Shown here: positions 1-64,000 of the stretch, one piece after another
Numbering within the stretch: the first letter of the stretch is position 1
Layout of the letters: every line of letters begins with the position of its first letter
DNA from: Clytia hemisphaerica
Lineage: Eukaryota; Cnidaria; Hydrozoa; Leptothecata; Clytiidae
Assembly: GCA_902728285.1 (NCBI GenBank)
Contig: CACVBU010000283.1
Span: forward strand, 523,175-587,174
Length of the DNA stretch: 64,000 bases
Direction of reading: 5' to 3'
Translations under genes and position numbers: made by a program
Notes under the pieces: generated by a model
Seen by the model: only the letters and a program-made list of their open reading frames with translations
Database searches by the model: none
What the model was told of the DNA's origin: nothing

Positions 1-147
1 TAAATAACCCGTCGTAGTATGTATTGCTGTCCACTATGTATACTTTAAATAGAAAAACAATTTTTCGAAATTCACGAAATTTTCTTTGAGTGCTTTCTTA
101 TCGTTTATTTCGAAATAATTTGGTTCGATTAACAAAACATTTCCATT

Positions 148-273
148 GAAAATTTTTTCACAACACCCCTGCGATTGTGCTCAAAACTTTCTTCCTTTAC
201 ATGACTGTTTGAAAATTTTTTCACAACACCCCTGCGATTGTGCTCAAAACTTTCTTCCTTTACATGACTGTTT
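148..273. repeat. 63-bp tandem duplication in intron
   Basis: Two consecutive, apparently identical 63-bp copies (148-210 and 211-273) lie in the intron just before the first YEATS exon in the window. Each runs from GAAAATTTTTTCACAAC to CATGACTGTTT. It looks like a recent local duplication and does not include the splice acceptor at 341-342. Confidence 0.85.
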
Positions 274-342
274 CGAGATCAAAGATCGTGCTCCCTCAGT
301 CATGTCGAGTTTTCACTGATTCGCGTTCCTTTTCTTTCTCAG

Positions 343-3130
343 TACGTAAGGAGCCACCATACAAATTATCTGAATCTGGATATGGGTCATTCAATCTTCC
401 GATCGAGGTGTATTTCAAAACACACGCCAAAGAAGATGCGAGGAAACATCTCATGCAATACGACTTGAGCTTGCAAATGCTTGGTTTACCGCCATTGAAT
501 TGCACCAAGATTGAGGCTTTGACTTTTTTGAACCCGTCAGAAGAGTTCGAGAAACGGTTGTTGAAAGCGGGTGCTGTAATTCTACCTGCGCTACCAGAGT
601 AAGGATTTTTGATTGTTCATTTTATTTCAATTTGATTTTCCTTCACATTCAGAAATTTAGTAAACAAGGAAATACGGCCGTGTAAGCTCAAAGCCTGTCT
701 GATTTAATGCAATTTTAACGAAATTTGACCTCAACCGTACTGAAACTGACAGGAATTTCAACTTTAAATGCCTAAATTTCCTTGTATTTTTTAGTAAGGG
801 ACATGATGTAGTTCATGCTCGAAATACTCTATATGATGTTATCCATGGTTCCGATTCTTTTTATCAATACATACTTCAGGATAATAATATTTGGAATAAA
901 ATAGGAAAAGATTAGCAAAAAATTCGCTTTTATATCCCAAGAGGAGCCATTTTTGTTGAGTAGCCCCTCCTTTATCTACTTTAAGCTTAATCTTTCTTAA
1001 TGATTAAAAAATCAGGTGTTTTGAGCAGCTGCGCCTCAAGTCATTAAGTGAAACTAATTAAACTTCTTTTTTTTCTAATTAAACTACAACTTGTAGACAA
1101 ACAGAACCAGGTTCTTGAACAACAAACAGATCAAAATCTAAAACGTTTTCCTCAGTATCCATCATGCGCAACTTTATTCTTCAAAAAAACTTATATTGAG
1201 TATTTTTTGAAATTCATAGTGAGAGTAGTGTAGTGGTTTTCTGAAAAAACTCATTTCTGAAGAAAGACCTCACGTGGATGAGTGGTTTTGAATCTTTTTA
1301 TGTTTTATTTGAATGGGAAGTGATTTAAATGCTTTCCGATGTGTTTTTCTTACAGATGCTGAGGTATTGGTTTTCGCAATTCAGATGGTCTTTCTTGTTC
1401 AATGAGAAATAACTTTATTCTCAGGACGTTTTGGTCATTAATTTTTGAAAAAATCATAGCTTAGATATTGCTTTGTAGTTGGTGGGTGCTTGCTTGATTG
1501 ATTGATTGATTAATTGATTGATTTTCTTAATCACGTCTTCTTTTATTTCTCAGAGATGTACCGAAAGTGAAAAGCGTTTCGCCTGCGTCCTCAGCTGGTT
1601 CACCGAACCCTCAGAAGAAAACTAGTGCAACGATTCCAAAAATTAAAAAAGAATCTCAAAACTCCACGACTACATCCGTTAAACGGTCCAGCGAGGACGC
1701 GCTGTCGTCGAGTAAACCTAAAAAGAAGAAGAGTAACGACCACGAGCGAGCGCCCACACCTGTGAATGCTGGATTGAAAGAAATCTCTATTCTATCACCT
1801 GCTACTGATGCTGCTGCCAAGAGTAACAGTGCGCGGAAAGTGAAAGATGGTACTCGGCGACGGAGTGTCGACGCTAACGAGCCAAGTCCAAAGCACCATT
1901 CATCCAAAGAAAGTAAACATAAAAGCAAAGACTCCAAATTGAAAAAAGACAAAAGTTTAGACTTAAATTCGTCTAGTGGCGGCATTCCAAAACTCAAATT
2001 TTCAATAAAAAGTAAATCGGACGGGTCGTGGGCGGCCACTTCCGTTACGAGTAAAGAAAACGGGAACGCTCCTGAGGATAGTAATATTTCAAACACCGTA
2101 CTGGTGAATCCGAACTCAACAGTATCTCAACAAAATGAACTAGTCCGCAATGTTTTGGACGGTTTCCGGCAACAAAGTTCTGAAGACGATATCAATGAAG
2201 AGGTTGAGAAGAGTATGAATTCTTCCCTTTCTTCAAACGGTTCTTTAGAGACTACATCAAAATCCTCTTATAAGAAAGCGACTTCTAAACACAGATCACC
2301 TTCGGTCACGGTCAAAACGAACGGTACTCATCATTCTTCGCATCATCCGAGTAAGGGAAAGGTCATCAAAGAACCTGTAGAAACGAAGTAAGAGCTCTTT
2401 GTTGTTTCTTTCTTCAATTTTTTGATTTATTTTTGCTTAACGTTCCTCAATTTGCTATATATGATGCTACAATGGAGTCTCCATAACTCGGACACGCACG
2501 GGAAACAAAAATTTGTATATGTTAAGGAAATTTCGAGATGTGGAGTAAGGTTCATAAGGCATTGTTAACTTCAGGGACGAAAAATTTTGTTCGAGTTAAA
2601 GAGACATTGGAGTTATAGAGGTTCGAGTTAAAGAGACTCCACTTCAATAGATTAGCCGACTGATTGAGAAATTAGAATTTAGGGGTCTACTCGACTATTA
2701 TTCATGATATTTTGGAATAGGACTCCTCCATAATATACACTTTAAAGCAAACAGACTTCGTTCTTTTTTTTCAACGAGGCTCTCTCAATTACTTTACCAA
2801 GAAAAAGAGGACCGAAAGTACAATACTTAGTTCTCTCCCAAGATCTTCTGGACTCTCCTTACTTAAACGCTATTTCGTCTTTTTGCACTTTTTAGAACGA
2901 CTTCGGAAACAGGTAAAAAGATGCCGGATCCTACCCTCACCCAGCCAGAACTGAACGAAATGTTCAGCAAGATCTCCGAATCACAAGACTCTAATATCTT
3001 GCAAGGCATTGTGGATATTGTCGAAGCGACGGGGGATTACATGATTACGTCATCAACTTTCGATTTCGATTTGTGTACACTGAACAATGATACTTTGGTT
3101 TCTATTAAACAATATTTAGAAGCTCATTGA
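343..3130 (+). CDS. MLLT3-like: AF9/ENL-type YEATS protein (MLLT1/MLLT3-like), 5' partial, 3 exons
   Basis: The family reads acylated histone lysines through a YEATS domain and recruits super-elongation/DOT1L partners through a C-terminal ANC1-homology domain (AHD); it is nuclear. Exons are 343-598, 1554-2387 and 2896-3130, with phases joining cleanly (GA|A, AA|A). Exon 1 encodes the second half of YEATS (PPYKLSESGYGSFNLPIEV, then F-L-N-P, then LLKAGAVILP). Exon 2 is a long Ser/Lys-rich linker with lysine clusters that look like nuclear localisation signals. Exon 3 encodes the AHD (LTQPELNEMFSKI to LVSIKQYLEAH, then TGA). About 440 residues are visible; the N-terminal part of YEATS lies before the window. 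The separate MLLT1 and MLLT3 genes are vertebrate, so this is probably the single invertebrate orthologue. The gene converges on DIS3L. Family identity is strong. Confidence 0.93.
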
Positions 3131-4852
3131 TAAATGGTTGAGATTGACCTTGCGCAATTGCAATGTGACATGGATAGATAGCTTGGTAAAACGGGCCATT
3201 TCAAGGTCGAAGTGAAGTGAATCATGGATAATCAGGAATCCCATCACGTCTTCCGTCCCGTTAACTGGGCACAAAACACTTCCAAACATTTTTAGTACAA
3301 CAGAAATTCGCTTTTAATGCGTGGGTGTCCTGATTACTCATGATTTCATTCAACCGTTAAATTATTCTTCACGGTTCCACGGATAAGTTATTTCATTGAT
3401 TGGGAAAGTTTGAAAACTTCACACCAAAATGAAACCAATAGGAAGAAGCTTCATCTGCTTTTGGAATAATACAAAACAAAACGTGCAAACATGGAGGCTT
3501 AGTTTTTTACTATACACCTTTTCGACCGTAGCCGCCAATTGCCGGTCAAAAATGACTGAGACGGTTTTAGGGTGGTAAAACGGACATAAAAATGCCCGTG
3601 CGGCAATTGGCGACTACGGTTGTAAAAGTGTATTATGTCGAAGGGAAGTCGGAATTATTAGCGATAAAGCGTTATAAATGGTGTTTTGATTGTGTTGTCT
3701 CTTTTATTTTTATATATTTTTTAGAAAGATGGTCATCATTGTTTTTTATAAGACACAAGAGTTGTTTATTTGCTGTAGATATCTAGCAACGCTTGTTAAT
3801 AGAATTTTATTTTGATGCTACTGTACACGCTTTATTTTATAAGGATAACTTCTATAAGAATATCAGCGTGAGATTTCGGAGTTAGGACAATAGACCTAAT
3901 AAGAATACTGCTCACCCCCAGCCAAACTATTCTTATAAAAAAGCGTGTACTGTTTCAGAGGGGAAAATCACTTTACGAATTATTGTACCCTATTTTGAGT
4001 AATTTCAATGCTGGACAAAAAATTGAATGATGAGTTTCACCAACCAACATACTTATTTACATCTTATCTGCATCACTTATTTAACTGATAGACTTGTACA
4101 CTCATGACTGTCGATTACAAATGTTTGGGAGTGGTTAAATAAAAGATATTTCACGACTAGCCACCCACTGCTACAAAAGTCTAAACGCTTATCGAGACGA
4201 ATGTTTATAGAATTTCTTAGATTTTTCGGGTAAATTATAATTCATAAGAATATAATAAATGGATAATGCATGGATGCTTTGAAAGCTTAACGAGTTTTTC
4301 GTATTATGAAAAATGTTTCTATTAAATTTCCATGCAGTCATGGCCAGACAATTCATTTTTACGAGTCCATTTAGGTTTTGTAATTAAAATTTATTTTTTA
4401 GCTATTGTACGGTTTAGATTTCTTAAAAAGTATAATACAAAAAATATTGACAAAATCATTGTAAAATTATGTGAAAAAGTTGCAACATTTATAAGCGGTA
4501 AGCCTAAACAGCAATGCCTACCTAATCCACTACAAACATGGACAAAATATTTGAGACAAAAACGATTTTTTAGCGCGTTAAACTACAAAATCGAAATATT
4601 CAATGAAGAAGGTAGAAGTGCTAAAATAGCAATTCTCGCCCGAACTTTAAATTCTGAAAAACGTTAAAATACACTAAAATCTCGATACATTTTGAACATG
4701 ATCTAGAAAAGAATTTTCGAGGTTTAATTCATCTATTTTTGATATGAGGAGTAAATTTTAGTCAAAATCTAGCTGTAAATAAAAGAGGTATGTTAATCTC
4801 ACACGCTAACTTTTATATGTATTTATAAGCGATTCGACTTGTTTCGTCCTTT
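3131..4852. other. Convergent intergenic region between MLLT-like gene and DIS3L
   Basis: 1.7 kb of AT-rich spacer between two gene 3' ends. It contains one short TA-flanked MITE (3515-3630). An open frame at 4332-4667 (+) shows no recognisable domain and is not called as a gene. Confidence 0.6.
3515..3630. mobile_element. MITE, CACCTTTTCGACCGTAG family, copy 1 (short)
   Basis: Terminal inverted repeats CACCTTTTCGACCGTAG and CTACGGTTGTAAAAGTG, flanked by TA on both sides. It shares an internal ACGGTTTTAGGGTGGTAAAA block with copies at 19961, 45264 and 57055 but is only 116 bp, so it is an internally deleted member. Non-autonomous. Confidence 0.85.
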
Positions 4853-7800
4853 TCATTTGTGTGTTGCTTTACCACGGTCGACAGTCAAGGAATCCATTTT
4901 GAAACTTCGAAACATTTCATACATACTAACGCTCGAGTGTGTTTGTCCATATTTCTTTTTCAAAGAAGATTTTTCACGTTTCGAAACTTCCTTTTCATTT
5001 TCCTCTTTACGGTTCAGCATTTCGCTTTCTGTATTTTTCACATCCTAGAAAATGATGAAAAAAATTGTTGTATGAGTTGGTTGTCATCCCCTGTATATTA
5101 CTTTAATCGAAGGTTACAGCCCCTAGAAGATAGCTCGTTGGGGCTGAAAATACCCGGTTATGCTGTTTTGCTACCTTCTATGACCTATGCTTTTCTATCT
5201 ATTTGAGAAATAATAGACGATATCGGCTTCACGAAATTCTCCCCGAATGATTACCCATGATGCATTGCGCAAAAAAATTCAGTAAGTCAATATTGTCCGT
5301 GAATTTTTTTGCGCAATGCATCATGTGTAATCATTCGAGGAGAATTCGGAAAGCCGATATCGTCTATTGCGATGATTGCTCTTGATTATCTTTTCAACTG
5401 GTTAGGGTTGAAGCAAAGATTGGAAGGTGCTAAGTAACACAAAAATTTAAACGAATGGACTTTTGGTGACAATTTACCTTTATAAGGTCTGATTTTGTAA
5501 CATTCAATTTCCCACCATTTGTGTGCTCATTCGTTGTCATAGTAATGTTGGAATGGAATGACGTCATTTCAAATTGTAACCGATCAGCATGCATTGTAGA
5601 CGAGATGACTTTGATACGAACCTGTGAAGATGAGCAGAAATTAAGCTTATGAATAATATTCACGAAAACAATAAGCTATTGAAAATTTGCTTAGAATTTT
5701 GAGCATTTTTAACGTTTTTAAGAATCTAAAGAATTCAGAATGGCTTTCAGGATATATTCCAAGCCTTATTTGAACACTTTTGAGATGGATCTCGAGATCC
5801 TAAGGTTTGATTAAAAACTCTATATTCCAGAAGTAAGTTAGATCATAATACATTTATTATTATTGTTGTTGTTGTTGTTGAGAATTCCAGCATTTAATCC
5901 TACCAACTAAGTGGCTGCTCAGCACTTTTGATCTTCAAGGCAATAAAGATATCCTTGCTCCTCAGCACATATGCAAAAAAGCCTTCAAGGAAATAGACAA
6001 CTAGCCGCAAGGCATAACAGAAAAAGATTTGAAGCAAAAACATTCGTTTTGTCAAAAGAAAGCCGTTTGAGCTTAAGATGTTCGTTTTTATTACATAGAA
6101 AGGAGTTACGCCTCTTACGTTGACAAAGCAGAATTAACAAAATGAATTGCTCAAAATTGGTGCTGGTGCAGCATAATCAAATGAATGTAGGCTACGTTTC
6201 GAGCGTAAAACTCCTCCAACTCTCAAGAGTAAGGTCTGGAGCCTGGGGAGCTGTTTATTGCGTAGACTACGGTACATGACGTGTTAAAATGAAGTTACCT
6301 TTATGTAAGTAAAAATATTGACTATATGATCCTTCTTCCCGTTGGAGTATTTCAAAACGATCTCTGCTCCTTCAGTTATCATGCTACCTGCGATCGATTG
6401 AAAAAAGAAATTTGTTATGGTCATCGTTGTTTAAAGATTTTATTACAGTAGGCTCCAAGGGGAATAAGAATTTTCTTTGAATAACCGGAAGTTAGAAAAA
6501 CTGAAAAATTCGTTTTACCGCCAGATTTTCGACGTAACCTTAGGGGCCGTCCACATAGTACGTACGCAAGCATATGCTTGCGTGCAGGGGGGAGGGGAGG
6601 GGTCAAAAGAAAATGTACGCACGCATAGCCCGAAATTTTCTTCAACCGAGAGGGGGGGGTGAATGAAAAAGTACGTAATTTACCAGGGGATAGAGCCATT
6701 TGCGTACGCTTGCGTACAGGGGGAAGGGGGTACCTTAAAGGAACAAATTTTGGCGGGAATTTAAATTGGCGGATGGCCGAAAAAGTTTTTTAGATGGAAT
6801 TTAATTTGGCGGATGGACGAAAAAACTAAATTTGGCGGGAATTTAATTTGGCGTTTGCTGAAAATTTTATTATTCTGGCCAAATCCGCCAAATCCGCCAA
6901 ATCCGCCAAATTTTCTTTCCGCCAAAATTTCTTCTTTTAAGGTATTCGATTTTCGACATGGTGCGTACGTACTATGTGGACGGCCCCTTAACGGAATGGA
7001 GTTTTCTGCAGTAATTGCAGAGACATCGTGGTAAACACAAAGAATTTTTACTTTTTGAAAAAAGAATAAATTTGAACATTAAATTAACAAGCTTTAGGGG
7101 GGGGGGAAGAATAAAAGGTTGGAAGGGATTGAAGCGAAAAAGTAAATAGCGTAAAAATACCTGATACATATTTGATTTTATCTCCACAATGGCAAGCTAT
7201 ATTTCCTTCGTTATCTCTTAAAGGGACTGCGCCTTTTATACCAAATCTGAAATATAGAAAAATATCATCAAGTATGATATGCAACTGTATATTTTATCTT
7301 TCCATTCCAAACTTTTCGTTTGTGAAGAGCACACTCGGTGTCACAAGTACTTCAAAAAAAGTCCTTTGGGATATTTTCAAAATGTAAATTTTCATAAAAT
7401 ATCTAATGAAGAAAATTGAAATATTTCTCAAACAGAAACTGAAGTTGTTACTGAAAAATCAATCATAGTCCCAAGACATCAATTAAGTAATTTGTTTATG
7501 ATCAATGTTTGCCATATTGATAAAAAATAAAAAACAACAACATTTAAATTTAGCAAAAGCTTGCTAATTTTAAATGTAAGTAATTTGTGTATACACGTTT
7601 TTGAGGACAGCAGAGTGACTGAATAGATTTGAAAACCTCACATTTTTGACTCGTAAAATCGAGGATGGTATAAATCACTTATACCAGACCGTTGTACTTA
7701 GTCAGTCAGGATCTAATCGTCTCTGTCGCAGAAAAGCTACACTACACACTTTGGTATTAGCGAGTTTATGTATGTGTGTTTTTCAGCGACGGAGACGGTT

Positions 7801-9494
7801 AGGTTCTAATTAAATTTGTCTACATCCTAATCAGCTGATTTTGCGGATCAGAACTGCGGGCTATTCCAAATCACTTCAGTCACTTAAATACACAAACTCG
7901 CTATTCATTGGTTAAGAAGATCACTACATACTTTGGTATGAAGACAAGTACACCATTACTTTTGAATTGATAAACAAGCGCATCCACAACACAAATCTCA
8001 TCATCTTCTGAGTGCTCCTTGAAATACATGGCTTGAAAGAAATCCAATGATTCCTTTTGTGCTTGGTCCGCTTCCTGTTAAAAGAAAAGTAAGGAATGCA
8101 CGTTTTTCTACAAGCATTGCACTTATCAGCATATCTAGATGGTAACAAGTTTTTAGCATATCCTAAGCAGATTCTGATTAATTCGCACCGTGCATCATAA
8201 ACTTTCATCTTATAAGCTTTCGTTTTCGTTTTCAATTAAAAGGCAACACGGTGTTGATTGTTTTGGTTAAACAGCCAGGTCAGGTCGTCACATTCGTCCA
8301 GCCCGGGGTCGGCGGATGGAACATTGACTTCCTTATGGAAACGAAGAACCGCCAAGAAGTTAGTTGTCTTTCTGTGAATAGTCCAGCAAAGTGATTGAAG
8401 AGCGATGGCCAAGTGGTCAAATGCGTCAGCGTCTCAAACCAGGGATCCGAGGTTCGAATCCCCGCTCCTTCCAATGTTCCGTTCAGTTCATAGATAGCCG
8501 AGCAGGCTGGCCGTGGACTCCGTGAAAACAAACGAAAGACTGTCTAAAAGTCGTAGATTACTGGGCTATCCACGTAAAATATCGACTCTATCTATCTACA
8601 TGTGGAGATGCAATAGCAGACATACCCTATGTTTGACATTGATGTGTTCACACAATTCTTGCAAATCTTTATTGTTCAACAACTCGCTCTGATTGGTCAG
8701 TTCATCCCCAATGCTTGCCAGCAACAAACGGTGTACTAACACGTCCGCATAACGACGAATAGGTGATGTGAAATGGGTATAACTATCGAGCGCCAAGCCT
8801 TTAGAAATAGATACATAAACAGTTTATATTAGAAAGGTAGGTATTTTGTTAGAGCCAGGTTAACGATATTTTAATTGAGGCCCGGATTACAGCATTTAAA
8901 AAAATGCTGAACTTGCACAGCTGCACTATGGCTTACGAAACATTGTTAGTAAAAGCGAATGATCAATTTAGTACAATTTAGTACAATTTGACATTGAAAA
9001 TATTGAACATATTGAATGGAATGGTCTACCGTTTTGATAGTTCATGTAAATTATTTGTATTGCTTTTTAAAGATCAGCAAGCAACTATATATAATGTACA
9101 GATTGGCTTTAAAGTAAAAAAAACTAGTAAACATTTTTGACAAAAACATATATCGCCCTGAATTGTTGCTGTGAGTAGATATGACGATAAAATGTCAAAC
9201 AAAGTAAGCTTTTTAAACAATATGTCCCATATCATGATGTCGCAAAGCGATTTGAAAATTTGGAAATGGGGGATATTTAAAGGGCTGACAGAAATTAGAA
9301 CTTGCATAAAGATACTCACAACATTTGGATAACATTTTTAGGCTTAAAACTAAAAAAGTTAAGAACATCCGAAGGCTTTAGAAAATTTGGACTTTAAAAA
9401 ACACGTGCTCTCACCGTAATGTGAGAATAATTCTTCTTTCAAGGATCCTGTTGAGAAATAAGACGCTACCATCATCGCTTGTGTACCAAGCATC
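4853..9494 (-). CDS. DIS3L: DIS3L 3' block: end of RNB, S1 and C-terminal exons
   Basis: Exons in transcript order: 9415-9494 ([17 protein letters not shown]), 8626-8798 ([19 protein letters not shown] to INVKHR), 7932-8074 ([18 protein letters not shown] to VLVFIPK), 7161-7246 ([19 protein letters not shown]), 6299-6387, 5478-5621 ([19 protein letters not shown]) and 4853-5044 (last exon, [13 protein letters not shown] to ATHK, then stop). The S-P-I-R-R-Y-A-D motif of the RNB domain is intact. The last exon matches the end of human DIS3L only near [19 protein letters not shown]. The introns hold a near-perfect hairpin, a TTA-flanked MITE and a SINE. Confidence 0.92.
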
Positions 9495-12400
9495 CTGAAA
9501 ATCTGATAAATGATCATTACATAAGTTGATGGGATAAATTTGCGAAAGTGTTTTTTAAGTTAAGGTAAATCTTTTTAAAATCATAATAAGTGAACTAATC
9601 GAACCTATGTACCATAGTGGGCTCAAATTCGGTATTTCTCATACAATATGAAGGCCCGACTAACAGAAACAGCGGTGAAAAACTTTTTTTTTAAGTCTGC
9701 AGGCTTCTCCAAAATGTCAGCTTCGTAATGTGATAACTCGTATAAAGGAAAAAAAAACTGGAGATCTAAGAAAGCTTCGCTTAATCCGTAACTTAGGGCA
9801 AAAATATTCAACAGGTCTCAAGGCTAATTAAGATACATTTTACACTTTTCTATAAGGCTTTGATGGCAACAATATGAAGGACATTTTAAGGCTTCGCGGA
9901 CACCCAACTTCTAAAGAAATTGCCCAAAACTATTCACAAAATGATAAAAATAAGAATTAAGGTTCAAAACAAAACAAGTTAAGAACATCAAAAATAATGG
10001 ATGTTGATATAAAAAAACGTGTACATGAACATAACAGACTAACCTTGTTAGTATTTGAGTCTTCATCCGTACATCTATTCAATGAGTCAGCCAGTAAGTG
10101 ATTGGTGCTATAAAAAAATAAAAGACATTTATTACTTTTCAATACATAAGATTCTCAAAAACTCGAACCTAGTCTACAGAACTCAAAATGGTAAAAATCA
10201 TTTTCATAAAACCTTTCTATAAAAGTAGCAAAATTTCTTCTTCGTTTTTCTTCACTTTCTTAAAAAAAATTCTTTCGAAAAATATAAGCGTATCAAATAT
10301 CTTTCCAACGATAACAAAAACTGGTTGTAAAATAATGGCCAAAAATGTATGAAGGAAACCTATACCATGTATTGACAGTGAAGCCTTTAGCTTGAGCGCA
10401 TTCTTTGAGCGTTGAAAAGAACTCTTGATTGGGTGGTGGATGGCGACGCAACTGAAGGAGAAGGCAACATGATACATGTTTTTTATAAGAACAAGTGATA
10501 CTTTTATGGACCTACGTGTTTATAAAACGAATAATAAAAGTTTAATGAAGGCAATGTAGAAACAAAAACCGAATAATTTAAAATTTTGCAAGTTAGTGCC
10601 AAAAATTGTTTTTCGAAAATGAACTTTTTCATATTTAGCACAATTTAATTCTAAGTCCTTGTATAAAAAATTTGGAAAAACTAATGAACAGATTTTTCAG
10701 AAAGTTAAAAAAAATCACAAAATTCCTATGATTCAATACCGAGAAAATTTGGTAACAGACGATCGGACGAACACAGATTAATTTATAGGACCTCCATGTA
10801 TGTCCAACAAACTAAGAATATGAGGCTTCGATGGCCAAAATATTAAAAACGAGTTGAGAACACTTTTAGGCTTAAAACTAAAAAAGCTAAAAACATCCGA
10901 AGGCTTCATATATCTTGAATATTCTTATAAAAAGCTAAACTCTCAAGAGGAAAATCTAAGTCAAAAGAAAATTGTTTAGTGTTAAAAACAGACTGAGAGC
11001 TTTGCAACATTATACAATATCCACATGAGAAATGCGGAACTACAAAGCTTTAAAGAAGCTTACGATTGATTTTGAAGGGAAAGATTCTTTGATTTTCTTG
11101 GCTACCCAATGATTGGCGAAGATCATGCATTCTGCTATCGTTTCGTGAACTTCTAAAGGCTGAAATAGAATGAAAATAATACATATAAAAAGTAATCAGA
11201 GAGGTTTAAAAGATATATTCTAAATTTCTAAGTTTGCAATGGAGTATCTGATTTTAGCGGAACATCGATAATTTTGAACAAATAAAAAAGCTCTCAAGGG
11301 TAAAAAATATAATTGCTAGCGCAGTATAGTGCTAGTACAGGCTAAGAGTTAAAATAGCAGTGACTTTTAATGAATTCTGACTGGCCAACATACTTGCTTA
11401 GCTGCCAAGCCTTTAATGTCTTTTGCTTCGTTCATTTCCAATTGAACTTCAGAACTTTGTAAATCGATTGCTCCTACAAAAGTTGTAGATCGCACTGAGG
11501 TTTAGAATGATCAATTCCCTGAGGTAGTTAAAATGTGGTTTTGAAAAAATTGGGGGGGGTCTAAATTCTGGTATAAATTATGATAATTTCCAAATCAAAA
11601 TCTGTTCCCGCTTTTTTTTCTTGACACACTGTATATCCATACAGTAGAGACAGTCTTTCGGTCCCGGCTTAAATGGTACACTATAATGGATGCGGGTCAA
11701 AACGTTTGAAATAGGAAACTTTTCAATTATGATAGAATCAGGTCGAGTAGTGCTACAATTAGGATAAAGCTTTATGATTAATTTATAAAAAAATGATACC
11801 ATAAAAGCTAGTATAAAATTCAGAAAAAAACGATCAGTTTTGGTTGGTTTGTTGGTTTGAACCAAAATCTTTTTCTATGGTTTTGGCAAATAGTTTTAAT
11901 GTCTGATTTTTTGCTTATAAGATGAACAAACAAGCATACCTAGTTGTGATCGTTTGAATTTGATTTGCCTTGCCATCAACATCAAATGTTGAATAGCTTG
12001 TTTCATCTCTTCAAACCTGTAAATAAGTAAAGTAAAATAGTGTTCGTTCATAGTATACATCACTGCAATGAATCAAAAAGTTTGTCTGTTTTTTTTTCTT
12101 CTGATGCCCCACTTGCAACCAATCAGGTATTGTAAAAATGAACTTATTCAGAAGACACTACAGTGTATCTTGAATATAACATTATGGATTCGATAGTTTC
12201 AAGATTTGAATTCTTTCTTTCGACTTGAGGAATTTCAAGTCAAAGAAATCGTGACTTTTGACGGTAAATTCGCAAAAAGCCTGAGAAAATTTCACCGCCG
12301 TGATGGCTGTAAACTCTGGGCACACGTATATTTGCCGCGTTTACTATCCCTCTAACGGACATTAGCATCGTCTAGACTATCGTTGATATCTTCCTTACTT

Positions 12401-15400
12401 TAATGATTAACCTCGTTTTTATCTACCTATACTTCTGAGACACAGATTTCTGCTAAGAAGGAGTGCTTTAAGCTTTTCCAAGCAAAAAAATTTATTACCG
12501 TATTACTTCGAATAAACGCCCCCTTCTTTCAAATGCCACCTCGAATAAACGCTCCTCCTAAAAGTAAAATTATTTAACAAACGCCCCCTCAAATAAACGC
12601 CTCCTTTGAATAAACGCCCCCACTAGGGGAGTTTATTAGAAACTTGTGACTTAAATACTTTGATACAAGTTTTGATTAGGATTGAAAAGGAAGATTTTCA
12701 GTCTTTTTTGTAACCAGATCAGTTTTGATGCAATTTTAGTCGCTGACCCAAAGAGATTTGCCCCGGGCGTTTATTCGAAGTAATACGGTAATCGCAAAAA
12801 ATATTGCTGCTATTGTTTTCAAAAATCTACGAAGCTTCTGATTGGTCAAGCACTGAAATTCCATTGTAATATCACGTGACCTCGGTAGGATTTCCTACCG
12901 AAATACGGAACACTTTTCAGCAAAAGCACGCCATCTAGCCCTTCGGGCTTTATAAATCTGTGCTCTGGGAGCGCGTTAAAGCAATGTCCCTATAGACTCG
13001 GACCCAATACCCTTCCAGGCAACTATAGGCTCAAGGGTTGATAGGTGTATTGTAATACTCACTGTTGCCGGCATTTCTTTTCATCCTGTACTTTCTGTAG
13101 TTCAGGGACATTTTCAAGGGCTTCTTTAAAATCCATTTCGCCCGTAGCTATTTGTTGTGCAGCCTAAAAGGAGAAATGACAGTGAGCATAGCTGTAGCGA
13201 GATACCCTGCAAAATCTATGAGGGAGTGCAGACATTTATGACATATTCATTATCCTTTGATAAAACAAAGACAATAATTACAGTGTCGTAAAAACCGCTC
13301 TCACTACGCCTATGGTGAGGAGATGTTATTCAAATTTTATTTCTCCTAACACATTGATCTAACTGATTGATCTGGTTACTTGACTGGAATAGCCTTCCCG
13401 TTTTAGAGCTTCCCGTCCATATAGCGAGTCCAGTTTTAGAGCTAACTAAATGACCGCCATCCTGTTTTCAATTTGTCAATAGCGTGATTTGGAATCTGAA
13501 CGTTTAAGAATCTAAGGTAAATCAGAAAACCACATGGAGGACTTGTCGACTTCAAAATTGGACGCACTTCCACGGGAATATGTGCTGAACCTATCTAGTA
13601 TGTAAAGGAATACGATATCTGTGATCCTAAATAAATACAAAGAAACAAAAAAGAGTCACAAATTTATTAAGACACTCAGTCGATCCAAGTTATCTCGAAA
13701 TCTTGCCTAGCGATATATTCATTGGGTTATTGCAATATTCAAGTTCGCAATTTCGCGAAAATAAATTGATCGAGATCGCTGACTTGCATAGCCCCTAAGT
13801 ATTTTAAAACTATATTTTGGCGTCAAAAATACTGTTAATGAGCTGCTTTTTGATAAGTTGGCGTTTTAAGGCCGTTTTCAACTAATTTTTGGCCGATTTG
13901 CGAAACTCAATCAATGCGAAAATAAATCAATAAATAAGATATTGCATTTTTTTCGGCGCGTAGAAATCAATCCGATTAATGTATACGAGACAAGGAAAGT
14001 TCGATGTGGCAAGATAGCTCTGACTGACATTAAATGAACGTCTTTTGGAGATATCTTTCGAAGAAATTTAAAACCTACCTCATAAAAAAGTTTATACTTG
14101 GAGCATATGATCGTCCGACCATACCAAACATTAATGACGTCACCAATGGGATTTAGTTCCCAGATCACACTGACTGCATATCTAAATAAGGTAAACCGAG
14201 TTTGGAATTTGATCTGAATACGAGAGTTGATAAGGCATTTGTAAGCTTAGATAATGCTTGTGTAGGAGGGATGAAAACGAGAATAGTTACACTTACCGCC
14301 TGCTGGGTAGAAGTTGTGTTATTGACTGGAGGGGGGGGTAACTATTAGTTACAAAGAAAGATAAGACTTTTGTGTCGTATTATTCATTCCTGGATTTGTC
14401 TATTGAACCCAATCAAACTTAGTTTAGGTCATTGATTATTTAGAGGTTTGAGTTCAAATCAGCATAACTCATAATATTTTGAAGGGCTTTGAAGGACAGT
14501 CTCGCGGCTAGAAACTTTTTCGATATTCGTAAATTCCCGCGTCAGTTTCGGCCAAATAAGAAATTAAATGTGTTTTTAAAGATTCGCAAATTTTTTCTAA
14601 AACTAGAATTGGCGAAAGTTTCTACTCTTAAAAAGTATATTTCAAAATTAATTTTTACCTATCCTGTTCACTGATCAAGGAGCAAAGATCAGAACTGAGT
14701 ATGGCGGGTAACATGTCGTAACGCCGGTCTGCTAAATACACAGTTGTTGTTCTATAATGAAATGAAATATCTGATTGGTTAAAATATCACAGCTGATTGG
14801 TTGAAAGTGACGTATTGACTGTTTTTACGTCACTTATAACCAATCAGCTGTTGGGTCCGTGGAAGACATCATGAATTAAGTAAGATCTATGTAGCTTTTC
14901 GTTGGGCTGAGCTGAGGTGAAACTAAGCTCTTTTAAGTAAGTCTTGCGACCACATTCGACAGCTGTCTACCAAAAAGTAGGGGGTTGGGCGCCACTCTTA
15001 TCAGGCGCCACTCTTATCAGGCGCCAGATTTTTTTTCTCGTAAAAATGTCTTGTTTTAAATAATTTTGTTAGAATCTTTTATATCATAAAAACATTGGGT
15101 ATCTTGTTGCTGAGTATCTCTTTTCTCCGGAACGCGACTTCAAAATTTTTTATACGCCCCCTTCTGACAGACCCACTGGGACTCCTTCCCACTGGAAAAA
15201 TTGGCCAAAATATCGTCCCCAGTGGAAGATTATACTCTGATTTTTGTCCCCACTGAAAATAATCAGATAAGCAAATCCTCACTGTAAAATAGCGTGCCAT
15301 TTTTTCCATCCCACTGAATTTTCTGGCTCAAAAACAATGGAAGTCAAATCCCCAGTCATGAAAAAAAACAGGAATATCAATCCCCATCGACTTTTGGTCT

Positions 15401-18400
15401 GTTATTTTTACCCCCACTGGCTCAAAAAATCCCACTGGGACTGTGAGAAGGGGGTGTATTAATACTTACTTCGAACGAGCTTGTAAATCAGTTAAACTGT
15501 TCGGTTGAACAAAATATGTGACGTCCGCAATATGAACGCCCAGTTCCCAATTCCCATTGGCCAGTTTCCTGAAAAGTTGGAACATGGGGATAAAATACAG
15601 TACCTGGTGTGGCCTTAAAGGATATGTTTTTTGCAATTTGGTAAGGGCAAACAAGTGAAGATCCAAACTACAATTGCTGTGGAAATGTTTTTGACAATAA
15701 GTTTGGAAAAAGGAGTGTCAAGAGCAGTCGAAAAAGATTAACCAAACACTCAAAGTTTGACCTTTTTTTCTCCAACTTTGAACTTTTCGAGGCCTAGTTG
15801 TTTGAGGGTTAATAGAGTGTAAAGACCCGTCTGCGTTTGTAAAAAGGTCAAAATCCCCAAATCAAAAATTCTTGGCTCCGTCTCTGGCTGATCTTGCGAT
15901 TGGTTTTAGATCATAAGTTCCCCTCTCCGGGTAAGAAAATATGATAAGAAATGTGACTTGTTGCAGGACTCAACAATCAACCACTAGCTAAGATACAGTG
16001 ATCGATAATTTACCTGGAAACCTAGGCATTTGTATGTTCCTACTGCCTCGCCAACCCAGGCAAGAAAGACTCCTATTTCAATACAGGACGACCCTAGGTA
16101 TGGAGACCCGATCCATTCAAGTTTAAATTTTAGAGTTCATCGAACTTGACAGTCGGTTATAATAGACAATCTACTATCTAGAGATCTATTGTAAGAGACT
16201 GGACGGCTCTGTTGAGTAGGAGACACGGCCCACTCAAGTCTAGTTTTAGAGTTCAGTGTACCTGACAGATAGTGTGTCATCAACATCTTCGCAACCTTTA
16301 GGATCGATACTGAAGATCAAATGTGATTCTCTAAAAATGAAGAAGAAATTAAAGTCATTCATTCAAAAATAATAAACCTCACTATCTGGTATACAGTAAA
16401 CCCTACTCTTCTCCCACTTGTTAGTTTTTGTGAGTGGTTTTTCAAGCTCACAGAGCTTATACGGACCTGACCATGAATTTTAATTAAAAAAAAAATTCAC
16501 TTACCAAAAGCCAAGTAACTCGTTTATCTATTTCTACCCCGTGCAATTAAGCCCAATTTCAATCATCAAAAAAATAATAAAGAGTTTTAAAAAATTTCAA
16601 TTTTTCTAGTAACAAATAGCCATAAAAAAGTTCATTATTACCTCAAATCTTTTCTTCTTTGTATTTCCCCATCGCACATTTTCCATTCATTCACCTTTGT
16701 ATTAACAGGCATCTCCTTTAATATCCCTTCGCTGAAAGGGATCACTGATAGCCCGTGTTCCATCAAAATGCTTGCAATCTCAGTCTCGACGTTTCCCGCG
16801 GGACCAAGAGATTTGACGAAGTGGCCGTTGGGATATAGAGATCCCACATCCCATGAGTCAATGCGAACTACAAATCTAAAATACAAAATAACAAAGTAAG
16901 AATTTTTCTGTTTCGCGAAAATAAATCTGGTGAAATTTTGTAAAATCAATTTTCTAAAACAAAAAACCACCTATTGTTTCATTTTTTGAGAAATATTTAC
17001 TATTTTCAGGGCCATTTTCATTACCGAAGCTTGACCCATGAGAAACTTTTAAAACCCTGACTCCTGATAATAAATCCAGGAAGATTTCGCTTCGATTTTT
17101 TGGTCTCGCAAAATTAAATCACGCGTAAGTTAATCCAAGCATTCACCTTACTAAACACATGGGAAGACTCTTGGTTTTACTGATAAGATTCATTTAATAT
17201 ATCATTAGCAAAAAAGTGGTCTTTGAACGAGAATTTGGTAAAAAGACTCTTTTTCTACTTTCCATCTAATCTCTCTTGTATGAAGGGTACGAACATAGAT
17301 TTATAGAGCCCGAAGGGCTAAATGGCGTGCTTTGAGCCCTTCCAAGCAATAAAAAAGTGATTATCGCAAAAAATATTGCTGCTATTGTTTTCGAAAACCC
17401 GCGAAGATTCTGATTGGTCAAGCGCTGAAATTCTATTATAATGTCACGTGACTTAGATAGGATTTCCTACCTAACCCCGGCACACTTTTCAGCAAAAGCA
17501 TAGTCTAGCAAGCTAGACGACTAATTCATACATAGTAGAAATAAAGCAAAAAGTAATAAAGGGAACAATTTTAGTTTATACAAACTAAATCCCGTATTAT
17601 TATTATAGTGTTGGTATTATTAGTATTACACGCATTATAAACGACTCCAGTCTAGCAAAAGCATGATATCTAGCCCTTCGGGTTTTGTAAATCTATGTTC
17701 GTACCCTTCATACAAGAGAGACTAGATTCTATCTATAAATCAATCCCTCGGTGAGAATACCTTTCAGTTGTCAGACGATCTTTTTGCCGTGTTGTGATGC
17801 GTATCTTGGGGATTTTCCTGTCCCATGGTACCACCAATACCTTCAAACAAAACCAAAATATATATAATAAGACAGCGTACACCCTTATAAAGTTAAAGCT
17901 TTTTATTGACATGGTCTGTACAGAGGCAAATTTTATGCTGAAAACAGCAGAATTAGAATTTTAGAAAAAGAATTAGATCATTTTTATGAACCTGGATGAT
18001 GGTATGAATACCGAAAAGCTTCGTGAAAAATAAAAGTTGTTACACACATGAATTTTTTATACTTTTGTTTTAAATTCAATATGACATGGCACACTTTGAC
18101 ACTAGAATTTTAGAACCTTTCAAATCTGTAATAATTCTTACGTGATAGAGCAAGATAGAGTAGAAAGTAAATTTAGATGTAGTTTCTTATAGTATATTTT
18201 TTTCTTCGTGATCGTAATATTTTGGCCATTGGATTAAAATGAATCACCTTAAATCATAAAACTTATGCACAAAGGCAGTGGAAAGTTTTATTGTATTGAG
18301 ACCTATATAATATACCTTAGAGGATCGACTGTTGATTTCTTCCTCCGGTATAGAGACGACATAATCACGCAGGTTCCGTTGTAAAACACCGACAACACGA

Positions 18401-21400
18401 CCTGTCGCCATTTTGTCGTCAGAATCGTTGTGCTGATTAGTCGATGACGCTAAAAATGAAAAAATTAATGTCCACATAAACGACCATTAGACTTATCCGG
18501 AAAAATACGTCCACAATAGTGGGGCTGGACGATATGTTTCCAATGATAATGTTCTGACCCTCTACATTTAGGGAGGGGGGTTGGGTTGATGATACTTTTA
18601 AGAGGGAGTATTGCTTGTTAAGGGTAATATCAGGTACACTCTTAAAATCCAAATTGCCGTCTAAATTGTAAGACCAAAATCAGAATTCAAGAGGTATCTA
18701 TTTTCTAAAGCGAAATTTGAGAGTCTCTTTAGAGTAATGTCTGTGGATAAAAATTCAACAACCTCTTATGAAAAATCGTACATCCTGAACACCCTTTGAC
18801 AATTTGATAAAAATTGACGTCATTTGTTCTCTCGCGACAAAAAAATATTGCCGAAAAAATATATTTGACGTCAGTTTCTTCATTGGCAATTTTTTCAGAT
18901 ATAAGGACAAAGCCTCTTTTGTTTATTAAGATGGATTTCTCCGAACTTACAAGTTTAACCATGAATTTTATGGAACATTTATCATTGTTATTGGTCAATA
19001 ATCTTGGTTATGTTGTAGCTGCTATCAGCTTAGGTATATTTACCAAATATGGTAAGTGCTTAACATTTTGAATTATCTGGAGAATGTTAAAGATATAGCT
19101 AGATAGTCTTGATGGTAACTACCAAATCCTTAGTCGCTTTTCAAATCTAATTTTGTAGTACGAATAATGTATGACGCTGTGTTATATTGGTCATTTACCA
19201 TAGTTACTGCACAAGCGACTGAGGTTCGATTCACACTCGCGGTTCACTTGGCAAGTTAATAAACCTTCGCTCGGGTCAACCCATGCCATGTGAGGGGGAT
19301 CGGGCAGCCAGTCCAAGGTGCTCACGGGGTGCTTATATAAAGCATCTATAATTGCGAAAATGGGCCTCAAAGCCTCCTGTAATTCAACCAAAGAGAAAAC
19401 AACATGTATAGACTTTTTACAGTTACTGCGCCGCTCACCATTAAACTTCATTGACGTAGAAAATGTTTTTCTTTTGACAGCAAATCAACTTTTTGAAAGT
19501 TTGGTCTTTGGCGCAGCACGAAGTATCATAGCATATCGCATGTCCCACGACGAGGAAGGACAACTTGAAGGTAAAGCTTTCTATTCCTATTTTTATAAAT
19601 TAATCCAAGGGGTATGTATGTACATTTTTCTGGATATAAGCGCGTCTATGAGCTGTCTATCCCTATCCATCACGCATTTTTAATCACTGTGTAAGTCTAT
19701 CACGCTTTACGTGTTTTGCCTTACAATGATTGACATCAGTTACTTAAAACAGCACTGCAATGACTTCAAGTGACAATCTCCCCAGGATCCTACAGACGCA
19801 TAACAAACGAACATTCAAATGAAAAAACAGATATTCGGCGTCTTTTGATCCTGACTAACTCGAATAATCAAATCTCTTTGTTGTACTTGAGTTTGACTTT
19901 CGTTGAAAGAAAGAAAAGCTTAAAGCCGACCGCCTAAATTCAAGTAAAAGTACTGCAATACACCTGTTTGACCGTAGTCGCGCGGTCAGGCGCATGTCAC
20001 TTTATTATTTAATGATTCCCCTAAACTCGATCCAATCCTTTCGTTAGACTTTTTTCTATTATCTTTAAGCGTGAAAAAAGACTGGGACGGTTTCGGGGTG
20101 GTAAAAACACCCGCGCGGCAATTGGAGGCTACGGTCGAAAAGGTGTATTTAGGACGGTTGGATATGATTCAAAAAGGAATATCCATGACAATAGATCAAG
20201 AGTGCTCGATACAATGAATATATTTTGATTGTTTTTTCAGGTTCAAACGAATCGTTGAGCACAGGACGAAATTTATCTCATATCATGACATCCACTTTCG
20301 AGGTCGAACAAAAAGATATTATTCTAATGCAAAATGAAAGTCTGGAGACCTTACAAGTGAAAGAAAATTTTTTGATGATGCAAGATATTGATACACGAAC
20401 TGGTTATGTAAGAAATAACCGACGCCACAGCACAGACAGTGGGAAAGGTATTTGTAGTAAATTTTAAACTTTTTTTTTCAATAATAGGTTTTAAACGGAA
20501 CAAATATACAAACACTGAAGGTTCCTGGCCTCCCGCTAAAAACCCTAGATTATACCGCCAGGAGGTAGGAACCAAAAAAACAAACAAAAAAAATGTTAAA
20601 ATGTTAAAATTTTATTTTCTTCAATAACAATGTTCAGTTGAAGCTCTTCACTTCTACATTTCTACTATTGCATAGGCTCCATTATTCGGTAATATTGAAA
20701 GTCACCGTTAACAATAAAGTACTCATAAACGACTCTCTACAATTCGATACGCTCCCTTATTCGATGAAAATCTAAATCGAATTAGAGAATGTCAACTGTA
20801 ATATCATTTTGACCTGTATTGAGCTATCCTTCATGCTGTTGAAATTGAAATGAAACAAAATTTTCATGATTGCACCTTTGTAATGTCTTCTGACATTACA
20901 TCACGGACCCAATAGCGGATTGGTTGTAAGTGACGTAAAATCAGTTAATACATCAATTTCAACCAATCAGCTGTTTGGGTCCGTGGAAAAAATTGCAATG
21001 GTGCATATCATGAATTCTCGTTCTATCCACACAATAATCTCACATAAAGTTTATTGGATAATTCACCATTTCGTTTTTCACTTTTTCACCCTATTCATAT
21101 ATTTGACCTTTTGTTGATTAGAATTTCAATTTAAATATTCTCTTTCAGGCGTTCAAATGAGGAGCAAGAATTTCAAGAAACGATTGGTCAACTCTGTAGG
21201 CGTATTCAAAATCAGAGGCTCATGGCAAGGGATTGAGACGGAGACAAAAGTTAGTTGTCAAACCTCTAAAACAAAAGCAAGTGGGAAGAGTTCGTCACCA
21301 GGTGTAAAAAAGAGTAAAGTGAGTATCAAGTCTGGACTGACTCGACATAACTCTAGTGCCATGGTACAAAGCCAAGTCATTCCTTACATCGAACAGACGA

Positions 21401-24400
21401 GGGATATATCACATAAAGAACAATCTAAGAATAAGCCTCAAAAAGAACAAACAAGGGATCCATCTTGCATAGAACAAATTAAAAATACATCTGCCACAGA
21501 ACAAAGTAAGAATACACTTCAAAACTGGGATACGCCTCAGGAAGTAAAAAGCAAAACTAAACCTAAAACAGCACAAAGCATAGCTACATCTAACAAAGTA
21601 CAAAGCCAAACTGACCCTCACAAAACATATAGCAAAATTAACCCTCACAAAATACAAAGTAACACTAACTCTCAGAGAGCTGAAAGCAAAACAAACTCTC
21701 AAAAAGTACGAAGCCAAACTACACCACACAAAGAATACAGTAGGAGTGTAAAAAAGAAGAAAGAAGAAATCGACAAAAAATTAAATCAAATGGCGCGGGA
21801 ACATATGATCGCCATAAGCTCCAGCTCCAAAAACTCAGCCACCCATGATGGCGTTGGCGCTCCTAATGACAGCGAGGATTCCATAGAATCGGATGATGCC
21901 TCGTTCGAGAAAATCACGCCCTATTGTAATATAGTGGAATGCCGCCCCGTTGAAGGGGAGAGTTACTTGGAAATATCTCACGAGGATGATAAAACTAGTC
22001 CATTCACTCAACAACAACAAGACGGAGCACCTTCAACTACGCAGAAAGCTAAATCAAGCAAGTTAAAACGTTTTCGGAAAAGTGTTCGCCGACTTTTTGC
22101 TAGACGTTCGCAAAATGCTTAAAAAAATGAAAATTTATTAAACTATAAAACGTATATTGTAATAGCACAAGTCCTTTGGAATTTCGAAAAAATATAATTT
22201 AAAGTCCCCAAAATGCTTTTATTGCTTTTTTTTCACTATCTGAATTTGTTTTTTTGGATGGCATAGATATAGAAGCTTTTTTTGCGTTATCATTACCAAA
22301 TGAAAATCAACCCTAGTAAAGTTCTAGAAAAAATATATCATCAAGTAATACCTCATCGAAAATATAGTTTAGGATTTATCTATTTGACCAAACATTTTCA
22401 TTTGTACACTTTTTAGAAACTTTGAGCATTGCTGATTTCAGAAATGTAAAATTGACAGGATATGACATCGGCAGTATTTGAAGTTGTTTTAAATATTAAA
22501 AAAAAATATTTGTCTCCGTAACTCAAAGTTTAGGTTAATACTTTTTGACATCGGCTAAACTTCTACCAATGTTATTGTCATCATCAACAGTCAAGTCTTA
22601 GTAACAAATCATAACATTCAATTAAGTATAGCAGTGACCTAAGCAAGGTTCTTCATCTAAGACGTAAAATGGATCTTACTTAGCAAGTATGTACAAGCAC
22701 ACATTCTTGAAATTTTGATGATTATGCAGAATTTTGAGGCCTCTTTTAAAGATATAAATATTCTTCACTGAGACGGGAATCTGTCTGAAACGGAAGACCT
22801 TTCAACACACTTACAATTAGATTCTGAATGCTGATGAATAGAGGTAGATCTGGATTTCCATTGAGATTCTGGTAACAATTCCACCACCACCGAATCACCG
22901 TCTACTGCACGGTTTCTAAGAAGAAAAAAATAGTTGTCATATCTGGACCAAAATGGCTCGAAACTTCCCAGCAGTTTGCCAAAATAATTTTGGTGTACGT
23001 GCTGATTTTGGTTGATATTATTGACAAATTTTGAAAAAAGTATTATTAAGATTTAAGCTTTAAAAAAACTTAACTTAAAAACTTCTGGAAAGAAGACTAA
23101 AAGAAAAGTTCACCGATTTTTCCTAATATTCCGATTTCCTTTTAAAACAGGTCTTTTTCTAGGTTTCCAGGCTTTTTCAAACCGCTGAGATGCCATGGTA
23201 ATAGTCCAGAAGTTTGAAGGATCAACGTTTTACGGATGTACACCTTTGAGTGGCAAAAATAAGTCATTACACTGGTGAACATCATGTATTGAAAACAAAC
23301 CTTGCTGCAGTACCGTGGATGAGGACTTGAGATATATTATTTGTACTGGTGGAGGAAGAACTAATCTTGCCGTCCCTGTTTAGAAATGAGAGAAAATTTT
23401 TATGAGGAAACTTTATTGCTAAATAATTATAAAAAAGAACATTCTCATAATATATGATAACTATGAAGACTTTATGAAGAAGTTACTTTAGACACTTCCT
23501 TAAGTTGATTTAAGAAGAAGATTGAAATTGTTTTTTTGCTTCTTCTACTGATTGGTTCTGTGGATATTTTAAATAAAAACACAAGTTGGTATGATAAAAA
23601 GCTTCATAAAGTGTTAAAGATGCCGTTAGTATGTATCAAAACTATATATTTCATACCCTTTTTGAATGAACGCTTCCATCATAGGTCGGTGTTTATTGAC
23701 TTTCAAGTAATTTGCAAAGAACCGTCCCTGTAACATTAAAAGAGAATTATTTATCTTCGATCGTGTTCAAAAAAGAATGACATAATTCAACTTTTTTAGT
23801 GATGATTTTAAAAAGCCTATATAATGTGATATTTTGTGGCTACAGTTAAAACAAGCAACAGGCTGAATGGACCTACCTGATGATGAAAGCTAGATAATAG
23901 GGCAATAAGGAGAAAAATGAAAACAATCAGTCAGATGATATAGCGTTTTGCGAAAATGCATAACACATTAAATTTTATCATTGATTGTTGATGGGGGAAG
24001 AGGGAAGGGGAGTAGGGAAAATAGAAATAGAAAGTTCCGGTTCATCTTTCATCAGTGCTCAAAATTTCATAAAAAAATATTAAGTACAGCTCGAGAAATT
24101 CAAGAAATACTGTCTTTCCGGCGAAAATAAGTTGTTCCGGCGATTTTTGCATAGTTCCGGCTTCAAAAATCAATTTTTTTGAAAATTGAAACATGCTTGA
24201 TGGTGGGCATTGCTATTAATAATGTTTTTGAATGAAAAAACAACCAATTATAAGAAAAAAATTCAATGAAAATCCAGAAAAACGGCGATTTCCGGCATAT
24301 TTCTGGCATTTTCGGCCGAAAAAAAATGTTTTTCGAAAATCAGGCTCCGTCACATTTTAGGCATTGCCATTTTGCATCATTGTGCAAAAAATCAGAAAAA

Positions 24401-27400
24401 AATAATGAGTTAACATTGAGAAAAGCTATATTTTCTTATTTGGTTAAAGGGAATTTCCCCAAAATACGAAAATCCGTTTTTTACGGCGAATAAGAATTTT
24501 CCGGGAAAACCACTTCAGCCATTCTTTAGAGAATCTTGCCCTCCATCTTTGTACAAAAAATCAGAAAAAAGTAATGACAGGATTTTGCACAAAGTCCAAA
24601 AAACCCTATTTTTAGGTAGTTTTTGGCCCAAATTTGCCCAAATAAATTTTTTCTCAAAAATCGGGCTCCGTCACATTTTGGGCATTGCCATTTTGCATCA
24701 TTGTGCCAAAAATAAAAAAAAACTAATGAGCCAATCCTGAGAAAAGCTGGTAACAGACGGATGGACGCCCGGGGGGGGTACTACCCTTGTCGACCGACGG
24801 GGGTGCTCCGCTGAGGTTCGAAAAATGGACCCTACGTGGGACTCGAAATTTGCGAAAAAAGTGACCCTGAATGGGACTGAAATTCCAAAATTTTCTACTT
24901 TTTCCCCTAATTTTCCAGAAATAGGCACCCTACGAGGGACTGATTTTTCTATTTTGGTGTTTTTGCGACCCTACCTGGGACTCGTGGAGGTTAAAAAAGG
25001 TACCCTGGCCAGCGGAGCATCCCCGTAACCCATTTTGCCCTAGTACCCCCCCCCCGGGGATGAACGAACGAACGGACGAACGAACGGACATCGGTTAATT
25101 TATAGGACCTCTACCCCACCGGGGTAGGTCCAAAAATTTATTCCCACGTCCTAAAATGACAAAAATTTCTTTTGTATTTGAAACGAAATTTCTAGTGATC
25201 TTCAGTGGCTAGTAACTAGCCTTTAAAGTGTGTGAAAGATTGTGGCTAATTTTTTGAGTGGCTAATTCTACCAACTAATTTCAAAAAGGTGTAGCAACTT
25301 CAAATTAAAAGATCAGTCACCCAAATTTTGCACAGGTTACATTGAATAATAAAATTTTGAGACTATGTGAAAAAATGTGGGCTATTGATCCTTGAAAGTG
25401 AAATAATGTGGTTAATAAACTCAAAATGCACCCAGAGGCAAAGGTATTGAATAAAAAAGTCTAATCGTGGAATTTGAAAGTTTTTTGCTTGAGATGATAC
25501 TTATTGAATGGTTTTGTTTTCATTTTCTAAGGATACAGCATCAGAAATGTGAATTTAAGTGGCTAAATACTCCTTGCAATTGTGATGTTTGACTTGCGGG
25601 AAAACGTTTCAACAGGCATTTTACGTACTGACTTTATTTACCATGTAAAAAAGCTGTAGTTATGAAATTTTGGGATATTGTGCTAAATATGTGGCTAATT
25701 CCATAGAAATACTTTTTGTAACACTTCCTGTATGATTTTGTGTTAAAATGTGTGGCTATTTGCATACTTAGTAACTAGCAGTTTTTCTTCATTTTAAGCC
25801 TAATTTGTAGATTTCCCCTGTCATGTTTTATTGCCACAATTTAATCACATATCAATTTTAAAGAAAGGCATGCAAGGTATCAAAAGAAAGCCAATGGAAT
25901 TTTCGAAAGTTTAGACAAGGTTATTTTTTCACTCACGACGTGAAAAAATGTGGGTAGCCTTTTTAATAATCCGGAAATTTTAGTAAGTTTTTTTAGCCAC
26001 GTAGAATCACAGGGCAACTATTAGTTGATACTTTTGAATTCAGAAAGTGAACATTTGATCTTCAAGCTATAGTCTCAAACAATTCAGGTCTTTGGAATTC
26101 TTTTGTGAATGGGTGTGGCTACCATTTAAAAGAAGGGCCTTTTTTCAAAAAAGTGTGACTATTAGCCGCATGATTTCACAAATTAGTAAGTAAAATACTT
26201 CAAATATGTTCTATTTTTTACTAATTTTTCAAGAACACCAGATTCATTATTTCTATCACTAGTATTTATTTGCTATATTGTTTTTTTAATTATTGAAAAA
26301 ATATCAATAACAATACAGCGAATTTGAGCCACAATTTCTCACATTTATCACTTGAAATTCTTTCACATAAGTATATCTTAGAAAAGTTCAATCTGTGATC
26401 TTCAACTTTGAACCAGTTCAAAATGTGGATATTCAATAAGTGCTTAATTGAGGCTATTTCAAAAAAAGATAGAAAAAGGGTAATATTAGCCTCAAAACTA
26501 CACATTTTGATAAAAAAAAATTCCAGTGAATTCCTAGAGTCCTAATCCACAATCCTGTATTTTCCCCTCTCTCATGAAACATTTGCTGAGAAGTTACACG
26601 ACATTATCCAAAATCAACAAAAATTGCATTTTTCCAATGTGTCATTCTTTTTTGAACAGAATCCTTCCCAGAATAAACGTGAAGTAAAAACATTACTAAA
26701 AAAGTGGTTTAAATGTAAGTTTTCGAGACAGTACCGAGTGACTCAAAAACGACTTTGAACATTTGTACAGACTAGCTGATACAAGGTCTAGGCTGAGCTC
26801 AAAACTAAACTTATTAGGAAGATTTTGAGGTATGACTTTTTAAATCTACCCCATTAGTGTTAAGCTTTCGAAATTAAAAGTATACAAAGGTAATAACTAG
26901 GCAACGTCTTGACCAAATTTGAAAAGTTTATAACTGCCAGACCTCTTTACTTTTTTCTAATAAAAGTAGTTTTGATCTGAAGCAATACTTAATTTGACAT
27001 AAGTTTATTATATAATAGAAGCTTACTGATTTGATGCCAGCTTCTAAGACTTGATTTGGAAAATATTCATGAAATTCTTTGCAGATTGAAGCACCTGAAC
27101 ATTGGAAAAAAAACAGAGTCATTTCATGAACTTCGAAAAAATTTATTATAGGGTTATTCGTTTCGTAAACAATGGAGAGTTTATTTTTATGTCAATGATT
27201 CAGACAATTAAGGCCATTCCAGAGGTAGGGGTATGTTTTGTCACGCTCATTTTTAACTGGATACCATCAGTGGTGTTCCGTGGACCATTTAAAATAGCAT
27301 CCATAGAGGTAGTTTAATCGGGCATTGTCTGGTGATTCACAATTTCTTAGAATAGCTCAATACTCATAGGTAAGTAAAGTTTGGCATACCGATATTTAGT

Positions 27401-30400
27401 TCTTCAACATCATTGATGGATGAAAGTGATTCCATTAGATCTTTTGCTTCATTCAAATCAGGCCAAAATCCATTGATATAATCTGTCATTGACATCACAA
27501 AGATACCAGGTGTCTCGCTACCATAATTTTTCAAGACCTTATCAACAAATAAAAATCTGATGCTATAAACCAAGCTACAACATCAATAAATAATTTTTTG
27601 AGAGAGTCATTCTTTATATATGTCAATGTACATAATACTCAAATACTATTCAAAGAACTAACCTCCAAAGTGACCTGGTCATACGTGGCTACGCCATTAG
27701 CAGAAGAATATGAAAATAAAGTATCTTATGAAAGAAAAAATATTGTTTTCAAGGTCAAAAGATATTAATTTATTTTTCCTTAGAAGAATTAATATAAAAT
27801 TCTTTGTGTTATATCTTACTTCTTCACATTCAGTCAGAATAATGATTGACATTTTATGTTATGAAAGAAAAAATATTGTTTTCAAGGTCAAAAGATATTA
27901 ATTTATTTTCCTTTAGAAGGATTAACATAATGTTCAATGTGTTACATCTTACTTCTTCACATTCAGTCAGAATAATGATTGAAATCTTTTGCTGAAGATG
28001 CTGGTGAAACCATTGTGCTGTTGAGTAAACGTTCCTAGAGAGAGAAAAGTATATCAAGGATTATGATTAAGAAAGTGACTTATAAATAGCACTTGTTCAA
28101 ATTTGTTCGACAAATCTTTAAAAATGTTGCACTGATACACTGTCGAACAAGTGATTGCTTAGTTGTTCGACAGAATAGTTGTTTGACAGTTATTTGTTCG
28201 ACTGCATGGCTGTTCGACAATTTGCCAAATTTATCAAACAAGTGAGTTGTCGAGCAAATGGGTTGTCGAACTTGTGACACCTAAAGTTGCTCACATAACA
28301 CCAATAGTAAAAAGCGTGGTTTTTAAAAAATATCATTTAATCACTTATCTACTACCATTTGCTTACACAACATTTTAAACACAAAAAGAACTAATTTCTC
28401 TCCCTCCTGCACCACGCGAACACAAATTTTGAGAAATTATATATAATTGTTGTGATTTATCAGCATGAGAGGTACGGCTTCTTTCTATATCATAAAATAT
28501 AATATCTTTAAAATGATTTTTAAGTCAAATAGCATACCGCAGTGAATCTAAAAATAGACATTGATTTTTCTGTTTGACCGAAATTCAATCCCATCACCCT
28601 TCGCGTTAACTACGCCTGCATGCAAATTACACTCAACCACAAAGAAAAAGTAATGACTTTCAAGACTTTTTAATTAAGACGAAAAGGATTGTGGGACTGA
28701 TTTTCGGTCAAGTGTTAAAAGTAATAATTATGACGTTTGCATAACGGTGTGCTATTTCAAGCTCTTTTCTATGTAATCTTACTTCCAAAACCATTCATCT
28801 AGATCCTGGCCTTCTTTGCGCTGTACATAACAGGATTGGTGGAATTCATTGTCAAAAACAATGGAGCTCTTCAGAGGATTCTTGTGAATGCCAGTAATGT
28901 TTTTTGAAACACGTTTCCCTGCTTTCTTCTTAATCTAAAACATATAATTCGTTTGATTTAGTTAATGAATTCATTCTACTTCTCAATATTAATAGATAGA
29001 CAGACTTCATATTTTACGTGGATTGGCCCAGTAATCTAGGACGGGGTGCATGGCCAGCTGACTAAGCCATCTATCAATTGAATGGAACATTGGAACGTTG
29101 TTACTAAAAGTGGTAGCGGTAGGTAACGATAGGTAACGACAAGTAACGACAAGTAACGGTAGGTAACGACAGGTAACGATGAAGTAACAGTCGGTAACGA
29201 TGAAGTAACGCAAGTAACGAGGGGTAACGAAAAAGTAACGAAGTAACGATGGGGAAAAAGCTGAAAATGGTGGCCCTGAGGTGTCGAACTGTCAAAATTT
29301 GTAAATTTCTGCGCCAGAACTAATGGTCCCGGTGATTTTGGAAGAACCTAACGACTCTGGTTAATCTATTCAAGAATTTGGGAAATCTGATGATTTTACA
29401 GCAGAATCTGATCGTTCTGGTGAATATGACTGTGGAGATAATGAATCCAATTGTTTTTATTGTAAATTGGTGTTTGTGAATAAACTGAAAGATTTGACAG
29501 CTTTGGTGAATCAATGGTGTTGGTCAATGTAATGATGGAATCAGTGGTGATGGTCAATGCAGTGATGGAATCAATGGTGTTGGTCAACACAATGCTGGAA
29601 TCAATGATTCTGGTCAATGCAATGATGAAATCAATGGTGCTGGTCAATGCAATGATGGATTCAATGGTGCTGGTCAATACAATGATGGAATCAATGGTGC
29701 TGGTCAATGCAATGATGGAATCAATGGTGCTGGTCAATACAATGATGGAATCAATGGTGCTGATCAATGCAATGATGGAATCAATGGTGCTGGTCAATGC
29801 AATGATGGAATCAATGGTGCTGGTCAATACAATGATGGAATCAATGCTGCTGGTCAATCCAATGATGGAATCAATGCTGCTGGTCAATGCAATGATGGAA
29901 TCAATGGTGCTGGTCAATAAAATGATGGAATCAGTGGTGATGGTCAATGCAGTGATGGAATCAATGGTGTTGGTCAACACAATGCTGGATTCAATGATTC
30001 TGGTCAATGCAATGATGAAATCAATGGTGCTGGTCAATGCAATGATGGATTCAATGGTGCTGGTCAATACAATGATGGAATCAATGGTGCTGGTCAATGC
30101 AATGATGGAATCAATGGTGCTGGTCAATACAATGATGGAATCAATGGTGCTGATCAATGCAATGATGGAATCAATGGTGCTGGTCAATGCAATGATGGAA
30201 TCAATGGTGCTGGTCAATACAATGATGGAATCAATGCTGCTGGTCAATGCAATGATGGAATCAATGGTGCTGGTCAATTAAATGATGGAATCAATGGTGC
30301 TGGTCAATGTAATGATGGAATCAGTGGTGATGGTCAATGCAGTGATGGAATCAATGGTGTTGGTCAATGCAATGATGGAATCAATGGTGCTGGTCAATGC

Positions 30401-33400
30401 AATGATGGAAACAATGGTTTTAGTCAACACAATGCTGGAATCAATGATGCTGGTCAATGCAATGATGGAGTCAATACTGCTGGTCAATGCGATGATGGAA
30501 TCAATGGTGCTGGTCAATGCAATAATGGAATCAATGGTGCTGGTCAATGCAATGATAGAATCAATGGTGCTGGTCAATGCAATGATGGATTCAATGGTGC
30601 TGGTCAATACAATGATGGAATCAATGGTGCTGGTCAATGCAATGATGGAATCAATGGTGCTGGTCAATACAATGATGAAATTAATGGTGCTGGTCAATGC
30701 AATGGTGGAATCAATGGTGCTGGTCAATGCAATAATGGAAGCAATGGTGCTGGTCAATGTAATGATGGAATCAGTGGTGATGGTCAATGCAGTGATGGAA
30801 TCAATGGTGTTGGTCAATGCAATGATGGAATCAATGGTGCTGGTCAATGCAATGATGGAATCAATGGTTTTGGTCAACACGATGCTGGAATCAATGATGC
30901 TGTTCAATTCAATGATGGAGTCAATACTGCTGTTCAATGCGATGATGGAATCAATGGTGCTGGTCAATGCAATGATGGAATCAATGGTGCTGGTCAATGC
31001 AATAATGGAATCAATGGTGCTGGTCAATGTAATGATGGAATCGATGGTGCTGGTCAATACAATGATGGAATCAATGATGCTGGTCAATGAAATGATGGAA
31101 TCAATGGTTCTGGTGAATTCAATGGTGGAATCGATGGTGGTGTACTGGTGGATACAATGTTGCACTCACCAATGGTGCAAATTCACTTTGCAGGTGAATG
31201 CAAGTCAGGGATTGTGCATTTTTTGTAAGCATCATCTTTATAAGAAATCCATCGATAATTTTCGATTCAAGGGGTATTCACTTTCTGCGATGGGTTCTTT
31301 CAAAGCAAGTTGGGGTTTGTGCAAAATGTGAGCATATTTATTTTTCTTATAAGCATCATCTTTATAACAATACGATCAATAACTTTTGATTCAAGGGGTA
31401 TCGACTTTCGAAGATTGGTTCATTCAAAGCAACTTGGGGTTTGTGCAAAATGTGAGCATACCTATTTTTCCTATAAGCTTCATCTTTATAAGAATACGAT
31501 CAATCAGTCAATAACTTTTGATGGAATGTGAGCATATTTATTTTTCTTATAAGCATCATCTTAATAACAATACGATCAATAACTTTTGATTCAAGGGGTA
31601 TCAACTTTCGACGATTGGTTCATTCAAAGCAACTTGGGGTTTGTGCAAAATGTGAGCATACCTATTTTTCTTATAAGCTTCATCTTTATAAGAATACGAT
31701 CAATAACTTTTGAAGTGAATTTGCACCATTGGTGAGTGCAACATTGTATCCACCAGTACACCACCATCGATTCCACCATTGAATTCACCAGAACCATTGA
31801 TTCCATCATTGCATTGACCAGCATCATTGATTCCATCATTGTATTGACCAGCACCAATGATTCCATCATTGCATTGACCAGCACCATTGATTCCATTATT
31901 GCATTGACCAGCACCATTGATTCCATCATTGCATTGACCAGCACCATTGGTTCAATCATTGCATTGACCAGCACCATTGATTCCATCATTGCATTGACCA
32001 GCACCATTGACTCCATCATCGCATTGACCAGCAGTATTGACTCCATCATTGAATTGAACAGCATCATTGATTCCAGCATCGTGTTGACCAAAACCATTGA
32101 TTCCATCATTGCATTGACCAGCACCATTGATTCCATCATTGCATTGACCAACACCATTGATTCCATCACTGCATTGACCATCACCACTGATTCCATCATT
32201 GTATTGACCAGCACCATTGATTCCATCGTTGCATTGACCAGCACCATTGGCTCCATCATTGCATTGACCAGCACCATTGGCTCCATCATTGTATTGACCA
32301 GCACCATTGATTCCATCATTGTATTGACCAGCACCATTGGTTCCATCATTGTATTGACCAGCACCATTGATTCCATCATTGTATTGACCAGCACCATTGA
32401 TTCCATCATTGTATTGACCAGCACCATTGATTCCATCATTGTATTGACCAACACCATTGATTCCATCATTGCATTGACCAGCACCATTGGTTCCATCATT
32501 GTATTGACCAGCACCATTGATTCCATTATTGTAATGACCAACACCATTGATTTCATCATTGCATTGACCAGCACCATTGATTCCATCATTGCATTGACCA
32601 GCACCATTGATTCCATCATTGCATAGACCAGCACCATTGATTCCATCATTGCATTAACCAGCAGCATTGATTCCATCATTGTATTGACCAGCACCATTGA
32701 TTCCATCATTGCATTGACCAGCACCATTGATACCATCATTGTATTGACCAGCACCATTGAATCCATCATTGCATTGACCAGCACCATTGATTTCATCATT
32801 GCATTGACCAGAATCATTGAATCCAGCATTGTGTTGACCAACACCATTGATTCCATCACTGCATTGACCATCACCACTGATTCCATCATTTTATTGACCA
32901 GCACCATTGATTCCATCATTGCATTGACCAGCACCATTGATTCCATCATTGTATTGACCGGCACCATTGAATCCATCATTGCATTGACCAGCACCATTGA
33001 TTCCATCATTGCATTGATCAGCACCATTGATTCCATCATTGTATTGACCAGCACCATTGATTTCATCATTGCATTGACCAGAATCATTGATTCCAGCATT
33101 GTGTTGACCAACACCATCGATTCCATCACTGCATTGACCATCACCACTGATTCCATCATTACATTGACCAGCACCATTTATTTCATCATTGCATTGACCA
33201 ACACCATTGATTCACCAAAGCCGTCAAATCTTTCAGTTTATTCACAAACACCAATTTACAATAAAAACAATTGGATTTATTATCTCCACAGTCATATTCA
33301 CCAGAACGATCAGATTCTGCTGTAAAATCATCAGATTTCCCAAATTCTTGAATAGATTAACCAGAGTCGTTAGGTTCTCCCAAAATCACCGGGACCATTA

Positions 33401-34695
33401 GTTCAAATTTTGATAGTTCGACACCTCAGGGCCACCATTTTCAGCTTTTTCCCCATCGTTACTTCGTTACTTTTTCGTTACCCCTCGTTACTTGCGTTAC
33501 TTCATCGTTACCGACCGTTACTTCATCGTTACCTGTCGTTACCTACCGTTACTTGTCGTTACTTGTCGTTACCTATCGTTACCTACCGTTACCACTTTTA
33601 GTAACAACGACATTGGAAGGAGTGGAAATTCAAACCAGGAACCCCCTGGTTTTGATCATTCAGCCATTGCTGAAGGTTGCATTGTTTTTATTGTGACAGT
33701 TAGAGTGTAGGCCATATTTTAAAAAGGGCAAGGCAGCGTCCGTTTGTGGCCAAAAAGGGCACTTTTTCTAGTGTTTTTCACTTAAGAGGCTGTTTTTACC
33801 AATATTTTAGTAATTTCAAGAGGGGTAGCGTCTGATAACCGGACTCTTAAGGGGCATGAAAAATGGCCTGGAGTGCTCAGTGGAATACATTTACAGTCAA
33901 GGGATATTCTTTACCAAAACACTTGGTAAAGTATTTGTGAATTAACACAAAAATGGAAGAATAAACCTTGTATTGTAGCCTTTCATAAAAATTAAAATCT
34001 TGTAAGCAGTACACTTTATACTTCAGTTAAATTTTGGCAAGCGAAAAAAAGACACATGCTTACTTGCTGGACAACAGATTGCAGGAAAATTATATTGGTC
34101 AATTCTTTCAATTCCAAAATTTCAAGATATTTACGACAGCACTAAAAATATATTTAATTAGAATGATTTATAGGTCCATGCCAAATATTTTGAAACAGTA
34201 AAATCTAAAACAGTAATTTGGTCCTTTCTAATAAACTTTAATTCATAAACACTTTTGATTTTTGTTGCATCTAATACAATCTAATGAATCTTACAGTGAT
34301 GTCTGGGATGACGTAATGGGTTGTTTTTTGTTCATCTGTAAGTAACGGCAACCCTGAAAAATCAAAGTTTTTTTAGCATTCTTCAATTCAATTAAAAAAT
34401 AATTTAAAATAATCTTAACTAGAACCATATAGAAAGATTTTTTGCCTCTGCTTTTGCCAGATGTTTAAGCATCAGACTTGGATTAAATATCTCAAGGTCG
34501 ATTAGCAACCCTATCACAGCAGTGTAAAATACTAGAAATTAAAGCAAAAATCATACCTTTTGGCTGAACACAATTTTGATAACATGCAGAACTTTTACAC
34601 GGGATATCATCACGTAAATAATGTTCCCTTACAACATTGATGAAGTTTCTTGAATTTTTCTTAATATGAACAAGTTTCTCTGTTTTGATCAACAT
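4853..34695 (-). CDS. DIS3L: DIS3-like exonuclease 1 (cytoplasmic exosome RNase), about 30 exons
   Basis: DIS3L is the catalytic 3'-5' exoribonuclease of the cytoplasmic RNA exosome. The gene reads from the start ATG at 34695 ([13 protein letters not shown]) to TGA at 4853-4855, about 1,065 codons; human DIS3L has 1,054 residues. In order: degenerate PIN region ([24 protein letters not shown]), CR3/cold-shock region ([36 protein letters not shown]), RNB domain ([54 protein letters not shown]), S1 domain (FGIKGAVPL) and a lysine-rich C-terminus. Matches to DIS3L, not DIS3, are specific ([26 protein letters not shown]). Exon phases agree at every junction except one, where an expected stretch of a few residues before [13 protein letters not shown] was not located. 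Intron 3 holds a foldback element and intron 10 an opposite-strand gene. Exon coordinates are given in the four block entries. Confidence 0.95.
5212..5368. repeat. Near-perfect inverted repeat (hairpin MITE)
   Basis: Left arm 5212-5282 (starts AATAGACGATATCGGCTT) and right arm 5300-5368 (ends AAGCCGATATCGTCTATT), separated by about 17 bp. It lies in the last DIS3L intron. No other copy was noticed in the window. Confidence 0.85.
6543..6987. mobile_element. MITE with GGGGCCGTCCACATAGTA termini and TTA target duplication
   Basis: The inverted ends GGGGCCGTCCACATAGTA and TACTATGTGGACGGCCCC are perfect over at least 18 bp and flanked by TTA at 6540-6542 and 6988-6990. A 3-bp TWA duplication is typical of the PIF/Harbinger superfamily, so that assignment is inferred. 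The 445-bp interior has short direct repeats of a CCAAATCCG-type motif and no coding capacity. It sits between DIS3L exons 6299-6387 and 7161-7246. Confidence 0.85.
7757..7925. repeat. Dispersed repeat with AGCGAGTTTATGTATG end
   Basis: Begins TAGCGAGTTTATGTATGTG and carries the related inverted end ACACAAACTCGCTA near 7890-7905. The segment with GACGGAGACGGT recurs at 58078-58265. Probably a MITE; borders are approximate. Confidence 0.55.
8398..8600 (+). mobile_element. tRNA-derived SINE, apparently uninterrupted copy
   Basis: A tRNA-like head carries an A box (TGGCCAAGTGG, 8405-8415) and a consensus B box (GGTTCGAATCC, 8451-8461), followed by an unrelated body (TAGCCGAGCAGGCTGG, GATTACTGGGCTATCC) and a TCTATCTATCTA tail. 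No confident full cloverleaf with an anticodon can be drawn, so it is treated as a SINE rather than a tRNA gene. It ends 26 bp from DIS3L exon 8626-8798. The same body, in reverse, flanks the foldback element at 29096-33609. Confidence 0.75.
10044..14181 (-). CDS. DIS3L: DIS3L central block: RNB domain exons
   Basis: Exons in transcript order: 14079-14181 ([11 protein letters not shown] to [17 protein letters not shown]), 13063-13163 ([15 protein letters not shown]), 11940-12016, 11394-11473 ([14 protein letters not shown]), 11064-11159 ([20 protein letters not shown]), 10366-10451 ([20 protein letters not shown]) and 10044-10107 ([12 protein letters not shown]). All use GT-AG sites with matching phase. 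The residues expected between TNTNK (end of 10044-10107) and MLGTQAM (start of 9415-9494), N-x-L-L-R in relatives, were not found in 9495-10043. A microexon is likely because the phases on the two sides differ. Confidence 0.9.
10508..10805. mobile_element. TGGACCTAC-ended element, deleted copy
   Basis: Starts GGACCTAC after ACAAGTGATACTTTTAT, as at 59158, and ends with GGTAACAGACG, TTAATTTATAGGACCTCC and a degraded terminus. Internally deleted relative of the elements at 23868-25133 and 59158-60272. Confidence 0.65.
12455..12985. mobile_element. Older MITE interrupted by a second MITE
   Basis: Shares TTCCAAGCA, CGCAAAAAATATTGCTGC, TTCTGATTGGTCAAGC, ATCACGTGAC and TAGCCCTTCGGG blocks with the element at 17264-17727. 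The homology is split by the insertion at 12498-12788. Borders are approximate. Confidence 0.7.
12498..12788. mobile_element. TA-flanked MITE with CCGTATTACTTCGAATAAAC termini
   Basis: Inverted ends CCGTATTACTTCGAATAAAC and GTTTATTCGAAGTAATACGG, flanked by TA on both sides. It interrupts a copy of the 17264-type element; the continuous sequence at the equivalent place there supports the insertion. Confidence 0.85.
14659..18449 (-). CDS. DIS3L: DIS3L block: cold-shock/linker exons and RNB catalytic exon
   Basis: Exons in transcript order: 18316-18449 ([20 protein letters not shown]), 17761-17840 ([19 protein letters not shown]), 16642-16875 ([19 protein letters not shown] to EIQRRKDLR), 16262-16330 ([19 protein letters not shown]), 15470-15568 ([20 protein letters not shown]) and 14659-14751 ([20 protein letters not shown]). 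Exon 16262-16330 holds the RNB metal-binding aspartates [10 protein letters not shown], all present, so the enzyme is predicted to be catalytically competent. Residue positions are roughly 483-492 of the model. Confidence 0.94.
14760..14877. repeat. Hairpin MITE, AACCAATCAGCTGTTGGGTC family (truncated copy)
   Basis: Palindromic GTGACGTATTGACTG/TTTTTACGTCAC core with AACCAATCAGCTG arms; only the right end (GGGTCCGTGGAAGACATC) is intact. Full relatives lie at 20863, 60416 and 62351. It lies directly upstream of the acceptor of DIS3L exon 14659-14751. Confidence 0.75.
15155..15456. mobile_element. TA-flanked MITE with CGCCCCCTTCTGACAG-type termini
   Basis: Inverted ends CGCCCCCTTCTGACAGACCC and CCCACTGGGACTGTGAGAAG...GGGGTG are imperfect, flanked by TA. 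The interior repeats CCCCACTG motifs. It ends 13 bp from the 3' edge of DIS3L exon 15470-15568, immediately beyond its splice donor. Confidence 0.75.
17264..17727. mobile_element. MITE with long inverted ends (TCTCTCTTGTATGAAGGGTA)
   Basis: About 60-70-bp terminal inverted repeats carrying TCTCTTGTATGAAGGGTACG and the shared TAGCCCTTCGGG-type block. It lies in the DIS3L intron between exons 16642-16875 and 17761-17840. The copy at 12455-12985 is the interrupted relative. Confidence 0.8.
18931..22122 (+). CDS. Unknown 463-residue protein, four exons, nested in a DIS3L intron
   Basis: Exons 18931-19051, 19481-19570, 20241-20447 and 21149-22122. All introns are GT-AG and all phases agree (G|CA, G|GT, G|GC), giving 463 residues. 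I do not recognise the family. The N-terminus ([16 protein letters not shown]...) leads into one hydrophobic stretch at about residues 18-37 ([19 protein letters not shown]), a possible signal anchor or membrane segment. Residues 40-140 are acidic/polar. From about residue 219 to 333 a Gln/Ser/Lys/Thr-rich tract repeats a loose motif of about 11 residues like [11 protein letters not shown]. The C-terminus is strongly basic ([17 protein letters not shown]). The start is the first ATG after an in-frame 5' region. It lies entirely inside DIS3L intron 10 on the other strand. The exon model is well supported; function is unknown. Confidence 0.78.
19195..19330 (+). mobile_element. tRNA-like B-box SINE fragment
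   Basis: Contains ACTGAGGTTCGATTCAC, a polymerase III B-box-like motif, followed by a body with AACCCATGCCATGTGAGGG. It lies in intron 1 of the nested unknown gene. No A box was recognised, so it is probably 5'-truncated. Confidence 0.45.
19961..20145. mobile_element. MITE, CACCTTTTCGACCGTAG family, copy 2
   Basis: 185 bp flanked by TA, with ends CACCTGTTTGACCGTAG and CTACGGTCGAAAAGGTG. It lies in intron 2 of the nested unknown gene. Confidence 0.85.
20863..21013. repeat. Hairpin MITE, AACCAATCAGCTGTTGGGTC family
   Basis: Palindromic element with outer CATGAT..GCACC ends, ACGGACCCAA/TTGGGTCCGT inner arms and a GTGACGTAAAATCAG centre. It lies in intron 3 of the nested unknown gene. Confidence 0.8.
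22815..34695 (-). CDS. DIS3L: DIS3L 5' block: start codon, PIN-like region and first cold-shock exons
   Basis: Exons in transcript order: 34557-34695 (start [22 protein letters not shown]), 34295-34353 ([16 protein letters not shown]), 34064-34141 ([20 protein letters not shown]), 28783-28934 ([20 protein letters not shown]), 27953-28034 ([15 protein letters not shown]), 27390-27537 ([20 protein letters not shown]), 27027-27094 ([14 protein letters not shown]), 23657-23727 ([20 protein letters not shown]), 23301-23375 ([13 protein letters not shown]) and 22815-22915 ([20 protein letters not shown]). All junctions are GT-AG and in phase. The canonical PIN catalytic acidic residues are not apparent, in keeping with the degenerate PIN of DIS3L. 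The 5.1-kb intron between 34064 and 28934 carries the foldback element. Confidence 0.93.
23868..25133. mobile_element. TGGACCTACC-ended non-autonomous element with nested insertion
   Basis: Ends TGGACCTACC and GGTAGGTCCA. The interior carries several copies of a sub-repeat with GGGCTCCGTCACATTTT and GCATCATTGTGC, also present at 59158-60272. It contains a nested GC-rich element at 24768-25058. It lies in a DIS3L intron and no transposase frame is evident. Confidence 0.75.
24768..25058. mobile_element. hAT-like MITE nested in the TGGACCTACC element
   Basis: Inverted ends CCCGGGGGGGGTACTA and TAGTACCCCCCCCCCGGG, flanked by GATGGACG and GATGAACG (8 bp, one mismatch), as expected for hAT. The interior repeats GGGACTCGAAATT-like and GGGACTGA motifs. 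The assignment is inferred from the ends and the 8-bp duplication. Confidence 0.7.
27727..27990. repeat. 133-bp tandem duplication spanning the 3' end of a DIS3L exon and its donor
   Basis: Two diverged copies (about 27727-27859 and 27860-27990), each with TGAAAGAAAAAATATTGTTT and ACTTCTTCACATTCAGTCAG. The upper copy contains the real end and donor of exon 27953-28034. The lower copy carries the same exon end and donor (27818-27850) without an exon 5' part, making a pseudo-exon fragment. Confidence 0.85.
29514..31130. repeat. 30-bp minisatellite array, left arm (about 53 units)
   Basis: The unit starts AATGATGGAATCAATGGTGC and is 30 bp. Because 30 is divisible by 3 and the unit lacks stops in several frames, long frames stay open on both strands ([10 protein letters not shown]-type and [10 protein letters not shown]-type repeats); these are not treated as genes. 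A distinctive CAGTGGTGATGG variant pair recurs about every 390-450 bp (near 29533, 29925, 30315 and 30765), showing higher-order repeats. Confidence 0.9.
31199..31712. repeat. Foldback loop: about 113-bp tandem repeats
   Basis: Between the arms lie four to five degenerate copies of a unit with TGTGAGCATATTTATTTTTC, ACGATCAATAACTTTTGAT and CAACTTGGGGTTTGTGC. No coding sequence was recognised. Confidence 0.8.
31740..33206. repeat. 30-bp minisatellite array, right arm (about 48 units)
   Basis: Reverse complement of the left array, with unit ATTGATTCCATCATTGCATT. The two arrays differ in unit number and order of variants, so the arms have diverged by unequal exchange or slippage after they formed. 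Confidence 0.9.
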
Positions 34696-35372
34696 TCTTA
34701 ATGAAGAATCCTTTTTTATTTATATCTAAATATTTTTAAGGCAAGAAAATATAGGATAGACTGGATAGACACAACTATTTCATCTAAAGAAGTAAAAAAA
34801 TAGAACGTAGCCAATCTTATGGTAAATATTCTTTTAGTCAAGCTACTGTGAGGATTTCATAAAATTTAGATAAGATATTTTCAAAATAAGTTTTACTTCT
34901 TTAAAATTCCATTCAAATTTTAAATACAAAAGGTACTAAACCTATAAAAAATCGATTTTGCCATTTTTGACGTTTTGAAATACAGTATATATCAGTTGAT
35001 TATATATATTGACAAAAAAAGAGCCGCCAAGATAATGATGGATCAAAAAATTAAATTTATTAGAAATTTTAAAATTATTCTTGAAATAAGAATTACATAG
35101 TTCTCCTGAGTTCTCAGAACATGATGATAAACAGTCAACTTTAACGATGTGGCAATAGCAGCTCTTTCTGAGCAAAAAAATCAAAAAGTGATCTTCTGTT
35201 AATTCTTATAAACCAATCTTTAATATAGAAGTAAGCATCACTCTTTTCTAATGGATGTATGATGCATGTTAATTTTTACTGAGGATCCAAACTAGCCTAT
35301 TATTTTAATAAAGGTTGCAAAATTTTTAATTATTTACAATGTAAGGTATAAAACATCTCCTGACACAATATT

Positions 35373-35765
35373 TCAGCCCCAAGCTTGCGATTTACAATAA
35401 TGTAACACCAATTTCCCATCTGTACCGAAACAATCAAATAAATTACTAATCAATTGATCTGGTGCAGGTACAAAAGTTTGATTCACATAAATAAACAATG
35501 ATTCAGAGGGTTCACATTTTATATATTTTCTGATGAATTCTGTTAAATAAGCCACTGGCTTGTTTGCATCCACTGCCCATTTCTTTTTCTTCATAATTGG
35601 TGCATCGCCAGCTGCTTTCAGTAGAACATCAATTTTTTTCTTTTCGCTTGGGTCAACTGGTTTGCTGACAGGGCTGGTGGTTGGTTCATTTTTTGTTTCT
35701 GTTTGTTTTAGTACCTGTTCTGTTTTATTTTCAACTTCATTTACATTTTCATTATTGTCGGCCAT
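35373..35765 (-). CDS. ATG12: Ubiquitin-like autophagy protein ATG12
   Basis: ATG12 is activated by ATG7, passed to ATG10 and joined to a lysine of ATG5; the conjugate with ATG16 promotes lipidation of ATG8 proteins during autophagosome formation. The single intronless frame encodes 130 residues. Residues 1-40 are an acidic, Glu/Lys/Thr-rich extension typical of animal ATG12. The ubiquitin fold runs from [20 protein letters not shown] through [15 protein letters not shown] to [18 protein letters not shown], ending in the C-terminal Gly used for conjugation. The start is the first ATG ([11 protein letters not shown]). It lies 677 bp upstream of the DIS3L start on the same strand. Lack of introns beside such intron-rich neighbours could mean intron loss or retrocopy origin; the frame is intact. 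Confidence 0.96.
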
Positions 35766-37458
35766 CTAAGAAAGATAGAAATCAAATAAATCACTAGCCC
35801 AGTAAAAAGACAGGACATTTTTCAAAACAGTACAAAAACAGAAAAAAGAAACCTGATTACAAAAAAAATTCTAAAAGCTAAAAATGGGATTAATTTTCCT
35901 TGACTACTTTTGTCCACGCCGAATTGTTATTTGTTTCAACTGATGTCTACGCCAAAAAATTCTGCTTACGGAACAGCAAGAAAATGCAGGGGGTTTGGGT
36001 CCAAGGATATTTGATCTTCTCACGCTGTCGAACTCGAAGGAGAGACCGAGAGCGAGGTGAAAGCTGGGTGGATGCGCTTAAACCTGACGTAAATAAAATC
36101 GGAGTTAGAATGGCTCCTCTTGTCTTGAAAAGCTTTACAGTACAGTACGCCAATATTTTACTTTATATCTGCTCCTTACGACAATACGACAAAAGTAATT
36201 ACTTCCTCACTTGGAGTATATTCGGCGTACTGTGCACCATTCCTGGACTGGTTTTTGTGCTGGTTCATTGGGAAAAAAGTATCAAGAAAAATTATTTCCT
36301 TATACTGATTAAGTTCTTTGTGCTTAAATTGCTACTTTATTGCTCAGATTGGCATTGTAGTTACTTTCCGTGAAAATTAACGAATTGGAAAGATTATTTT
36401 CAACTGATTTTTGGCTGATTTGTTCCGGATTTGTGATATTGAGCAGTTCCAGAAAAAAACCATTACCCCCCCCCCCTTATGGATGACAGGGTTTTTTGGA
36501 TTTTTTTTTATCACTTGGAAATCCTGAAAATTTTGAAAAAAGGTTCCGAAAAATGCAAGGATTTTTCTAATCTACAAGATATTCAACTCCTGCAACTTTG
36601 TCCAAAGATTTGCAAACCTGCAGGGTTTGTAGATTGAAATTTGTTGATTGCCTACATGATTTATTTTCTCTGCCGTAACAAACGCCGACTCAAGGATAGC
36701 TAAAAATTGCTCTGGAAGGTGAGTCTGCCCGCTGTGAAGTTACATGGTTTATCCTTGGTCAGTCATCCATTTTTGACATCACTAACAAATAGCAGTTTTT
36801 AATCTTAGTAAATTAGACCAAAGAATAAAAACGAATATGGCAGATTTTGTAAATTTTGTAGGGTTTGAATGTCCCAAAGATTTGCACACTGTCGTCCCGT
36901 CAAATTACGTATCAAAGATTAATACTGTGGAAGCGCTTTATCAATTACTTGACTCGTGAGCAAACAAAATTAATTGCGCTGCAAAACTTCTAAAGGGACT
37001 TATGAAAAAAAAACAGCTTTTTATTAAAATTAACACTATGAAAAATTACCTGAATTTTAAGCCATAAATGAAAAATTTGAGCCTTAGCCAATCTCAAAAA
37101 CTATTTTAAAGAACAACTTCCCAAGAAAAAGATCTGCGGGTGAGAAGACAACCACCTAGATTGACGCACCACCAGATAGGCTACTTCCCAGAAATTTTGC
37201 CGGAGCTCATATACACCAGCCGATTTGTGCACATGTGCGGAATTATTCTTATTCAGTGTGTATTCTGCCTGATGGCTTTGTAAACCTCTTAAAGGTTGTT
37301 TCATCAGGTTGATTTTGTAAATTTTTTCTAGTTAAAGTTTAGAGAAAAGAAATCTCATTCATTCATTCAGTATATAATCAAGGCGTTACAATCGAGGTGC
37401 TATCTCGGGAATTAAAAAACAAATTTTGGTTGGTTTGTAAGCTGGATGTTGTACGTTA

Positions 37459-37548
37459 TTAATTGGTCACTATGTTTTGTTTCAAGCTTTCGATCTTTGT
37501 CTTGAGATCTTCAATTTGATTCAGGTAACTCTCACCCTTGTTATTTCA
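37459..37548 (-). CDS. Possible terminal coiled-coil exon, unrecognised
   Basis: The open stretch ending in TAA at 37459-37461 reads GESYLNQIEDLKTKIESLKQ, then NIVTN. It has a heptad-like pattern that could be the C-terminus of a coiled-coil protein. No upstream exon was joined with confidence and the 5' border is unknown. It may be spurious. Confidence 0.25.
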
Positions 37549-37841
37549 AATACATCCTGTAGATCCAGTTTACAGAGTGTGGCACGTTTGCTGGAGATCT
37601 GGATCGGGGGTCAACATGAACTTTAGAGCCTGCTGTGGGAAAGGGAAATGGTTTTGAAGAACCAAATATATACAAAAAGGTTTTAATATTATTGAAATAT
37701 CACAAAAACAAGTGACATTTACATGATTGATCTTTGTAAGTTTGATTTGATGGTTTGTTGTAAAGAAAGTTGACCCCCGTATTGGTTTTATAACCTATAT
37801 TTTTGGATTTGTGAGTAGACAAATGTTATTGTAAAAAAAAG

Positions 37842-39239
37842 TCATTTGGAAGTGTAATCACACCCTTTCCAGGGAACTGGACCAACATTTTTTAAATCAG
37901 AATTCATTGCCATTAATGCCGCAGCGTGGTTTGAAACCTTGCTGGTGGTTGTAGTTGTAGGTCTGGTAGAAAATAGATTTATTTCTGAAAGTAAACATTA
38001 CTACAGCTAGAATATTTTCTTTATTTTGACAAACAAAAGGTTCAAGGTTTTTTTACTTCTTATTTTACTCCAGACGTTACTAATCGATAAAATTGATTAT
38101 CGATTAAAATCGATAGCTAATCGATAATTAATCATAAAACCGATAATCGATAAATAATAGGCGCCTAAAAAATTATGAGTATTGATTATATCGATCAGAT
38201 ATAAGATATTGATTATATCAATTAGATAGTTCCATCGATATTATCGATTAAAAATCGATAGTGTCGAGGTATCGATTATATCGATAATTAATCGATATTA
38301 TCAATTACTAACACTGTAATCGATATTATCGATTAAAAATCTATATGGTGATAATTTAATTGAGTGCTAAAAAATTGTGAGTATCGATTAGCTATCGATT
38401 ATCGTTTTTAATCGATATTTAATCAATCGATTAATTATCGATTAGCTATAATCGATTTTATCGATTAGAATCGATTAGTAACGTCTGACTGTGTGCACCT
38501 TTTGTCGTCCGGACCAAAATTTATCAGGTGCTTTATTCCATTGCGGAACTTGGTATTTTCGGATTTTTCCTTGAGTGCAGCCTAGCCATACTCTGCAAGC
38601 TGGCTGTAGTGTATAGATGACTGATGTTGTTATTTCTGAAACCTTGATTTCCTGGTGTGACAACTGACTGACTGAAACCGCCCCACAAGTGTTTCAACCG
38701 GTATTCCAACGAAGCCATATTTTGGTTTGTATATACAGAAATTTTTCCTGCTCAAATCAAAACAACAAAATGGTCAATCTCACTAAAGCAAAACATTGCG
38801 GCCACAGCATTTCCCTGGATAAAAATTCTGGTCACGTGACCATCCGTGATTTTAAACCAATGAAAACACTTCATTTCCCCGGATTAAAGTTGTGTCTACA
38901 CTAACACGCGGGAAATGGCTAGAAAAAGAGAGAAAAAACCAGGGTTAAATTAAATTTTTCTCCCTTCTTGCATCAAACATAGACTTTAAAAGGCCATTTA
39001 TTTATAAGAAAGGGGTGTTATATCATAAATAAATTATGTAAGTAAGTGATATTTTAAGTAACAAGTTCATTAACAATTTTATTTTGAAGTTCGTTTCTAA
39101 AAACAAAACCCCCGTGCTAGAACATAATCTCATTTTCTTAACTTATGGACCCATTTGGAAGTCTTTGTAATACAGATCATTTGGCAGTGTAGTTGCAGCC
39201 TATACAAGAATTGGAATCTAAAGTCTGAAGTCGTAACTC
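37842..39239 (-). pseudogene. Duplicated 3'-terminal gene fragment (two copies)
   Basis: Two segments about 1.34 kb apart (37842-37962 and 39177-39239, with similarity continuing on both sides) encode related ends: C-G-I-N-G-N-E-F then, after a frame change, KGCDYTSK-stop in one copy, and CGVTGKELRLQTLDSN then IGCNYTAK-stop in the other. The first copy is therefore frameshifted relative to the second. A flanking AAAGGTTCAAGGTTT block is duplicated too (near 38036 and 39371). The parent gene was not recognised; the pattern suggests a tandemly duplicated cysteine-containing protein that has decayed. Confidence 0.35.
38087..38475. repeat. Low-complexity block rich in ATCGAT/TCGATTA
   Basis: About 390 bp in which ATCGAT, TCGATTA, ATTATCGATT and close variants make up most of the sequence; nearly every piece is self-complementary. 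It lies between the two copies of the duplicated gene fragment. Confidence 0.85.
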
Positions 39240-39706
39240 CTTGCCAGTGACCCCGCAGAGAAATTTTTAGTTGGCAGACACTGACTTTAATTTGGTTTGG
39301 AAATCGTTTTATTTTGAAATGTAATCTTCACTTTAGATGAATATATACTTTTATTTATTTGGATTCATGAAAGGTTCAAGGTTTGTTTACTTTTTATTTC
39401 AAATTATTTCATTGATTTATTGAGCTGCAATAGCTGATTGAAAAACGAAGATTTTTGATAGTTATCAGCATGGGCTTGGCCGCCATTTTGAATTTCGATT
39501 TTTTTTCTCCAGTACTCGGCAATTTAGAGGTTGTTCGTAATACGCGATTTGGCTTACGCGTAACACGTTTGTGGCACATTATGTGAAATCTTTCTTCAAC
39601 ACTGATTTAAATGTAAAACAGCTGCTATGAGCACATACTTTTTTGCTCCCTCTTGTTGGTCTTGAGAGGGAAACACCAGTTTTGCCTGCATATTTTTTGT
39701 CTAGGT

Positions 39707-40612
39707 AGTTCAAACTATAAACTTCTTGAAAAGAGCCCAATGTTATTTTGGAATATATTTTTTGTCTAGGTAGTTCTCAACTTTAGTTGAGCTAGAATCT
39801 CAGAATGTTTGTGAGTTTGTGAGTTTGTGAGTTTGTCCACAAACTTTGGGGCAGCGTAGAGAGCAGAATAATTGGTTTACGGAGCTGAAATTTGGCACAC
39901 GCCCTCCTTATGTTAAAACTTAGGGGCAGTTTTTTCATTTTTTTTCATTTCGCTTTTTTTCGCGAGTTATTCCCATTTTACCGGGATTTTGCGCTTATTT
40001 AACGTCATAAAAGTCAAAATAATTGCCGTCAAAAAATATTTTTTAAACTTTCTTTTAGATTCATTGACGTAAATGAATTTATTGACGTCAAATATCATTT
40101 TTTAACTTTTCAAGTCTCAATGCCTTAAAATTTTCTACTTGAATTTTTGCAATTTAGATATTTTATTCCGATTTTTGTTTATTCCATAAATTGCCTACGA
40201 CTGAGCCTTCTCTAATCCTGCTAAGTATCCATCTATTTGGTTTTACAATCGAGCCTTCCCTTTCCTGTGAACGATTGCCACGTAGGCTTATCAACCAAAG
40301 TTTACAATTTAGCCCTGCCTTATGCCTTATTCCGAGTAACCATCACTTTTGGATTACAATTTTAAGCCTTCCCTAGTCCTGATTACTCATCACCCTATGG
40401 GTTTACGACTTAGCCTTCTCTTATTCCAATCACCATTCACCACGGATTTACAATCGGCCTTCTCTTATCCCTAGTACCCATTCTGCCATTGCCCTTTTAA
40501 AAAAAGTGTTTACAATTGGGCCTTTCACTTTCACACGTATACTGAAGTTGAGCCCAGTGCTTTAGCACGTTACAGTTCAAACTATAAACTTCTTGAAAAG
40601 AGCCCAATGTTA
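39707..40612. repeat. Segment bounded by 39-bp direct repeats
   Basis: An identical 39-bp sequence (AGTTCAAACTATAAACTTCT...) occurs at 39707-39745 and 40574-40612. A shorter duplication of TATTTTTTGTCTAGGTAGTT lies near 39691 and 39756. The interval contains a GTTTGTGAGTTTGTGAG stretch and degenerate repeats at 40190-40530. It may be an insertion with homologous ends or a tandem duplication; mechanism not established. Confidence 0.6.
40190..40530. repeat. Degenerate tandem repeats of about 60 bp
   Basis: Five to six loose copies each contain TTTACAAT(C/T), AGCCTTCCCT or AGCCTTCTCTTAT, and CCATCA-like segments. Nothing coding was seen. Confidence 0.55.
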
Positions 40613-41051
40613 GGGTGCGCACTCGTCGGGATTTTTTGCGTGGAAAAAGTCGAAAATCAAAATTACAACATTCCATCCATCATAACTTATATATCCTTAA
40701 CAACTCCAAACTTGTTCATTCTTTTTTTTTATATACTCAGAATTTATCAGAGAAAACAAAGAAAAAAACCCCATCCCATTACCTACCTTCAATAAAAAGA
40801 TATACCATTTATTAGACATCAAGGTGAAAAAATGGCGACTCGGAATTCGTGGAACCACCGTCTACCTTGACCACCATTTTTCAAATAACTATCGCTATTT
40901 ATTGAGCTGGATTAGTTATAGACTCGCGGTTTTTTTTTATAAAACGCGGGAAAGATAGTACTTTAGTTTGTCACGTGGTAGCCTTTTCGATAATCTACGG
41001 GCCGTCTTTTAATCGAGAAAAAAGAAGGAATTTCGATTTTTCGACACTTTC

Positions 41052-42308
41052 CAGGGGGGGGTACAGCCGCAGGGCACTAACCCATAGCCGGGTGGTGGTG
41101 TCTAATTTGGAAATTCAAAAAAGTTAGTACCCGGTACTAATTTTGGGGTGGGGGTGGGTATATCTCCAATTTTAAGTTAGTACCCAGTACCAATTTTAGG
41201 GTGGGGTGGGTATCATTTCAATTTTTCTTCAAGTACTCAGGCCCTGAATATGGTACATTTGTTTAATTTTTTCCCTACTTTCTAAGAGAAGAATTTTATG
41301 ACCACTTAAGTTATACAAATATTGAAATAGCTAATGTAAAGAAACCTATTGTTCAAAATCAGTTGTTTTAATTAGACAGTGAGAAGGATAGTTCGTCTTT
41401 GATATCTCAAGTTAGAACGAGGTATATGTTTGTCATTGCCTTCTGATGAAAAGAATTACAAGCTGTTGCATCCAAAGTGATACAATCTGTCTTTTAAACA
41501 ATAAAATTCTTATCCAAACTGATGATTGTTTTTGTTAGGGGGGTTAGTTTATTTTAGTTTATTGCAGTTTATATATTATACCCTATAGCTCATTTCTGTT
41601 TATATTTGTTTGTTTGTTTGTTTGTTTGTCTGTTTATGACAATTAAGACGGAGGCAGGTTAACTAAGCAAAGCCAACCAGAGCCAACAATGCAACTTTTT
41701 TCTATGTCAACTTCTTTCATAAGATTGACACAGTTTTGAATAATTTGAATAAATTACCAATCTACAGTATTGAAGAAGAAAAAAAAGGAAATCCATCCAA
41801 TCCAAGATTTCATACTATTCTTCAATTTTTATCAACTTGATTTTTACATCTTCTGATAGAAGTGCCGTTATTACAGCTATATAATATTTTACTTTTGCCA
41901 AGGAATTTTGTTGTTTTACCTTTGTAATTAAAAGCTGTGTTTGATTTAAAGAACTTTTTAGAGGATCTGAATTAAAAACATGGTATATACAAGTCATAAT
42001 AACAACAAAGAGCTGCTTTTGCTGGCTTTGGAAAGATTGGGACCATGCTTGGCAAGTTTTAAGGGTGGTGTCTCCTATTTTCCTTGGTAATTTTAAAGCC
42101 GGTACCCGGTACTAAAAAGGGGGTGGGGGTCCCTTTTTCCTTAAAAAAAAAGTAAGTACCCGGTACTAAAAGGGGGGTGGGGTCCCTTTTTCCTTAAGAA
42201 AAAGTAAGTACCCGGTACTAAAAAGGGGGTGGTGGTACCTAAGACAATTTTTCTTAAAAATCAGGTTAGTACCCTATGGGTTAGTACCCTGCAGCTGTAC
42301 CCCCCCTG
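41052..42308. mobile_element. hAT-like non-autonomous element, 1.26 kb
   Basis: Inverted ends CAGGGGGGGGTACAGC and GCTGTACCCCCCCTG, followed by a shared GGGCACTAACCCATA-type inner block, with 7-bp flanks CACTTTC at 41045-41051 and 42309-42315. Sub-repeats with AGTACCCGGTACTAA and GGGGTGGGGG lie near both ends. hAT elements usually give 8 bp, so the assignment is tentative. The small frame at 41815-41997 (-) is not recognisable. Confidence 0.7.
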
Positions 42309-42563
42309 CACTTTCCTGAAATTTTTATCAGGAATACCATATATCATTGGAAAGCTAAGGGTTTCACCTTTTCATTGGTAAAATTTGTTTTTAGCTATTT
42401 CCAGCTCATTAGCGATAGGCTAAAGTTTAACAGTCATCTGCCGATTTTCAGACCGCGCCAGCAAAACTCCTCACGCCCTACCACACGGAAGAGTAGATTT
42501 CATCCGCCATTTTTGGCGCGATTTTTGGTGCTTCCGAAAATTATTTCTTGCTGGCGTGGTTGT

Positions 42564-42868
42564 AAGGCGGTCATCGAAAAAATGCTCTGTTCGCGTCGCA
42601 ACGGGTGTTAAAATGCATGCGGGCGGACGGGCGGTCAAAAACATTCCCGGGTTTTTTTTTAATCACGCCAGTTACTCAGGGGCGGTGGTAACGCGAGCAA
42701 AACAATTTTTCGATGGCATGGTCGTCAGAGAAATTGAGAAAAAAGCTATACTTTATAAGAACAAATTGCTTTTCCCAGAATTTTTTCCGCATCTCCGCAC
42801 CGGAAAATCAGCGGAAAATTTGATGCGGGCGAGTGACGCGAATAGAACAATTTTTCGATGACCGCCTA
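42564..42868. mobile_element. MITE with AGGCGGTCATCGAAAAA ends
   Basis: Inverted ends AGGCGGTCATCGAAAAA and TTTTTCGATGACCGCCT, with further matching inward (GTTCGCGTCGC against GACGCGAAT). No coding sequence; borders within a few bases. Confidence 0.7.
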
Positions 42869-43909
42869 AGGAGGCGATTCTTTGAAAAGGTGTTTTTTTG
42901 TGGTTTGAAAATGGAATAACTTTGGAACTACTTAACCAATTTTAACAAATGACCCCTCATTTTTCTCACAAGGTAAGGACTTTCAAATAAAATTAGTTTG
43001 GTTTTCAAAATTTGAGGTGAAAATTTAGGCCTGACCACCCTCCTACCAATTTCAATGTTATTTTGGAAAAGTTTGGCCAAGCCTAAATTTGCTCACTCTT
43101 CTATTGATAATTGGAATCAAAAACAAATACATACTGACATAGTTAAAGAAAAAATAAACAAACAAATACGTAATTAAGAAAAATATATACCTAGCTAAAA
43201 AATGCAAAAAAAGAGTAAAACAAGATCATCTTCCAGTGGCTCATCAACAAATACCTGCACCGGTGTTGAGTTTGGACTGGGTAACGGTGTATTTTGAATG
43301 GATTCCTGTAAATTTCTCACGACTTACCGCCCTTCTCACTTTCAAAGGATAACACCCGCACCCTCCCCGCCCCATAAAATAAATAAATAAACGCAAAATA
43401 CGGCACAAACACTGTCTGCACTACTCCCCAAGTTACGTTTTTGATATCGATAGATTCGGGAGCTGTAAAAATGTGCTCGTCAGTAAGTGTGAGGATCTAT
43501 AGACAAAATTAAAAACTAACCGCCTCGGCTCCCGGGGGCAAAATCATACCCACTGGCGTTTTTGAAACACTGGAAACAATAGAATAGATTTTGTTGCATC
43601 CTGATTAGGATGATAAGAGCTTTCATACAACCGGCGCAAACCTCAAACCTGTTAAGCCTCTTAAGCCGTCAGTGGAAAAACACCCTAAGGGTGTACCGTA
43701 ATTAACTATAACAATCCAAAATTTGATAATCAAAAGCGCCAAAATCGCAAAATTTCGGAAAGTACTGCGGGCCCTGCGGTACTGCTATTTGAAAATAAGA
43801 TAAAAGTAAAACCAAGCTGACAAAACAAACATTAGTTTAGTATACATATATTTGTGAGTATTTTACCAACCGATTTCTAGGCTGCCAACTTGGTGCATTC
43901 TTCAGAATA

Positions 43910-44063
43910 TCGTACTTTACCTATAACAATCCAAAAGTCCACCTAACAATCAAAAGCGGCGCCAAAATCGCAAAGTTTTGGGTATTGCTAAGGTATAGCC
44001 ATTTTTTGCTTTTTGCGCTTTTGATTGTTAAGGGAGCCTTTGGATTGTTATGGGTAAGTACGG
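43910..44063. mobile_element. Hairpin MITE with CGTACTT-CC-TAACAATCC ends
   Basis: Inverted arms TATAACAATCCAAAAG and CTTTGGATTGTTATGG, then AATCAAAAGCG and CGCTTTTGATT. Related sequence near 43700 (ACTATAACAATCCAAAA) is a second, partial copy. Confidence 0.65.
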
Positions 44064-44448
44064 TATTTGGTAATTTGTATTTTCCGTAGAATTTTAACCA
44101 ATTGATTGTTATTTATGTTACTGATTGACGCCAAAGAATATTATCTGGCGCTATCAGTAAGCATCAAGAAGCTGATAGTACGCATAGGGAACGAGGTTGG
44201 TCTAACCCTGTTTCTTCCCAGGTAAGCTATAGTCTCTTGGTAAGAGGAAACAAATGTATTTGCGATAAGTAAATGGAAAAAAATGTACAGAGATGGAATA
44301 TAAAAATTTCAGATTTATAATATTGGTTTGATATGAAAAAATATATTCATTACAGCGTCGAAATTGAAATATTGTTAGAAAATATGTTAACAGCGTTCGA
44401 CATACGGTACGCGATTCTGGCAACACTATTTTGAAAATAAAATAATCA

Positions 44449-47038
44449 TTAAACGACTGAAGGAGCACTGTTATCACCAGATTGTTCCAAAGAGTTTATA
44501 TCATCAGATTGCTCCAAAGAGTTAATATCATCAGATTGCTCCAAAGAGTTGATATCATCAGATTGCTCAGTAGAGTTTATATCATCAGATTGCTCAATAG
44601 AGTTTATATTATCAGAATGCTCTGTCGTGTCCTCACCACCGTCATTCTCAAAAGCATCGACTGGAGTCTCTTCGAACAATTCCTGCGATTCTTTAAATTC
44701 TCGAGGGGTTTGAAATTGAATTTTTTCTCCTGTTTCAATATCACCCTGCTGGTCTAATTGATCCTCTTTGTTCGGGAGAACTGGTCTAATAGCGTTCCTT
44801 TGGAGTTTGTTATTTAACATGCGTTGTAGTCTATCACCGTGACGCGCATGATGATCTATAGCGCTATGTCCGTAATAATCTTTAATTAAAAGTTCTCTTT
44901 GTAGAGAATGTTTATCTTCAAGTTCTAAAATTTTGGTATTCATTGAACTTTCGAAATCATTGACCATGTCATTACATTGATTGAAAAGATCTTTGTTACC
45001 TGAACAAAAAGTATGAATTTATTATTGTTCTTTTGGCGCTTCATAGTCACGTGATATTTGACTTAAAAAAGATGATTGTCCGAAACTCTTCACAGGTTGT
45101 TAGATTGCCTCAGTTTTCAGAAAAGACAAAGAAAATACGGAACTTAAGCTACTTAAAATCAATGAGTGAATTAAGACCATTTAAGCCTGAAAATCACAAA
45201 AATAAGAACACCCGAGCCTTATACAAAATTAACTGGTTCTTATGAAAAAAAAGTAAAATAATACAACTTTTTTACCGTAGTCGCGCGGGCAGTTTTTTGT
45301 CCGCTTTATCCCCTAAAACCATCCCAATCCTTTTTTGACGCATTTTTCTATTGTCTATTGGTGCAAAAAAGGACTGGGACGGTTTTAGTGGGATAAAGCG
45401 GACAAAAAAATGCCCGCGCAGCAGTTGGTAGCTACGGTCGAAAAGGTGTATTTGGTAGGAAGAGGAAATAGATCTTACTGAGTCTTTGGGTATTTTTCTG
45501 GTTCAATTTCTTCAGATAGTGTGACCATATCAACCCAAAGATTGAGAAAACAAGAATCATTATTGTCATGGAAACCAAAGCTGTTGATAAAATACTCGAT
45601 TCTGGATCGAAAGGCGATTTCAACTCTGCTGGTGGTGATACCTGGAAGTTAATTGAAATTTTTCGATTGTCTCAAAAGTCAAAAAATATATGATTGTCAG
45701 CCATCTATTTTCCACACCAATAACTTTCAAGAAACAATTTTACACAGAGGGGTTCAAGCAGTTAGTACATGACACCCACGACACTAGCAGCTTTTTGGTG
45801 CTGATAAAAAGCTGCCCCTAAAAATGCTCAAAAAACCTCCTTCCCAAAGTGAAAACTCTTTGTCAGTTTAACCATTTCAGTTGGAATAACAGTTAGCGCT
45901 TTCACATTCAATTTGCAAGGGGAATTGTATTTTCATCGATAAAACGAGCATCCTTTATGAGAGTTTCTTGTTAAAGGTGGCCTATCATATTATCGAATAA
46001 TTGAGCATATCTAATAGCAGAACGTCGAGTTAGAGAGCGTCTACTGTAGCTTCTACAAAAAACTCTGCCTTTTATTTTTGAAGAATTTTGAAAAACTTAC
46101 TCCCATCGGTTCTGTGGAATTTTTTAAGATACCGAGTATCCAATCCTCTTCTGTTCTAATGTAACTTTTAAATTCCGTCGCCACACTTTTCAAACCTCCT
46201 GACAAAACAAAACCATACGACCGCGGGTATTCCAATTTCGTGGCCGCGCGGAGTCGTTCGTCTGTGAAGAGATGTGCGTTCGCTCCGGCCGTGTATGCAT
46301 CTAGTAGCACTCCTTCGATCTTGCCTGCAAGCAGGTCTTCTCTGAGCGCTTGGACAGTGGTATATGCTCTTTCTAAGGTAATAAAACAATGATGATTTCG
46401 TCAATAAAATACATAAGCTAATTCGAAGAGCAAATAAATCTATCCACTATAGTAATAAATAGTCATAAAAGTAGGTTGGCAAAGGGGTGGACGAAGTGTA
46501 TGTCTATAACAGGGTGAGTTGCGAAATTAAGGACTTTAAAGTAGTCTCAGTTTCCTGAAAAAAGATGTTTAATTCAACTCATGAGGTTATGTATTACCTT
46601 GTCAGTAAAAAAATTATCGGTGAAAAATTATTCGATAAAAAATTCAGTCACTTTTTTACCAACGAATTTCAAACAGATAAGGTAAACAAAAGAGTCCATC
46701 CATGGGTACCAGTTATTTCTAAGCTATCCAGAGAATCAATATTTGCACATTGAAGAAGATTCTGGAAAAGTTTTGATAAGAAATTGCCACTTTGTATAAA
46801 CAAATCATACTTACTTTCATTCACTTTTCCATTTCTCAAAAGTCCCAGTTTTTCTTCAAACGACCCATTCAAAGCCCCAACTTCGCTACCGTAAATTTTG
46901 AATTGAGCTGCACCATTTACTGTTGTTAAGGCTGTTACTATGGCTCCGATAATTAATGATGTCATCACTAAGCCAACTAGGGCCCAGACTACTGCAAAAC
47001 ATCTTGAGTAGAATTTCGTCACTGTGAAATCACCATAG
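44449..47038 (-). CDS. Receptor-channel 3' exons: filter end, TM2, S2 lobe, last TM, tail
   Basis: Exons in transcript order: 46815-47038 ([20 protein letters not shown], then [18 protein letters not shown] and [15 protein letters not shown]), 46101-46372 ([20 protein letters not shown] to STEPMG), 45479-45641 ([20 protein letters not shown], then the last TM and [11 protein letters not shown]) and 44449-44999 ([18 protein letters not shown] to the stop TAA at 44449-44451). The S2 fold is placed between two membrane segments as in iGluRs. Confidence 0.9.
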
Positions 47039-50000
47039 CTGGAAAAGTACGGTTAACAGTGATAAAAAATTAAGTAGTCGGTAGTAAAGCTAACCTCAGA
47101 GAATTCATGATATTCGTCGTCAAGTAATGTTTTATAATGGAAGCACCTGAAATAGCCTGATCGTTTGACACTAGTTTTATTGTTTGAATTAAAAACACCC
47201 CAGATATTCACCCAAGGAACGAGTGTGCTAAATTTCAACCAAATCCACCAGTCAGTGTTTTTAGTGGGAAAGTTCGAAGGAAAAGTTTAGAAAGTTTTCA
47301 AAACTTCAGAACAGACTAAGAATTCAGTCAAACACCAAAACAAAAATGTTATTAACGAAGGTTATTGTATCAAATATATACTTTTTTCAAGGCATTTAGG
47401 GAGCGGTCAAAAAGTATCTACAATCAAAGTCATAATATTTGAGAAAAAAGGAAAATTCCCTAGAAATCTTACAACCACAAACGATTTGGAAGCGCTCTAA
47501 ATTAAGTTGGACAGGTAGAACATTTAACTCTGAGTTTTAAGTCTAAACTTAAGAGTTCTGAGGACCTTAGGATCTGAGGAACTAAAAGTCCAAGAATGGT
47601 CCAATATGGCTCAGGATATAGCCTGGAAGTCTATAAACCCCTCCCGAATTGAAATATTCGAATAAATTCATCAATTTTCCCAAAAGCGACTTTTTCGCCC
47701 GAACTTTAAATTGCTGAAAACGAGGAATTAACCAAAATTTCTTGAAATGTGAAATTGAATTTCAAATATTGCTTCCTTGCTTCCTGAGCTGCACAATCTA
47801 TATATTAATAGCCGTAGTCTGTATGTGTGTTTGTGTGTCACTTTCGTTTTCGAACGCAATGTTTTGTTCTTTTAAAAGATGACTTTTGCTTCTTGCTCCA
47901 CAAATGTGTTAAATCAGATTCGCGCCGTTTTATAAAGACTTTGAGTTGTTCGATAAGTTTGTTTTGATTGATAGATTATAATATCTGCCCAGACGTGCCC
48001 GAGCCCGCCTCTTATGTTTTTTTCTTTTTTTCTCTCTATTCTTTTGTTTTATGTTTTCGAATGTAATTAACGACCTTATTTGATTTGAGACATTCGAATT
48101 CGTTTCAAAACAAAACAAAAGAACAAATTTAAAACATTTAAAACATAAGAATCACAAGATAAGTTTGTTGGAACAACTAAACAGCAACATTAACAATACA
48201 TTCGAAAGGCGGTAAAAACAAGAGATCTTTCTTCGTAAAAAGGGACTTATAAACATCTATGTCGATAATTATATTGCTGTAAATCTAAGTCATTCATTGT
48301 TGAATTCGAAAAGTTATGACGAAGGTGCCTAGCTGCCTGACTTTTGGCCCTTGGACCCTTAGCGAGACTAGAGAGAAGAAGAAACAAGCGAAATTTTGTG
48401 AAGTTTACTTCCCTTATTGGGACTAATTTGATTAAATTTCTATCTTTCTGGGGGTAAAAAGTTGAATTTTTTCCCTATTTTTACCGACTCTTAGTGGGAC
48501 TGAAGTTTGATTTTCTGATTTTTCCAACCCTTACAGGGACTGCCATTTTTAAAAAGGCATCCTTAAGAACGGCTCATGCCCGTATCCTTCTCTTGCCTAA
48601 GTACCCACGGGCTGCCTTTTTTCGACGAATCTCGTGTCATGTCTATAATTTCACTCCTCTTATCTTGACATCAAAGTTTTCCTAATCATCAACAAGTACG
48701 GCAAATGTAAAGCGAGCGAAGCGAGAAAAAAATCTAATTGCAAAGCCTTTTCGGACGTCGCAGGTCGCCGTTATGGTATAGTTTGAATAACGCCCTTTCT
48801 GATCATTTTTGCAACAATTTAAAAATCTTTTTCAAAATATGGTTAAAAGATACGTGACCTGGGAGGGACAGAGTCAAACTTTGAAGATAATTTTTCCCTT
48901 TAATTTTGACTTCATCGTAAGCCAGCTTCCCAACATCCAAAGGACTTTAAAATGCGTTCAGCAACAGCTAAACCGGCGTGCGACGCCGGGTACCGGCTAG
49001 TTTCATTTATATTCTCTGATTTTTGTGTGTTCTTAAGGGTGGAAAAAATTGTTGAACCCCCCCCCCCCCCAAATCTTCCACCCCCTCTAGTAGATACTTT
49101 ATGACCACTCTATTAAAAAAATGTTCATTTCCCGAGGTTTTAAAGGTTTCTTGGTCTAAATTAAAGTTCCGTTGGCACCCTGTTCATAAATCTTAGCTGA
49201 ATCTTAATCTTTTAGTTGAGAAAATGAAAGCGAATGAAGTTTAAGTTTAAGTTTGCCAAGGCGCAAACTTTTAACCTTCATAACAGGAGAAGACTTTCAA
49301 AACGCTTTTCCGTGCCATAAAGACGCATCCTTTTATGACGTAATGACTCGACCATTCTTATCTGGTAGTAATTGTAATCAAGCTAAGGAATAACTTGCCA
49401 AACGAACAATTACCATCAAGTCATTAATTAATTAATTAGCTTGAGCAAAAGAGCTTGACATTTCAAACCTCGAAACATTCTTCTATAAGAAATGTTAACA
49501 TTTTATAAAGATTTCCCTTTGTTTACAATCGAATTTTTATTTTTTTCGAAAATAAATGCCTTGATACCAGTGGATACCCCTTAAAACCCACAATAAAAAG
49601 TGGTACCCTCTATCTCATTGTTTAGTTGGAGTGTAAGGCTGAAACTTTTTGTGTTGAAAGTACGTTGTCTATGATTGTCTTCCCTAGCAGTGATGTTTTG
49701 TAGAAAACAGTTTTCAGTTTTTCACGGGGAAGTGAAAAAGTGCAGTTTTAGCTATTTACCCCTTAAAACCTACAAAATGGTTTTTCTCGAATAACTTTTT
49801 ACAAAAAAGTTCTTTTGACCTCAAATTTTGAACAGTGATTCACTGTAAAGTTACTAATGTTATGAATATACCATTAGTACCTAAATGATCTCAAAAATAT
49901 GTGTTAAAATCAAAATACCCCTTAAAACCTACAAAAATAAGGCTAAAAACCACAAAGTCCGACCCTTGCTAACGGGATACTCAAGCTGATGGATACAAAT

Positions 50001-53000
50001 TTGGTGTTGCTTCGTGATTCAATGGTTCAAAGACTTGCTAGAAATTCATTCCCACAACAATATTTTCATTTTTCAGGATTTCATGCCCATAATGCAATTG
50101 TGTGTGGTTTTTTCGTCAAAAACGGCTACGAAAGGCCAAAACCTTCATTCGCTTCATTTTTGACCTATGGTTCTAATGTCTTTCTAAATCTCCATCAAAT
50201 TTTGTGACATTTTGGTATGCAGCATGACCAGGTTTTGAGAAAGTCGATTTTCAGATTTTATTGATCATCACCATAAAAGTGCTTTAAAGTAGAATTTTAA
50301 GGGCCTGTCATTTTCGTTGGGGTCTATTCACGAAGATGAAAATGATTTTTTCATACCTACCATAAGTTTAGGTATCTAAAAAGTATAGGTTTTATGACCT
50401 TAAATTCATTTGTGTAATCTCTAGGTCCAAAAAACCTGATTTTTTGAAGGGATTTTTGATAAAATTTTGAATAACTTCGAATTTTAAGATACTTTAGCAT
50501 CTTTAAAATCCTTAAAATTTGGTATTTTATGAAAGAACATTTATAAGAGGTTGTAAAAAAGTGAAACATACCACATAAAATTAAATCTGGTAGTTACGAA
50601 AGCCAAAAATGCAACATTGTGGGTTTTAAGGGGTATGTGGTTTTAAGGGGTATCCACTGGTAGATTCTTTTTTTTCGAATAAATGAATTTTTAAAATGTT
50701 TCAGTGACTTTATTCTGCCATTTAAAATATCAAATGGCATAGAAACAACAGAGAAAAAGTTTTCCTTGGACTGTTCTTATAGATCAATAACTAAATCACA
50801 CATTTGACGTTTTAAAACCGCAATATTTCGACGTCACCCCTAAGGAGGATCATAGATCCAAAAGTCCAGACAAACTTTTCATTCCGATATCAACGGATAA
50901 ACGTAATGCAATTGTAAAGCATCAAAAGAATTTCACAACATTCCGTTTGGACCGAACAGTCATATAGTTAGATCACTAAAAAGTATAAAAGGGATGAGTT
51001 TTGCCGAATTTATCAGAAAGCATCTTCAAGCAACAGCAAGAAGCAACAACAAGCATCTTTTTTAAATTCATTAGTATACGGTAGGATTTGTTGTAAAACA
51101 CGAAATCCTAAGCGTTACTAAAGCTTTTGGAAAGACTCTCGGCAACAAAGCACCAAGCAAGATGACGACCATACTCAAAATCTCACTTCTCTTTGCATTT
51201 GTGATAGCAACTCAAGCATATGTTCGTGTTTGCTATTACACCAACTGGTCTCAATATCGATCTGGACTTGCCACTTATAAATTATCCAGAGATTACCAAG
51301 ATGGACTATGTACACACTTGATTTTCTCATTCGGCAAAGTCGTTTCGTCTGGCAATGGATACACAATTGCACCTTATGAATGGAATGATCAATCAGCGCT
51401 TTACAAAGAAATGCAAGATTTAAAAAAGAGAGATTCGGGATTGAAAACATTGTTAGCGATCGGTGGTTGGACTCATGGTTCAGAGGGTTTCAAGCAGATG
51501 GTCTCAACCAAAGCTAACAGAGATAGATTCGTCACCAACTCTCTTAAATATATCAAACAGTATGGTAAGTGGTGCTTTCTCAAAACTCCCGAATACAGCA
51601 AATGAAGCAATTCAGAATTTCATCTTAGTAATAATGTTCTTGAAAATATAAAACAGCTGATCACCTGCTTTCACATGTATATACATCTGAGAAAAAGCTA
51701 ATACTTTAAAAACCATATTTCCCTCCATAAGAACTCTCAAGAAAGGCGCTATGCTTTTAACCTTTCTAAGCTAAACACCGATTTTTCTTTCGTTTAGGAT
51801 TCGATGGTTTGGACATAGATTGGGAATTTCCAGCAGCTAGAGGATCACCAGCTGGAGATCGCCAACGATTCAGTTCACTTTGCAAAGAGCTTGCTGACGT
51901 TTATCACCGAGAAGGTTTGTTGGTCACTGCTGCCGTCAAAGCTGCTGCTAACGCTGTGTATAACAACTACGAAGTCGCTGAAATATCACGATCCTTAGAT
52001 TTCATTAACCTGATGACATATGATTTATATGGTTCTTGGGATAACAGACTTGGACATCATACCAACACTGATGAGAACGCTAGACCAGAGAATATCCATT
52101 ACACTGTTAAACAATGGCTTGACCAAGGTGCATCTCCAGATAAATTGGTCCTTGGTCTTGCTTCTTATGGTCGTAGCTTCACATTGAAGAATAATTGTCA
52201 AATAAACCCTGGAACACCTGCCACCATTGGAAGTACAGGACCACACACTCGTGAAAAAGGATTCTTGGCTTATTATGAAATCTGCAAGATGAATTTCCAG
52301 AACCATGTTTGTACAGAGAGCAGTCCAGCCAAAGCACCTTATGGAAGCTCTGGTGATCAATGGGTAGGATATGATGATCAACAAAGTATTGTTTACAAAA
52401 TTCAGAATGTGATGAAGAAACATAACCTCAAAGGATACATGTTCTGGGCTTTGGATCTTGATGATTTCAGTGGCAAATTTTGTAGACAAGGCAAATATCC
52501 TTTGATGAATGCAGCTAAAGCAGCGGTTCTTGTTGGAAATGTGGCTTACGCTTGTACCAATAAGAATGCTTGTGGCTCTCCACCACCCCGCACCCCTCAA
52601 CCACCCAAATCAACCACAGCCACTAAATCTCCCGCGATAACTACCACCCGCTCACCACCCAAAGTCTCTGGTAAATGCAAAGCTATTCCTCCGTATTCCA
52701 GCATTTCCGGCTTTGATGCTTGGTGTAACCAAGGTGACAATGGAATGAAGTACAAAAGTCACTGTACATGCAATTAAGAAGAATCGTACCCTGCCCAATA
52801 AAAAAACAACCTAATTTCAATACTTTTCGATACCACTTTAATGTTCCTTAACAATTTATAACAATTTTCATCTCAGGTTAACGGGCTCTCCTTTAAATAT
52901 ATCACGAAGGAACCTTCCTTCTCGCTATTTTTTAAATCAGTGAAAATAAGGGCAATTCAAAATACGTTGAAATACAGCCACTATCCAAAATGTTGATAAC

Positions 53001-56000
53001 AGTTGTCATCGATAGGTTTTCTTCAATCATTATTATGAGAGCCCTGAACCATTACATGGTAAAGATTTTCAAAATATATCAAATTTGTTTTTTAATGCCA
53101 GTTTTTAAATTATTTTTTAATATATTCAAATTAACAGTGACTATTTATTTATTTATTGCTTTATGTTTAATACTCATGATTTCACGACATCATACTTTTA
53201 AAATTTACTCATGAAGTTTTATTTTGATTTTTTCCAACCCCTCCCCCACTTATTCCGAACCCCCCAGCTATCAGGTAGCCGAGAGTAAAAGTCCTACCGG
53301 GTGCACCACAAAAAAGTTTCTCTCTTTGAAACTGATTTTTTCGAAATCTAAGAATTAAGAGATCAGAAAGATCTTTCCATCAGAAAGAAGAAAGATAAAC
53401 TTAAATTTTGATGGGTCATTTATTAAATTCGATTCATTGGATCAAAAGTTATGCTCAATTGAATAAAAAAGTTACTTTCAGAAAGTGCCCGAAAACGTTA
53501 AAAATCGACCTATTAAATTTTTATTTTAAAATTGGCAATCGTAAGAGGCTTTACATGATTAAGACCATTTTTTTCAGTAATTAAACACATAAATTTTGAA
53601 ACTGATTGATCGACATGGTTTAAAATGTTCATTAAAATCATTCCAATTTACTTTTAACGAAATCTTCCACAGATTTTTGGTTCTAGACTAGATAAAGTCT
53701 ATGTAAGGCTGGATGTACCTCGAAACCCATATTCGATGTATTTCTTTAAATTTTACCAGACTTTTTGGCTTTTTTCGACGAATCTTCCTTTATATAACAA
53801 ACTGTCAATTATACAGCTAATTATCATTTTAATGACTGAAACGAAAGTACTGATGCATCATGTTATTATGCTTCTGTTTAATTTGATAGGTCGATTTTTA
53901 ACGTTTTTGAGTACCTTCAGAAAGTAACTTTTTTATTCAATAGAGCATAACTTTCGATCTAATGAACCGAATTTGATAAATGACCCATCAAAAGTTAAGT
54001 TTATATATCTTCTTTCCAATTGAATAGGAATGGTTCTTTTAAAATTTTTAGATTTCGGGAAAATTAGTTTTAAAGAGAGAAACTTTTTTGTGGCGCACCC
54101 GGTAGATGACTGGGAGTTATATATCGACTCTATCTATTTATCTAGGAAGACAGACTCACCCATGTGTTCCTTGAGTGACGAACGCCCAATACCACCCTTC
54201 GTATACTCCGCGAATCCAACTCGTCTGGAAATCGATATTTCCGTTTGTATTGTTACATGCTTCCTGTGAAGTTAAAAGAATTCAATAAATCAAAAGGTCG
54301 AATGGCTAGAGGGGAATCTTCAATATTTCCAATTACCTTATCGGGGAAAAAATGTCGGGAGAAAGTGACGAACATTTTGAGGGGGTTACGAAATTTCCCC
54401 CCGACGAATTTTTTCCACGATATTTTATCACCCGACCAAAACTTTTACCCGATTATTTTATCCCCGACCAAAACTTTTACCCGATTTTTTAAACCGCAAC
54501 CAAAATTAAAATCTAAATTTTCTACACCTTTATTTACCGAAATTAGTGCTTTAAACGTCGAATTACTAGATCTTTCTTCGAGCTATGAAGGAAACCATTT
54601 TATTTGGACAATTTAGTTGGGTGAAAGTGACTAAATTGTAAATTTCGTCGGGGAAAAGTGACGAATTTGAAATTTTAATCGGGGGAAAGTGACGAAAATG
54701 CCTTTAGGTGACGATATTTTCCCCGACGAAGAAAAACCCCGACTAAATAAAACTCACATTGACATTTTTTCCCCGATAAGGTATCCTGACAACGAATCGA
54801 ATCAAGCGCCTTCTTTGTTTTTCTTTGAAATAGATTTTATTTCCAATACAGCAATTGTGTAAAAACTACACGATCACACGTTTTGGAAGGGAAATAAGCG
54901 GCTTCATTTCCTATCCAAAACTCTAACTTGGAAGAAAGAAGAAACAAAGGCTACTGACGCATACATATTTCAGGCGTTTATAAATTCACGGATGCTAGTC
55001 AAAAGAAGGTGCTAGAAATTGACATTTTAAACTTTTGAAATCGAAAGAAAATTCACTAAAAGGTCTCGCATTAAGAGCTACAAACTTTAATTTAATAGAA
55101 AAAAATACTTTTTTGCGTTACCGAAACTTTCGCAAATTGGGCTCTTCCAGAAAATGTCCGTACATGGGGGGTGGCGAAAAATCATTAAAATTTGCCTTGT
55201 CCGGGGGGTAAATTTGCTCGGTCCGGGGGTAATTTGGGTTGTCTGGGGGGTCAACTGATGCTTGTCCGAGGGGGGGGAGGGGGTAAACCCATTGTCCAAG
55301 GGGTCAAAAGTCACTTTGTCCGAGGGTAAATCACTGAAATATTCACCCCCCATATTTAATTTTTTTCTGGAAAAGCCCATTTTCGGAAATATATACTTAC
55401 CAGTAGCCAAACGATGAATCCAGCAGCCAACATCATCAGAAAGTTCAGTCCTATCAAGGGATAAATACCCAATATCATCATGATCATTTCAACGACAATC
55501 TCATTGATATTTTTATCTCTGACAATCGCCACAACACCTGGGTGTCCGACCAGTGGAACAAACGGATAACCAACCATTTCGTCCGAATGTGTATTCCCAA
55601 TTATCGGGAAAGATAAATCTGTGAACTCGTCAACCTCCTTTAAAATCTTTAACTCAGTCGCCTTTTGAGCGAAAGCACCGCGCCCGTTCCGTATAATATC
55701 TAGCTTGGTTGAAACAGGTCCGTTTGGTGTTTTACAGACGCCGCAAGTTGCCTGGACGACGGTATTGAGTATTTCACCGAACACTCCAGAAAGTTGATCG
55801 TCAACATCTTTGGTCAAGTAAGGTGCGAGGAGATAAAAATTGCTGGAAACCACAGGAGGACATAAACAAGTTCCTTAGTAAATAAAAACAGATTGTCAAT
55901 CGATAAGTTTTCTTGATAATTTTTTTCAAAATACCTTAAAATTGATAACTTAGTCGGGGAAAAAAATTTTTTTCGTTGGTTAAAAATTTCGTCGCTGAAC

Positions 56001-59000
56001 AACACGTCACTCTTGTGAATGTCTTTTCGTCAAGGATAAAAATTACGTCAGTTTTCCTCGACTAAGTTTCGAAAACTAAGGTATAAAGATCACCAGTAAT
56101 GCTCAAAACAAAATAAAGGCAAAATTCAGTGTTTTTTTATCTTGATTATACATGTAATTAAATAACACCAACTCACTTCCGACTACTTGGTCACTGACAC
56201 CTTCACCAAATTGATTGACAGCCATGATTTCAAAATTGTAAAACGTGTTTGAATCCAGAAACTTCAAAGTGAGGCTATTTAATGATGGATGCAAATCATA
56301 AACATCAACTTTAGGGTTGATATAAACGTCAGCTCCACTTTTGATTGGGAAGACTTTGATTTTATATGACAAGAGATCACCATGGATTTGATCAGCTGGT
56401 GGTGGAGACCAATGCATGGTCAGTTGAGTGTGTGTTTTGATGGAACTGATGTAAATGTTTTGAGGGGCTGCCGTAGGTGCTGAATAAAAACAACAAAAGC
56501 TTTCTTTATTTCTTTTAATAATGCAAACAGTCATCATAACACATGATACAAGTAGACATTTTTTAGGCTTAGTTGTTTTTATTTAGTTATGTTTTTATAA
56601 TAGTGTTCTAAGAAAATAAGAGAGCATCTGCTTTTGATATGATGTGAATGTGCTATGTGGCCTATAATGACTCTAGCCTTTAGCTCTAAGTGTTGCAAGA
56701 GTAAAACTTCTAGAATTTCAATCGAATCAATCTTACCTGAATCCAGAGTGCGAGCGCTGGCTTTGTCACACGGACCATCTCCTGCACTATTGAACGCGCA
56801 CACTTCAAATACGTATGACGTGCTCGGCTCTAGGTTACTTGTATACGCCCACCCACTGTAGTCGAAAGGTGCTGTTTCGTTTGAAACGTAAGCACCATTC
56901 GTAAAGACGTAAATACGGTAACCTAACGCTAATCCGTTCATCTCTTCCTGCGGGACAGATATCCAGGTTACGTAGACATTAAACGGGCCTGATGCTTCTG
57001 CTGTTATATTCTCCGGGGCTACGTTTGGTCCTGTGAAAAATAAGAAACACAATACACCTTTTCGACCGTAGTCGCGCGGTCAAACGTGTGTCACTTTATT
57101 ATTTAATTTACCACCCTAAACTCAATCCAATCCTTTTTTACACTTTTTCTAATGTCTTCAAGTACGAAAAAAGACTAGGGTGGTAAAACGGACAAAATAT
57201 GCCTGCGCAGCAATTGGCATCTACGGTCGAAACGGTGTGTTCATTTGAATATATAGTAATTTTATTTAAAAAAACTTATATAATTTCACTGAAAGATTGC
57301 CATCCTAGATGGCATGAAACTTTGAGTATAAAATTAACTTAAATCGTTTTCTTTATTCAAACTAGTACATATAATAAGAAGCCGGAGCGGCGTGAAGGTC
57401 CAGCTGACGTGGCAATAACCGAATGTCGTTCGTACCGGGTTCCTTAAGTGACGCAAAAAAATATCCTTCCCATCCTCCCCTCTGAGCTTCTATTCTTTGA
57501 CACTTTCTTTGTATTGCTAAGTTTTGAAAGTTTTTGATGCATTTCCCGAAATTTCGAAACTTTTGCCGCTGATGGGATTCAAACCACTCTATACAAAGCA
57601 CCTATGATTATAGAACGCCAGCAACTTAACCACTCGGCCATCGAATCACAACTGCATTAAAGAGTTGTTCAAAGTTCCTTATAAACATGGTATTTACTCC
57701 AAACTCTACCCGGGAGCTAAAACCCTAACCAGGGGATAACTCCCATCCCCAACCCTAGCCCTAACCCTACCTGACCCTACCTGAAACAACCCTTTAATCT
57801 AACCGAGAAATTTGATTCTACTACCAATTCAATCCAAAACATAGGTCAAACATCGCGCGGGTCGGCGGGACAAAAATTCTAGATCGGTGGTTGGTTTAGC
57901 CTGGACTTGTTAATTTATTGCGCGCACAGGCCCCGACAAAGACAAAATCTTTTCGATCAGTTGCTTTTTAAAGGTCCATTCTGCTGCGCGCTGGACCAAA
58001 AAACTTTATTTTGAGGTTTTTACGCTGGTCTGGTCAAATCAAACGTTCATCGCATATTTACTACGGAAATTCAGAATCATTAGCGAGTTTATGTATGTGT
58101 GTTTTTCAGCGACGGAGACGGTAAGGTTCTAATTTGAGTAGATCCTGACCAGCTGAGGACGACGGTAAATCAGCACTTTTACCGTCCTCGATTTTGCGGG
58201 GTGGAATTGCGGGTTTTTCCAAATCACTTCAGTCGCTCTACCGTCCTTAGCGAGCACCTCACTAAAAACCGGGATTTTTCATCTCGTTTCTTAGTGAGTT
58301 CCACCAATGTCAATTGAATACTATACATGGTCGGGAAGTCCCAGCTCCGAGGTTGAGATTTTTTTTATCTAGGTTACCTCGAGTTCCGAACCAAGCCGAC
58401 TTCCTGACCATGTATATTTCTAGTGACTATGGTTCCACTTTGACGATTTTCGAAAAAAAGAAGCCTTTCAAGTGTTTTGACGCAAATTCGATTATTCTGC
58501 TACTGCAGGAGCTTCGAAAAATAAAAGTGACGTCAAAAAATCGAATGTTTAGAGCCCGAAGACCCGGGCTCAAAACATTCGAAAAAGTCGCAAAATGGAA
58601 TAGACGTTAATACACCGTTTTCATGTCTCGGCAAATCCGGGTGGCCCGTCTTGCGGAACATCCCGAAATTTCGAACATGGTAGGAAAACAAGAGGGAGAC
58701 ATGAAAACCGTGTATTGCGTAAAAAAACGTGGGTCACGTCTAGTATAGGCTATACCGTCCTCAAAAGTGCAAATACGTAAAATCTGTATTTATGATATGC
58801 AACACTGGAGAGTCTTCCAAAATTTTTTAAAAAGTTCAACCCAAAACGTCACTTTTACTATTGTTTAAGTGACGTATTGGGTTGAACTTTTTGAAAATTC
58901 TCAGAAGACTCTCCAGTGTTGCATATCATGAATTAGCTTCTATGGAGGCTACATATTCAAAAATTGACGTCACACAACGAGTTCAATGACAATTGAGCAT

Positions 59001-62000
59001 CTTCTTTTTGACGTTACAGCACAAAATAGAAAACTTTTGAATAAACAAGTGATAATTAAATAATAAATAAGAAAGAGGATAATTCACTTTGAAAATTAAA
59101 CGCTTTCTTACTAAGAGCATGATGTTTCATTTCTGGAAAAACAAGTGATACTTTTATGGACCTACCTGGTTATGTATCTAACACATATATAATTGATATC
59201 TACGTGACGTGACCATTAAACAATCATTCAGAACATAAACAGTGACGATCTATTAAAATTAGTCGTTTGTTTCTTATAAAAAAAACGTTTAGAAACCAAA
59301 ATTTCATGCTCTTGAAATATTCTGTCATATTCAAGACTTCGTGAGCAAAAAAAACATCTATCTCATCAAAAAATTGAGTAATTTGGCTAAGAACATTGAT
59401 GTATGCTTATTAATAGTGATTCTTATAGATAAAGATGTGTTTTTTGAGCTGAAAATTTCGTTTTTTACAAAAATCTGCTTGAGCCATCTTTAACCTACTT
59501 TCATGCAAAAAATCTGAAAAAAACAATGATCCAATATTTCACAAAGTCCAAAAAACCCGTTTTTTAGCTGTTTTTTGGCCCAAATTTGTCCAAAAACATT
59601 TTTTTTCGAAAATCGGGCTCTGTCACATTCGAGGGTTTATAGTTATGTATCTTTGTGCAAAAATTCATAAAGAATGAAAAAGCCAATCTCGAAAAAAGGC
59701 AATACCTAAGTAATTGATAATGTGCTTATAAAAAAATATCGAATCTGGCCAGTTTTTCTATAAAAACACGCCAAGAAGCCAAAATTTCATGTCTAAACAC
59801 ACATATTCTTCAAAAGTAAGCCCTAATGAGCAAAAAAAACATCTATCCCATAGAAAAATTTAGTAATTTGACTAAGAACATTGATGTATGCTTATTAATA
59901 GTGATTCTTATAGATAAACATGCATTTTTTGAGCCAACAAATTTTTTTTTGCAAAGATCTGCTTGAGCCATCTTTTACCTATGATGGTACCCTACTTTCA
60001 TGCAAAAAATCAGAAAAAATTAATGATCCAATTTCTCACAAAGTCCAAAAAACCCGTTTTTTAGCCGTTTTTTGGCCCAAATTTGCCCAAGAAATTTTTT
60101 TTTCGAAAATCGGGCTCCGTCACATTTTGGCCACCACCATTTTGCACCTTTGGACCAAAAATCAAAAGATTCCTATGATTCAATCCTGAGAAAAATTGGT
60201 AACAGACGAACGGACGAACGGATGAACGAACGAACACAGGTTAATTTATAGGACCTCCACCGGGGTAGGTCCAAAAACTACCTAGAAACCAGGTTTACGA
60301 GCTTATAAATTGGAATTATGTTTGAAAACGAGACACATTTTAGCGATAAACGGATAATAAACCATTTATTTGGACGCAGTCTCATCTAATATGAAAAATA
60401 TAGGGCTACGAGAAATGCACCATTGCAATGTCTTCTAACATTACATCACGGACCCAACATCTGATTGGCTGTAAGTGACGTAAAATCAGTCAATACGTCA
60501 CTTTCAACCAATCAGCTGTTGGGTCCATGGAAGACATTGCAAATGGTGCATATGTCTAAACAATAAACCAGATAAATGAAAAACCGTTGAAGATTTTACA
60601 TGTTTAGTAGCATTCAAAAATTATCATATCTTACTTTTTTCCATTGTCCAGATCGAAGCCAAAGTACTCGCAACTCCATTTCCTTTAGCTGTTGAATATG
60701 CTAATACTCTATAAACGTACTCCGTCCCTGGTTTCAGCCACGTCAAATGAGCTGTAGTATTTTCAGTAGCATACGTAGAGTAGGGTTGATTTGAAAGTAA
60801 TTTTTCACGATAAAAGATGATGTAATTATCAACATTTGATTGGTTGAGAGCGTTCCATGAAATTGATAAAACTTCCGGTGACGGCGAAAACGCGCTAACA
60901 TTGGAAGGTGGTTCTGAGAGCACTGGAGAGAATAAAAATAACTAGCAATAAAAAAGATTTCATGAGATCAATTTTTAAGAATCTTAACTTGATCTTGATA
61001 TGCTGAAGAAAGTAGAATTTTCGTTTACTAGTGGTAAATTTGAGCAGAGAGTCTGGTGCAAACATTTAAGAATTTAGATTTTCACCTTTTTTGGCAGGTG
61101 TTGGCGAAATATCAATACAAATTTGATTGAAGTTAATTTAAGACGCTAGGGTTGATAGAGGTAATAAATTGAGGAAAAAACTTACAGTCAGGCCCAATAC
61201 TCAATGAGATATTTTCACCAGCAACCAAATCCAATTTTCCAAGTGCTTGACTGGTTTCGATTACGTCTTGAAAGAAAAGGAATTGCTCCATTTCCATACT
61301 CGCATAGTTGATGGTGAAGTTGGCAACAACACTACCAGGCCTGTGAAAAAGGTTAATAATTTGATTTCGATAAATTAAGCCTGAAATTATCAATTTGTCT
61401 CGAATCAATCGCAAGTGTAAATCCAACTCAATGGCGGTGCAAAGTCAATTAAATATTATAAGTATCGTTATCTTAAAGAGCGGCGTGAAGTTAATTATCA
61501 TTTGACTTTAAACCATCATTGAGTCAAGGAAAACGTCAGATTGAGCTCGGATATAATTACAATCACAAATATCTTATATAAAACACTAGATCGAGCCATT
61601 TTTCCCCAATTTTGAATATTGGCAGGGAGTTGAGTCGGCTTGACGGTTTAGTTGACAACGCAAATTACCTTATCTTGCGATCTCCGAAACAATAACAAAC
61701 CTAATAATTACTTACTCTAAAGAATGACAGACAACATTGAGCACTTGGCCCTCCATAACATCTCCACCATCTTCGTAAATACTTGTTACCTGGGAAACAA
61801 AAATAAAAATTTAAAAACAACAATTCTTTATTGGCTACTGGCTAATGACCAGCTGAACATTGTGTTAAATCACCGGTCTTGCTCAAGATTGAGCTGTTGG
61901 TAAACAGTCAGGGTGAAAGGTAAATCAATAAATTCATGGAGCGCGTAATATTTTTTGTCTGTATGCTTAATTATAGTCCGTATAAAAAAACCCCGATCTG

Positions 62001-63558
62001 GAAGCCTTTTGTTTCTTTCCATTGTTTCTAACTTGAACTTGCGTTGAGAAATTGTTTTGTTTTGCTCAAAAACTGAGCAAATCGATTTTCATCTTTTGAT
62101 AAGAACAAAGGAAAAAACTGACAAAAAGTTAAAACAATAAGCCTACAGACCAGTGTTTTTCATAAGGACTATGGCTTAATTTGACTGAATTTAAGGAGAT
62201 ATATGTTTTACACATCTTCAACTTGTGTACATACCAGTCTCAACAAGGTTGTTAACAAAACACATTTTCGGAAGGACTGGGAATCTAGGGGAATTCAAGT
62301 TTTAAATTTGGTTACTTTTAAGCACAATTGTCGCTCAACAAATAATACTTATTCATGATATGCACCATTGCAATATCTTTCACGGACCCAACAGCTGATT
62401 AGTTGCAAATGACGTATTGACTGATTTTACGTCACTTTCAACCAATCAGCTATTGGGTCCGTGATGTAATGTCAGAAAATATTGCAATGGTGTATATCAT
62501 GAATACTCCAAAATGTTGTCCATAAAACAGCCTTCTAAAAGTTTACCTGAGCTTGGAGGTTACTTTCAAAAATCTTGTACTCGGGATCGTTTGGATTTGT
62601 CATCCCTTCGGTAAAGTCCGCCTCGATATGAAGCACTAAGTTTGCGTAAGATTCTAAAAAGTGGAAAGAGTACACACACATCGTTTTTATAAAAACATCC
62701 TAATTTTTTGAGGCCCTCAGATGTTCTTAACTTTTTGAGTTGTAAACCTAGGAATATTCCTAAAATGTTTTTAATTTCACCATTTTGTGAGTATTTTTAT
62801 GCGGTTTCCTAAAAAGTTGAGTATTTTAGAATCCGTGAAAACTTGAAAACTTGATTAGCTTTGAGACGAATCCAAATAATCGGAAATATTTAGGCTTGAT
62901 ACATTACAAATGTTTAATCCGCTAGCTAACATACCTTCACAAGGCATTGTATTACAAGGTTGTCTATCTTGACTCGATCCGGGTATCTCTGAGCACGGAA
63001 CGCCCCCATAATTCGCCGGAATACACGTTCTTCGCCGGACATAGTGTCCAGTATTGCACGGTTTATCACAAGAAGACCAAACACTCCACCCAGCCCAAGT
63101 TGCATCCACTGAAAAAGCAGAAAGATTTCCAGATAATAACATTAATAAGCCCGTGTGATTAATAGCAACAAATTTAATTCTATCATTGTGAATCTTTTTT
63201 AACGATTCAACGTTTTTAGAACACAAGTGTCATGGCCTTCTACGATTTCAAATTAATAGAAATTTTGATTGACCGCAAAGCAGTTGGGCTGCTTTGTTCA
63301 AACACCCTTCATCACCCAGCCACCTTCAAAATATCTAGAGAGTCAATTATCAATATCTATCCAACGGCCATAGTTAAAATATTTTACCTGGGCAATTACC
63401 CACACCACAACTTATCAAATCCTCCAAACTTCCAACACAATCATTTCCGTCATATTGAGGTACCGGACTATTGCATGCCCGCATTCTTCTAGTGGACCCA
63501 CCACCACATGTGACGTCACAATTCGACCATGAACCCCACTCAGATAAGCCACCGTGGA
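44449..63558 (-). CDS. TSP1-SEA-FN3 receptor with iGluR-like channel core and GYGD filter, 5' partial
   Basis: Predicted type I membrane receptor-channel, 14 exons in the window encoding about 1,116 residues; the 5' end lies beyond 64000. Approximate positions in the visible part: TSP1 1-56 and 57-115, SEA 116-227, FN3 at 228-323, 324-421 and 422-522, PBP-like S1 lobe 523-645, TM1 about 648-680, pore with T-H-G-Y-G-D at about 712-717, TM2 about 725-752 ([20 protein letters not shown]), S2 lobe ([26 protein letters not shown]) to about 898, last TM ([19 protein letters not shown]), and a cytoplasmic tail with acidic repeats. Topology and S2 motifs follow ionotropic glutamate receptors, while the filter and TM2 resemble potassium channels, as in bacterial GluR0. 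Ligand and ion selectivity are inference. Every GT-AG junction is in phase. A chitinase gene lies in its largest intron on the other strand. Confidence 0.88.
44470..44630 (-). repeat. 27-bp coding tandem repeats in channel tail
   Basis: Five to six 27-bp units encode acidic E-Q-S-D-D-I-N-S-L repeats at the extreme cytoplasmic C-terminus. Units are slightly diverged ([18 protein letters not shown]), so the number is likely to vary between individuals or species. Confidence 0.9.
45264..45448. mobile_element. MITE, CACCTTTTCGACCGTAG family, copy 3
   Basis: 185 bp, TA-flanked, ends CAACTTTTTTACCGTAG and CTACGGTCGAAAAGGTG. It lies in the last intron of the receptor-channel gene, 30 bp from exon 45479-45641. 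Confidence 0.85.
49567..50660. mobile_element. TA-flanked element with CCAGTGGATACCCCTTAAAA ends
   Basis: Left end CCAGTGGATACCCCTTAAAA and right end GGGGTATCCACTGG, flanked by TA at 49565-49566 and 50661-50662. ACCCCTTAAAACC-type blocks are repeated inside. No transposase. It ends about 320 bp upstream of the chitinase TATA box. Confidence 0.8.
50984..50990 (+). promoter_or_regulatory. TATA box of the chitinase gene
   Basis: TATAAAA within AAAAGTATAAAAGGGATGAG, about 172 bp before the start codon, with transcript start expected near 51010-51020. It is the only clear TATA-type promoter seen in the window. Confidence 0.6.
51162..52777 (+). CDS. Secreted GH18 chitinase with C-terminal cysteine module
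   Basis: Hydrolyses beta-1,4 bonds of chitin outside the cell. Exons 51162-51564 and 51798-52777 (intron 233 bp, G|GA phase) encode 460 residues. The signal peptide is about residues 1-19 ([19 protein letters not shown]) before [16 protein letters not shown]18 landmarks: [21 protein letters not shown], and the catalytic D-G-L-D-I-D-W-E, where Glu is the acid/base, followed by [10 protein letters not shown] and [16 protein letters not shown]. After the catalytic domain comes a Pro/Thr/Ser linker ([18 protein letters not shown]), then about 35 residues with five cysteines ([15 protein letters not shown]) that may bind chitin. The gene lies inside a receptor-channel intron on the opposite strand, with its own TATA box and AATAAA signal. 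Identity is certain; the role (defence, digestion or exoskeleton turnover) is not shown. Confidence 0.96.
52797..52802 (+). terminator. Polyadenylation signal of the chitinase gene
   Basis: AATAAA 20 bp after the chitinase stop codon, at the expected position for a short 3' UTR. Confidence 0.65.
53294..54105. mobile_element. Element with about 250-bp inverted ends (CTACCGGGTGCACCACAAAA)
   Basis: Left end CTACCGGGTGCACCACAAAA, right end TTTTGTGGCGCACCCGGTAG. Matching continues inward through GATGGGTCATTTATTAAATT-like and AACGTTAAAAATCGACCTAT-like blocks. It ends 55 bp from channel exon 54160-54263, with a short SINE-tail-like piece (ATCGACTCTATCTATTT) between. Confidence 0.8.
54160..63558 (-). 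CDS. Receptor-channel ectodomain, S1 lobe, TM1 and pore-helix exons
   Basis: Exons in transcript order: 63388-63558 (TSP1: [20 protein letters not shown]), 62935-63108 (TSP1: [20 protein letters not shown]), 62547-62653, 61716-61789 and 61186-61340 ([38 protein letters not shown]), 60635-60922, 56737-57030 and 56177-56479 (one FN3 each: [57 protein letters not shown]), 55401-55873 (S1 and TM1: [39 protein letters not shown]) and 54160-54263 ([30 protein letters not shown]). Each FN3 lies on its own exon with the same 1-base phase, typical of shuffled extracellular domains. No GSVVV-type SEA autocleavage motif was demonstrated. Confidence 0.9.
54336..54781. mobile_element. TA-flanked MITE with CCTTATCGGGGAAAAAATGT ends
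   Basis: Ends CCTTATCGGGGAAAAAATGT and CATTTTTTCCCCGATAAGG, flanked by TA. The interior is rich in GAAAGTGACGAA and CCCCGACCAAA. It lies 72 bp from the pore-helix exon 54160-54263. Confidence 0.85.
55947..56068. mobile_element. Small MITE with AACTTAGTCGGGGAAAA ends
   Basis: Ends AACTTAGTCGGGGAAAA and TTTTCCTCGACTAAGTTT. Related in style and interior to the 54336-54781 element. It lies between channel exons 55401-55873 and 56177-56479. Confidence 0.65.
57055..57237. mobile_element. MITE, CACCTTTTCGACCGTAG family, copy 4
   Basis: Ends CACCTTTTCGACCGTAG and CTACGGTCGAAACGGTG; TA on the left and TG on the right, where the duplication seems mutated. It lies just upstream of FN3 exon 56737-57030, 24 bp from its acceptor. 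Confidence 0.85.
57562..57650 (-). mobile_element. tRNA-like SINE head
   Basis: Reads TCGATGGCCGAGTGGTTAAG (A box) and GAGTGGTTTGAATCCCATC (B box) on the minus strand, resembling a type II tRNA with a long variable arm. The acceptor stem does not pair well, so a SINE head is preferred over a functional tRNA. The body may run down to about 57365. Confidence 0.55.
57705..57790. repeat. Degenerate telomere-like CCCTAA cluster
   Basis: Several CCCTAA/CCCTAC-type units (CCCTAGCCCTAACCCTACC, AACCCTAACCAGGGG) in about 85 bp inside a channel intron. Too short and degenerate to be a telomere. Confidence 0.5.
58078..58265. repeat. Dispersed repeat related to 7757-7925
   Basis: Shares TTAGCGAGTTTATGTATGTG, CGACGGAGACGGT and AAATCACTTCAGTC with the copy near 7757. 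Borders are approximate. Confidence 0.6.
58323..58415. repeat. Short inverted repeat ATACATGGTCGGGAAGTC
   Basis: Arms ATACATGGTCGGGAAGTC and GACTTCCTGACCATGTAT around about 60 bp, with one mismatch. Confidence 0.7.
58609..58716. repeat. Short inverted repeat AATACACCGTTTTCATGTCT
   Basis: Arms AATACACCGTTTTCATGTCT and AGACATGAAAACCGTGTATT with one mismatch; a likely small MITE. Confidence 0.7.
58792..58929. repeat. Hairpin MITE ATGATATGCAACACTGGAGA
   Basis: Nearly perfect arms from ATGATATGCAACACTGGAGA to its complement at 58910-58929, with a GTTCAACCCAA/TTGGGTTGAAC and ACGTCAC/GTGACGT centre. Its layout resembles the AACCAATCAGCTG family but the sequence differs. Confidence 0.8.
59158..60272. 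mobile_element. TGGACCTACC-ended non-autonomous element
   Basis: Ends TGGACCTACC and GGTAGGTCC(A). The interior has duplicated blocks with ATCGGGCTC(C/T)GTCACATT and CATGCAAAAAATC(A/T)GAAAAAA. Same family as 23868-25133 and 10508-10805. It lies in the intron between FN3 exons 1 and 2 of the channel gene. Confidence 0.75.
60416..60552. repeat. Hairpin MITE, AACCAATCAGCTGTTGGGTC family
   Basis: Arms GCACCATTGCAATGTCTT and AAGACATTGCAAATGGTGC, inner ACGGACCCAAC/GTTGGGTCCAT, centre GTGACGTAAAATCAGTC. Confidence 0.8.
62351..62505. repeat. Hairpin MITE, AACCAATCAGCTGTTGGGTC family
   Basis: Outer arms ATTCATGATATGCACCATTG and CAATGGTGTATATCATGAAT, inner ACGGACCCAACAGCTGATT and AATCAGCTATTGGGTCCGT. 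It is the most complete copy and ends 42 bp from SEA exon 62547-62653. Confidence 0.85.
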
Positions 63559-64000
63559 CTAAGGAAACGTTTAAAGAAATTTAGAACGAGTTAATTCGTC
63601 CTTTCAGTGTTAGAAACTAAACAGTCGAGTGTTTGAATATGTTTGATAATGGAATTAATGATTTTTGTAGCAAAACCATTGATCTTCTCAAAATAAGAGA
63701 GCTTTAAGTGTACTGATAGTCAAAGCCTTTGTGGAGATTCTTTTTTAAAGGATTGATCGTTATAATATATCATTATCTTTAAGACTGATCTTCATTTTAT
63801 AGAATAAATGAAAAAAGGTTATCAATTACATTAAATGGAGCCCTGGGGTACTAGATTTGCGAGATGACTAGTTCGAAAGTTAGAAACTCGACCTTCGAAG
63901 AGGCTGACGTTTGAAAATTTTGTTAAATTTCACAAAACAATATCAAATTTTGGTCGACTGGATACTGGTACTGGAGACTGGTTTTTGTACCCTTTTGAAG

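Follow-up and report, generated by a model that had tools for sequence, protein, structure and literature searches.

Within the 64,000-nt stretch of Clytia hemisphaerica DNA that was analyzed (contig CACVBU010000283.1; hereafter the window), a minus-strand gene was read as 14 exons running from 63558 to 44449, and their joining through 13 GT-AG introns yields one open frame of 1,116 amino acids (Table 1). The gene extends over at least 44449-63558, with a 5' end outside the window, and encodes, in order, two thrombospondin type 1 (TSP1) domains, a SEA-like domain, three fibronectin type III (FN3) domains, a first lobe (S1), the membrane segment M1, a pore with the filter T-H-G-Y-G-D, M3, a second lobe (S2), M4 and a tail, the last with 27-base repeats at 44472-44622. 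A start of the S1 exon at acceptor 55842 was dropped because it is incompatible in phase with FN3, and comparison with the related loci L031, L032 and L033 sets the true start at 55873; a possible cryptic exon in the interval from FN3 to S1 was also weighed and dropped.

Table 1 Exons of the receptor gene and the intron that divides its filter (window positions)
Feature	Position	Strand	Evidence
Exon, first thrombospondin type 1 domain within the window	63388..63558	-	GT-AG, phase-consistent; Pfam TSP_1
Exon, second thrombospondin type 1 domain	62935..63108	-	Pfam TSP_1, gene model
Exon, SEA-like domain part 1	62547..62653	-	Pfam SEA below cut-off; counterpart in L031
Exon, SEA-like domain part 2	61716..61789	-	Pfam SEA, L031 counterpart, gene model
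Exon, SEA-like region end	61186..61340	-	L031 counterpart, gene model
Exon, fibronectin type III domain 1	60635..60922	-	Pfam fn3
Exon, fibronectin type III domain 2	56737..57030	-	Pfam fn3, gene model
Exon, fibronectin type III domain 3	56177..56479	-	Pfam fn3; L031 identity 94%
Exon, S1 lobe and membrane segment M1	55401..55873	-	Acceptor set by L031/L032/L033 comparison; hhalign PBP-like lobe
Exon, pore helix and first filter half (..TQGTHG)	54160..54263	-	Splice sites, relatives
Intron, 7.1 kb, between filter halves	47039..54159	-	Gene model, relatives
Exon, second filter half (YGD), M3, S2 start	46815..47038	-	Splice sites, relatives
Exon, S2 lobe	46101..46372	-	Gene model, alignment, hhalign
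Exon, S2-M4 linker and M4 (third membrane segment)	45479..45641	-	Hydropathy peak 2.40; phase-consistent
Exon, tail with 9-residue repeats and stop codon	44449..44999	-	Gene model

The original prediction that the two pore exons join in phase into a potassium-type filter is borne out. Joined, they are open in frame 0 and have many stops in both other frames; the donor of the first reads ACATGG/GTGAGT and TTTTCCAG lies upstream of the second. Both filter halves were read at 12 loci including the window gene, and in every one the first filter glycine codon is split GG/N (i.e., a phase-2 intron), with GT and AG borders at the split codon in the 11 relatives as in the window. Since codon split and borders are common to all 12, the join is not a matter of chance. 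At five loci (L044-L048), GYGD is read without an intron. In K2P genes, too, this glycine codon is interrupted by an intron, but in a different phase. The preceding join, from S1-M1 to the first pore exon, is supported because the two are fused as a single exon in L031 and L032; this S1-M1 exon falls outside the range 46815..54263 originally considered. The order S1-M1-pore loop-M3-S2-M4 follows from exon order, hydropathy and alignment, and the lobes predicted on either side of the pore, as well as the third membrane segment after S2, were recovered, the former as PBP-like at profile level and the latter as a hydropathy peak.

The HMM comparison proposed with that prediction succeeded for the pore and not for the lobes: Ion_trans_2 matched the window protein above its cut-off (E=1e-6, 29 bits vs 22.5), Lig_chan stayed below its gathering score (E=0.68; 10.2 and 13.3 bits vs 30.8), and single-sequence searches with the window protein gave no PBP or Lig_chan-Glu_bd match. 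All 12 members of the A1 profile had an Ion_trans_2 match with an E value no higher than 1, and Lig_chan was passed by the single-exon relatives L054 (44.1 bits) and L062 (40.4 bits). Single-sequence lobe searches found mainly the pore, the sole hint being PBP_like in S2 of L062 (E 0.0026, below cut-off).

At the profile level, and at that level only, S1 and S2 are assigned to the type II periplasmic-binding-protein (PBP) fold. LBD profiles without the pore were compared by hhalign with 30 cleaned GluR0-type LBDs, with 60 shuffles each (180 in total). The window-type profile (8 members) matched these cyanobacterial GluR0 lobes at 97.0% (E 8.3e-11, score 75.0; shuffle maximum 20.8), the single-exon profile (9 members) at 92.8% (score 52.7; shuffle maximum 24.3) and both types combined at 97.9% (score 91.8; shuffle maximum 17.4). 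GluA2, as a positive control, reached 99.1%, whereas no match to the same LBDs came from FN3 or from pore profiles of three kinds. Leaders and a stray row that starts in the pore (L148) had been removed from this final target; with L148 present, a K+ channel pore control matched at 96.9% in leader columns outside the lobes, and after cleaning at 0.1%, the lobe values being little altered. GluR0-type profiles were needed because GluA2 alone and three ordinary S1 lobes (one- and three-row targets) gave no signal. An LBD profile without bacterial rows reached PDB chain 3kzg, an arginine-binding PBP, at E=5.5e-4; for the 8-member LBD profile A2, the best E against PDB was 0.034 and none was significant.

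iGluRs usually carry an amino-terminal domain ahead of S1. At this place the window protein has its two TSP1 (Pfam TSP_1, E=2e-18), SEA-like (Pfam SEA, E=0.0037, 17.8 bits, below the cut-off of 26.4) and three FN3 stretches (Pfam fn3, E=5.9e-30), and no LIVBP-like amino-terminal domain is among its Pfam matches, the scan taking in the protein up to the 5' limit of the window. The identical TSP1-SEA-FN3-receptor order is found in L031. Nine single-exon relatives have no TSP1 or FN3 match in the frames read, upstream exons being possible. Such an ectodomain on a receptor channel was not met in the portions of the literature covered by our search. Neither it nor the gene family had figured in the original prediction.

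AMPA, kainate, delta and NMDA receptors have PBP-like lobes in common with the window gene, as well as the order S1-M1-P-M3-S2-M4. The ordinary iGluRs of the Clytia genome differ from it in their pores (e.g., GLTFQRDLAGKTP or WGVLLNSG) and SYTANL-like M3, and L063 and L064, the two of them whose scan included S1, match Lig_chan-Glu_bd, unlike the window protein. In the pore tree, the window and single-exon types fall into a single clade (96/97), and the K+-type pores group with GluR0 and K+ channels, away from these ordinary iGluRs. Voltage-gated, two-pore-domain and other K+ channels share the T-x-G-Y-G-D filter and Ion_trans_2 match of the window protein and are not known to have S1/S2 lobes. 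Synechocystis GluR0 and its cyanobacterial relatives share the S1-M1-TVGYGD-M3-S2 order and match in both LBD and pore profiles; however, they have no ectodomain, the GluR0-type L116 and L117 stop after S2 without the M4 seen here, and GluR0 types retain an arginine after TP/TA-E that the window type has lost. The M3 of the window protein is without SYTANLAA or SYTANLAAF, the former a motif of M3 in animal iGluR classes according to the consulted part of PMC3483616, and the iGluR pore is described, again in partial sources, as inverted relative to K+ channels (PMC6385376, PMC2950845).

One animal iGluR with a K+-channel pore signature is named in the consulted portions of PMC12226733, PMC12332018, PMC11479355 and PMC3483616, i.e., AvGluR1 of the rotifer Adineta vaga, a eukaryotic-type receptor whose four segments pass through the membrane or re-enter it and whose pore loop bears the signature. 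The original prediction drew its comparison with AMPA/NMDA types and GluR0 alone and was incomplete in this respect. Going by these descriptions, the Clytia gene differs from AvGluR1 in its non-bilaterian host, many loci, TSP1-SEA-FN3 ectodomain, THGYGD instead of T-V-G-Y-G and lost S1 arginine. Beyond AvGluR1, GluR0 and other prokaryotic forms, no K+-signature iGluR was met in the part of the literature searched.

Judging from sequence, we consider it fairly probable that the product of the gene is a membrane receptor belonging to a GluR0-like, K+-signature branch of the iGluR superfamily, one that would work as a ligand-gated, K+-passing tetramer on a TSP1-SEA-FN3 stalk. Its four subunits would together enclose a pore of the inverted K+-channel type, closure of the S1/S2 clamshell on a small ligand could pull M3 open, and, as K+ would then leave the cell, the receptor would hyperpolarize, i.e., it is a candidate for quieting cells rather than exciting them; the stalk might anchor it to the matrix or a neighboring cell. 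Some observations run against this reading: lobes invisible to single-sequence searches, Lig_chan below cut-off, THGYGD in place of TVGYGD, M3 without SYTANLAAF, and asparagine for the S2 aspartate in the single-exon relatives L048, L056 and L061.

The filter bears on whether the same receptor family might have kept the signature and lost selectivity, becoming a depolarizing cation channel, which we regard as unlikely, though less so than the alternatives below. All 17 filters read are T/S-x-G-Y/F-G-D (serine in one, L037) and nine are TVGYGD; however, eight have histidine or glutamine at the valine/isoleucine position of K+ channels (THGYGD as in the window, THGFGD, SQGFGD, TQGYGD). AvGluR1, which has the motif, can be cited on either side, as the consulted parts of the sources conflict: Na+-permeable in PMC3483616, K+-selective in PMC11479355 and PMC12226733.

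In amino-acid-binding iGluRs, an S1 arginine and an S2 acidic residue hold the amino acid (PMC6307864, consulted in part). The SVTPER of GluR0 types aligns with GNTHSD of the window type, the arginine being lost, whereas the S2 aspartate is kept (LLDAYTA). Because the backbone-holding arginine is replaced and the aspartate retained, the ligand of the predicted receptor is probably other than an ordinary alpha-amino acid. The lost arginine, together with a large ectodomain of adhesion modules, would also suit a K+ channel that serves adhesion or is gated mechanically, whose lobes no longer bind ligand and whose TSP1/FN3 stalk pulls the pore. We find this improbable, given that the aspartate is invariant in all eight window-type LBD rows, that S1 and S2 exons are under purifying selection, and that the nine single-exon relatives keep lobe-like flanks with no TSP1/FN3 match in the frames read.

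A secondary capture, with pore exons from a K+ channel replacing those of an ordinary cnidarian iGluR, is to our minds just as doubtful. The pore exons are indeed cassettes of their own, the filter being cut by a phase-2 intron, and the pore resembles that of K+ channels. However, pore profiles score 140 and 178 with GluR0 types against 84 and 107 with K+ channels (a set of four sequences), and it is GluR0 types that the LBD matches, with no signal against GluA2 alone or three ordinary S1 lobes (one- and three-row targets). A pseudogene or exon-joining artefact is scarcely credible: a near-identical partial copy (L034) does have a stop in S2, but the window copy is open throughout with consensus splice sites, relatives show the same joins, and dN/dS is 0.161, 0.165 and 0.130 against L031, L032 and L033 (1,413 nt), by which selection on the gene is purifying.

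Animal iGluRs are generally described as excitatory channels, thought to derive from a K+-selective bacterial form. Among the 57 places that Lig_chan marks in the Clytia genome, 56 could be read, and a K+-type filter is present in 28 of these. We tentatively postulate that non-bilaterians kept an ancestral K+-signature branch, which here grew until it made up about half the receptor-channel repertoire, and that one branch of it gave rise to ligand-gated K+ channels tethered to the matrix; these would be a rapid inhibitory arm of a family whose animal members are known as excitatory. 'Relict lineage, later expanded' is a better description than the 'intermediate form' proposed originally. A selected, many-locus K+-signature family in a non-bilaterian makes the timing of K+ selectivity loss directly testable and, if the proposal is true, would suggest that inhibition by ligand-gated K+ channels had a part in early nervous systems or in chemosensation. 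Measured against the consulted parts of the literature, the pore has its precedent in AvGluR1, and what appears new is its occurrence in a non-bilaterian, the expansion of the family and an ectodomain of TSP1, SEA-like and FN3 domains. In the partial copy L034, M3 has a one-residue in-frame gap.

The two exons that the original prediction joined into a pore with a THGYGD filter are present, with consensus splice sites and an in-phase join. They belong to a minus-strand gene of 14 exons, whose 13 GT-AG introns agree in phase and which forms a single frame that stays open for 1,116 aa up to a stop codon, its start lying beyond the window. Comparison with three loci of the same genome (L031, L032 and L033) set the start of the S1 exon and thereby removed a conflict of phase with the third FN3 exon. 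The intron separating the two filter halves (7.1 kb) contains a chitinase-like gene of glycosyl hydrolase family 18 in opposite orientation, the two plus-strand open stretches of which match Glyco_hydro_18 (E 8.2e-23 and 2.5e-56). Elsewhere in the introns, two similar stretches with GTGACGTA...CAGTCAATACGTCA-like inverted sequence (by eye) look like small mobile element copies.

Positions of the receptor gene and of features within it (window coordinates)
Feature	Position	Strand	Remark
Receptor gene model	63558 to 44449	minus	
Similar intronic stretch	~62360-62520		
Similar intronic stretch	~60400-60560		
S1 exon, start	55873	minus	
First pore exon	54160-54263	minus	
Glycosyl hydrolase gene	~51153-52774	plus	inside the filter intron
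Second pore exon	46815-47038	minus	
27-base repeat	44472-44622		gene tail; 5.6 copies, coding for peptide repeats

Searching the same genome (417 Mb, 951 contigs) with the core protein gave 98 exon matches, around part of which 20 stretches were read. A YGD or FGD filter half was seen in 19 of the 20, the last (L042, overlapping L041) holding S1 and FN3 pieces. Both halves were seen in 12 loci (the window, L031-L033, L035-L041 and L043), and in 12/12 of these the codon of the first filter glycine is split GG|N by a phase-2 GT...AG intron; L034, L049 and L050 showed the second half only, and L044-L048 carry an unsplit motif without this intron. Judged from sequence, the pore-exon join in the window gene is not a product of chance. 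Among the 17 loci with a readable filter, TVGYGD occurs in nine (L035, L039, L040, L043-L048), THGYGD in five (window, L031, L033, L036, L041), and THGFGD (L032), SQGFGD (L037) and TQGYGD (L038) once each. Over 1,413 nt, dN/dS of the window gene was 0.161 against L031, 0.165 against L032 and 0.130 against L033. Gene structure, domain order, the relationship of lobes and pore, and selection are supported by the results.

Searched alone, the window protein matches ion-channel models of Pfam, Ion_trans_2 at E 1e-6 and Lig_chan at E 0.68 (below its cut-off); in PDB, K+ channels and related cation channels match it best. An eight-member profile of the ligand-binding lobes (LBD) had no significant match in PDB. 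As a bridge we used cyanobacterial GluR0-type receptors, found in 53/291 genomes drawn from the phylum (E up to 1e-15), of which 30 loci were excised; the cleaned target profile had 30 LBD rows, including the GluR0 LBD of known structure. The pore-less window-type profile (8 rows) matched it at 97.0% (E 8.3e-11, score 75.0; best of 60 column shuffles 20.8) over 163 columns spanning both lobes, so that the flanking regions are, as predicted, probably periplasmic-binding-protein-like. Nine single-exon relatives reached 92.8% (score 52.7, shuffle maximum 24.3) and both types combined 97.9% (91.8, shuffle maximum 17.4). Negative controls (FN3 domains, and the pores of K+ channels, of ordinary iGluRs and of the family itself) stayed at <=0.3%, and the positive controls, GluA2 LBD and three ordinary S1 lobes, gave 99.1% and 98.3%. 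A 10-row LBD profile without bacterial rows found 36 PDB chains at E up to 10, with 3kzg (5.5e-4) the sole chain <0.001; 25/36 are binding proteins, judged by title or by the GluR0 query also matching them, including 13 chains of a single lysine/arginine/ornithine-binding protein, and the remaining eleven are Far1, RPN13, SRP68, NahF and a GGDEF protein.

Where GluR0-type receptors have SVTPER, the window type has GNTHSD, whereas it keeps the S2 aspartate and the YGFV strand; Asn replaces this Asp in 3/4 single-exon rows of the alignment. The amino acid is held by Arg485 and an acidic residue, according to PMC6307864.

Pore profiles of the window type scored 140 against GluR0, 84 against four K+ channels and 39 against ordinary iGluRs (178, 107 and 43 for the single-exon type). 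In the pore tree both types form one clade (96/97) and ordinary iGluRs are separated (100/99); with long branches, a short alignment and four provisional K+ channel rows, any branching order of GluR0, K+ channels and the K+-signature family would be tentative. We read this family, from its sequences, as an old GluR0-like lineage with an M4, as described for the rotifer receptor AvGluR1, that expanded in Clytia hemisphaerica.

Before S1 the window protein carries two TSP1 (E 2e-18) and three FN3 domains (E 5.9e-30), with a SEA-like stretch under the Pfam cut-off (E 0.0037); no LIVBP-like amino-terminal domain was among its Pfam matches, the beginning of the protein being outside the window. The entire ectodomain order is conserved in L031, and FN3-like matches, part of them weak, also occur in L032, L033, L036-L040, L042 and L050. 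Most likely, four subunits would assemble into a channel that has a K+-type filter and is gated by a ligand; its opening would hyperpolarise the cell, and its adhesion domains would anchor it. Tetramer, gating, selectivity and anchoring are what we infer. Accounts of AvGluR1 selectivity conflict between PMC3483616 on one side and PMC11479355 and PMC12226733 on the other, and the histidine in the window filter makes K+ selectivity even less certain.

Lig_chan marked 57 places in the genome (E up to 0.001), of which 56 were read; the counts refer to places rather than genes, and copies that are nearly identical may be alleles. Half (28/56) have a K+-type filter, 23 with T-x-G-Y-G-D in one frame and five as exons starting at YGD (L085, L092, L096, L102, L106; first half seen for L085 only), and ordinary iGluR pores were read in the remaining 28, among which L055 and L065 are exons of one NMDA-like gene. 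As the window gene is absent from the 57, the family count is a lower bound. The nine single-exon relatives (L048, L054, L056-L062) are each a single frame open over 471-518 aa, truncated in some cases by the edge of the stretch, with S1, M1, TVGYGD, M3, S2 and, where the frame extends that far, M4 (by eye). Matches with long open frames cluster on contigs C75, C129, C504 and C38 (e.g., six places on C75 and nine on C129); where read, many are single-exon TVGYGD receptors, and our guess is tandem duplication after retroposition. Near-identical or equal-scoring locus pairs, some oppositely oriented (L039/L040 on C753; C16 48645/230456; C904/C234), may be duplications or haplotype copies. L034, on C49, is a near-identical copy of the 3' part of the window gene (identity 100% in M4, 98.6% in M3). 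Its S2 contains a stop codon and its M3 lacks one residue in frame, so it is either a broken copy or an assembly variant.

On a mitochondrial contig (L051), in which ARAGORN found no tRNA, cytb and cox1 lie on one strand, a gene order of hydrozoan type. Both frames are open under code 4, which speaks against a bilaterian host and points to a non-bilaterian animal, probably a medusozoan; their AGR codons fall at what we take to be conserved arginine sites.
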